Positions 1 through 64,000 of a stretch of DNA of 64,000 nt are shown piece after piece. Under the pieces are notes generated by a model that worked only from the letters and a program-made list of their open reading frames with translations, was not told where the DNA came from and searched no databases. The stretch lies in assembly GCA_947179485.1 (NCBI GenBank), contig OX359250.1:14118539-14182538 (forward strand), given 5' to 3'. Every line of letters begins with the position of its first letter. The first letter of the stretch is position 1. The translations under genes and the position numbers were made by a program. This DNA comes from Allacma fusca. Taxonomy: Eukaryota; Arthropoda; Collembola; Symphypleona; Sminthuridae.

Positions 1-4
1 CTAG

Positions 5-259
5 AACCATTTGGATGAACAAAAAATCTATGTAAAACTATATGATACAGCATCGTGCGATCAGTTCAATACATATGTACGCATACTAACAGAGTTTACA
101 CAATCACTGAACATGGAAAGGATCGTAACTACTCGAAAATTATTTGCGAAAAATACAAAAGTGAAATCTACAAACAATGTTGAAAATCCTAAGAGAATAA
201 CAATCTTGAATAAAAAATCCTATTCTAGTGTAGAAACTCCTGACGGTGCCTTTGTTTAA
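5..259 (+). CDS. possible terminal exon of a gene to the left of the window (unrecognised protein)
   Basis: An open frame of about 85 codons begins right after the sequence CTAG at the window edge, so positions 3-4 could be a splice-acceptor AG with the exon starting at 5; it ends at a TAA at 257-259. The residue composition (charged, few repeats, motif KIYVKLYDTASCDQFNTY) looks more protein-like than most chance frames in this AT-rich DNA. The alternation of a beta-strand-like start, a helix-like stretch and a second strand-like KRITIL recalls small ribosomal-protein-S10-type folds, but the resemblance is too weak to name it. No in-frame ATG starts it and no AATAAA was seen close downstream. 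If real, it converges with the NDRG gene. It could also be a chance frame. Confidence 0.3.
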   Translation, partial: NHLDEQKIYVKLYDTASCDQFNTYVRILTEFTQSLNMERIVTTRKLFAKNTKVKSTNNVENPKRITILNKKSYSSVETPDGAFV

Positions 260-261
260 AA

Positions 262-1490
262 TTATTATTTTTGATGCCAATACCATACTCATTATTTCTT
301 TCGAATACTTTTATATTTATATATATAATAACGTGCGAGGAATCCTAAATGAAGGCACCTCACTTGAAATTTTTATCGCTGATTACATTAATTTTGTCGT
401 GAAGACAATTTTATTTTAAATACAGCCAGAGTGTAATATTTTCAGTCTAGTTTAAGCAAGCCAACAGCTTCTGATTTGTGATGTGAGTCTACTAGATGCA
501 ATTATTACGCATTCAACCTCAATCGCCATCTTCAGCTTGATTGTATCGTTTCGCCTCTTTGGAATTAGACTGTCTGCACATTTATAATGATACCGATTAA
601 TTATAATGACACAGCTAAAGAACCCCTTTCCATAGCAATTTAAACGGATTTCCAATTGGTTCAACTTCTCCTTCGTCAAATTACCATTTACTCTCTTTCG
701 CATTTCTAGCCTGTCCCTGCTGTTTCTCGGTCGGTGGTATAGAATTAAATAATTTCTAAATAGTATCATTAGTATTATTGTTACACATAAATAGGCATAG
801 CCAGTAATTAATTTGAATTGTTAAATCTCGATGACATCTAATAGTTTGCATATAAAACACTTCGAAGCCACGAGAACAATGGTTCATTATCTATATTACA
901 TATCAATCGATTACGTACTTTGTTTTTGCAGAAGACTACAGTTTAATTTGCTAGAAACGACTGTAAACTTCCCGGATTCAATGGATCGACGAATGCTCGG
1001 TACAATTGTACTACTCATTTACGTACTCAGCCTTCATTGTTCAAGTCATCTTTGCACCATTCAAATTATAAATATAATACGGATATTAATGGTTTTTTTT
1101 TACTACTGGACTACAAATACTACAAATAACAGTAAATTATTACCTGATTTTACTACTAAGGTAATTATTACTCACTTTATATATTGACAAAAGAAGCGAA
1201 CCTACGATGATGAAAATAAATATCAATAACCTAAAACGCAAAATAGCATCTATTTTGTTGTTTCCTCTTTGCTCGTGTTGTGTTTCGTTCCCTAGCTTAA
1301 GGTAAAATACTGGAATTTAATACCCAAAAAGTAAAACTCGTCAAATAACCGGTTGAGAATTAAATTTGAACATAATCATAATATTAAAATGCAGCGCTGA
1401 AAAATAAGTTAAAAATTTCATTGGGCTTGAAACAAATACATAATGGTGTTGGGAAATGGAAATGGGTAAAAATCGAAGTTAACATCAGTT
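262..1490. other. convergent intergenic region / NDRG 3' UTR
   Basis: AT-rich sequence without a convincing coding exon. The part next to 1490 should hold the 3' UTR of the - strand NDRG gene. Short open frames on both strands (for example 452-769 and 831-1187) have no splice context or recognisable motif and are treated as chance. Confidence 0.5.
1316..1321 (-). promoter_or_regulatory. candidate polyadenylation signal (ATTAAA) for NDRG
   Basis: Read on the - strand this is ATTAAA, the common variant signal, about 170 nt beyond the NDRG stop codon. A canonical AATAAA on the same strand also occurs much further on (410-415). Either could be used; transcript 3' ends are not visible from sequence. 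Confidence 0.3.
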
Positions 1491-1840
1491 CTAACAAGCC
1501 GGATCAATTGTTTTTGCAGAAGACAATTCTGGGCTCTCTGAGATGGGATTTTCAGTGATACGAATATCATTGAGGCCTTTGTCAAGAACACGAACATCCA
1601 CCCCAGTGGTGACCAATTTGGATGTAGCCGTTGCCTCATTTCCATTCAAGCTGATGAGAGTCAAATTACTTGCTTCTGCTTTTGGTGTTGCAATTCCACT
1701 GCTTCCACTCCCACTCCCACCCGACACATTCCCTCCAGAACCTCCATTCAGGCTAACACTTGAACCAGCAGAAGATCCAGCACCGCTATCAACTGATATT
1801 TTTCGATTCAGAGCCACTTTCTTCTTTGAAAGGCACGGAA
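1491..1840 (-). CDS. NDRG last coding exon: Ser/Gly-rich tail
   Basis: The acceptor TTGTAG ends at 1841 and the two leading bases complete the Val of GYVP, which matches the GYIP/GYMP junction in vertebrate NDRGs. The exon then reads PCLSKKKVALNRKISVDSG, a long run of Ser and Gly, and ends TIDPAC at a TAG (1493-1491). The RKIS and nearby Ser residues resemble basophilic kinase sites, in keeping with the phosphorylated tails known for NDRG proteins. The complement of this exon also carries a long open frame on the + strand (1543-2016), which is a shadow. Confidence 0.88.
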
Positions 1841-4800
1841 CTACAATTTATAACGCATTAGTATTATTCAAAGTTCTGCAAATTTCATTCATACTACATT
1901 TTTTTTATTGCTACATCCCCTCCAAATGTTACCCTAAGCGTACATTCATTACAGCTATATACGATGTAGTAGCACAAAGTCATTCCTACGGAAATTTGAA
2001 AGAATATAAAAGGTAGTGGGACTATCCACACTAAAAGCGTATTTTAGAAGCACATGCTTTGTACCCATTGACATCGAATTCTCTGTAAGCTCCTCTCCAT
2101 TATTATAGGTATAGCTATAATTTATTACATAAGCATGAGCACAGAGAAAAAAAGCATGATATCCAAAAGGCAAAACATTTATTATCTTGTTTAAATTCAC
2201 ATACCTACTTCATAACCTCATGTCAGTAATCTACATGGAAATACGTTCAAAATTGTATTAATAAATAATAAGCCTCTCAACCACAGTCACCTCAAACCAC
2301 AATCACATCATTACACAAAAGCTTGCAAAGGGAGAAGAGATGCAAGGTTAAAAAAAACAAAAAAACAACAATTCGCAAAATCAGTGGGCTTATTATTTCA
2401 TTGGTATCAATATCAATGTATAAGTTTATCACTGCATGCAAAAAAACTTCTGGATTGTAGAAGGTAAATTCCGAACCTCTTCTGATGAACACTTAAAGCA
2501 AAGGAGAGACAAGGGTGAACGGTTTGGTTCGAAAGTCAAGGTAGCAGAGAAGGTAAAAATCAATTTCCATTTGTAAGCCCAAGATAACGTTTCTCTTCCG
2601 AGAGCAATACCTTCAGGGATTCTCCATTAGAGACAATCAGTAGCAGAAAAAAAAAATAAACTAGCCGTTGACCAACTTAGAAAACATCGATTACTTAAAG
2701 TGCTTAATAGTTGGTTCTCATAGTAAGGTCCATTCAAGTAATTTTGCGTACACGTGCATGCCCATTGAAAAGCATTGAAAACATCGCTATACCCGCAAGG
2801 AAATTCGTGGAATGCTTATATAAGTTTTAACAAGAAAAAACTTCAGAAACCCAACCAATGCATAAAATAAGTACATATTGAAAATCCCCACAAAATAATA
2901 ACTAGTTGTGGTAAACAACGAATATTTACAAAAAATGCAAATCCGAATAATAATGAATTTGCAATTTTTTCAACAGTCACGAATAATCAATCACAAGGCC
3001 ATTGTTGAAATTTAAACATTTGCCCGCACACAGCTCACACCTATGTATAAAGATGACATTTTACAATGTACAGAGCTACAATAATTATTATAAGTGTTAG
3101 TCAAAAAACTTCAAACCTGATTTGGACATAGCAAGTTTTTAATAGAATCACAAAATAAGTGTGACATTATTATTATGTTAATATTTTAACGGCCTCCAAG
3201 ACATGATATTATCCAAGCCCTCCCCTAAACACTTGAATGTTAAAAATTCGCAATTCAATGCAGGTAAGGAAGCAGAAAAAAACATTCAAGAAATTAACAG
3301 AAAAACACAAACAGCTGTTTTATACATTTCATGACAAAAAGAACAGTTCAAACAGAACTTTTTTCCTGTTATACATTTTAGCTAATTAAAATGGTAAGAC
3401 GAGATTTCGGAGAGCAAGTAAGTACAAAAAAGAGCACCGTTTGAACTAATAACAAACTGAATACGTTGTTGTATTTATTGTGGCGTTTGGACAGTATTTC
3501 ATTATTCGAATATGGTAGACACGTGTAAGAACATAAGAAAAGTAGCTTTGTCGGGACAGTGAGTTGTATGCTTAACAAACACTTACACAACAAAATGAAT
3601 GCAAAATGGCCTTTTTATCTCTCAGAGCATTCCATCCACAATCCTGCTTGACTTTTTAGAAGCATTTACCTTCGGGCAACGAGTTCTTCCGGAATAATTT
3701 TAGAGCTTCAGAGGAGCAAAGAGAATCGGAAAATAAACGAAAGAAAAAAATCAAAAAATTTCATCAGATATCAGTGTGGATACAGAGTCCTCACTCCTTA
3801 ACAGCTTCAGCACCTCACCAGACAAAAATCACCAGACGAGATCAGTAAATTCATACTAATTATATTTAGAATTAATAATATGTAAGTAGCACATATTTCA
3901 AAGAAAAAATTCAAAATTATACACCGTCACAGTAAAGAAAAATAATACTGAGAATGGTAATGATTATTCGAATACACTACAAGAGAATAAAAAGTAAAGT
4001 TACACAAATACATGATGTTGCTGTCAAATTCTACGGGAAAATAGTTAATCTATTGCTTTGTGCTAGTCTTTCAAGGAAGATATTGAAATTACAGATTAAA
4101 TCAAGAAAAACTGCAATCAGTTTCTTCTGATGGATAGCTGGTTTACACGGTATGTTGATGCTTCAAAGTATATTTTAGAATTTAACCAGCTAAGAACTAC
4201 TTACCGTATCCTTGGCCTTGCAGGAAAAGTCGAAAAGCTTCGCTAAGCTTTGCAGGTTGTTCCTCCATTACCATCCCGCAATCCTGAATCTATGTCATTA
4301 CAATGAAAAAAATCATTTGACATCCTCCATTGTGAATGCATACCCCAATAAATGTACACAAACAGAGAGGTAGAAAATGTAATAGCTTAAACAAACCTTC
4401 ATCCATGTAGAGTTGACAGGGTCTAATCGCCCGTTGAAGGTGACTGTGTCGTCAACATGAGGGGACAGAGCTCCCGTAATATTCAAAACTGCCATTTTAA
4501 GTGTTCGGGCTTCCTTCCTGCGAATCGGATCAAGTTCTCTCACCATACCTAAGTCAGTTCGCCTGATGTAGGAGTCAATAAACATGCCCAAATTGATTGG
4601 ATTCACGTTCTTTTCGAAGTACTGGCGGTACACATGAACCAAATCATGATTTCGATCTTCAGTCACCTTTACAAAAGAAGATAAATTAATCATTGCAAAC
4701 CTTTCTTATTACCGTACCATATCTGATAGCAATACAATACCTTTCCGAAGTGGTGCCACATTAAGTAATCGAGGACACCCTGGGTCATGCCCTTTGCCTT

Positions 4801-7800
4801 CAGGTTGCGAGCATTCAGCTTCTGATAACCCCATTCGATCCATCCAGCTTGTGTTGAAATACAATTTAGCACGCAGAGTGCATCAACCTATGTAATAATC
4901 AAACAAATAATAATGTAGCTAGTACTACACAATCTCTCCATTATCATCCCAACTTTATTACGTAAGTAAACAGTGAATTACCTTTTCAGAGTGATTTAAC
5001 GCAAAACGGCACAGGATATTAGCCCCAGCACCAACTCCAAACCCAATAATACGCTTCAACCCGAAGTGGATGAGAACATCCAGAAGTTGTTCCGCCAGCT
5101 CATCCATTGTTGGGTACACAAACCTATAAAAACAGTTCCAAAATTAATCAAAACCAATACTCTTCTGGTCACAGCAAACTCTCAGAGCAATTCAAGTAAA
5201 GGTGAACAGATAAAACAACACATTATTCTTACGTTTCCATGAGTGTCGGTGCACCTTCTTCCTGTCCCGGAGCGTTTACATGATAAATGCAAAAATTTTG
5301 GAGAAGAAGACGCATGTCCACGAAGTTAAAAAAAGCTTGGAAATTTGAAACATCTGAGACAGAAAACAAAAACCAAGGTTTACATAAGTTCTCAATCAAT
5401 ATATGGCCTTCCTGTGCCATTAAAATCCTTTTCACATTTTATATCACTTACAGTTCAGACCGAGGTCATGGTACGTAACGATGGCGGGTTTGGAGCGATC
5501 TCCTTGGATTCCAACAAGAACCGAACCAAAATTGGTATCGACTCTTTCCTCCGAAGCCAAACTGTCACCCCTGGCTAAGGTTCTCGTTGTCGGGAACGAA
5601 AGCTGAATATTTCTCAGCTCCACTTCATCCATACTTTCGGATGGATTGCACCTGTAAGATAATAAATAATTTTAAAAATCTTGACTGTAAATTGTAACAC
5701 GATAGCAACTTATGTTCTTCAATGCCAATAAATAAAATTAAGCAACTTCAATTCTTTTCCCGTCTCAACAAAGCCAATTCTAGCAGTTTATAAAGCCTGC
5801 TAATCATACCCAAAAGGTTCTTACCCCACAGAAAAGCAATGCAAGAATAAATGGCTTCAACGGAAATAAGCACTAAATGCAATATTAAGTCATACTGATT
5901 GCCAGTGACTTGAGTGACTAAAGCAAACTAGTGCGGTTAAGACATCTGCCTACCCAAAGTAAGCTAAATACTACTTGTTACTTGCAGTGTCCCATAAACA
6001 GTCATATACTCTTCCATAGACGGAAGACTCAGACGTGAAACGATTACGCAAGCAAAGAGGACTATATATGCGTTGATTGCAAAACACTCCACCACACACA
6101 GGAAATGCATAAAATGCAACGACTTTTTGGCGAGACAAAAAAACATCTTCACCAATACTGAGCAATTAAGGAAACAGTAATTAAAATGAATATTTCTAAA
6201 GTGTAATCACCAAGGGGCTCCAGCACTATATGATGTCGTGAGCGTAGCCATTGCTGAAAAAAATTCCCTTCAAAACTTCACCCAGTAGGAATGAGGTTAA
6301 ATACAGTAAACCTCTTGGAGCCAGTAACTGATCAAGAAGACGTCAGAAGACTACACTGACTGCCTGCAGATTACCTCGAGATAACTCTCTGTTTAGACTA
6401 AAATGCCTTTATCAAAGGATCAAAGTGCAGTTTGTATTTATTGCTGCTAAAGTAAAAGACTTTTCTCTTTAAGCTGTGACAACAAGACTGCTGTATATCC
6501 AAATGAACGTCGCTGTGATAATGCGTCGTATATTTTCCCTGCTCCAGTTTCCAGATCAGTCAGTCGGTTACGCATGTAGTACGCATCCCAAAAACGCACA
6601 AATTCCGCTGGCCCCAATAGAATTTTCAAGATTTGGTCATGGAACTTGGAGAGGTATGTTGAGACTCTTGGAACCACTTTGCGACCGTATGTACTTATAG
6701 TGCTACACAGTTCTCCGACCTTCCAGTGAAGACAAGCCCAAACCTATAGTGGGCTAGGGCTAGAGAGTATATATACTCCCCGAGAATTTCCTCAAGTTCA
6801 ACGGTTTATTTAAATTTCCGTCAAGTAAATTCGAAATTAGAATTTGAGAAGGGTCCCCTCACCAGTGACAGAGATAATGGTATCTATATTACAAGTAGTT
6901 ATTTTGATAACTGTGTCGGCAGTACTGATTATAGTCAATTTCTTTTCTAGGCGTTTCTTACTGTTAGCAATTATTCGTTGTAGTACTAGTAGTAGATTTG
7001 GGAAGTCAGACCTATTACACTCGTGCACAGTAATAACTCGAGTGTTGGCTCAGATTGAATTCAGGGAGCACTCGATCCTCGGTTGACACAAAGCCTATTA
7101 TTTAATTATTAGTGTGTGAGGACATTGGAAATGTGAAAGCGCAGGAGAATTGTGCAAGGAAACCGAACCTTGAGTAAAAATACCGACGGGGCTTTCTCCA
7201 TGTAAATGTAGGGTAGGACTTGGTCTGTAAGTCCTGTATACAAACAAGAACTGCTGTATAGCTAGGGCTCTTCAGACCGGCTCCATAGGATTATAGTACA
7301 AGAGACGGCGAAAATCGATACGAAAGTTCATCGCCACAGACGGGATTTTCCGGGAGGAACTCCATTCTCCGGGAAACTTTCTGCAATTTACTGGGAAGAT
7401 ATTCTAGGAGGAATTTCTGCGTTTCTTTATAATACATTATGTTACTTCACGGGATAGGGACCCAGGGAAATGTTATAAGGGTATATATAGATATAACCAA
7501 TACACCCATTCCCTTCCCACTTATACAGACAGAGACGTCGTTTAAAGTGGGATGGGATTATTTGCAAATTTTAGAAAAACCTCCCTCGAGATAAGCCTTT
7601 TCTTTCATGAGTAAATATGCTGATGTAACAGTCAGTTGCACTCAAGCTCATTGTCAGTAGACATTACTCTGCTGGTTGACAATCCGTTTTTTTTAAATGC
7701 TCCAATTTTCAAAAGGAAGAATAATGCATACGCATCAAAAGTACAAACTCACATTTGTCATGCTATGATGCAATACTTAAGGCTTTATTCCGTTACACCC

Positions 7801-10800
7801 GGGATGTCTAAAATGTGTATGCTACAGTTTACACAAACATTATGTGCTCTCTTCTGCATGAGTGATAAAAATTACTTAGATATGATTATAATACTGCTCT
7901 GCTCTAGAATGATTCCAATTATGTTATGCATATATAACTTCACAGTAGGGCCTATCTTCCTATTTGATAACCCTTTTGAGTAAAGTCAACCCAAATTAAT
8001 ACTGACCTGACTCCTACAAGAAAGTTGTCTCCTTTGAATGTCATGTCAACAGGACATATCAAGTTACTTTTCTGTGGGTGTCAACATGCACATTGCTCAT
8101 AATGTGAAGAACAGCGATGTGGGGTAGACCAGTCTTGTCTATTTATTCAGTATTATCATGAACTAACGAAAAGTTTAGCTATAATACACGGGATCAATTT
8201 AGATACGATACAAAGTAAACGGAATTCTAATCCACTCTAATCCCACAAAATACCGCTCACCGAAGTAAACTCTCAGTCAGTGTAAATAATAATGAGGCTA
8301 ATAACACACAAGAACATCGTGTATTATCACATAGATACATATACATAGTCACCATAGTGAAACATTTCTTACATACTTTGCAAGGTGACCCGAATATGAA
8401 TCACAGATAACTAAAAAGGTGCTGATGCCCTGCGAAAATAATGTTCGGACGAATTAAGAGTACATGCAAACTGCAAAACATGAAAATGTGTGATGAAACA
8501 ATGGATATTTTTCAAGTAGATACCCTCGAAACCCACAATGGTTGACAATAACAGAGGATTAGTGATCGTAACCATTGACTACCGAATGTCAATTAACTTT
8601 CAAATTAAATATTTTGCCTATCATTGCCTGCTGAGACTCTGACGGAAATGTACACTTTTGTATTTTAACCCAAAAATAGCAATAATTCCTTTGTTTACTT
8701 ATGCATGTATTTATATTTCAGGCCCAAGCATAAGTATTTATGCAGTCCACAGCGCTGGAGATAAGATATCCTTCCTACATTTCAGGAGCTAAACCCAGAA
8801 AAGGTAAGCATCGCATAATACATAGTAACCTCCACTTCAGACAGAGTCAGTTAATTATCCTAGCTTTATTCCTCCAAATTCTCACAGATGACAGGCAGTG
8901 CGAAGTTTCAACAAAAATACTGGAAAGTGAGAAATACTACAGTACTACAAGCAGTACTTATTTTGTATGTAATTCAACTGACAAAATACAGCGTGCGAAC
9001 CGAGCGGAGATCCAAGATCAACATCATTGAAATTTTAAGCACGCAAAGATTGTGGGCTCGTTGTTTCTAATAATTATTGTAAGTACTGTAGTACTCAATT
9101 TTAAAGTTCTCTTAATTCTTCCCTATGTCGGAACATGATTATATATTAACTGACAATTTTATTGACTGCTAGCCTTTAGGACTCCCTAATTTGATGGATT
9201 AGTAGTACTGGAGATCCTCGAGTTTTGGTTCGCCAGATGGTAATATGGTACAGCAGCTGTTAAAAATGTTTTGCTCTCACTTGTAATACTGCTAGCTGGT
9301 ACAAATTCATGACCTATCCCTCGCCATATAAAACGAGCACTTTGTGGCATGTGACCGTTGAAGCTAAATTTTTAAGAAAATGAATCAACTAGCCTGAGTG
9401 ATGTTCACATTTTATTAATACATGCTAAATATGACGGTACGTAGTTACTTGTAGGAAATACTCTCAATAATTGTGTGTCTGTGTGTGTCGAAAAATAATA
9501 AAAATTATTATTGTTAGTGCACATGGTCAAACATTGTTCCAATTATATTAACAAGTAGCACCATGTATATTGCCGTATAAACTCTACTGAAGATGTGTAT
9601 GCATGCATCAATATCTCAATGTATGTAATTACATGTACATATGTAGGTGAACACTTCTGTACTGAAGATATCAGTTGGACTTTAATAGCACTACAAAGTT
9701 TTCATTCCCATTGTAAGTATACACTAATTGTAAAGACTTGTAAGAAGACGAGGAGCTGCAACGCATTTACATAAAATCCATATTTACAGTGTTTAAAACA
9801 CTGTACATACATACATGTCTACGAGGTTTACAGTACAATACACAATGAAACTTGCTCTAATAAAAATTGCTAACAATCCAAGACGTGCGAATTTTAAATT
9901 TATTTCTTCCTGGTAAGTACTGACAGCGTACTAATTTTTACCATAGTTAGGATCTGGATAAAAGAGTGGGATTAGTAGTTTTCCTTGATCCATAGCGTAC
10001 CGTACCTAACGATTTAAATAACTATATGGTGTCTAGATGCATGCCAGTGAAATCATGTGAATCACAAATTTATAAAAGCGTGTGGGGATTTTCCGCATCG
10101 TCAGGGAATACAACAAAATTGCACTCAAATAAATCTTGTATCCTCCTTTGTCTATGAATATTTATTCCCCATCACTATCAACTTTGGTTTAGCTTAAATG
10201 ACCCGGCGAAAGATTTATTTTCGGAAGAAATTGAGGCGAGGCAGCAAACTTCAGAGCAAGACTTCATGAAAGCCCATTGTAGTTTGTTTGTAACCTCATC
10301 TCATTTGTCTTCCTGACGGTTGTAAATTACACGTCGGGATGGAAAAAAATAACCTTCATGACAATTTAGTACGAATTATTGACAACAAGAAATAGCTTGA
10401 CTACAACAAATTAGATTTGAACCCAACGCTAATTCAGAGTTGATGGTATACCACATGTACAGAGTGCCAAAGTATGTTTGCATCCCCGCTAGCCCACAAA
10501 GGACCACGATAAAACGTATTCAATTCCCCCCTCTAGTTTATTTTTTTATTTTCAAAATAATATAATTTTCTTTTGAAACATGAAGCTGTTTGGTCATTTG
10601 AGGTTAAACCTTGCTCAATCTCAATACTTTTCCCTCAAGTATTTAACTTAGGGTTCTCAAATGATCCTTATTGGAAAGCCCTTAAAAAACTTAAGAAACG
10701 AACATCAAATTTTGTTTTCTTTTTAAAATTTGAGTATAAAAAGAGTCTTTGCTCCTCTTAAATATGGTGGGTGTATCGATAGTTTTTGGACTGGAAAAAT

Positions 10801-13800
10801 TACACAAAGTTTTTAAAATTTGGGGGAAAATGTACTAAAAAATGAACCCTATTTCAAGGGGGATTTAATTTTTTGGATCACTACTCCTGGCATGGGTGAA
10901 GGGGTGATAAAGGTACTCTGATTCTCTGTACATACGAACAACATTGCTCTACAGCACTCCCAACTTTTGCAAATCATAAAGTTATACATTAATACAGACG
11001 AAAGAAGCTACAGCTCATTTTGCACTTGTAAAAAAACAGCTTGGATGTTCAAGTTAACACAACCTTCCAGCAATAAAAGGGAACAGTAATTATCTTGTTT
11101 TGAACAAATTAGCATATGGATCGTGATGGTTTCAACATGATAAATACATACTTCTAATACCTTGAGTTGAGCTAATTTTTTGAATACAATAGGAGAGTAA
11201 AATAAGCGGTATATACTGGTAATAACTCTAATGCCATTTGAATTAACGATACTCCTTGACAAAGAAATCTCCATCTACAGGATTCTAGCTATCGTCCATC
11301 ACAAAGTTCAATTCTTCGTGGCATAAAGTTGAAAAGTTCCTCTGTTCCTTGTACCAAATACATTATTATTATATATATATGCATATATATATATATATAT
11401 TTATATATATACGAGACAATGTAGGATTCAAGATGTTATCTTTCTGAAATAGTGTAACATGGAAATGGAGTTAGAAGAATAAAACCGGTAAAAGTTCTCC
11501 CTGGGGTTCAATTAACTGTTTCTTTGTTTCTGGGATCCTGTTATCAGTTTTCTTGAATACTTACATGTGAAGTAATTTAATAAAATTTCAGCGTTTGTCC
11601 AAATAAATTTGAACTGTTTAAAAGTAAACCTACTACAGCAAGTACAGCATACTCTCAGTATGTATTGTGTTATTGTGTAACGGATTTTTTTTGCATCCTG
11701 TTCATAAATTAAGTTACATATATGGAGAAACTGGAACAGTATGTACCATGACAAAGTCAGGCATTCCCTTCCTTGAATTTATTGAGAACCATGATAGCAA
11801 CGGATAATAAAAACAGGATATGATACAGTGAGATCTCCATGCCCACACATATGTATATATCTGAGTCTAACATCCATGTAATGCTACATATTTCGCAAGG
11901 GTATTTAAAATACTCGTGGCGTATACAATTACACACTGACGCTGGTCTGATTTTTTCCGCTCAATTGAGTCGTAGTTGTTACAATTTTTTTATGAATCAT
12001 CTGTACACCTTCTTGCCCCGCATATATAGTGCTCCAGATTTCATGGGTGAAGAATTTAAATTACAAATGAGAAATACATTATTGCAAGATGGGAAGCAGC
12101 ATTAGAGCACGAAATCAACAGTTTCATAGGGAAACTACATTTAAAATTCCATATGCAATTCACTTGATTTAATAATTTCATAGCCCTTTATGCACAGCAC
12201 GATCAACCCCTTAAAAGATTCTCCACAGTTCAGAAATGTCAGCTGTGAATGCCGAATTTAAAAGTTAAAAGAATAAGTACATACATGTGTAGGGACTAGG
12301 GTTGGTCATATCGTTACCTTTCGAAATATCGTTAATATCGTTATCGTTCACAAAAATAATCCCGATAACGATATGGTAGAACGATAAAAACGATATACAA
12401 TATAAATTGAAATAATAATGAAATTAAGCAGTAAAAGTATTCAATAAGTATTTAATTTATTAAAAGTTACATAAGCAATATAAATAAGCCGAAATAATGC
12501 TTCAATTTCACTTATTCATTTTTCCAAATATCTGTTTAACCATTCCTTCTAGTGCTCGGACTAATCCAATTCTGAATTGGAAATTTTCGGTTCAGTTCAA
12601 TTCAATTCACTAATTTTTCGATTTAATTCAAGATGAAACTGAATCGATTGATTCAGTTCATAACATTGAATTAAATTGAATCGTTTTCCTTGAAAGTTCA
12701 AACGATTCATTCTGCCCCAAAAATTTCAGCAACAGATTTATCGTTTACAAGCTGTCCAGATCCTAATAGTAACGATCTGTACCCTTAGTTTAACTTCCTT
12801 CTGTTGTGCGCTTGGAAAATACTGCTTTCGTGTCTAGAAAGCGTATTCTTTAAGTTAACATGCGGAAACCGTTGTTTTCGATTCAGTTAAATTCAAAAAT
12901 TTGACTGAAATGAAATGAAATGAATTAATTTTTACTGAACTGAATTGAACGGTTTTGACCACTCCTTCCGGTTCAGATGACACTTTCTAGGGCACGAAAT
13001 ACGTCAGATGACCACAGTATGCAATTTTTGACGATCCTACCTTCTTAGAACGATATTAAGATAGCCCGATATATCGTGTGAAATATACGAGAATTATCGT
13101 AGCATATCGTTCCTCCAAATTGGACGATATTAACGATAATATCGTATCGTTATATCGGTATGACCAACCCTAGTAGGGACACACTACAGCTCTACTAACA
13201 GACGGAAACAACCTACTACCTCACCTACACATATATAAGTCCTTGTTTCCATGTTTTAAATGAAATTGAAAAAAATATAAATTCGAAAACTTCAAAGGAA
13301 AAATCGTTTATGATATTTATCAAAGTGGATTATGGATTATTTAATAGGACTTTTATTTGAAGGGATAAGGGATACGATCCAGGTGAAGGATATGGAGAGC
13401 TGGAATAGGCGGCCAGGGTGAGTCAGTTAGAATGATTCGTAAACCCTCCTTGAAAAGTAAAGACGGGCGGTTTGCGATCCTGGTATCACTGGGGAAAATA
13501 GGCTAATCAAATCAATATTCTACCTGAAACTTCGAATACTCTCACTATTACTGTGATGTGGTAACGTAAACTTTTCTAGCCGGCACACATATCTACATAT
13601 AACCAACCATATATTACTCATAGATGTAGTAGATGCTATCTATATATAGACATCCAATGACCCGAAATTAGAATGTATCAAATCTAGACACATACATATA
13701 TGAAAGTATATCTATAGATACTTTAACAAATGTTTCTTCCCAACTCGGATGCTTCGTGAGCTTCCTGTACTTCACTCTACTGATATAAAAAAAATATATA

Positions 13801-16559
13801 AAATAGACTGTATTTGTAACTGAAAGATTTAGATTCCCTAGCAGTGACTATGGTCACATGGTCAAGAAAATCGGTATTGATTTCCTTGAAAAGTACCAAC
13901 GGTAGGTGAAACCCCGAGGTACGAGCCTTCACTTCGTGTGTGTATTAGCTGAAAAATGATTCCCATAAGAGTAATAGGGCAAGGCAAGGCATTCGTAAAA
14001 TTAATCTGAAGATACACAAAACGTGACATCGCTACCTACTGCACTTCCATCATTGGGTGAGTGCATATACTTATATACCCTCTGTGATAGAATAAAAAAC
14101 CACTATGTAATTATTACACTCCAATTCCAAGCCAATCAACTCCATTAATCGTGGGGTAGTAAAAAAACATGTATCCCGCTCCGACTTGTAAAGTAATAAT
14201 ATTAGTTTCTGTGAGTGCATTTTCAGCCTGAGTGACTGTGGAAATAATCAGGAAAAAAAAACTATTTCAAGACTTTTGTAATTTTTGTAATTTAGCTTTT
14301 GTTGTCAGAGTGAAGCTTCAATTCTGAGAGGCATTAAAGTAAATGGAATGGAAGAACCCAAATCGTGTAATAGGAACGAAAGCGTAAAAAAGCCACTTGT
14401 ACAACAAGCATGAAAACATCAAAGGTACTCGAGTTAAGTAACCCAGGCCCATCCACATTACAAATTGAGTTGCTTCAACATTACTTGCCACATTACAAAT
14501 CAGCAGTTACTATCGAAATCTTGACGATTTGTTATCTTTCACAAAATTGCATCTTACCCTAGCAGGGCAGCTTCTTCCATTGACGTTGAGGTGGGCATCC
14601 TTCCTGGTCTATCCCTGTAACATCAGAAGACAAAAAAATAATTAATTTCAACACATGATCATGGGGAAACTTGTGAATTGTTGTAATAAATGCATCAAGC
14701 GAAGATAATTTAGACCACAGCTCCATTTTTTTTTTGTTAGCTTTAATTTAATTTACACACTATACAGCTATAATCATATGCAACCACCCCATGATGTCTT
14801 TCACCAACCCTGTTAGGGCGTCTATAGTTAAGTGTACTGGAATTCTGTATATAATGATATTAATGATTATTGTAAGACTGCAACAATAATACATGCACTT
14901 TTCCTGTGGTTTAAATTAATGAATCGCACAAGTATACATAATTACTTATAACTAATATTTATATATATAAATAGGTATTCCATACAAATTACAACTGTAT
15001 ACAATATACACGTATAAGTATCTATATACATATAATTAAAATCCCTCACTGACTCTTTATCCGTAGCTATAACCTACGTATATATAATGGAAAGTTCTGC
15101 ATACGAAACATTAAGCTTTTCCATCACCGGACCACACTACTTACTCTTCTGTTATAATGACAAGAGTCGATGCAACCATAGAATTATTTCGTAATCATAA
15201 TGCACCAATGTCTTTTCTTTCCCAACATGACTTAGGATTTACTTTATTTACAAATATAGGTACACAGAAGCCTACATACAAGGTCCCCTTCAAAACCAAC
15301 CATCTGAAGCCCATCACCACCCATAAATCCAAGATTCCCTGAGCCGTGAAGTGTAATTCAAAGGTGAAGTCATCCGCCAGCTCCTACATATGCAATGTTG
15401 CAATTATTTTTAACTACAAAAGTAATTAGAAAAATTCATCAAACAGGCCCAAGGTAATCTTTGGTTTCACTCAAGCCCTCTATCCTTTTCGACACGGAAG
15501 GAGGCAAACACTACTGGACACTAACTGCTTTCGTGACGTTGAGCTTATAAATAACCTTGCCACCGGGTTTAATGCTTGCGTGTTAAGCATTAGACCATAA
15601 TCCTAGAGTTTAGCACACGAGGTGATTTGAGGTACAGAGGGTTAGAGAGGGAAGAATTAGGTACAAATTAACCACATAATCTTGTGTCAGTCAGTACAAT
15701 ATCCACGTGTAAAAATATGTTTTTCTACTCTACACACAATAAATTACAGGAACTGAGAGTGCACTGTGAACAAAAGTCAAATATATTCAGACTAACCTCG
15801 TTACAAAATACTGGCTCATTTCGTAAAATCTACTACAGGTGCAGTTTCCCCACGTGAACTAAAATATAAAAATCTATCTGCATATTACGAAAGGCTTGCG
15901 CATGCAAATAAATGTATGACACCGAATAAATATGGCATGTTCTCGAAATTTGTCTCATGAGCCATCTCCCCCTGTAATAAGGAGAATGGAGGCACAATTA
16001 GACGCTAATCTCATGTATTATCACGTCCTTTTATTCAACAGTGCATTCCTTCAACAGCATCAGATCAGAGAGATATTCCCAACACAACAAGAATAATGGC
16101 TGACTTGACGAAATTCAACGACTCAAAGAAGAGAAGAGAACTACTTCATCAACCTCTGTTCCACTACAGACAGGGACTACTAGAAAAAATCAATTTACTT
16201 TCGATTCTCAAAATTTATGTAGCTACTATCATATTTTTCCTACAGCAGCATAAAAAAAACGTCCTATGAGCAATAGGAGCTTGGAAGTGACTCCTCCCTC
16301 AAGTATTTAGTCAACTAAAATAACAAAGGACCGAAAAGGCAATTCACAATAAAAAAAAAGTAGATACTCTCCTATGAGTTGGTACAAAGAAAAGTGCTAG
16401 TTCCATTGTATCTCTATAAGACACGCTGAGTTTTATTTGATCATCACACACTCATGAATTTTCTACTTGATATAATATGTATGAGCACATAATTCTTAGT
16501 CAAATGTGTCACATTGAGACACTCGGCGTATTTTATAGAATAAGTGCTATAAAGACAAA

Positions 16560-16590
<31 letters not shown>

Positions 16591-17373
16591 CATGAATAAA
16601 ATAGTAGTCACATTCTGAAAGAGAGGGGTTTCATGGTACTGAGAAGAGAGCTTTAAATTTCCACTACTATTAGCAAATGTCCTGCTGACATCCAAGTTCG
16701 TTTACACTGCGACAGTTGTCGACTTGATATGGTCATAAACTAGTGCTTCTAACAATTGTACATACATGGAATATTACATAGAATAAAACTATGGAATGAA
16801 ATGTGAAAAATAGCACAGGCTTTATGTTGTAGTAGGTTTATGCTAAAAATAAATAAAAAAAAAGTTAAATAATTTGTTGTGCAACCATAACCAAGACTCT
16901 AAGTACAAATTAGTGCTTAGTGCTTACTATATAATACATTAAGCTACTCTCCACACCATCACCCCAGATGTCCCAAGAAAGAATGATATATATATATATA
17001 TATAAAAATGTGTGTAGCAATATAAGTGCAGTTTTGGACTTGTAGATGACAAACTAAACTACCTTCGAAGGATTCGGTCGTAATTGATTCCAGCACTATG
17101 AACTTGAGAGGATACCAAGTCCTCATGAATGTTTGGCAAAACGAAAACACTTTGCGATGCTCTGAGTGGACCAGAGCCCGAATAATTACTGGAAGCACCC
17201 CGAAAAATTCGTTTCACAGAGTTTACCACACTGAATTTGTCCGGTCGAGCGTGAGTTGGAATCCCCCCGTCAAAAGAAGGTCTCGTCGTACTTCTGTATA
17301 CATCATTTTGACCCACATTCTCTCCACCTTGATTGTTCAATGCTGAGTACGACCCGCTAAAAACTGACCTCAT
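1491..17373 (-). CDS. NDRG-family protein (N-myc downstream-regulated gene family), nine coding exons, long N-terminal form
   Basis: Coding exons in transcript order are 17373-17063, 14614-14558, 5651-5452, 5353-5233, 5123-4982, 4887-4741, 4666-4397, 4289-4205 and 1840-1491. All eight introns are GT-AG and the sum is 1683 nt, giving 560 residues plus stop. Residues about 125-447 are the NDR domain, an alpha/beta-hydrolase fold; landmark motifs are TYHDLGLN, NAPGQEEGAP, YPTMDELAEQL, GFGVGAGAN, RFALNH, WIEWGYQKL, NPINLGMFIDSYIRRTDL, RLDPVNSTWMK and LSEAFRLFLQGQGY. At the nucleophile elbow (residues 259-263, GVGAG) a Gly replaces the serine of true hydrolases, as is usual in NDRG proteins, so no hydrolase activity is expected. 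The tail (448-560) is Ser/Gly-rich and ends in PAC, comparable to the short Cys-terminated tail of vertebrate NDRG1/3. NDRG proteins are cytoplasmic or membrane-associated factors in stress response, differentiation and vesicle traffic. Paralogue number is not assigned because invertebrate members do not map one-to-one onto NDRG1-4. Confidence 0.9.
1841..4204 (-). other. NDRG last intron
   Basis: A 2.4-kb AT-rich intron bounded by GTAAGT (donor at 4204) and TTGTAG. I see no additional exon or recognisable element in it. Confidence 0.75.
4205..5651 (-). CDS. NDRG core domain exon cluster (six exons)
   Basis: Six closely spaced exons (5651-5452, 5353-5233, 5123-4982, 4887-4741, 4666-4397, 4289-4205) code for the complete NDR/alpha-beta-hydrolase domain. 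Introns of 67-121 bp separate them. The boundary of the last one was set at the acceptor ending at 4290, which gives MKIQDCGMV and aligns with the MKMADCGGL-type segment of vertebrate NDRGs. An alternative AG six bases further in (4284) would drop two residues without breaking the frame. Order and content match the family throughout, with no frameshift or stop. Confidence 0.93.
5652..14557 (-). other. NDRG large intron
   Basis: An 8.9-kb intron between exon 2 and the core exons. It contains a hAT-type miniature element (12297-13172) and a short TA-rich tract near 11370-11410. The open frames inside (for example 6447-6677, 7636-7983, 8740-9030) show no family motif or usable splice context. 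Unrecognised alternative first exons for a short isoform could lie here. Confidence 0.7.
12297..13172. mobile_element. non-autonomous hAT-type element, 876 bp
   Basis: The ends are inverted repeats TAGGGTTGGTCAT and ATGACCAACCCTA. An exact 8-bp duplication, GTAGGGAC, lies on both sides (12289-12296 and 13173-13180), the target-site size of hAT transposons. Subterminal regions are packed with ATATCGTTA-like motifs in both orientations. There is no coding capacity. The middle (about 12551-12965) contains palindromic GAATTGAAT/GATTCAGTT sequence and may be a second, nested insertion with degraded ends. Confidence 0.88.
14558..14614 (-). CDS. NDRG exon 2, containing the likely short-isoform start
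   Basis: The exon is flanked by TTACAG on the acceptor side and GTAAGA on the donor side. It reads R-D-R-P-G-R-M-P-T-S-T-S-M-E-E-A-A-L-L-G across its junctions and joins in phase to the exon at 5651. Two in-frame ATGs (14598-14596 and a few codons on) could start a short isoform of about 451 residues, nearer the usual NDRG length of 340-400. The next exon is nearly 9 kb away. Confidence 0.8.
14615..17062 (-). other. NDRG first intron
   Basis: A 2.4-kb intron between the N-terminal extension exon and exon 2. It contains a GA microsatellite (16561-16590), a TA microsatellite near 16987-17004, and a small perfect stem-loop around 15569-15592 (TAATGCTT and AAGCATTA). No exon was recognised. Confidence 0.6.
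16561..16590. repeat. (GA)n microsatellite
   Basis: Uninterrupted GA run of about 25 bases followed by a GGGAGA variant. Confidence 0.95.
17063..17373 (-). CDS. NDRG first coding exon: novel N-terminal extension
   Basis: ATG at 17373-17371 has A at -3 and an in-frame TGA five codons upstream, so this start is well defined. The exon codes for about 103 residues rich in Ser, Gly, Asn and Arg (beginning MRSVFSGSYSALNNQGG), predicted to be disordered, and ends with ILR plus two bases at the donor AAG/GTAGTT. Joining to the acceptor at 14615 completes an Arg codon and runs in frame through RDRPGR into the internal Met of exon 2. That exact phase match, plus the open frame, is the reason for assigning it to NDRG. 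I recognise no domain in it. It may belong to a long isoform only, with other first exons feeding the internal ATG at 14598. Confidence 0.65.
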
Positions 17374-17606
17374 CTTGATACAAACACCTCAGTCCTCCAG
17401 CCGGGAAAACACTAGCAATGGAAATTAATCACAACAACTGTTGCTACTGTACACACGGACTTGTAGGACAAAACGTTAATACTCCCAAGACTTGCGCTAT
17501 TCGTTTTATTCTAATATTTATTCTCTCTTTTTTTTATAGACCTTTCGGCAAAAGTACTCAGGTACACAGGTTTGTTACAAGAACCATAGATTCCCCACTT
17601 CCTGTT

Positions 17607-17610
<4 letters not shown>

Positions 17611-17638
<28 letters not shown>

Positions 17639-17650
17639 TATTATTATTAC
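17611..17650. repeat. (TAA)n microsatellite with inverted (TTA)n end
   Basis: About ten TAA units pass into ATTATTATT, so the tract is partly self-complementary. Confidence 0.95.
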
Positions 17651-18685
17651 TATTACACAATAACATTCAATCTGTCACTGCAGAGGCTCCACGTTAATTA
17701 GCCCTCTCAAAAATTAGCACCGTTGTAAATGAAGGCCGTCGTAGAACTGGATTAATGGAATTCTTTAGTGAGGATTTTAGGGAAAATAATGCTATTTTTC
17801 GGTAGCTATTTTGAGTATGCACTGTTGGTGACAGCTGGACGGACAGTCATCACAAATTACACCAGAAGTATCCCATGATTCCAGTAATTATAACAACTAG
17901 TCGTCGTAGATTCTGTAATTATATATATAATTATATATAAAGGACAGTTCCCGAATAATCAGAATACAGTGACGGAATTTTTAAGAGCCAAATGTTATAG
18001 TTTTCATTTTGTTTGACTAATTTCACGCTTTCGCTTAAAACATTTGTGCGTGAAAACTTGGTTATGACTGTATACCATACGTGAAGGAAATTCTCAAGTC
18101 AGGATCGTGCCAGGAAACTCAAGCAAAATAAGTCACAAGAACAAGAACGAGTGGAAGGGAATGCTCAATAGCTAAAGTTGAATGAAAGAGAGTTCATCGA
18201 GCGAGCTGAAGCTGACTATTGTCTCAAGTGGTGTGGAGTGATGAAGCCATGAAGAAAAACGTACAGATGATGATCCTCCTGTTACAAGGCTACCCAACTC
18301 AAGATAGTATTACGTATGTTTAGACGACGTAAAGGGTGGCTTTAAAGTGAACATTTTAAAATTCTATTTAGGAATGAATAGATACTGGTTGATGCTGTCG
18401 TGGTACTGCAATCAAGGCGCTATAAGGTCAGCGCATACACACACACAAAAAAATATATTTTGCAAGTTTAATACTCATTTATTTTTTATGTCCCTTCCCC
18501 TCTATATATGTATTTATAATTTGACGGTATACAGAACACAGTTTATTATTTTGATTCTCAAATTATACTCCGCTGCTGTGTTCAGGTAGATTCAGTAAGC
18601 ACCAAATATAGGACTTATCCATGAAAAAATATAAGTTTTGCAGTAACTCCGAATATAGTATATGGGAAGAAAGTCTCACGTGGAG

Positions 18686-18704
18686 CACACACACACACAC
18701 ACAC
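18686..18704. repeat. (CA)n microsatellite
   Basis: Run of CA dinucleotides. Confidence 0.9.
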
Positions 18705-19811
18705 TACTCACTCACACTCGTTTAATCATATGGAAGGAAGTAAAATAATATCAGTTAAATATTTTAGCACCACATTTACCCGCAAGGCGGTAGGAAACGA
18801 ATGAGACCTGACAAGATTAGCACAAGGCTTTATATTTATGTACAGCAGGTTTCCCGGAGTCTACGTCTACAGTAGAACTACCTTGTCGTCTGAGAGAAGA
18901 CGGTCACGAACGAAATTCACATATGTATCTACATGTAGATATAAATCTATGCATTTAACTTTCCCTGTACATTTGGGACCCATGTGAAAATTATACCAAC
19001 ACAACAACACACTGGAGCAAACTCCCTATGAACTATGAAGGGAATTATATCTAAATATAAGGTTCATGAATCCAAGTATAAGAATTTTTTGCACATTTCC
19101 TATATCAAGTCCTGTCCGAAAGTTAGTTTTAACCACGGTGTACACCTAGTCTGCCACCGTGTATTCCCTACAGTTGTGTATGTAACTGTCCACGCATGAA
19201 AACAATGTCGGACGTATTCCATTCCAGGTCCTCATTGTTCGTATTATTTAAGTTTTAAGTACTATACCTAGAAGATAAAACCTATGGGTACAATTCCGCT
19301 GTTCTCAGCTTGATACTTCCAACCCACAACTCTGTGCATGGAATAACTGGGGCTGGGGGGTTCGGGGGATTCCTGGCGTTGACGCTAAAAATGTGAATGT
19401 TAGTATATAATACAGTTATTCAGATTGATCTAACTCTCTCTTTTTTTTTTCTCTTTGGCCACGAGCTCATGACTAATATGAAAGGACGACATGTAAGTAT
19501 GTATACGATCAAGGGGGAACTGCTTCTTTACCTTTATCAAAACCATATGGGCACAGATGAGTTGATTTTTTTTGCGTGCTCAGCTCTCATTAAGATACGG
19601 TGACATGTCTGCAATCTCGCACGGTCTACACTCCGAATGCCTCTGATTTTCTTATCCATATGTGAGCACTTTACCCACAACAAACTTTCCATACAGTGTA
19701 TACCCTTTCTTGCGTGTATGTACAGAGACAGATGTAGCGCTCAGAGCGTACCACATCTTGACTACCGCACTCATGTCATTATTGGTTAAAGTAGCAGTAT
19801 GTAGTTTAAAC

Positions 19812-20278
19812 TAGGGATGCCAATGGTCTGGTCCGGACCATTAATAATGGTCCGTTATTGGTCTGGTCCGGTCTGGTCCTAGACTTGTATGGTCTGGTCC
19901 GGTCTGGTCTAACACTCGGACCAGACCAGATACAATTGGTCCAGCTTCAGGACCAGACCAGACCAGACCACAGGACCATGGTCCCAAAAGTACGCAAAAT
20001 AAAAATTTATGAGTTAACGAAATCCTGTGGAACAAATTAAAAATGTCATTTCTGAGGATAAAAAAAAATTTGACTGGATAAAATGTGATTATTCAATTGC
20101 TCTGAATGGTTTTCTGGACCATGGTCCGGACCATGGTCTTTGGTCTGGTCTGGTCCGAATGACTGGATCAGACCACTGGTCTGGTCCGAAAAACTGGACC
20201 AGACCAATGGTCTGGTCTGCGCTTTGGACCAGACCAGTTTCATAAAATCTGGATCAGACCAGACCATTGGCATCACTA
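19812..20278. mobile_element. hAT-type miniature element, 467 bp, with reiterated GGTCTGGTCC
   Basis: The ends TAGGGATGCCAATGGTCTGG and the inverted CCATTGGCATCACTA are flanked by an exact 8-bp duplication, GTTTAAAC (19804-19811 and 20279-20286). The outer thirds consist of many copies of GGTCTGGTCC and its complement in both orientations; the middle (about 19985-20110) is plain AT-rich. No transposase is encoded. The open frames rich in W, S, G and P that run across it are produced by the repeat and are not genes. Confidence 0.92.
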
Positions 20279-20286
20279 GTTTAAAC

Positions 20287-23200
20287 CAATCTTAATCTTG
20301 CTATTTCTTACTTTCCACTTCATTCAAGATATTCTGATGACAACAGGAAAATTGCTATGGTTACTCTGTGAATAGAATGAGGATTTTAATCAACGAGAAG
20401 TTCATCTTATACTGCAAGCATTTCGATTTCTAACTAGTAAAAAGTTTTAATCACACTACTCCAGTCTCATTGATACACTATGTTTCCTCTCTCCACAATT
20501 TGAAGGGAAAGTTTCCCCGATACTTAATTTGAAATACTTAGTAGTAGATACTAAACCAGGGAGTACATAGCAGAGTGCCGAGAAATCAATACGCTGCAGT
20601 ACGAAAGTCAGCATATGTAATAAAACCGCTCATTTCATTTTTGTAGCTTAAACAGTTAGAGATTTTTAAGGGCTGAACTAAAACAACACGTCTTGCATAT
20701 ATTATAAAGCAACTCGATCAGACTGTTCTAGCACTGAGAAGAAAAACATCCCATTGTAATTTTTAATAATGCCGGATGGTGAAGTAATTACTACCACAAC
20801 AGTCTCAAAGCCGTCATGTGAACATTAGAGGTTATGCTGTTTATACAGTAATAATGAACCCTCACTTTAATTTGTTTCCCTTCTGGGTTCTCCATAAATT
20901 GCCAGGGTAAGGTATAACTATACACATAGATATACCTAGTTATTAAATATTAAGGGTTTTTAAAATGCTGCTTCAGATTTTAGTATCAATTTTCGAAAGG
21001 AAATACTTTGCCGTGAATAACATTATAACTGTTTGAAAGCATTCAATCGTGTAAAGTACAAATAGAGCCAGACCGACATGGTCTCATGTCCCATTTACAA
21101 TATTTCTCTCTTTGTTTGCCTGTCTGTTCGGCAACAATAACCGTTGGATTTTATTTAATAAAGCCTTGAGCCCCTGGGACGGAAGAATTTCAATGCTCAA
21201 TTTTATCAACTTAATTTTTTTCCTAACTGATAACCATGTGTTTACATTTGAAGACACCAACGCCAGCACATGTACAGCTTGTTTACAAACTTCAAAAGCT
21301 GTACACATGACAAGGCGACATAAGATAATCCATACTTTCCATACTCATTATCGCTGCTCATGTAAGCGCAATTTGTCATTTTTATCTTCCTCTCTTCATG
21401 CTTGGATTGCTAATTTATTGGAGTGTGAGAATCAGAAGACTGGTGGTATAGCTGGAATTTTATGAACTGCTAACTGCACAATCTAATAACCCCGGCCAAT
21501 CGGTGAATGTTAAAGTTCAGATAATCCAAGCTGCAAAAAACTGAATCCACATTTAATACAACTATATAATTTGTGCATCATGTAGATCTAGTAATCTGGA
21601 ACAATTAATATGAGCATAGCATATTTTTTTCCCTATTAACCCTTTCTTGTCCGCCATAATTTTTCCGACAACATAACCATAACAATAATAATTGTGTCGC
21701 TCGGGAGAAAAAACTATACGATTATAGCCCATTTCTAATGAGTGCGGACTGTACTGTGGGTGGTTCTCTAGGGGTACATATAATAGAATGCATAAATTCA
21801 ACCAAAATATTTTGTAAGGCCTCCGTCATTATTTCTACTACACATGCTTTCCCCCAAAAAACTTCCAGAACTGATTGGGACTTGGAGAAATTGGCAATGT
21901 ACTAGTTTGCCTATAAAATCTTATTTTAGTAAGTGGCACAAACGCAATCCCATATAAAAACATGGCTCATATTAACGTTCATTTGTTTGATATGTGTTCC
22001 CAACGTTCCAGTGCCCGTATGAACCAGGAGATTTGTGCCTCTATCCCGCTTTGTTTTCCAGGAAACACTTTTCCCCACAGACGGTTGTCAAGGAACAAAT
22101 CGATGGGACATGATAAAGTACGAGGGGCTAACTATATATTCCGAAATCTAATTATTTTTAGGGCACCAAATAATCAATAAACTCCCTGTACTGGGGCTGG
22201 TTCTGTGCCCTCATGTGTGTCGACTGTAGACCTCACGCTCCCCCAAAAATGACGCACGGTAATTTTTGATGATTGTAGTAAGTACACACCTTACATTTGA
22301 TACTTACCAGTATCCCCCAACCTGTCCATATATATATGCGTCGACTGGAGAAGAATCTATGGAATGTTTTAACTCCCCCATGTGAACCGTGATACAATAC
22401 AATTTACTACATACACAAATACTATTCTCGTGGGCTTGACCATTTGACTATTCATGCTACGTTCTTCGCAGTATGGCGTACTCACTAAATAAACAATGTC
22501 ACACTGTAATAACTTCTAACTTCCCTATTTATTATTTATCCCACCGAATACAGTCCTATACACCTAAACAATGAAAAATTGGATGTGGAGTAGCACGGAA
22601 ATAAGTCCACCAACCCGAATTCAATATCCAAGACTTCCTAATCAATAACAATAATACAATTATTAACACAATTATAATTCCTCCATCCAGATCTCCCTCA
22701 CCTCAAAAAAGTCACCCCACTCAGAAACCTCTCATGACTCATATTTATTTTTACCTGATCCAATTCACAAAATGGCAGTCTATCCCAACGGAAATAATCT
22801 CAAATTATTACAGAAACCCCAATTATTTCCCCAATTATTCTAAACCATCCATTTAACTCCTCTCCCTCCTTAATGTCCCTCATCACATGTAAATATCACA
22901 ACTGAATTGAATCACCTCCATTCCTCCATCATCCCAATTAAATACCTCCTAACCTCAACCCAATCACACAATTCTAATATGTAATTCCACACCAAGTAAT
23001 TCCCCATATATTCATCAACACCAGAAAAATAACCGGATGGATTTCTCCCCCACGAAGAATTTCCGGGGTCAGCAGAAATCCACATAAAGTCTCAAATGAC
23101 TATCCATTCGGATTAATCATCAAATCCAATCCCACGCTATATTATGCCTTACTTACAGTAAAACATTAAAAACAACCGGCTCAAAAAAAAATTGTTTACA

Positions 23201-24660
23201 TAATAATAAACTCCAGAACACAAACCCCATCAATGTAACTCCACACTCATGCACACAAGAATACATAATTATTTAGAATTTCCCATACCGAGCTGGCTGA
23301 TTGTGCAGACTCCTGAAAATTCAAAACACGGACTCAATTTAATAACAAACACTTTTTTGTTTTGTTTCACTCTTGAAATATTTATGTAATCCCGTTGACT
23401 CTCTATATCCAATAACAAAATATGATACAATAGAAAAAATGTAAGGCTCACAAAAAGCACTGGATATGACTGATTGGAGACGATCAACTAACTCTATATA
23501 GAGAGACTAAAGATATTTTTGGATGGCACAATTTATCTTTTAATTTGTATGCGACACTTTGTTTTCTAGTATGAACGTATGAAGCAGGGGCGAGCTTACA
23601 ATTAAGTAGTAAGTAACAGGGTATGTTCGTCTAGGTGTATAGGATAGAGGCACACAATAACAAAATTAAATGAAGTTTTGGCGCTCTCCGCTTTTGACTC
23701 AATGTATAAGGTAAATGGTGAAGGGACTTTTTTTTTACGTGAAGGAAGGAGAGAGTTTTTGGGAGCACTCGACATGGGAAAAAGAATTAAATGCGAATCG
23801 GGGGGGATACGGGATACTACGTACGTGAACGAGATAGTCTCAAAAAAATATAGTTAACCTTTTGGAAGGCCCTCTTCTGTTTACCTTTGTACATACGCTC
23901 TCCTCTCTCTCTGGGCTCTCATCTCAAGCTCAAGAGTGTTCTGGGATAGGAAAGTGTATAGTAAGTAATTATTACTTACCACAAGCTATGTATAGTGTAT
24001 AGTAGTAGTTTAGTTGGGGCCAGAGTCTTAAGGGAGCAGCAGGTCTCTAGTCCTGTAAAGGACGCCCCATCTAAATAGTGAGAGTGGAACGAAGTGGTAG
24101 GAAAGTGGCGCTTTCCCGGAAGACTTATTGCTAATCGTAATTTTTAAATTTAAGCCACTCCTTACCCTGCCAGTGCTCATTTTTAGTCCAATGAAAGATT
24201 GCCCTGTAATTCTATGTCAATAACCTGTTTCTCCACCTGTTTTGTAGTGGGGCCGTGATTCTCATTGGAAAAATCGAACAGTTCCCAAAGACAAGACTTT
24301 TTCGCACTTGTCCAACTCACACAATCCCATGAGGAGGAATAGCTCGGGCGTACATACGGACTGACGACTATTAAAAAGAGGGAGAAGTGGTGAGTTTTGT
24401 TGTGTAATAGAGTAGTTTTGGTGGCCCGTGGATGTAAGTAAGTACATCCATAGTGACTAAGTGTCCAGTTTGAATTGTCTGTCTGTCTGGGTCTTATGGT
24501 GTGAGAGGAGTCTTGTAGTAGTGAGTGGAAAGCCCATGCACAGAAGTTGCCTTAATAAAGTCTGTGCAAAAGTCCTCTGGGATCTCAGTAGTCTTGGGAA
24601 TTTGCTCAAAGTAGACCTTATTTTGTAGAGGATTTTGGAAGATAGGGAGGATACTTCAAG
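20287..24660. other. intergenic region upstream of FKBP14
   Basis: No coding exon was recognised. From about 22540 to 23260 the + strand is strikingly poor in G and rich in C and A. From about 23540 to the gene start it becomes G-rich. The region just before 24661 should hold the FKBP14 promoter and 5' UTR. Confidence 0.5.
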
Positions 24661-26709
24661 ATGAGTCGAGTTATATGTGTCTCTTTGGCAATTGTCATTG
24701 CTTCCTTTGTGGGGGTTGCGGTAGCGGAAGAAGAACTTCAGATTGAAACTACCTTCACGCCGGAAGAATGTACAGAAAAATCCACCAAGGGTAGTCTACT
24801 GACTATGCACTACACCGGTACTTTCGCTGATGGGAAGCAGTTTGATTCCAGGTTAGTATCTTTGAAAGCATATTTATTGGGTTAATTCAGCAATATTGAG
24901 AGGATGGAATGTGTTTTGGAATTTTTTTTGCTGATGGGGGATTTTTTGGAAGTTGAAGGAGAGTCTTGAGAGGTGTCATTATATGCCAGATGTGTGTGAG
25001 TCAGGATTTTAGCATGCAGTTTTTGAACTTGACGGAGATTGATTGAGCAGCTGCAGCAGATATATATATATATATAAGTATATGAATGTATGTGTGTGTG
25101 TGTGTGTATGTATGTATGAAGCGTTGGCATGAATTCCATGTGGTGATGAAGATGAGATGGCATATTGGGAAAGATTTTGGAGGGAAGGATTTTGATGTGT
25201 GTGTGGGGTTTTAATGATTTTAATTGGTTTATTGTTTCCAGCCGGGACAGGAATCAGCCTTTTACATTCCAAATTGGAGTAGGACAAGTAGTTAAGGGTT
25301 GGGACCAGGGCCTTCTCGATATGTGTGTAGGAGAAAAACGTAAATTGATCGTACCCCCGCATTTAGGATATGGAGAACAAGGCGCTGGGGAAGTTATTCC
25401 TCCTGGTGAGAGACAATTTTGACATTTGAAGAGTATTTTAGAGGAAATTAATTGAGTTGCTGGGCTCTCCGGTTTTGATAAGTATTGGTATATGCAAGGG
25501 AGTGTTGGAGGTTTTTGGTTTTGTCGGATGCTTCTAGTTTCGCAGATAGGAGAGATTAAAGGTCGTTGTCACCGGCCTTATTGCATTGGACGGAGGCTTG
25601 AGTTCCGTCCACACTTGCACGCTCATACTTACCCCCGTCAGCGAGTTTCATTTCAGTGTACGAGTATCTATATACGTACATACAGTTGGCCTTCACAGTT
25701 GGGTCGTAGGTTTGAGTAGTTTGTGCTGTATTTGGTTAGGTTCGGTTTCAAAAGGGAAAGTTACTTATTGTAAACCGACTTTCGCTTTTTTACTCTTGGC
25801 TTCACTTCGTTTGCCTGTTTCTGGTTAGGTGAGGTTAAAAGTTAAAAAATCTGATTATAGCCTTGATGATGCCATTTTTATTAGTCTGTACTCCCTTAAG
25901 CATTAGGTGTAAACGCGACCTCTCATATATCCGAAACTAGAAGCAATCGACTGAAAAATTCTTTCAGTTTCTTAATCTACTGTTGAGACAGTGTGTGTTT
26001 TCTAATTTTTATCAAAACGGAGTAGAACTGGTAAAGCCAATTTGTTAAAATATTTTGATAGCTAAGGGTTGGTGGCGGTGGTGTTACTTTTTTAAAGATG
26101 GAATTAATCAATTTCGACTATTTTAATAGGTTCCACCTTGCACTTCGAAACTGAATTGCTCAAGATTGAAAAAGCTCCTCCAGTTGTCAACGTCTTCAAA
26201 GAGATCGACTCTAATGCCGATGCTCAGCTCTCTCGGGAAGAGGTAAATGAAGTCTTGGTTCATTAGATCAAGTAGATACATTAACACAACTTAACTAAAT
26301 CTATTAAAACGACAGAACTAAATTGACACAACTTAGCTAGATTTACTTAAGTTACGTAACTAACTTAGTAACGAACTTAATTACCTTGACTAACCTGACA
26401 CAGCTTACCCTACTTTATACAACTTAAATAATTGAACACATCTTAACTGAGCTAACTTGTCATTTTAATCATAATGGAGAATGTGGGGTATTAATTATTG
26501 ACATTTTTTTATTACAGGTGAGTGATTATCTAAAAAAGCAAATGGAAACAATGAAGACAGAAGGAAATAACGAGGAAAACGAAGAGGTCCGTAAGGCGTT
26601 GGAAGATCATGACAAACTAGTTGAAGAAATCTTTCAACATGAAGATCAAGACAAAAATGGTTTCATCACCCATGAAGAATTCTCCGGACCCAAGCATGAC
26701 GAGCTTTAA
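24661..26709 (+). CDS. FKBP14: FKBP14-like ER peptidyl-prolyl cis-trans isomerase with two EF-hands and HDEL
   Basis: Four exons (24661-24851, 25242-25405, 26130-26242, 26518-26709) join in phase to 219 residues; human FKBP14 is 211. Residues 1-22 are a signal peptide (cleavage likely after AVA). Residues about 40-131 are the FKBP domain, with the pocket residues visible in MHYTG, FDSS, VVKGWD, GYGEQG and VIPPGSTLHFE; C37 and C92 fit the disulfide of the secretory FKBPs. EF-hand loops are residues 145-156 ([12 protein letters not shown]) and 199-210 ([12 protein letters not shown]), both with canonical calcium ligands. The C-terminus HDEL is an ER-retention signal. The protein catalyses proline isomerisation in the ER lumen; vertebrate FKBP14 acts on procollagen. 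Introns 1-3 use GT-AG sites. The ATG opens directly into the signal peptide, which supports this start. Confidence 0.95.
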
Positions 26710-26867
26710 TACACACTTGGGTTACTAAATTAATTTCCATCTTCCACCAGGACAGCCAACAAGATAAACGCATAATCAGGGGTATATTTCATAAATCGGA
26801 CTTCAGAGTACTTCAACGAGCAGTACCAATAATGGATTAGCCATTACGCTTGAGATTATTGCGTTGC

Positions 26868-26873
26868 AATAAA
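26868..26873 (+). promoter_or_regulatory. FKBP14 polyadenylation signal AATAAA
   Basis: Canonical AATAAA about 160 nt after the FKBP14 stop codon, on the same strand. Confidence 0.7.
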
Positions 26874-29800
26874 TTTTCATGTAATTGTTAGGTATATTAT
26901 ATTCGTACCTATCTTGTTTGATTGTGTAAATTTTCGTACTCTACATTGGCAGCGACACGGGTATTATACCTCCCTGATCGTTGAGTGTCTGTAAATTTAA
27001 CTATCTGAGCCAATCAATATTTTCTATTGTTTAACAGCTGCTGTTGAAAAATCGAATGGAAAATTGTTCTAATTTCCTTAAATTGTAGTCCCTATCACTT
27101 GTCAACTTTTTGTATACCTTTTCTGCGAATCATATAATATTTTGATAAAAGATACCCCAGAAATTAGAATAATTACGATTGACATCAACGCGCGTGGATG
27201 CCGGTCTCGATAATAACAGAAGAAGAGATGCAATATGGCTAGGTGGAAACAAGTTCAATTAAAGTACCTAATTAATAGTTTAATTCAGTAATTTGGCAGT
27301 TAAGTACCTCCAAAATCGAACATTTATGGTAATTAAGTATGTCGAGGGATCTATAAGGTATGGTGTGGGACAACTTTTTTGTATTATAGCTATTCGGTAC
27401 GTATGTTAAAATAATTATCCAATTGAAATGTAATACTGTATCCTTTGGCAAACATCGCCCGATGTCAGTTGTAGAATAAAGTTCTTCTTCAACCCCATGT
27501 CAGTACTGCGACCGGGTCTGAAGGTACTCAAATAACATTCATGGGCTTATAGATGATTGCATATATGGAAAGTTACCAGTTTGGTCAGACTTGTTCATAA
27601 CAATTTTCATTACATAATTATTGTTGTTCCGTAATACATTTTAAATGATCCTCAGCATAGAAACTTTCAGAACATATTATTCTAACTAGAACTATGGGAA
27701 AAAATAGCTGTGGAAGAAGAGCATTTATATGTATCCCACTTGTGCAACGTTAGAAAGGAGAAAAGCATTATTTCGGTTTATGAGAAATTAAGAGAGAAGG
27801 GTTATTGCTGCCAATCCACTCGGCTTTAATATAGCTCTATCTCTGAATTTAACATAAGCCATTGGACCAGTTATCCATTATATAATATTCATAAATAATT
27901 TTGAAAATTCGAACAATTAATGAAAAACTCAATCGATTTCATTTTATTTATATAATAATTGTTCCTTTTTCTATTTAAGAAACTGATTAACCATTTTCGG
28001 TTTAAATTCTGCTGTACACTTTTCCCAACATAGGAATCTTCTGTACTGCGTGTTGGAAAGTCCTTTAAATTTGCTACAAATCAGCGTCATATTTATTCTT
28101 CGTGGGATGTAAAATTTGAGCAACACAAAAACTTTCAAAACGTCTTTTGCCCCAAAAAAAAACTTGATTTTACTTAATTATCCACTTCCCAGACCGCTAT
28201 ATCGACAGTCTTTGGGGTAATTGGAAGAAGGACATTTTGAAAAATCTGAAATAAAATGGGGGGATCGAATATTTTATACATTTTAGCCTCTTTTGACGAT
28301 GGGGAAGAAAACTGATTTGTGGAACCCTCTACATATTTTTCAATGGAAGTTCAACGATATCTGCCATGCGAGGTGAACGCTGCATAAGTACATCATGATA
28401 CTGTAGTGCGATTGGAGAGGTGGCAGTACGTAGCTCTTCAATAAAGCTATACTGTTACCTATATATCTATGTATGTATCTAATTAAGCTATAGTGTAACA
28501 CCCTCAGAGGTATGTCATATGTCATTTTAGGATTATGGCAATTGGGCCTGACCATAATCATTCCAGTGCAAATTCGTCATATTGGGCAGATTAGTAAAAA
28601 ATTATCACAAAATTTGATAATTATATCTAATGGAGGTGTTGGCACGTTGATTTCAGAGTTCCAGGGCACTCACCTCATCAGCCAAATAGCGAGCATATGG
28701 CATATAATACAGTAAAAGTCATTTCACTTCTGCAAGTTATCAAAATTCACAATTTTGGAATATCCCCATTAATACACGTATTATATATTGCGTAATATGT
28801 ATACATTTGTCTAGTTGGTAGATAATTGAGTAATGGAGGGAACTAGAACCAAGTTATGTACTATTTCTCAGATATCGTTCCACAGTTATTGCAAATTGCA
28901 ATGGTTCTTTGAGGTAAATAACTACATGAATTTTGCAGTCTAATGGCAGTTTTCGTAATTTCGAATTTTAATAAGTCTTTTAAAAACTGAAAATTTTCAA
29001 AATCCGGTTTAAAAAAAGTAAAAAAACAGGTTTATGGTGAAAGTAGTTGTAATGTTGTAAAGCCCATGGGTTTTTATATTGAGTATATGATTGCAATAAC
29101 TGCCAAGCTTTAGCGAAAAGCTGGAATCGCCGAAAAAATATGAAATATAATTGACCTTAATTAGCTTGGAATTAATTACAATTATCCCTAACTGTTATAC
29201 CAATTTTTGAGAGTGCAGTGGCTCATTATTATTTTCTTTGAAATTTACAGTAGGTCCTGATCACTTTTTTGTACCCCTGGCACGACCCTTTTCGATTTTT
29301 GCTAAAACATGAAAAAACAAAATGGAATTCAAGAGAGCTTCGATGGCTTTCCTTGCAGCAATGCTTTGATAGGAACTACTTGATAAGTTTTTATTGTTTA
29401 CGAATTTAAAAGTCTCAATAAACATCCAATTTAATAATGTATAATTTGATCCACACAGTATGGCATAAAATTTCTGGCGTGTGGAAAGTGTGTAGTGTTT
29501 TCATACTATAAGATTGACTCCTTAAGTTTCCCCCATAAGATAGTAAATAAAATGCATAACAGCTGTACTTAATTACGTAGTAAATGAAATCTCTGATTCA
29601 ACTAAACTAAAAACTTTTAACCTTTAATATATTTAAGTTGCAAAAATATAGGATAAGTAAGTAAATGTGCACATCTTGTAAGAGAAACAAAGAAATGTTG
29701 TAAAGGCTTGGGCCAAATCGACTGAATAAATTATTATTATTACTTACGTAGGGGCAAAAATATTAGGATACCTTCCCGTTTACTATTTTTGCGAGCTTTT

Positions 29801-29937
29801 CTCGGCGTGACACCATGTCAGTATTGAAGAGTCGAATTAGATTAGACGCATTTTCGATTAAAAGCGAAATGACGAACATAATTCAATTTTTACGCAACTA
29901 AAGGCAAAACGAGCCAAAGACACTCATTCATTATTTC
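26874..29937. other. intergenic region, nothing recognised
   Basis: AT-rich DNA downstream of FKBP14. Short open frames (for example 28340-28561 and 28512-28715 on opposite strands) overlap and have no motif. No transposon ends were recognised. Confidence 0.5.
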
Positions 29938-30035
29938 ATTAAGTTTTCACCAGAACTGCTTCGAACTCCACTCCTGGGCATTATCAATTAAGTTTTCACC
30001 AGAACTGCTTCGAACTCCACTCCTGGGCATTATCA
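29938..30035. repeat. 49-bp tandem duplication
   Basis: Two adjacent copies, period 49, of a unit starting TTAAGTTTTCACCAGAACTG and ending GGGCATTATCA. They are virtually identical, so the duplication is recent. It lies just left of the transposon island. Confidence 0.9.
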
Positions 30036-30115
30036 CCCTAGTTTCAAATTCCTTCCCCATTCCTTAACTGTCCAGAGTCCAGACCATTATTCCTGGACGT
30101 TAGCAATGACAACTA

Positions 30116-30163
30116 TCCTCTCTACTAATCTGAAAGAGCGGGCCATCTTAGTCTTGGTGTAAT
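30116..30163 (+). repeat. left part of an interrupted small repeat (island family)
   Basis: The sequence begins TCCTCTCTACTAATCTGAAA, the 5' end shared by the repeat family in this island. It is cut at GGTGTAAT by the hAT-like element and resumes at 31948 with the same 8 bases followed by ACGGATTTT, then the family's TTTACGCGCGC motif. Confidence 0.8.
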
Positions 30164-31947
30164 CATAGATGGGCCTTTTTGTCTCCCTCTGCCTCTTTGC
30201 TTGAGGGATAGAATATAGTCTACTGACACTCTCCCTCGTCATCATTCGAGCGACACGTTACGGATTGTCCTCGTCCTCACCCTCGTGAGGTGCTAATTTT
30301 AAAGTACACCCCTCTCCCTCGATCTCATGAGTGCCCTCGTCATTTTATATTACGCTTATTACGAACAACTCCCTTACAATTTTCTACAATCCCTGTCCTT
30401 TCAAATAACTTTTTCGCGGACGCTTGGTTAAAATATGACCGCTTTAAAATGTATCATCCTCAACGTTGAAATTCGCTTCTGAAGCAATTGCAAAATATGT
30501 TTTAAAAGGCGAGGGAGAGAGTAATTGAATTTATTACAAGTGGGCACTTTTGACTATGCTTCGCCTTACTTTAATTAATAATTACAATTTATTAGGCCCA
30601 ATGTTGATACCCTTTGAAATTGAAACGGAGGAGCCCGATGGGGTTCCTCCGCCTGTGTTTGCAAAATCTCAACTTTCTGGAGATGATGGGCCCATTATTC
30701 TTATTTATTTATTTCTTATTACTTGAGTTCACATAATGTCAGCTGACATTGCGAGACTCAATCTCTCAAATTTTATTTTTCCAACACAAACGCAACCACA
30801 AAATATTCTCTGACAACTGAAATTTCGCATGATATACATAATTACATATATGTAAGATACGAAAATTTTTGTACTTCGACGACAAATAAAAATGTTAACG
30901 TCTATGAGACTAAACTAGGCAGATTTGACAAGTACGTTACATGCTAATCTTGCTGTAACGGGCTGCTATATAGCGGTTATGTGTATATAAGGGAATCTTC
31001 AGCCCTCCCCATGAAAAAATGGCAAGATCAGAACATTTTTCTCAATTGTCTTTTTCCCCCTGAAGCAGCATTTTCTTAACCTTGTTCTTCGTTCTCACAG
31101 TACATACTCCTAATTCTAAACGTATTGACCTTTTAGATCATGAAAATTGACGATGCTTTTTTCGATTTAGGGCTGATATTAACTACAAATATGTTCAAAA
31201 TTCCAACTAATTGGTAAAAAGTGCCTTTATTCCTTATATTTTGATTTTCGGCGAAATGACAAAATTTAAGTAGTCGGACTACAATATATTATTTTGTGGT
31301 AAAAACACTTCTGTAAATTTTAGTGTCGACAACATTTCTTAATAATTATTATAATATGTGCAGTGGCTCAGAAAATAACTATTATAGGTCAAAGCCTTAG
31401 TAGTTCCTTAACTTTAGACCAGTAATATTTAATATTAGGGCATGTAAACAGCATTCATCAAATATAAAGCTTAGGTACAGCCCTTGTTTACAAATTACCA
31501 AGCCTCATTGACTTCTTAAAATGAAAATTTATTCTGGAGTTTAACATGATAAATTTAAAGGTAAACAGGAGGACCTTTAACCTCTTTGAAATTAAAACTT
31601 TGGATGTTTGTGCAGGGCACGACCGAGTGCCTAAGCGCACATAAAATTTCATGCTATCCCATGAAGAATGGGGAGACGGTTATTTGTTAGATTACTGTGA
31701 GTGAAGTTGGCTAGTTGGACTTGCTGCATAACAATGTCTGAAAGATTTTCGCATAAAGGTTCCGGTAAGAGAATGTCATGAGGACTTATATGTGCCCTCT
31801 GCCTCCCCCTCTTTCGTTCACATCCTCTCCGTAGATCCTCTCCCTCATGTTCATAAGGGCTTCTAAACACAACGTGTACTCACCATCTCTCTCACAATTT
31901 GTGAGGGCGAGGCATCCCTCATTCCCTCGTGAGGGTGCCCATGTATG
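30164..31947. mobile_element. hAT-like element, 1784 bp, inserted in the island repeat
   Basis: The terminal inverted repeats CATAGATGGGCC and GGCACCC-side CATACATGGGCA (read from the right on the - strand) are flanked by an exact 8-bp duplication, GGTGTAAT (30156-30163 and 31948-31955). Subterminal regions are rich in CCTC, CTCGTGAGG and GAGGG motifs. The longest open frames are under 75 codons, so it is non-autonomous. The interrupted host sequence on both sides matches intact copies of the island repeat, which confirms the boundaries. Confidence 0.85.
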
Positions 31948-32330
31948 GGTGTAATACGGATTTTATATTCAAATTTACGCGCGCTTTTTGTCTTTTTTGC
32001 GCTTTCTTTTATTTGAATACAAAAAAAATTAATTCAAATGAAAAAAGGATGTTAAGTTTTTTTAATAATTCGAAATGATTAAAAAACCATTTTTTTACGG
32101 AATTGAGTTTCAAACTTACGCGCGCCTTTTAATTTGCTGAGACAGCTGAACATGAACTCAAATTGTATTAATTTAAACGAGCACTGCACAGCCAGCAATT
32201 GCTGGCTCAGCGAGGCAATTGTAAATAGGGACAAAAAAATAGGCGTAAATAGGTGTAGGCAATAGCTATAGCTCGCTAGCTGCACAACCCTAGTAAAAGT
32301 GTAGACTAACGTACGGTAAAATGAATTTTT
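31948..32330 (+). repeat. continuation of the interrupted island repeat and a flanking module
   Basis: After GGTGTAATACGG come the GATT-TATATTCAAAT and ACGCGCGC motifs of the family, then a module containing GCCAGCAATTGCTGGCTCAG and, at about 32290-32325, TAAAAGTGTAGACTAACGTA. The same module recurs near 37013-37045 (inverted), 38075-38107 and 39535-39570. Confidence 0.65.
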
Positions 32331-32365
32331 AATTTAATTTTGCTTTAATAATTTTTTAAAATAAT

Positions 32366-32930
32366 TCTCTCTTCTAATGTAAAAGAGTGGGCCGTCTTGG
32401 TGGTGGACGACTGCCCGTGCAATGTCGTACTAGGACGTAAAAGCAGCGCCTGGTTGCTCGAGTGGTAGCTCGGACTTACAATTCGAATTTTAACCCACGG
32501 AATCAATTTAGCAAACAGATTTAATCAAACTGTAATGTTAACCTGTCCCCCACGTTTGTATTTGCAATTGAAAATACATTGCGCTGGTGTGTCGGTGTGT
32601 TAGTGTGGAAGTTGCATTTGATTCCTGGGATGCCATAGAGTTGTGAGTGCATGAACTCGAGCTTCGTAGCAAACATACGAGCATATGAAAAGTTAGTATG
32701 TATGCATATAGTACAATCAGAGCAGAGGAGAGCAAAAAATTCTGAGTCCGAGCTACCACTCGAGCAACCAGGCGCTGCTTTTACGTCCTAGTCAATGTCG
32801 CTGCCCTTGCTACTGTATAATACTTTAATTTTGTTTAAATGTTTCAAAAATAATTGTAATAATTTATTTACCCAGCTATTGCTAGCTCAGCAAATAAAAA
32901 AGCTCGCTTAAATTTGAATCTCAGATTCGT
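32366..32930 (-). repeat. island repeat copy carrying a nested hAT miniature element
   Basis: The left end TCTCTCTTCTAATGTAAAAG, then GGGCCGTCTTGG and GCCCGTGCAATGTCG, match the right-hand half of intact copies read in reverse. It is interrupted by the element at 32428-32792 and continues with GCCCTTGCTACTGTATAATA and the GCTGGCTCAG/TTTGAATCTCA motifs. Confidence 0.7.
32428..32792. mobile_element. miniature hAT-type element with perfect 48-bp inverted ends
   Basis: Positions 32429-32476 and 32745-32792 are perfect inverted repeats starting ACTAGGACGTAAAAGCAGCG. The 8-bp target CAATGTCG is duplicated at 32420-32427 and 32793-32800 (one extra T lies next to the left copy). The intact island-repeat copies show the unoccupied site. 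The inverted repeat includes TGGTTGCTCGAGTGGTAG, which resembles a tRNA A-box; no convincing B-box or tRNA fold follows, so I do not call a tRNA. No coding capacity. Confidence 0.9.
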
Positions 32931-33011
32931 AAAAAAAATGCGAAAAAGTTTTTTTTAAATAATTTCGAATTATTGACTTTTTAGCATCCTTTGTTCATTT
33001 GAATGAAATCA

Positions 33012-33475
33012 TCCTATCTACTAAGTTGAAAGAGTGGGACGTCGTCGTCTTCGTGTAATACGAATTTGAGATTCAAATTTCCGCGCGCTGTTTTTTATTG
33101 GCTGAGCCAGCAATAACTGGCTAAATAAATTATTAAAATTATTTTTTTAAATTAAAAAAAAATATTAAAGCATTATACTGTTTTGTGCTTTTTCTTTTTC
33201 CTCTTTGAATAATTTTGCTCAAAAATGAAAAAAGGATGCTAAAAAGTCTTAATAATTTGAAATTAGTAATAAAACTTTTTAACATTTTTTTTATAGATTT
33301 GAGATTCAAATTTAAGCGAGCTTTATTTTAATTTGCTGAGCCAGTAATAGCTGACTAAATAAATTATAAAAAATATTCTAAAAAAAATAAAAACATTATA
33401 CACTAGCAAGGGCGGCGGCATTGCACGGGCAGCCGTCCACAACCAAGACGGTCCACTCTTTCAAATTAGAAATTA
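33012..33475 (+). repeat. island repeat copy (inverted ends)
   Basis: It starts TCCTATCTACTAAGTTGAAA and ends with the inverse CTTTCAAATTAG. Internally it shows the GATTCAAATTTCCGCGCGC motif, GCTGAGCCAGCAATAACTGG, then AGCAAGGGCGGCGGCATTGC and ACGGGCAGCCGTCC near the right end. It contains a partial internal duplication of the ACGAATTTGAGATTCAAATT segment. Confidence 0.8.
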
Positions 33476-33496
33476 GCCTAATTATATAATGTCAAG

Positions 33497-35445
33497 CAAA
33501 CATGGGCGCCTGCCTAGATTCTAGGCCCTATAATAGGCTAAGGCTCAAGGATGCTGCAAGTTGGGATATAAATCTAGGCGAGGTTCTAGGCTGGGCAATC
33601 ACCACTACAATATTGGCTTAGGGACAATCTAGGCTATTCAGATATTTCGCAACAAGCGACTGGGCTATTCAGGCAGGCTACAAGTTCGTTCAAGTAAAGG
33701 CTAGGCATTATATTCTCAAAGCACGAATTGGTAAGGGATATGCCACAAATGACGTCATGCATTTAGTCACTATTGTCCGTGCATGATTTAACAAGATGTA
33801 CTCAGTCAGTCCCTTCTTCATAACATGAAGTCATTTTCTGCACCGATTTAACCCAGACCCTTTGTTACTCTTATTTAAAATCCCGTGCGAGTTTGTAAGA
33901 TTAAATAACGACCTCAGCATCCAAAGTCATTAGTTCCGCAACTAATTCACAAAGTCACCGAGTTATATCGGTAAGTAATATAAGGGACAGAGTAACTGAC
34001 TCATCTTGGTACTTCTCAACTAAAAGTTATTCAAAAAACATGCCGACTGCGTCATATGTCGGAGAAGTATATATAAGCAGTTGTGTATATACGTTCTATT
34101 TAAATTTCCTCACATCATACGGCTGAGCCGATCTTCAAACAAATAGTTAAACTTATAGTTTTTTACCGAAGGAAATCAAAATGGTCACATATAAACACAT
34201 GGTAATACCTGCATCATCGGCAGATGGTGCAGTCACCGTTTACCAAACTGAAAAACTGTAATGGTTCTTATTGCGGACCGATAATATCAAATACTATCCT
34301 AAAGTTGGTAGGGTCATCCATCTAATCTAACCTTGGAAAGGTATGTCACATATAAACGCACATTTTTATACATCATAGAAATCTATTGATCTATGCATTC
34401 TATCATTTGCTCTCGCAATGGAAAAACCTTGCGATACGATTTTCGCATGAATGGATGGGTCAATTTTTGACGGGAGGAGCCGTGGGTAATAAATCATTCG
34501 ATAACGAGACATGCAAACTGTTTGGGTGATTTGAGAGTAAATTGATTCTAAAAAATTTCCAGGTGAAATTAGTTTTCTATTGTAAAATGTTTTTGTTACA
34601 TTATTTTAAAATTATTGCCTGAATGAGTGGCCCACTTCAAATTACCTTTGACCTCATTGTTAATCTTCTACTTTTATTACGGTTATAACCGATGGCTAAT
34701 AAGAAAATCTCGACGGTAAAAACAAGGTAAACAAAGCCGATTAATTGTTGCCAATTAATAATGTTTTTCACAAACGAACTCAGTTTTGAATAATAAAGCA
34801 CCCTGTGGCATTATACAATTCCCATGTATACATACACATATGACGTCGTATACAGTCAGTCAGCCTTCGTTGTGACGAGGAATTATGATGCAGTCAGTCA
34901 GTCGTAATTTACCAGATTTTTGGATGACGTCATTTGTGGAACATCCCTAAGGACAGGATTACAAGATCTTTGGGAAAACGTTTGCAGAGACGGACTGAGA
35001 ATGAGGCGGGAATTACCTGATACCAGTAATTACCAGAGTGTATGAACATGTATACCACAGTACATACATAATGGTCCCGTATTTATTCCCACTGGATTAT
35101 GTAGTTTATAAAAGAATTAATCAAACCCATACATTGGTGTCCAATTGCATGTGACACTGCATATGGCTTGCACTATCTAAAACTCACAATTATATCGCCT
35201 ATATATAGGCTGGCAAAGTGCTGCCAGAAGCTATACAGCAGAAATAGGCAGGCAACTTGCCTGAGGCAAGCAATGCACACTAGGACAGATATAGGCTAAT
35301 AGGCAGGCAGTGAGAGTACTTGACCCTTGGTATCAAGGCTCTTCTTTTCGTTGAAACAACCTATTAACCAGGTTAATAATTTAACCTATATAGGATGGCG
35401 ATATTTTTTGAAAGAAAATAGGCAGGCTTTATTTGCCCACCTTTG
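33497..35445. mobile_element. hAT-like element, 1949 bp
   Basis: The ends CAAACATGGGC and GCCCACCTTTG are inverted repeats with two mismatches. An exact 8-bp duplication, ATGTCAAG, lies at 33489-33496 and 35446-35453. Both subterminal regions are filled with AGGC/GCCT motifs (TAGGCTAAGG, AGGCAGGC), as in elements whose transposase binds repeated subterminal sites. No transposase frame was found. It lies between two copies of the island repeat. Confidence 0.83.
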
Positions 35446-35495
35446 ATGTCAAGTTTAATATTTTGTATAAATCACAAATTATTGCAATCCCAGTT

Positions 35496-35530
35496 TTCCC
35501 ATCCACCTTGGTGGATGGCTTGAATGCTAG
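35496..35530 (+). mobile_element. Helitron-type 3' terminus
   Basis: A perfect 8-bp-stem hairpin (35500-35517, CATCCACC TT GGTGGATG), nine bases, then CTAG (35527-35530) followed by T. This is the standard Helitron 3' architecture: a short hairpin just upstream of CTRR at an A/T target. The next base begins TCTCTACTAA, the start of the neighbouring repeat, so two units are joined end to start. Confidence 0.6.
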
Positions 35531-35780
35531 TCTCTACTAAGTTGAAAGAGTGGGCCGTATACGTCTTCCTCTTGATCTTGGTGTAATACAGACTTGAGAT
35601 TCAAATTTCCGCGCGCTTTTTTTATTGGCTGAACCAGCAATAACTGGTTAAATAAATTATTTAAATTATTTTTTTTAAATTAAAAAAAATATTAAAGCAT
35701 TATACAGTAGCAAGGGCGGTGACATTGCCACGGGCAGCCGTCTACCACCAAGACGCCCCACTCTTTCAAATTAGAGGAGA
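35531..35780 (+). repeat. island repeat copy, about 250 bp, near-consensus
   Basis: It starts TCTCTACTAAGTTGAAAGAG and ends CTCTTTCAAATTAGAGGAGA, an inverted pair. The interior holds CTTGGTGTAATAC, GATTCAAATTTCCGCGCGC, a GCCAGCAATAACTGG palindrome, an A/T block, and GCAAGGGCGG with ACGGGCAGCCGTC. It is flanked on both sides by Helitron-type 3' ends pointing at it (35530 on +, 35782 on -). Confidence 0.85.
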
Positions 35781-35781
35781 A

Positions 35782-36505
35782 CTAGCAATCAAGCCATCCC
35801 CCGAAGCGGATGGGATGTCTGGCAGCAATGAATTTTAATAATTGTAAAACTTTTTACGTAATAATAATATTTTATATACAAATACCCTAAAAGTTCTATT
35901 TTTGCAGTAATTACATAGAATTATTATATAAAAAACAAAACAGCTAAATAATCCTAACATGAAATGAGTGTAAATATCCAATATGCCCCGTCTGTAGCCT
36001 ATTTCAAAAATTTTCTAATATTAAATAATTACTGTTATAGTACAACATTTTGGAAATATCTATTCGTAGTAATTTCATTGCTGGAGTGTCTTTATCCAAT
36101 TTGTGAAAGCAACATTAGCGCAATATCAGATCATCAATTTTTTAAATTACGTTAGGATGCCTGCAGGTCGGTTGACAAAAAATAAATTTCAGAATTGTTT
36201 TTAAGTTAATATGATTTTGCGCGGCATAATTGTTTTCTAAAATAGTTAAATGTTGTGATTAATAAAGGCTGGAAAATTTTTAAATGGTATCATTTTCATT
36301 TCTTAACCTATGCTTTTTAAATGGGATCTCCAATGAAATTGATACTTTTTAGAATTTAGCTAATGAAATGGTGCTTTTAAAATAGTAAATTAAACTATTT
36401 AAGCAGACCAAATGTTTGTCAGTCAGCCTTGTTTTGAAATTATCTTAGTTAATATGCATTATGCTGGACAACTTTACTAAAATTATTAGAACTGGCCTTA
36501 AATTT
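35782..36505 (-). repeat. left arm of a large inverted repeat
   Basis: About 720 bp that reappears in reverse complement at 37126-37873, with scattered substitutions and small indels. Its outer end reads, on the - strand, hairpin (35795-35812) then GCTTGATTG and CTAG, another Helitron-type 3' end. The frame at 35964-36155 and the one at 37429-37683 on the other strand are the same decayed sequence (shared core SLLECLYPICESNISAI), an artefact of the duplication or a relic of one coding sequence. Confidence 0.85.
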
Positions 36506-36550
36506 TTAAAGTTTTAAAAATTACTAAAGCAAAATTAAATTAAAAAATCA

Positions 36551-36997
36551 TCCTCTCTACTAAGTTGAAAGAGTGGGCCGTCTTCGTCTACGTCTTCGTT
36601 TTGGTGTAATACGGATTTGATATTCAAATTTACGCGCGCTTTATTTTTTGAATGAATATTAAAAATTCTTAATAAAATATATTTAAAAAAATAATAAAAC
36701 TAATATTATTTCATTATATTATTATCTATAAAAATTTCATTCAAATAGAAAAAGAAGGGCGTTAAAAATAATTCGAATTTATTAAAAATCTTTTTACATT
36801 ATGGATTTGAGTTTCAAATTTACGCGCGCTTTTTTATTTTCCGAGCCATAAATAGCTTAATAGCTTGCTAAATAAATTATTGCAATTATTTTTTAAAACT
36901 TGAAAAAAATTAAAGCATTACACCATAGCAAGGGCGGCGATATTGCACGGGCAAGTCCACCACCAAGACGGCCCACTCTTTCAAATTAGGAGAGAGA
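36551..36997 (+). repeat. island repeat copy at the centre of the large inverted repeat
   Basis: It starts TCCTCTCTACTAAGTTGAAA and ends with the inverse CTTTCAAATTAGGAGAGA, directly between A and T. It has two tandem GATTTGAGA/GATATTCAAATTTACGCGCGC segments and the GCAAGGGCGGCG right end. It lies in the spacer of the 35782-37873 inverted repeat. Confidence 0.8.
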
Positions 36998-37125
36998 TTT
37001 ATTTTAAAAAAATCATGTTACCGTACGTTAGTCTACACTTTTACTAGCGTTGTGTAGCTAGGTAATGCGTACAACTATGAAACGCGTCTTTTCATAGAAT
37101 CAAAGCGGTCACTCAAAAAATTTGT

Positions 37126-37873
37126 GGCCAGTTCTAATAATTTTAGTAAAGTTGTCCAGCATAATGCATATTGACTAAGATAATTTCAAAAGAAGTCTGG
37201 CTGACAAACATTTGGTCTGCTTAAATAGTTTAATTTACTGTTTTAAAAGCACCATATCGTTAGCTAAATTCTAAAAAGTATCATTTTCATTGGAGATCCC
37301 ATTTAAAAAGCATAGATTACGAAATGAAAATGGTGTAATTTAAAATTTATCCAACGATATATAGCCTTTATTAATCACAACATTTAACTATTTTAGAAAA
37401 CAATTATGCCGCGCAACATCATATTAACTTAAAAACAATTCTGAAATTTATTTTTTGTCAACCGATCTACAGGCATCCTAACGTAATTTAAAAAATTGCT
37501 GATCTGATGTTGACCCAGAATTGCGCTAATGTTGCTTTCACAAATTGGATAAAGACACTCCAGCAATGAAATTATTACAAATAGATATTTACAAAATGTT
37601 GTACTGTAACAGTAATAATTATTTAATATCAGGATATTTCTGAAATAGGCTACAGACGGGGCAAATTGGATAGTTAAACTCATTTCATGTTAGGATTATT
37701 TAGCTGTTTTGGTTTTTTATATCATAATTCTACGTAATTACTGCAAAAAGTAGAACTTGTAGGGTATTTGTATATAAAATATTATTATTGCATGCAAATT
37801 ATTACAATAATAATTATTAAAATTCATTGCTGCCAGACATCTTATCAGGTTCGGCGGATGGCTTGATTGCTAG
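37126..37873 (+). repeat. right arm of the large inverted repeat
   Basis: Reverse complement of 35782-36505, ending at CTAG (37870-37873) after GGATGGCTTGATTG. The hairpin preceding CTAG is partly degraded here. The arms differ by substitutions and short indels, so the duplication is not recent or has accumulated drift. Confidence 0.85.
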
Positions 37874-37894
37874 TGTTTATTAATAAAAAAGACA

Positions 37895-37976
37895 AAGCGC
37901 GCGTAAATTTGAATCTCAAACCCGCATTACACCAAGACAAAGACAAGGACGAAGACACTCTTTCAAATTAGTAGAG
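37895..37976 (-). repeat. island repeat end fragment (- orientation)
   Basis: Contains the inverse GCGCGCGTAAATTTGAATCT and ends CTCTTTCAAATTAGTAGAGG, i.e. the 5' end of the family on the - strand. The GACAAAGACAAGGACGAAGA tract shows local expansion of the GACGAA unit. Confidence 0.7.
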
Positions 37977-38189
37977 GACGAGCACTGCACGCAGTATTCC
38001 TCAGCGAGGCAAATGTAAATAGGGAAGGCAGTAAATAGTTGTATGCAATTAGCTAGCTATAGCTACACAACCCTAGTAAAAGTGTAGACTAACGTACGGT
38101 AAAATGATTTTTTTTATTTTTGTCTATTTGTTAAAAATAATTTTAATAACTTATATAGCCAGCTATAGCTGGTTCATTCTCAGAATGGC

Positions 38190-38473
38190 AATAAAAAATG
38201 AGGTTTTAAAAAAACCAAAACGAAGATGCTTTTACGATTCTAAAAAGTGAAAAACTAGCATTTGGTGCGGGAGGAATTAGAGCAATAATGAACGATACAA
38301 AGCATCTCGGGTGCTACCGAATAATATATTATGTATACGTATGTGTTTGCACCCGAGATGCTTTGTATCGTTCATTATTGCTCTAATTCCTCCCGCACCA
38401 AATGCTAGTTTTTCACTTTTTAGAACCGTAAAAGCATCTTCGTTTTGGTTTTTTTAAAACCTCATTTTTTATT
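38190..38473. repeat. near-perfect 125-bp-arm hairpin
   Basis: Positions 38190-38314 and 38349-38473 are 125-bp inverted arms with essentially one mismatch (CGATTCTAAAA versus CGGTTCTAAAA) and a 34-base spacer. AATGG occurs one base outside each end (38184-38188 and 38475-38479), a possible 5-bp target duplication. It could be a foldback miniature element; if transcribed it would give a long double-stranded RNA stem. There is no coding capacity. Confidence 0.93.
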
Positions 38474-39332
38474 CAATGGTTTTCAAAATTTTCTTGATTT
38501 TATGAGTCCATATAATAGTAATACATTATTAAAATGTTCATGAAGTTCAAATAATTTAATTAGTTGTTAATATTGGAAAGACTTGAAGTTGCGTTTCGAA
38601 TATTGAAGGTTAGGATTATGACAACCATAGTTTGCATTTTTAAACAATTAATTTTTAAGGGTCCAAGCCCTTGGTCGCACATCATAAGATTTTGCACACT
38701 AGCTTACAATAATTAGACAGACATATTTGCAAATTTTTACCAAAGTTGTTGTGGGGGAAGACCTTTAAAAAAACTGCAATGTATTAGGATAGGCAATTCC
38801 GTAGACTCAAGGGAAAACTTGGGTATAAACAGCTTCAGATCTCCTAAACAATACATGCTGAAGAGGTGAGTTAAACATTGGAGGTTATACAAATCCTGTC
38901 ATTGACTTTAAGCCCTTAATATTAGGATTTGGTCAAAGGGTGCAGAAGTTATCCTCAAATCTTTTTTTTCATGGGGGGGGGGTAAGTGCATATCTACGCT
39001 TTGCGTTTTTTTCCGCAACGAATTTTTCAAAAGTTGAAAATTCTACTTTTTGCGAATCAGTAAAAAAGCATCTTCGTAAAAAATGTAAAATGGATCAAAT
39101 AGTTGCATGCAATAGCTGCATGGTTGTGCAGTGCTAATCGTGAAATAATTTGTATTCTAATTAATAAAAAAATGCAAAAATGTTTTTTTTAACAATTTCG
39201 AATTATTAAGAATTATTTTTAACATCCTTCTTTTTTCATGTGAATGAAATTTTTATAGATAATAATAATAATGAAATAACATGGATATTTTTTTAAATAT
39301 TTTTTATTAAGCATTTTTAATATTCATTAAAA

Positions 39333-39413
39333 AAAGCGCGCGTAAATTTGAATCTCAAATCCGTATTACACCAAGACGAAGACGGCCCACTCTTTAAACT
39401 TAGTAGAGAGGAT
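39333..39413 (-). repeat. island repeat end fragment (- orientation)
   Basis: GCGCGCGTAAATTTGAATCT, then TTACACCAAGACGAAGACGG and CTCTTTAAACTTAGTAGAGA: the 5' end of the family read on the - strand. It is followed by the GCCAGCGATTGCTGGCTCAG module. Confidence 0.75.
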
Positions 39414-39612
39414 TGTTGCAGTTTAATTATAATTAAACTTCGAACTGCACAGCCAGCGATTGCTGGCTCAGCGAGGCAAATGTAAATAGGGAAGGCAGTA
39501 AATAGTTGTATGCAATAGCATAATAATAGCACAACCCTAGTAAAAGTGTAGACTTACATACGGTAAAATGATTTTGTAATTTAATTTTGCTTTAATAATT
39601 TTTTAAAATAAT

Positions 39613-39868
39613 TCTCCTAATTTGAAAGCGTGGGCCGTCTTGGTGGTAGCCGGCTGCCCGTGGCAATGTCAACACCCTTGCTACTGTATAATGCTTTAAT
39701 ATTTTTTTTAATTTAAAAAAAATAATTTTAATAATTTATTTAGCCAGTTATTGCTGGCTCAGCCAATAAAAAAAGTGCGCGGAAATTTGAATCTCAAATA
39801 AAATTCGTATTACACCAAGACGAAGACCAAGACGAAGACGGCCCACTCTTTCAAATTAGTAGATAGGA
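39613..39868 (-). repeat. island repeat copy, about 256 bp, opposite orientation
   Basis: Starts TCTCCTAATTTGAAAGCGTG and ends CTCTTTCAAATTAGTAGATA; it is the reverse of the copy at 35531-35780, including GCTACTGTATAATGC, GCCAGTTATTGCTGGCTCAG and the GCGCGGAAATTTGAATCT motif. Confidence 0.83.
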
Positions 39869-39880
39869 TTAATTGGCACG

Positions 39881-39919
39881 AGACATCCCATCCGCCTCGG
39901 CGGATGGCTTGATTACTAG
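39881..39919 (+). mobile_element. Helitron-type 3' terminus
   Basis: A perfect hairpin (39889-39906, CATCCGCC TC GGCGGATG), nine bases (GCTTGATTA), then CTAG (39916-39919) and T. It matches the ends at 35530 and 37873 and marks the right edge of the transposon island. Confidence 0.65.
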
Positions 39920-39929
39920 TTTATTTTAA

Positions 39930-42900
39930 ATCAACAGAATGTTTAAAAAAATAATACTGCACTATGTCAATACTCTAAAATTGTCAGTATAATATTTGAC
40001 GGAGTAAAGTAAGTCCATAGGACTCTCTGCCAATGCTCTTGTTTGGTTGCATTCAAATTAAAACATAAAAGTAAGTGCTTATTTTAGAGTGCACATTTCA
40101 ATTGCCATGACTAGGAGGAACATGCATACAATGGTTCACATGACCTTCTGCATCTAAAAAATTGCCCTCCACCAACGTGTCTTATTGCAATAAAATGAAA
40201 TCAGCATCGTACACGAAAGCTTTGACAAGTTGGACAACTCACAATCGGGATTGTATGAGAGTCCTGAATATCATTTTTTTTATACATATGTTGGAATGCG
40301 AGCTTTGTGAGAGAAATAGATAGGTTTGGATGTAATTTTGAAATTGTTGTGGTTAGATAGGTATAGGTACATGGAGTGTAAAAATCCTGGCTGTAATGGT
40401 CCACGGTTCTTCCCCCAGTCAGACTGTCATGAATAGATAAAAGAAAGAGTAATACAAGATCATGTATTATGGGCAAGTGAAGAAACTTAAAAATAGGCAA
40501 AAATACTTCCCGTAAAGGTGTTTACCCATGCTTTGGAAATTTTGAACAAGTTCCTATGAAAATGTTTCGTCACCCGTATGAAGTTAGTAGTATTCCATTG
40601 TCCATACATACATACATATATGCCTACACATATGGAGCTCCATACGTACAGTATACACAAGGGTACTTATGGACACTGCCTCCACAGCACTTGCCGCAAC
40701 CACGTTAGATACTTATTTGTTGAAGGAAACTGAAGGAAATCTTTGCTATCTGGCAACAATACTAATATAAGAGTAACAAGTAACTTACAGGCTTCTGTCC
40801 CTACCTCATACGTAAATTCATTATAGCTATAGAGAAATTTTTGGTGGTAAAATGAAACTCCAGCGTGTCAGTTTACTGGGGTTCTGTCCAGGTTACTCAA
40901 ACTATAACGAATCGAAAAGGACTTGAGAGTATGAACGGAGGGTCCTGAATGAACACAAGAGACGACGACGAAATACTGTGAGAAGGGATTGCCCGTAGGG
41001 TTTGGCTTTCTTCACTGAATTGAATTGAAACCTTGCGATAGCAGTTGTTGTGTGTGGGGTGTTCTGTTCATAAGAGACTCAAAGACGTGTAGTAAGATGG
41101 TCTTTTGCCTCTTGTTCAATGCGTACCCCTTGGGCTTCACGTTCAACTTTTTCTCTCACGAGTGCATACTAGAGTGAGGGTGGAAGTTATACAGTCAGAC
41201 AGTCAAGACAGATTTTTTTTTTCTTGTTCTTTATATACCAACCTTGTCAGTCTGTCTGTGTCAGCTCCAGCGGAACTATCGACACGTTGTTCTCTCCATG
41301 TAGTCAATACCTCATAGCCCAGGTTCTTCCGTAAAGCATAGTCACTTGTTTTGGATCAATTTTGGTTTTGTCAACACTTGTATCATTCCTCTCAGTACTT
41401 GTTATCAGGATCGTGGTTTGGATTACCCTGTCTTCTCGTGTTTGGTGAATTTTATGGAAAGTACAGAGTGAGCCGGGTTACGATCAGACTCCCGAGTTGG
41501 GACTCGCACACTGTGGAAACGTGCTTCCTATATTCCTATCCATGCTCAATAAGATAACACTCCGTTAGTTTGACACTTGGGGAAAAACATATCCAAAGAT
41601 TTCTCCCTTTGTTTACTATACTAAATGTCACCGTGCATTTGCATAGAACCCTCCGAATAATATCAACCGGTCAGAAATTCTTCCGGGGGAATGAAATAAA
41701 ATCCAACTAAAAAATTATTATCTGAAATATCAACCGAGGGAAAAAGTCTCCCTAGAAAAACTTGTGTGCCCTTCAATTCTGAGTGTGAATAATTATTATA
41801 ATTATTTTGAATTTAAAAACAATTTTGGAATTTGTGGAATTTGTTTTGTGGGTTACATTCTATAAACTGGGAGTTTGAGTGGGAGCAGGATTTTATTATG
41901 GACTGATATAGATACATTGAGAGGATATTCAAAAAAAGCTTTGTAGTTCAAGACATCTTGAAAGACGGACATTGTTATCATTGATGGTGATAAGTTGAGA
42001 ATTAATACAAACTGTTTACGACCAGTCTGCATATTGCATGTATGTAATTGCGTACTCGTTGTAATGAAAAATAGAGAGAACTCTGTGCTGTCGTTGTCAA
42101 AGTGGTGGGTATTATTTAGTGCTGATAACACTATCAAGGTTTGCAATGGATTTCGCGGACTGGATGCATTCCTACATTTTTTCTGATGACCAATATTCGT
42201 ATCAAAGGAGCTTGTCAGGGCAGAAATATTGCAATAACAATCATTTCACATTGGAAAATAAGTCCTTTGAAAGTGGTCTTCTCTGATTTATTCCCCTCCT
42301 TGGGCTCGTGTTCCCACAAAAGTCTCAGACACTTCCTATGCCTTTTCACAAGATAATACTACAGCAACTAGTAGTAATTATTATAGTAACTCCAAGAATA
42401 TATATCACACTTTGAACTTTGTCCGTACACGAACTGGAGAGGAACATATAACGCTCACACAGCTAAAAATCCTACGTTGAGTAGTGAACTGGTGATCTTT
42501 TGACAGCTTGCGTGGGAGGTAGAAATTCGGACGAGACACATTTGACTTCCCAGGGACTTGTCCAGGGCGTCTGTTTCTAGCATCAGTTTCTACACACGAC
42601 AGAGTAAAAAAAAGAAAAAGAATTAAAAATAAAATCCAAAAATTGTACCAGCTAGAAAACTAAACTCGACTTGTGAGAGTGCCTATCTATATTTACATAG
42701 TGGTTTTAATCCTGATCAACACAAGACAATATTTTACAACTTGTTTCTCTCAGGCCTTACTCGAAATTTTCAGAGGAACTCAAGGTTAATTGAACTGACG
42801 TGTTTTAAGAAATAAGTGCAAGTATATAGGAAAATAATCATTAGTTTATCCAAGTGACAAGTGAGATAAGTAGTATTTAATATTTTCTGTACTCATTATT

Positions 42901-43440
42901 TAATCTTATATGTAGAAGAAGTTTTCCCTTGAAATTTATTATTTCTTGGAAGTCTACATATCCCGCTCTGGGAAATATCTCTCGTGGATGAAAATCTTTG
43001 ACATTGAAATTAGTCATGAAATGATGATTCAGTGAATGAGCTCAGCACTAATATTTCCTACGGACTACATATTATTATGCTGATTGATTTTTTTTTAATC
43101 ATTCCTTCCAATTTTCTGTGCTTCATTACTTAACACTCTTTATATTTGACAGGTTGTTTTTAATTTTGAAGTAACACTTTAGTAATTATTCCTATCCAGT
43201 TAATTCGGTGTAGCTTTGAATATTTTACAAACGATAATAATTTTTCGGAATTAAAACGATTAAGAGACATTTCTCACGGATATTACTTCATCAGTGAACA
43301 TTAAGAAATAGTTTTGAGTCCCTTCTCAGTCAGTTCCTTTTTTGTAACCTTGTTAAGACAATTATTTAAGTTTGGATCAGTGTTTTTCAAGATTTTTTTT
43401 TACTACTACTACTACTACTACTACTGTGGATGAAATCCAA
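39930..43440. other. region upstream of the signal-peptide exon, nothing recognised
   Basis: No supported exon. It should contain the promoter and 5' UTR of the gene starting at 43441, if transcription starts nearby. Open frames such as 41853-42146 and 41995-42186 lie on opposite strands over the same DNA and have no motif. Confidence 0.45.
43401..43425 (+). repeat. (ACT)n microsatellite in the probable 5' UTR
   Basis: Eight ACT units directly upstream of the proposed start codon at 43441. The frame continues open through them as polythreonine, but no ATG precedes them, so they are more likely untranslated. Confidence 0.9.
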
Positions 43441-43585
43441 ATGAAAATGGGTCAGTCGATAATATACCAGAGGATGTTAGGCTTTGTTTTCACCTCATGG
43501 GTCACCATGAGTCTCATGATTTCTATGGATATCTTTGGAAACGCCAATGCTGACACAAGCTCCACCGGAAGATTGGAGGAGCGAG
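43441..43585 (+). CDS. first coding exon of a secreted or membrane protein (partial; rest not found)
   Basis: ATG codons at 43441 and 43447 open a frame reading MKMGQSIIYQRMLGFVFTSW and then a hydrophobic run (WVTMSLMISMDIFG), with a plausible signal-peptidase site at ANA/D, followed by a polar stretch DTSSTGRLEER. The second ATG has A at -3 and G at +4 and is the better start. The frame runs into GAGCGAG/GTAAGT, a strong donor at 43586, leaving one base of a codon (phase 1). Phase-1 introns right after a signal peptide are typical of genes for extracellular modular proteins such as immunoglobulin-type receptors, but nothing here identifies the family. The following 20 kb hold no exon I can support, so the rest probably lies beyond the window. 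Confidence 0.6.
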
Positions 43586-45267
43586 GTAAGTTCTCAATTG
43601 ATTCTTATTTTATTGTTGGAAGGGAAACCTCTTTTTTCTATGTAGTTGAAAGCAAACATAGGATTTCTCGCTTGCTTGCCATATAGCTCTCATCATTTAG
43701 TTAAGCTTGGGAGTGTTGGAGACTGTAATGAAAAATCCTGCTTGAAATTCTACGCTTTTGCCATCTCGTTAAAAACTCTCTTGTAACCTATAGAGTGTAT
43801 GGAACAAGTGTACTTTAGCAAATCATTGGCGACACGAGGACGCAAAATTCTCACTATGCATATATTTACCTTTTTAGTGCTCACGACACAGAGAGATACT
43901 CCCAGCTTACCGTAGGGGTGAGCATGAAATTCATACGTTGGTGTTCTCGTCAAATTGCTTGAATTGGTTACTGCAATACCAGAACTAGAGAAGAAAAAAA
44001 AACTGTAGCTGTAGATACTACTACGAGTGATGTTAAACCCTGCTGGCTCCACATTGTCAGGGATATTTCCAGTGGAGTGTGTGTACATATACGCACAATA
44101 ACGCTACAGTAAATACAAAAAGGTAGTAAGAGTGGAAGAAGACAAAAAAAAAATGGGACGCGTTATTATGAATAATATGAGGTTATCCTTCCATGGCATC
44201 CCATGCCTTTAAGACCATATGGACACAGTCATAATTCTTGTCAAGAAAATGTTTAAATAAAACGGAACACTTTAATTTGAATGGTGTAGTTTAGAATGAC
44301 AATAATAATTGCAGTTCGTACACCGCAGGTTCTACTACATTGTGTGACGGCACATGTACATATGTAATGTATCCTTTAGTGGGCTGGATTTCCCCTCGAT
44401 CCTGATGCGCCTTTGTGAGCTCTTTTTTGGTTTTGAGGATTTTTTAAGTAATCTAATAATAAAGCTACTGGATGATGCTCATCGGGTGCTCTGTAGGGAT
44501 GTTGATAATAAGCTTGATTAACGTTACCATAATGATGGGGATATAACTTGAGGATAATCCATGCATGAATGGTTGATTATGCATGATGAATAAATATGAA
44601 GGTTCATAGAAGCTTCCACGTTCCAAAGAGCAGAACATGTACATAATATGAACTGTCACTTGGGCGAACAATAACATCTTTCAACATAATAGCCATCCAT
44701 TAATCCATGACGTATTTTTTTCTTTGCTCTCAATTGGATTTGATCACTGTAGGGTTCACGTTCTCATGGCTCTCATAGCCTATGTATAAAAATACACACA
44801 CACTCGTCTTCGTCTCTTACCTCTCTTCTCATGGAAAAGTTTGTTATAGCGCAGTTCGGAGCTAAATAAACTATCCCTCAATGGTTAGTTTCTTCGGGCT
44901 GGCATAACAATGTGAATTATGAACTTTGGATGGGAGCTAATACAAATTCTAATCGTGTCCCTGCTCAAAGCCTCTGGAGAAGAAAAAAACGAATTTTCGA
45001 CTCAGATGTCTGGGTCTTGCGGGAGTTAAATAATAATTGTGGAAGTATAATTTGGGAAGATTTTCCCTGATGGTCATTCTTTTTACGGTATTTTTTGAAT
45101 AATGATTGACTTTAATATTACGAGGAAAATTCTTTAAAAGGTTCCAAGTTTTGGGATTATTTAGCATTCAATCGGGTGCTTGAGAGGACGTGGGGTTTCG
45201 GGCTCAATAGATAATAATACTATTGTGACGGCTTGTTATGTCTAGACATGTGTGATTTTCGTAGTCA

Positions 45268-45270
<3 letters not shown>

Positions 45271-45303
<33 letters not shown>
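45271..45303. repeat. (GT)n microsatellite
   Basis: Sixteen uninterrupted GT units. Confidence 0.97.
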
Positions 45304-45304
<1 letters not shown>

Positions 45305-46097
45305 AATTATCTGTAGGCAGGGGTGGGATTGTAACTTTTGTACGCATAATTGTCTCTTGGATGAATGTCAATGCTCGGGTGTGTGTTGATTGCTGGTAAT
45401 TGTAATGGATGGATGAGAGGCATGCATTTGGCATGTATCTGTGGGTTACCGTCGTACTTGAGGCTGAGCGTTCGTAATAAAAATAATAAAACTCACGCTG
45501 TATTTCACAACAAGTGCAAGTTTAGATTTTATTTTGCGTGTTGTCCTCATTGTCAGTCCTCTTAATCATAGTGGAGAGTTTGGTTCATGTTTCCAAGAAA
45601 TCCAACTCTTAAAACATAGGGATGAGCCTGAGATGTCGATAGCTGAGGAACGCTCATAAAGGAGTGGAAGATCGTCCCGTCACTCATGCTAGAACGGTCA
45701 CTTTAGATCAGACCTCTCTCAAAACGTAGGGATATACACTGTCTCACTTTTTACACTGAATGTCTTCACGGTACCTTGCATTATTTACTTTCAAAGCTCA
45801 GCATTTACCTATGTAGACTTGGAGAGGTTCCCTATTTTATTTTACCCCTCTTTCCCCTTTTGTCCTTGATACTCTCAAGACTGGAATAAAAACAAATAGA
45901 TTATCTTCAAAACATTTTGACACGACATACTCAAAAGCTTATTATGTTCCACCTCAGCTGTTTGTTTTTTTTTTCATTCTGTAGTTAAAAAGACAAAAAA
46001 TAATGCGGCGATTTAGCTCAATCCTATCGAAACCTCTCAAAAGCTATAGGATCTAAAAATAAATGCATACTCTGGCTCAGTTTGGACATGACCAATT

Positions 46098-46128
46098 CCC
46101 CCCACCCCCCCCCCCCACCTCCCCCCCA
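46098..46128. repeat. poly-C tract
   Basis: About 27 of 31 bases are C, broken by A and CT, followed by an A-rich run. The complementary strand has four or more G runs and could form a G-quadruplex; C-strand i-motif is likewise possible. Confidence 0.9.
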
Positions 46129-49100
46129 CAAAAAAAACAACCATACCGCAGTGCTGATTCATATGATGGACTATATGAGGTAATTGTGACCAGACAGAAA
46201 TAGACTAGATGTACACATTTCCAGGTAAATCATGGGAGCCATTCTAGATACGCCTGGCGTCACGTGCCCTCATGACATTAAATAATAATCAGGAGGATTT
46301 ATTTACTTTTTGTGTTAGCGATAATTGATTCTGGCATGAGCAAATTGGAGTCTCTCAACATGTGGTTAATACGCTGTTGATACGGAGGAAGCTACTCAGA
46401 TGGTCAAAACTCCAGCCTCGCCTTTAAGCTCTCACAATGTTGTCAGTCTGAATTGTCGTGAATCAGTCAAAATGTCATCAAGATAAAAACTAGATTACAC
46501 AAATTCAAAAAAAAAATTATGTTTCTATAGGTAAGCCCTCCCGTCCAGGGCTTATTACATTGATACTCCGTGAGACTCTCAAGGAGAAAATTTTGAGGAG
46601 AAATACAATTTAAAAGTAAAGTTGAGACATATAGACACTCCTAGCATATAATATGGCTCTAGCTTTTAGTAAATCCGGAGTGGCTGGTACGAAATGCGTG
46701 TGCTTGGCATATTTTAATAGGCTCGGAGCTGGATCTAAGTAGGGACAGGGGGTCACGTCCCTTGTTTGTACAGTGCTAGGAACTGGAAGTTAAGTACAGG
46801 TAATTAAATAGGCAAATGAAGGAAGATTTTAGAAAAAATACGAACGAGATAAATGAGGTTTCCAAGTGGATTTTAAAATACCCTTAAATGGGTTTAGCTG
46901 GAAAATAATAAAAATAAGCAAGTCTTGTAGGGACGGATGTACATCACCTGGGAGGCTGGGACTGTAGACATTGGAAAAGTACACATCTATTGTTTATGAG
47001 GCATATACATATCTATAGATATACACAGAGTGGAAGAAAGGAAGAAAGCTTTTTCGAATCATACATCATCAGTGCTGGCATAAAATTATGCAAAGTAACG
47101 CTTAAGTCGTTACCTGTACAAATGACTTGTTGGCTTAAAGCGTTGCTTTGTTCTCTAATGGCGTAACATGGTCACGTATGGTCGAAGACAGAACAAAACA
47201 AAAATAAATGTGGATTTTTAATGTGTACCTTACTTTAACATTGTCATTTCTAGCGTGAAGGTAAGAATTCTCTTGGAGATACTTTTCCTTCCCATTTCCA
47301 TCGATACATGTTGGGGATCCCAGTTTTCTTCAGACCCAGCTCACAACTCTTTAGAGTTGGGTCTACTATGTACGTCTGCATTGCACTCCGCACTGTCGAC
47401 TCGACAGAGCCTGGCTTTACAGTACTGTATAGATATGTATGCACATACATATCACGCAGGGACTTGAAGCTACTTAAAATGCACTGACATGAAACCAACA
47501 TTCCATAGCGCGGGGGCAATTCATTACATACATGAGTGATTAAACAACGATACCTTTCAGCTAAACAGGACTATCGTAAATTCTTCCCTTTTGAATATAT
47601 TTCAAATGGTTTTTGTTCCACTGACTCTCTGTTTTAAGCCCAATGTTTTTTTTTCGTAAATTGATTTTTCCTCTCTCCCTCTCCAATCCCTCGCGGGACT
47701 GAAGTGAGCACCAGAATATTCTGCGTAAGTGGATTGTCCGCGGAATCATGACTAATAAATCTCCTTGCAATTCTTGAAACAACCCCTCACACTACTCCAG
47801 AGAGTCATATTCTTGAGAGAGCCTTTGCTAATACATTGGTTGTTGTGTATTATAATAAGAGTAAGTACCTATATCCAAGTATAAGTCGTAAAATGTATTT
47901 TCCCTGTAATGTTGATGGAGTATGATGGGATTCCTGCTAGTAAACAATAAGCAGTGGAATGTTCACATTGGAAAAGGAGAAAAAAAAAATAGACCTACAG
48001 GGTGGACTACTGAATTCCCAACGGCTCTCAAGAAATATTGTTTGAAAATAGTTGACGAAAAGTAATAAACCAAACCATGACTTTAAATTAAGTCAAGTAG
48101 TGCATGTAGAGTCTTAAAGGTTGCTGTGCTGTGTGTGTGTGTACAAAGAATGAAAAGCATTTAATTAGAAATTTCCGAGAAACTAGCCATTGCATGACAC
48201 ATTAGGTGGTTTTGCTTTGACTCAGACTCATGATATTCTCTTGTATGTTGGAAAATGCAGAGTTTTTGAGACTCACGGAGCGTGAAGGTCTTGCTTTGCG
48301 TTCCTTTATGTGCTTTTGGATAGATATATGTTTGACTATTTGTAGTTCTTTTTTTGAGCTTTTTGCCCCTTGGAAAAAAAATTTACTTACAATATCACCC
48401 ATTTATAGCAAACACTCAGATCAAATACATAATACTAGGAGGATCTGCAGTCCCCAAAAATGCATTTAGTTACCTGAAGACTCTTTCTATGTGGATATAT
48501 ACATGCATGTAAAATACATATAGATATAGAGGTACATATCTATACAGTTACAGAAAAAAAAGGAAGCTCTCAGTTCGAAGGGCAGGAGTCGACATTTGGT
48601 TTCCAAAGTGAGATAAATACATATATGGACCAGGCATGCATAATATAATCAGGACATGCACACAGACACTTGAAGATCCTCGGGGTCTCAAGTTATGAAG
48701 GCATACGTAGCCAGAAGGGCCCGATTCGACTTGGCGTGCCGTAACCAAAAGTATACACAATAATGAACAAGTAGATACTACTCCTCTGGAGTACCGACAA
48801 GAAAATGACCTTTTTTTATTGTCATTTTTCTTCTCCAAACTTACGCTCCCCCCTCCGACTCACCTAACTGATTGCCATTTGGACCTCAAATCTCAAAAAG
48901 ACAACTGCTCCTTACATTTCAAGCTATAGATACAGATACTTGATGGATGGAGCTCTCTACCCAACTGCCTGTGTAGATAGATAGCTATATGAACTAAATT
49001 GTATCCTCAGGTTTTACGAGTCTTGACGTAATTTTTCAAGTCCGATCTAAATAACATAGTTTTTACTCGAAGCTAGATCCTACCTGAATATGTAATACAA

Positions 49101-52100
49101 TTCAGTGTTACAACTTTAGATAAGAAGCAAAAATAAACTACCCCTTTTTCAAAGTCAAAGTAATTATCTAAATATATTCAAAGATTTTAAAACTCACTGG
49201 AGTCTGAGAACGATTTGTTAAATTGAATTCGCTGTTTAAAAAAAGCTCCAAACATTATTGTCATTCCTCTTTGATCTTAAAATTTTCTGCAGGTATTCAG
49301 TTCTGTCTTTCTTTTTTGGTTTTTATTGCTTAAGTTCGTATATTACTGAAGTAACTCGGACTGACTTTTGACTTTGACAACTTTTAGGGATGATCATGAT
49401 CACTTTTACCTCTTAGCACACAAAAGTAGAAAAGGCATTGTGGACGAGGCACTTAACTTCAGCATTCCTCACCAAGGAAATGTTTTTTGAATGGATTGAC
49501 AAACCTTGCTAGACAAGAGAAACCTTTTACCCTGAAAGAACCATCGTATATACCTCTCCCGGTTGTTATTACTCACGCTAAAATAAATTGGCCTAAGCCT
49601 AAACATGGTAAATAATCTATTAACAGGGCAACTTACATGACTCTGAATACCTTGGAAGTGATACTCTGAAATATGAACAGGAGTCAAATCCCTGTTTATT
49701 TCATACATCTGTTTATATCTACTTCAGTCGTACAAAGTACATATGTTTTAAATCACCTTTTTCTTTTTACAAGTTTGCCTTTTTTGATGGGCAGGTACAT
49801 ACGTACACAAGCACCTCTGTAGGATTTAGGCTTGTTGGACTGAAAGCTCGTTTGTTTCAATGATATATACTCCACTGTGATTCCAATTACTATTTCATCT
49901 ATTGTTGACAGTTGTAATTTGATTGTGTGAAGCGTCATGGAATCTGATCCATCAACGGTGCATTATCATTTAGCCGTCATCTATCATCATGGACTTTGGT
50001 AAGTCAGGCTTGTAGTACATGTTTCCGGAATGTGATTGTTCCGTATGCTCAGGTATACCAGAGTCCTTCAACTCATTGAGGGATGTGGGACCTAAAGTCC
50101 CTTATTATGGTTGCCTCATTGCCAACGAGTCGTTGGAGCTTTTGTGCCGTTTGGGCTCCACTGGAAATTAGCCAAGCTGAGGGAAGTACCATAACCATCC
50201 TTCCGACGGCAGTACGTCCTTCTTGGCAAAGGATCAGTTGCAAGTTTTAATGCTTGAGTAATTCATAGAAGGTAGGGGGAATAAAGACAGATTACATGAG
50301 ATGGTCATGTTTAGGTTCCTACAATGCTCCTCAAGACTCTAGGATGCTGGTCACGTAGCTTTATTTATACTCTATTATAGTTTCTGTGTATACTTGAGCT
50401 GTACAGTGGACTCTGTTCCTGTAAGAGCATCCCCCCGAGAGGAACAAAGTCTGACTTTAAGAATCATCATGCTCCTAGTACAAGGAGAACAATTTTATTA
50501 TTATTGGGAGACAACATGAGAATGTGACCAAATATGTAATTAGTTTTCACACTGTCGAGGAAATGCTCTTCCAAGGGAGTCTGAAATGACGAGAGTCCCA
50601 CTGTACATATACTGACTGCTGTTCCTTTTACAAATCCTCCGCCAGGTATGTGATGAATATATTTGAGACGTGTGCGTACTGAGTCCATGTGGTCACAAAC
50701 AATCCCAGATTTGCCCTCACTCCAGGAATTGGCTGGAATGTTGTCACAGTCGTTATAGACCATTGTGTCCACGTCGTTAGGATTTTAGTATGCAAAAATT
50801 TAGAATGAAATTAATGATACGGTGATCTACGGTCATCCCTCATCTCCACCTCAACCATCGACTGTTTACCATCTTTTCCCATTATCTCCATCCCTCACGC
50901 TCACTGCAGATTACATAGAACATACTTCTTTATTTACATTTCTAATCGCTCCTTTTGTAAAGCTCTCGGCAGGACCTTCGCCAATGGCAGTCAATGAGCC
51001 CAGTTACACCTCAGATCTCTGCTTCTGCTTTCATTGTATTTATGTAATAATATTGTATATAGACTGACAGCCCTGCCAAAAGAAAGTGTAACTTCGAAAC
51101 TATACAACCATTTAGAAGTAATTTAATGTTCCCTTTGCAATATATCTACATATAAGATATATATATCTATAGTTTCCTCACGTCCATTCGCTCATGACTA
51201 TATCTAATACCATTGTGCATTGTAGCAGATGATTTTCAAGAATAATGTGTCCGTCCTTATGGACACACCCTTAATTCTTAGCAAAAAGTATGAGCATGTA
51301 AACTTTAGCCCTAACTCCATAAGATTAAATCCGTTGAAATCATGCAATGATTTAAATATACCTATACTAATGCTCATGGATTGTAATATGACACAGTCTT
51401 GATAGGTAGATATGTATATACGTAATTATATGTATATATAGATAGGTATAGATATATATCTACTTCCACTAGCAGGGGACGTACTGCAAAAACTATGTGA
51501 GTGTACCAGCCCATATGCGCAGCATTGAACACTGCTCCCGGGCTCAGAAGTTTATTATTACTGGGGGAAAAAATTCCTTTGACTTCCCATTCATATCCGT
51601 ATGAATGAAGAGAGTTCGCATTATGCAAATGAGGTGGAGAAAAGGTAAATCATCTGGAGAGATTCAGTCAATAGGAGTTAGTAGGTGAGAGGAATACGGT
51701 GGCCTCTTCAACTCACCCATCTCATGAGAATCTCGTGTCTGCCCCTGCCTTCTGTCTTGAGATGAGGCCCTATCTGGAGAATCTTACACTGCTTCCATTC
51801 CCTCCATCTACTAGATATCTATAGTGTACAGTCTGATAATGTTTTTTTTTTACAGGAGATGAGTGTGTTCGAAATGAACAACTGTATATTTAAATACTGG
51901 GTAGTCCTCATGAATGAATGGTCAAGTTACTACTACAGTATGGTGCTTTGTAAGAAAAATAATAATGATGATAACTCAATAGGAGAGAGAGCTCCATGCT
52001 CATTGTCAGTTGAGAAATTAGACCTTGTGTTGAGGAACACTGTAGACAATAATATCATCGACGGGGGTACCCAGTTCAAAAGTGGATTTACAAATATAGT

Positions 52101-53056
52101 TTCTTGTGTATAAAAATCCGAGGATTGTATCTCTGTAGATACCTCAGCTGGGCATATATTGAATTGGAAGGAGTACGCCAGATGAACACATACGGTTGTA
52201 CACATCTTTTAATAATAATAATCATTATGAAGTCAATAAGTTTGGGATGGACGGGTAAGCATCAATAAAAACTCACTCTTTTATTTTCCCTTTGTCCGAG
52301 CCTACTAGTAAATACCCTTTACCCTTGTCTTTGTGTATCTCTTGAGTTTCTTCATACGTTGAAGTCTGAGAGTGATTGGGAGAGTTTTCTCCCAGCCCAA
52401 CGCTCTACGAGCTTAAATACGAGCGATTTTAAGTATCTCCCACAGTCATGTACATACATACATACTCACCGGCAGTCATGAGTTATTTGCCTGTGTATGC
52501 TAATGTGACCATCCCTTATTATTATTTTTTAAAAAGCAAGTAGATATGTGTGCGAACTCCAGTTTGTCTCACAGTCAATATGCTTAGTAATTATGTGTGT
52601 GTGTGAGGAACTGATCCGGGATGTGAAACATGGACATGGGCTGGGCTTTGCTTACAAGAAGCTCTAAAACTACATGTTTTTATCGCCACAATCATTCCAC
52701 ATAAATGTGTTTAATCTGTCAACGCCTAATGTTAATACTGTAACTGTACATTTAAGGAAAACATAAGGGTTAATGTAATAACCAACAGAAAGAGATTCCA
52801 GTTTCTACACAAGTATTAATATTCACGGGAGAGAGTCTGAGTCCAAAACAGTCTCACTTGTAAGAGTGATGAGAGTCTTATTTCAAAAGTTATTTCAAAA
52901 GGGGTCTTTAGGAATCAGTTTTGAGGATTTTCCGGAAGGTATGCAACCATAAGAGTCATATTTGGAGGAAACGTGTGCGAAGGGTAGTAACACAAGATGT
53001 GAAGGGGATATTCGGTCGGATAAGAAATATTATTTATTATGATTTCCTCTCGTGCT

Positions 53057-53105
53057 TTCTTCTTCTTCTTCTACGTCTTCTACTTCTTCTTCTTCTTCTT
53101 CTTGC
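53057..53105. repeat. (CTT)n microsatellite
   Basis: Imperfect CTT run. It produces the polyleucine stretch in one overlapping open frame, which is not a gene. Confidence 0.92.
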
Positions 53106-54528
53106 TCCTCTCCTTCTTCATCTCCTTCCCTCACTTTTAACACTCAGGACTCGAGGATACATAATAAAAATTTTCCAAAGGGTTGTTTGCTTGAAATATT
53201 TTTACGTTCCGTTTGACTCCAAGCCTTTAAAACCGTCATTGGGAAGTATGGATTGAGCATTAGAGGCAGGAATAGTTTGTGTGTAAACATTCTTATGAAA
53301 TATTTCAGCTCATCTTCAGCCCCTCAAAAAGTAGTCTAAAAGAATTATATCTTGAATGCATGTGAGTGCAATCCCTTGTCAAAAAATTATACTTTCGTAG
53401 TATGTTCCATGTGAAAGAATTATGAGAAATTCAAATGAGCTGCATATGGGAGTTATCCTACCATACGATTCCATGCCATGCCACTCTGACTGTGTAACTT
53501 GAGGCTTTTTATATCATACAAGTTTAAGGAGGGAGCCGTTTCTTAAAACGCTGCGGTTGAGCGATTATGAGAGATGAGTATGACAATTTTACATGGCCTC
53601 TCCATAATATTGACACTCATTTTTAACCATTAGCTCATCTCTTTAAATGAGAGGAAAAAACCATTTCACTGAGAATACCATTGCAGCTCTACTAATACAG
53701 ATACAGTGCTCATCATCCATTCCCTGAGATATCTTCTTCTTTGGGTGCTGATTATTATTTTAGTATTAGTAGTAAACCTTTCCCTTGAAGCTGCTGCAGA
53801 CCTTCTAAATCATTTATACACTTCAGAATTTCAGTCGTATGTTTACATACCTAATTATTACTATTGCGTTTCTATATAACCTTATCTACAGACGTCATTT
53901 AAATTTTGTATATTTTGATTGTACGAACTTAAATATTGAAAGTAGGAATCAAAGAAGAGGAGCTGCTGAGAATTCCAGGAATTGAAAAGTGTCATTTGGA
54001 ATGAGCACATAAGTAGCTTGCTTTAATCTTCTATGTTGCTATACAGTAGTACGGGGGTTGAGGCTAAATTAATGAAATAAAATTGGAGGGTCGGGAAGGT
54101 ATTATACAGGTTACACTACTCCAAGTCACATTTGGGGCTTGATGCTGGAGAGAAGCTGTGAAGGGAAAGGTTTTTGGGCTGAACTCAAAAGGGTTAACAT
54201 GTCGGCTCAGATTACATGAAAACCTTTGGCATGTACGCACATTAAAGGATACAAGAGGAGAATAAGGTAATTTGTTTTAATGAATCCAGTTGGCTTGAGG
54301 TCTTTGATATTCTGCAAACATGTTCCACGAGTGGCAAGTCTTTTATTGCAGTAGCTGTGAATTTGATGGATTACTTTATGTCTTCCATTTGAAATTTACA
54401 AGGAGGTTTTCCATTAAAATAAATTTATCCGACACACTACACCACACGTGAAACTCTATGGGGATGTGACAACCTCATATTTTCTGCATTAAAACTCTGT
54501 CCGTACTTAAGTCAGGCTTTTCCCCATG

Positions 54529-54530
<2 letters not shown>

Positions 54531-54566
<36 letters not shown>
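54531..54566. repeat. (AC)n microsatellite
   Basis: Eighteen AC units, uninterrupted. Confidence 0.97.
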
Positions 54567-54568
<2 letters not shown>

Positions 54569-56036
54569 TATTCTAATGTACAAGTGGGACTCTGTGGATT
54601 TTTATCATGTACACAAGGACTATTGTCAGCATGCATTATTAATCTGCTGGTGTTGTTCAACCCCTCTCTCTGCCATCGCAAATTCGGTGGCTTGTGCCGC
54701 CTGTTTCCGAGACATTGAATGATCATCTGCAAATTTATAGCCATGTGTGCATAGTCTCCAGTATTATGCAGGAGTAAAAATGTCCAGATAAAATTGAGGA
54801 AATTGACCTCAGTTTGTAAAATATGGTTTTCCCCTGTTATTTCAATACAGCAATTGTTCCTCACATTGTAAATTGGAACACCGTAGCAAATTCCGACTGC
54901 CGTCTGTTTTAGACCAACTTCATGTACCGCAAAAATGGGGTGTCAGTCTGGGACTCCATCCAACTGTTCTCGACCACTTGAATTATTAAAATTGATTGCT
55001 GACCAACCTGTTGCTGTAAACACTTGAATTAAAAGCATTCCTTTATGCGTAATTTATTTGATGGGACATCCCTCACAAAAATAGTTTTACTGGTTCCGAA
55101 GTCTCAGGAATCATTGAAAGGTATAATTTTTATAGAAAATTTGATGGCGACAGGGCTGCCATGATATATCCTTATTACGGTGTCTGTCTCCATCCTGACG
55201 TGTAAAGTATTTCTGCATTTGTTTTGTCAGATAATGTTAAGAATTTTATTTGTTGATATTAAAACACTGCCAAGATAAGCAGAGACAAAGGCTCGGGAAT
55301 TTTTTTAGAATTTTGGAATTCCTCCCTTGCATCCAAAGCCATCCTCACCTCTTGCTAGGATGTACTTTGTATTCAAATTATGAGTGTGTCATAATGGGAT
55401 TCTTATTAGCGTCGTAGCTCTCCTACCCTCATTTGACTATTTTTTTTTCCAACTTGCTTGATTTTATTCTGTTTGCAGCTTGTGCTCGTTGAGTCATTAC
55501 CCATTACAGGAACAGGTAGTGTTCTATGTACTGTGCGTGTGCTAGGAGTCCCAGCCTATAGGTTATACACACATACGCTATACTCATTGCGGCTTTTGTA
55601 AAGGTGTATCTGTCTATTTTAATATGTCCTCACCGCCAATTGAAGGAAGGCTGAAAGGAATCCCACAAAGGAAATTCGTCAGTGGGTTTAGTAGGTAAAA
55701 GACACACGCACTTTGTGTAAGATGAGCACACGAAATAATTTGAGAAAAATACAATCTTCGTAACTGTTTATGGAGACGGTAGACGCTGAATAAACCTTGG
55801 TGGTTGTTATAGATGGGGGTACCCTATCTATGTATGTACATATGTATATACCAGGGAGTACCATGTAAATGCACATATGTTTCTTAAATCTGCAGCCAAG
55901 ATTTCCATGCGGATTAAATACCCAGATGAAGAGTCACATACATACTTATCTACATACGAAAAAGAGTGAAATCAGGAAAAAAAAGTTGATTTTTTTCAAC
56001 CATTTCCGGTCAGTGTTGTTCACTCTCATAGCTTTC

Positions 56037-56037
<1 letters not shown>

Positions 56038-56079
<42 letters not shown>
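56038..56079. repeat. (CT)n microsatellite
   Basis: About twenty CT units; the overlapping SLSLSL and ERERER frames on the two strands are by-products. Confidence 0.97.
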
Positions 56080-56085
<6 letters not shown>

Positions 56086-59000
56086 GTTGGCTCTTCCACG
56101 AAAAGTTAAACAGGTCCGTATAGAGTAGCACAAGAGCTGAAGGAATGAATTTTAAGCATGTAAGCGTAGTATTTCTCGTTATCATCTTATGTGATACTTG
56201 AGGATGATCTTTGGATGAACAAGAGTGTATCCTCATCCAAGACCAAGTTTAATATCTCACTTGGACTGTATTTTAAATGCAAAGTCTTTTTTTTTTGTAT
56301 CCCTGCAATATCCCAACGGGCACTCTCGTTCAAGTATCATGAAGAAATTATCTTAAGTAGCATCTTCTTCTACTTCTTCTTCTTCTTCCAGATAGCTTTT
56401 TGCAGGTCTTGCTCTCTTCAGGACGGTCTGTCTCTCAGCTTATAGCTCTAATGTTTATGGATACCTTGGAATTACGCTATCTCTTCACAAGAGGAACTCT
56501 ATCGGGCTCGTTCAGAATCCCTCATCCTCAAATCTTGTATTTGTATTCGCAGCGTGAAATATCGTATCAATGCAGCACTTACTTTAACAACAGGAATGAT
56601 TTGCGTGGGGGGAGGGGGAAAAAGGTATGAAATGTCTATGTACAATTTACAGAATGTATGGGGAGCTGTAGATATGGACATTGAGTGAGCCCGGATGTAT
56701 TATACCTATATGTATCTATGTATCTACGTGTTGCGCTACAAGTGTTTCCAAGTATTTAAGTTATTTAAGTGTCGTAACAGTTTGTTCAGGGGGGGGGGAG
56801 ATGGGAGGAAATAAACTGCCTCCATATCTTTTGTGTATTTCACGATGATTTTGTTAATTTCCTCCCCCAAAAAAAAACATCTTTTCCTATTATTTAGTAA
56901 GTGAGATGGATTATAGAAAATGATTGGTATGAATTTTCAGTTAATTTTGGTTATTACCTATCTAATCATTATAATTTTCGTCCCTTTCCTTCCTACAAAA
57001 GTAACTTCATTTTTTCGCTGGTTAAGAGATTAGCAGAATTTGTAGTCTTGACTTGAAATAAATAAGCAAAAGCACATGATAATAAGTAATGCACGTCAGT
57101 CGGGTGTAGGAGCTCACCAGCAGGGAATGAGTGTGTAGGCACAGACCTAACCATGTACTGTATTTACATATCTATGTGTAACTACCAATTTGCTACTAGC
57201 AATTTTCTTGCCATGTTCAACATTGTTGCAACAGGGAGGATTCCCAAGCATAGGGATGTATCTATCTACATATGTAGATACTTACATACATATAGATACT
57301 TGTAAGTAAGGATCTATATGAGCACATGTAACTACATATTTGTGTCTTTAAAATATGGTAAGTTTGAAATTTAAATAGTACATGTTTATAGTAAATGCTC
57401 ATGTGCTCATGCTGAACCAATGCGATCCTAATATTATAATATGCTGTACTAATATGAGCCCTAATCGACTTAAAGGTAGGAGACGGCCTGAGGCTCTGGG
57501 GTTTTTGTTTGCTCGCACGATAGCAGACGGGGATTGTTAGTAATTAAGGAATTAAAAAGCCGATTCAACGGGTTAATTGAGATGATCGTGGTAGGACCCT
57601 GCTGTGAGAAACATCTTCAATCCCTTCTCTTCCCCTTCTACCACACACTGCAAACATCCTCATACCACCAGTAACTACACGTTTTTTTTTGTTCGGTTGT
57701 TACATCCGAGGAAAGAACAACCATTTAAGAGTCTTTTTTTTCTTCCAAGTAAGCGAAACTCAGGGAAATAATGCTGGTCTGTCAAGATTTACTTGTAATT
57801 TCAAAGCAAAATCTTTCGTGTAGGTATACTATCGTAGTAGTAGCTTGTACAATTTTCTGTCTATCTTTTAACGATCTGGATGTAATCAGGACTTACAACC
57901 AAATAAAGACATTGGATGATTAAAGAGACAAAACAGAAGAGGAGAGATAATTTAGGGATTGTTCCTCTCTCCTTCCTTTTTCCTATACACTCTCCTGAGG
58001 AAATCTGTTTTGCTTTAATTCCTTGCTAACATGAAATCACGAGAACAAAAGGAACAAGGATTATTGCCTGTCCTGTGTTCATCCCAATTGTGTCGCTCCT
58101 GACTGTCTTTCCTCAGAGTAAGAGCAACTCCTCGGTGAGAAGATGCCATAGTGGTTTTTGATATAATTACATTGGTGAAATCATTATCTTCCCATTGGAA
58201 TTAGGGTTTTATGAGAAAATATTCTATTAGTATTATCAGGTTTGGATGGTTGAAAAATTTTAATTTATGAAGGTCTGGCTGAGAGCTGTGCTTGTGCTAC
58301 GGAATAACTTTAAGCAACTGAAAGAGGTGGAAAATTGTAGGGAGCCTTGAATCTTGGAGGAAATTTGGACGGACTGTGTTATTCCGTCTAAATGGGTTTT
58401 CTCATTGAGCCCACCTTCTCAAAAATTGGTGAAGACTGGCACATAAGGGTCGTGAGAACCAGCTCAAAACATTACTTGGAATCGGTTTCTATATACATAT
58501 ATATGTAGCGGGCTACTCCCATACACATATGTGTAGGGACTCTGGACTGAAAACCAGTACTGCAGAGCTACTGTCCATATGGATGCGGCCACACTGCCAT
58601 CCCAAAAGATGAAGCAACAAACAACAGGCCCACATAACTCAAAACTGAGATTATTGAGAGACAGAAATGAACTCCGGATTTAGTTTTCCCTTCAGCGGGT
58701 AGTTAATGCTGAACCAAAATCTTTTTAAGTCTTGCTCTCACTCCTGTATGAGTTCAAGTCATATGTGACGAGAGACTTCTTGGGAACCCTCTCAAGTATC
58801 TACTGAAATGCTATATCCTTGTGAAGACAGTCAGGTCCATAGGCCTGAACTTCCAATGGGTTTACGTACTCCGACTTGCTCCACGGTACTATAGTAACTT
58901 CTACTTATTAATGCAATTCAGGAGTCTCTTTCTTAGTTGGGGAACACTTGTCCAGTCGGAGATGTTTGTTAAGGGTCTGCAAGCCCGCAGTAGGACTGCT

Positions 59001-61625
59001 CTACTACTACAACTATAAGGAAGGAAAAATAACCAATTAGGACTCCTAAACGTACACCCATTACGCTTGAGTCTTATTAGGGAAAGGTTCGGCTCAGGGC
59101 TCAGGATAAAGTTAGGATCCCGTTTGCTTGAGAAAAAATTGGAGCGTCAGGTTGCAAGCGCTCCATCAGCTCAATTCTATTGTGTACAGAGTTATTAGTC
59201 AATCAAATCTCAGTTTAAAATCTGAATGCTCGCCTTTGCTCCACTGCCTCTCAGGGTCCTGTATCAAAGTTGAAGTTTCTGAATGAAAACTAGGCATTAG
59301 AGATGTTTCCCCCCACGTATGGGAATGGAGGACTGGGCTTCCGATGCCCGTTACAAAATTGCATTTGTAATTATATCTTGTTAAAGTAGTCAGCAGGGAC
59401 CCTGCCTAATTTGCTCCCATTCATAATTCCAATAGTAGATATAAAAGTCCATGTTTTTTTTTTGATTGTTATAAAAATAAATTTTCTCCATCCGTTCCAA
59501 TTCCCTGGAGTTGTTCAAGTGTGAGGATGAAAATACAATTTGAATTTTCTATATCTACTGTAGACTATAGCTAGGGAATTTTTTACCCTTGCGTGCAGAT
59601 TTGTGGATAAAGAAATCTCATTTTGCAAGGAGCTCAGAGTCAGTGAATGATACATACAACCTGCTGTAGAATAACAGACGGTAAACGGAAATAAAAAATG
59701 AAGTGGCAGGCAACTTGCAACCTGTTGTGCTTCCCATTCTCATTATATTTTAGATAACCAGATAGAGTAGTATGAGTGTACCCTCGGATTTCCCTCTTTC
59801 CTATCTCTTATGTATGGGCATATGTAATTATGTATGTAATACATAATTATGTATGTATGTGTGGCTCGGAACGTGTGAATTGAGGCTATAGAGTTGAGGG
59901 ATATAAAAAAAAAGCATGGCAAGTGGAAATGCAAAGATTTTTTTTTGTGAGTTGAATTCTGATTCAATTTTGTTACTAATGAAGCGGATGGTGTGTGAGG
60001 CGACTTTAAGGATTCTCATGCCTCTCTGCATTATAAGGTGAGGGTGGTATATCTCAATGTGGAAAAATAAAAGTAATTCCCAATCTTGTGAATCCTTCTG
60101 GTACAAGTCTTGATTGTTTATCTGCCTATTAAATTCTAATACGCTGTACCTGTAGGAACTAATGTATGTATATGAAACGATAGTGTCTATAAATTCTACA
60201 ACTCTACACACTCTTCTGGAGGGATTACCGACAAAAACAGGGAACCTGTTCAGCTCTATTTGGTAATGATTCTCCTCATTCTAACCAGCCCGTTGGAGTG
60301 GCCCTTCCTCTCGTTAGAAGCTGAAGCCCCTTAAAGTTCACTTGTCAAAGTGAGCCATTAAAATTCAGTGGACGTACTCCCGTTTGTATTAGATTCCATT
60401 TGAAAGAGCTAAATGACCCATGATTTCATTTCCGGTCATATGGCCTTTCTCTCGCAAGTATAAGTATCTATAGAAAGTTCTGTGATAAAAGATAGGGTCA
60501 TTATTTTGAGTCTCCTCTCTTGAACTTTTAGTGGGAAATGATTCCCTTAGCTCTGACAAGTGATTCTAGAAAGTACTGTAGGACATAAAATATTCCGTCA
60601 AGATACTGCTGGGAAGAGGCACAGACAGGAAAGCTCACTAATGTTACTTGATTTTTTCTTCCATCTTATCCTCCTTACATATTAGCTGCACAAATCATAT
60701 GAAAACATGGAGTGTTCCTATGAGATTGAAAAAATCCTCCACCTACGCCTTAGAAATCGTGCGTTTTTTTTGTTTTGAGATGAAGTCCCTACAAGCAAGC
60801 AGTTTCTATCCGAAGGTGGCAGCAGCCTTTAAAAACAAGTGCTGACTTCTTGACTATACAGTCTTGGACACGCAACTTTGCCCTTCTCGTCTCTCCATTG
60901 AGAGCAGTTCAAATGTGGAAGAGAATTTATTGTAATTTCTACAGCATTCATTTATTAGCAGTAGATGAAATCTTTAATATTCTCGAGGGGAAGAGTGACA
61001 ATGAGAGTGTACTAATGCACGTATTGAAACTGTAATATCCCCGTCCAATGAGTTATATGCTTGCCTGAATGGGACAGAACTCGGAAATGATGTTAGTTCT
61101 CTGAATGTAAGGAATAACTCCAATTTTGATATTTTTATTGACAGTTGAAGCATTAATTTGAAGATTTAATGCCCGCCGTTACAGCATCTACTATATAGAA
61201 ATTGGAACAAAAAAAAATGAACTTCAGATGAAGGTTAACTATAACAGATTAAGATCCTTGCCAGACAGGAATGTTGAGATGGTGAAGTTGCGAGTGGTGA
61301 AGAATCTATCTTCCATTGAGGGATGATTCCATTCATTTTTACGGTCTGCCCGCAAATTGAATTTCCCCATAAAGAAGCTTCAGGATAGATATGTCCATAA
61401 GAGAAATTAAAAACTCTACAAATCATCAGTCCACTTGGTTATGCACATACAGGAGATGTGCACGAATTACACGAACTTGAATAAGTAATTATGCAGGCAA
61501 GTCCATTACTTGACGCTTTAGTCTCCCTTTTGTAAAGTTCAGATGGGTGAGAGAGACGGAGAAAAAGTAAATCATGGGCTGCTTTGTGAACGTCTATAGC
61601 TCTCCATATACTACTAGCTCTAGAC

Positions 61626-61646
61626 ACATACATACATACATACATA
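61626..61646. repeat. (ACAT)n microsatellite
   Basis: Five CATA/ACAT units. Confidence 0.9.
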
Positions 61647-64000
61647 GATGTGTACATTACAGTCCCCCTCTATATACATTAAGCAATTACATGCCTGTAC
61701 ATAATCCTGTGTTATATAAAAAAATGTTTTATTTTCAAGTCAAATCCAATTTGTTACGTGTTGACAAGCCTGAAAGAAACTCTTCCACAGGTTTCCTCAC
61801 TCCTTGACTTTCCCGTCAGTAAGTTTCATTGAGGAGGATTCGCCTCCTGTAATGAAGTCATCACATATGATTCAAAATTACGATATACATATTAATTTTC
61901 TGTGGAGTTTCACCCTCCCCCCACAACGAACTCTCTTACTATGAGTAAGAAGGAGAGAGAAGAAAAGTAATTTTTTTCTATTCAGGGATGCAAAATAGTA
62001 ACAGCTAATTTGATGTTTCTCCTCTGATTTGTAAACCATGTAAAAAGTCTAGGAAGGGCGTGGGTTAAACACATTGAATTTGTCTAAACCTTCATTTTAA
62101 CTTCATAAGATAAATTTCTTTGTTCTTACAATGTTTACAGCAAAGGATTTTTTTTTTGCACATCCACGTGCCCCTTAGCTCCCTGTGGTAAAACTTATAG
62201 TATTCTGACGTCGACAGGCTCTGCAGAAAATTTGGTGCAACTCAATCCCTTCCACGAAACAGACATTGCTCCTCCGCTCACTAAAAAATTAATCCATACT
62301 TAGCAAAAGCTCACCTACACAGACTGTACTTGTACACTTTACGAGGCTAATCTCCCAACATTTACATCCAGTTTAGCCGTCAGTTTTGACACTCGACTCA
62401 ACTGAGGACCGTTTATCAGTTGCTAGCACGGAAATCCTCCTAGTAATGACCTACGAACTTGTAGCATCTCAAAGGATTTTTCCTTCTGTTCCTTCTGTAA
62501 GAATCTGACATTCCTCATCCCTCATTAATAATCTATTGCAAGGATCAGCCTCTATAAGGACATGTGCTATGATGTGCATACACTATTGAATCCATCCATA
62601 TATATAATTATATATATCTAATTTTATATATTCTATCTACAAATTGTGGAATGCTCCTTGGAAATCCTCAACTTCTGATCCAGCCTCACTCACTTACCTT
62701 TAAAACAAAATTTGTAGTGTTCATTCGGAGGGAATGGTGTGAGGTTGAGACAAGACACAAGCTCCTCCGTCTCGCCAAGGCAAGGGTTATAGTACGAAAG
62801 CAGAAGGGAAAAAAAATCCTACAGAGCTCTCTCCTCATATTGAGACTTAATGAATTCCATCGAAGCTGGAATCAAATGTGTAGGCATGGATTTTTGTCTA
62901 GTGTTTGGAACCAGAGAGGAGAAGATGAGAGAATAAGTCTGGGTCGTTTTTATTCACCATGGCACCATATCGTTAATCACAGGGGCTGTAGTGTAGTGCT
63001 CAATGTAGTTTTATGAGCTTGGGAAAAATCTAAGAAGAAAAATTAAGCCTCTCTTCATTATAGCTCTCCGCAGTGTATACATATAGGTATATACATGAGA
63101 GCGGGCATGACAGGATCCTAATACAGTAGTACTAGTTGAACAGTACAGTATGTTACACTCCAAGTATTTATCTGTAGTCTAGGAATGGAGAGGCTACTGT
63201 GGTAGTTTTTATTAAACTTGAAAAGGTCCCTTCTCCGGCTCCTGATTATGCTGGTGTGAAAAATTTTTTGAATCAGAAGGAACGCACCATGCTGTTAAAA
63301 GAAAATAACTGGAACTGCATTGTTGAATTTTTTCCCGATTACAAACAAAGGAGCGTTGCGGCACTTTCCTTAATACCTCAGCTCGGGAATTTCACGCCTT
63401 TCCATATATATTTCCCCCCTTGGACCAGTTATGATCAAATTGACGCCGAACCACTGTTTCCCCGTCCTTTTTCAACCCGACCAATTGAATTTTAATTTTT
63501 ATATGGAGCGATCCCACTCCCATTAAAATTCACTCACATCTTCCTTCCCAATTCCCACCACTGACAATTTTTTTTCCTTGATCCTATTTGCTAACACGAT
63601 ACATTTCGCACAAAAGAAATGAACAGTACAAGTAAAAAAAAAAAAAAAAAAAGTAAGATTGTAAGTAATTAAAACCAAACCAGAAACTATGTGCTCTGTG
63701 TACTGTAAAAGGATACTTGAAACTTACAAGTGCGAAATAAAGTAGAGCAATGATAAAAAAAAAGTGTATGAAAACAGTGAGTAAAAACTGAATCCAAAAA
63801 ATAAAAAAAGTTGGGGCTCATGTAGCGACGTATGTGCGTAAGTATGTTATATCATTGCTAAATAAATGGAAGACATTCTAGAATTAGAATGAGAATGAAA
63901 TAGTGAAGGATTACAAAACATCTGTCATTAAGATGGTGAAGATGTTAGTATCTATATATAATTATATATATTCCAATAGTTTGTTTGAAGTAATTAGATA

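Follow-up and report, generated by a model that had tools for sequence, protein, structure and literature searches.

A candidate coding first exon that would give the NDRG protein of Allacma fusca a long N-terminal tail

The locus raises the question of where its NDRG gene begins: at a methionine close to the conserved domain, or in a distant upstream exon that would add a long tail to the protein. The window, by which we mean the whole stretch of 64,000 nucleotides analysed, is C9:14118539-14182538 of a 393-Mb genome in 91 contigs, the set used for the own-genome searches. On its minus strand, nine exons separated by eight introns, all of them GT-AG, join to 1683 nt encoding 560 amino acids. 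The frame is intact and the sole stop is terminal, so that the chain is indeed free of frame errors, as the sequence-only reading had stated. The exons, all on the minus strand, are as follows.

Exon 1, 17063..17373, minus strand: 311 nt; ATG, 103 codons plus 2 bases, phase-2 donor AAG/GTAGTT; would encode extension residues 1-103.
Exon 2, 14558..14614, minus strand: 57 nt, a symmetric phase 2-2 cassette containing Met110; acceptor and donor scores are good.
Exon 3, 5452..5651, minus strand: the final 7 extension residues, then Met130, near the family start.
Exon 4, 5233..5353, minus strand: Ndr domain.
Exon 5, 4982..5123, minus strand: Ndr domain.
Exon 6, 4741..4887, minus strand: Ndr domain.
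Exon 7, 4397..4666, minus strand: Ndr domain.
Exon 8, 4205..4289, minus strand: end of the Ndr domain.
Exon 9, 1491..1840, minus strand: Ser/Gly-rich C-terminal tail and stop; poor acceptor (-4.27, approximate matrix).

Family membership is clear. Residues 158-445 match the Pfam Ndr profile (PF03096) over positions 2-282 of 283, with 350.4 bits against a cut-off of 23.3; the extension lies outside this domain, as had been claimed. The PDB matches at E <= 0.001 comprise nine distinct sequences, all nine named NDRG1, NDRG2 or NDRG3, and 6l4h_A (NDRG3) aligns with residues 152-470 (E = 3.8e-82). Judged by sequence, the protein has the Ndr fold in common with NDRG3 (6l4h) and with NDRG1 and NDRG2, and the gene downstream of exon 1 is an ordinary NDRG gene. 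Residue 27 of 6l4h_A pairs with residue 152, so that the chain start falls, by ungapped extrapolation, within about five residues of Met130, in exon 3. The extension had been put at 109 residues; that it is long holds, but relative to the usual family start, near Met130 in the 6l4h_A alignment, it measures about 129 residues, contributed by exon 1 (103), exon 2 (19) and exon 3 (7). Whereas 6l4h_A has 26 residues before the aligned part, the protein described here would have 151 if exon 1 is used, and a short tail in a form starting at Met130.

Honeybee and Drosophila are each reported to have a single MESK2 gene, the insect NDRG, which likewise encodes an Ndr-domain protein; isoform I of Drosophila has 485 and the predicted honeybee protein 383 amino acids, compared with 560 here, these being total lengths only (PMC2821913). 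Among the titles and abstract openings listed, no literature on an N-terminal extension of an arthropod NDRG was met, and such work may still exist in print; the term 'undescribed-looking' used in the sequence-only reading is provisional.

Exon 1 opens as the earlier reading described, its ATG preceded by an in-frame TGA and five codons, and its junction with exon 2 does translate as R-D-R-P-G-R-M. Reading upstream from exon 2, and likewise from exon 3, meets an in-frame stop within a few codons, so that the protein must begin either in an earlier exon or at an internal methionine. Exon 2 is itself well defined: the 11.4 kb separating exon 1 from exon 3 contain 327 open internal candidates of 30-199 nt with phase 2-2, and exon 2 ranks top among them with 12.7 bits, 6.5 bits ahead of the next (6.2). 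Since exon 2 is symmetric, exon 1 could also join exon 3 directly with the frame kept. Splicing to exon 2 would yield the 560-residue protein with its 129-residue tail, and splicing straight to exon 3 a 541-residue protein with a tail of 110 residues. The exon 1 donor has a moderate score of 1.74, under five and over two (0.06 and 0.66) of the gene's other seven donors; the donor and acceptor matrices are approximate metazoan values rather than values trained on this species.

Head to head with the NDRG gene lies a second gene:

FKBP-type isomerase gene, 24661-26706, plus strand: two exons above the FKBP_C cut-off; probably includes an EF-hand exon.

The EF-hand stretch near these exons scores 24.7 bits, just below its cut-off of 25.4, and we infer that it is part of the FKBP gene. 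In Drosophila, Fkbp14 also lies near MESK2, an arrangement resembling the FKBP-NDRG pair described here. As the plus-strand FKBP gene begins near 24.66 kb, the NDRG promoter is probably located in the intervening 7 kb, at 17.4-24.6 kb. Close upstream of exon 1 there is no clear arthropod initiator, the weak leads being TCATT (17732) and TATAAA (17538). The same interval contains a small 31-bp tandem repeat at 20145-20217, with a partly palindromic unit (TGGTC / GACCA), and a TGGTC array nearby at 19859-19910. In the genome as a whole TTAGG repeats are abundant: a 30-mer of this unit, the usual arthropod telomere repeat, has 1482 overlapping exact matches on the forward and 2005 on the reverse strand (control, 0 and 0), in keeping with an arthropod.

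Upstream of exon 2, across 49,386 bases, no phase-2 candidate other than exon 1 has at least 80 codons and a donor of at least 0. A rival reading takes exon 1 for a chance open frame in noncoding DNA, the true first exon being elsewhere, either a 5' UTR exon or one of two short phase-2 candidates at 22742-22702 and 22381-22308, which have stronger donors (7.08 and 6.89). Long frames are indeed common: the window has eight ATG frames that reach 103 codons or more and 20 stretches that stay open for 109 codons or longer, some of them on or opposite known exons, compared with 1.7 and 4.8 on average among 30 first-order Markov copies. Because the real window is richer in long frames than its Markov copies, the length of exon 1 is not the evidence for it.

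Codon composition is more informative. Among the 84 open stretches of at least 80 codons within the window, exon 1 ranks second when the score is trained on NDRG exons 3-8 (z 2.68), on the non-kinase flanks of kinase genes (z 3.58) or on the pooled set (z 3.26), and eighth when trained on kinase domains alone (z 2.12). The kinase training used 23 of 30 kinase loci, namely the rows without a stop, the other seven being omitted. In the pooled test four known coding stretches rank 1, 3, 4 and 5; one of them, exon 7, sits inside both the NDRG 3-8 and the pooled training sets. An initial training on NDRG exons 3-9, on which exon 9 ranks first of 84, leans towards Ser/Gly-rich sequence, a bias that the other tests were meant to remove. 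A score from synonymous codons only was discarded as powerless here, as it placed two known FKBP coding stretches below 0.

The reading frame itself is picked out to varying degrees. Flank training puts frame 0 of exon 1 clearly at the top of the six (0.160; next 0.062), and pooled training does so by a small margin (0.103; next 0.095). With kinase-domain training, frame +1 (0.063) and one reverse frame (0.061) exceed it (-0.006), and with NDRG exon 3-8 training frame +1 is slightly above it (0.015 versus -0.012). Independently of any training, the RNY fraction of exon 1 is 0.359 in frame, compared with 0.167 and 0.216 when the forward frame is shifted, and by RNY fraction its whole open stretch ranks third of 84.

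Two further observations arose from these surveys. A 98-codon open stretch in intron 2 (6450-6743, minus strand) also has a fairly high codon score, ranking fifth of 84 with training on NDRG exons 3-9 and fourth of 84 in a further codon test; it has no Pfam match. At C8:49982416-49993648, on the minus strand, a tandem array gives six equal-scoring kinase matches at an exact spacing of 2141 bases.

Controls combined length, donor and codon score. The real-DNA control took in the window and four own-genome stretches, each on both strands, for a total of 207,802 stranded bases. Ten ATG frames there stay open for 100 codons or more up to a GT, whatever its phase, and in four of them the donor reaches 1.7. 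Among these four, exon 1 leads in codon score (0.103), followed by a frame inside NDRG exon 7 (0.087) and two others (0.004 and -0.217). The simulated control consisted of 4000 order-2 Markov copies of the 10-kb region separating exon 2 from the FKBP gene: 736 contain a phase-2 candidate that reaches 100 codons, in 66 the donor is equally good as well, and none also attains the codon score; with NDRG-trained codons the corresponding counts are 411, 40 and 0 of 2000. Given that long frames are several times commoner in the real window than in first-order copies, such simulated odds are too favourable. Together with the codon evidence, the real-DNA and simulated controls nonetheless make a chance frame very unlikely.

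The same simulation bears on whether exon 1 is a stand-alone frame of 104 codons, unspliced to NDRG. When unspliced, the frame does close immediately, at a TAG right behind the donor (AGG TAG). This would demand a coincidence, with the frame ending exactly at a phase-2 AAG/GT that fits an exon 2.4 kb away on the same strand, and the requirement for an equally good donor is what reduces the simulated phase-2 matches from 736 to 66 of 4000; we consider it highly improbable.

A coding first exon spliced onto NDRG is thus the best-supported model, and exon 1 is very probably coding and part of the gene. A distinct matter is which methionine is used. Exon 1 might be transcribed while translation starts mostly at Met110 or Met130, with exon 1 rarely used or its peptide inconsequential. 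Both methionines have an A at -3, and the Ndr match starts beyond exons 1 and 2. The exon 1 ATG, however, also has an A at -3, the composition of exon 1 is protein-like, and a transcript carrying it would normally initiate at Met1; of the three ATGs lying between 17700 and 17374, none opens more than 18 codons (18, 1 and 9). Translation mainly from an internal methionine is therefore unlikely, although a shorter form from Met110 or Met130, made via another 5' exon, may coexist. Overall, we put at roughly three in four the probability that exon 1 genuinely opens the coding sequence of an arthropod NDRG gene of MESK2/NDRG3 type, being transcribed and spliced to exon 2 or 3, with a tail of the kind described below.

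The exon 1 product of 103 residues contains 17 Ser, 10 Gly, 10 Val, 9 Arg and 8 Asn, with a net charge of +4 and a GRAVY of -0.47. AlphaFold2, run on the single sequence without an alignment, returns a mean pLDDT of 52.5 and a pTM of 0.11, with helices at residues 47-57 and 99-102, the first of which is the exception to a generally low confidence; as the model rests on one sequence at that confidence, helix and disorder are hints only. The tail is probably mostly disordered, and its exon 1 part would have a single short basic amphipathic helix:

Predicted basic amphipathic helix, 17203..17235, minus strand: residues 47-57 (FSVVNSVKRIF), from AlphaFold2 and the hydrophobic moment.

The highest hydrophobic moment in exon 1 is that of residues 48-59, reached by 26 of 2000 shuffles. 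Basophilic kinase motifs in the exon 1 product include R58-G-A-S and R71-A-S, simple motifs that are weak evidence; serines near the 47-57 helix may be open to such kinases.

Relatives of the tail were sought in several places. Exon 1 matches neither a Pfam family (E <= 1) nor a PDB sequence (E <= 10). A search of the own genome with residues 1-123 finds three places, two being the exons themselves and one, at E = 0.214, being taken as noise; the extension is single-copy as far as this search shows. A spliced retrocopy that would attest the exon 1-2-3 junction was also looked for in the own genome, and the three matches obtained are the three exons themselves. In two collections, neither of them arthropod, tblastn confirmed none of the pattern matches to exon 1 (6 in viral_contigs and 82 in genome_contigs). 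The same genome contains a second, strongly diverged Ndr-domain gene at C5:31846974-31858662, on the minus strand, with 25 of 74 residues identical over one match. It was considered as a paralogue with the same tail and set aside: when the 560-residue protein was compared by tblastn with four stretches around that gene (39,901 bases), the extension gave one 16-residue match, at E = 3.0, among the alignments listed.

What such a tail might do can be considered in the light of known NDRG proteins. NDRG proteins are reported to have a hydrolase-like fold without hydrolytic function, and three splice isoforms of NDRG1 are known that differ at the N-terminus and in location (PMC12027247); NDRG1 binds PI4P and, as a Rab4a effector, is recruited to recycling endosomes (PMC1952073). 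In the first of these accounts the NDRG1 isoforms are truncated, being without residues 1-66 or 1-81, whereas here a long tail would be added in front (PMC12027247).

For the Allacma gene, a promoter upstream of 17.4 kb would drive the transcript carrying exon 1, and the likeliest action of the tail would be to help position the NDRG protein at membranes or partners. A role in location or partner choice would suit an arm that is disordered and carries a basic amphipathic helix, and we hypothesize that the extension serves isoform-specific targeting or regulation, as the sequence-only reading had suggested. A more specific proposal, of an isoform with its own promoter in which a disordered, phosphorylatable arm of 129 residues with a basic amphipathic helix sends the NDRG fold, itself catalytically silent, to a specific membrane in a single tissue, is speculative and rather unlikely. 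We know of no vertebrate NDRG with a membrane- or partner-binding arm of this kind.

Our best reading is of a long, probably flexible front end with one short helix on an otherwise ordinary NDRG protein, a disordered tail for regulation or membrane contact. If exon 1 is used, annotation of the gene from Met110 or Met130 would lose up to 129 residues, and the gene model would need correction. The placement of NDRG proteins in the cell matters for what they do, and with a first exon that codes for an arm of its own, the effect of the tail on location could be tested against an identical core.
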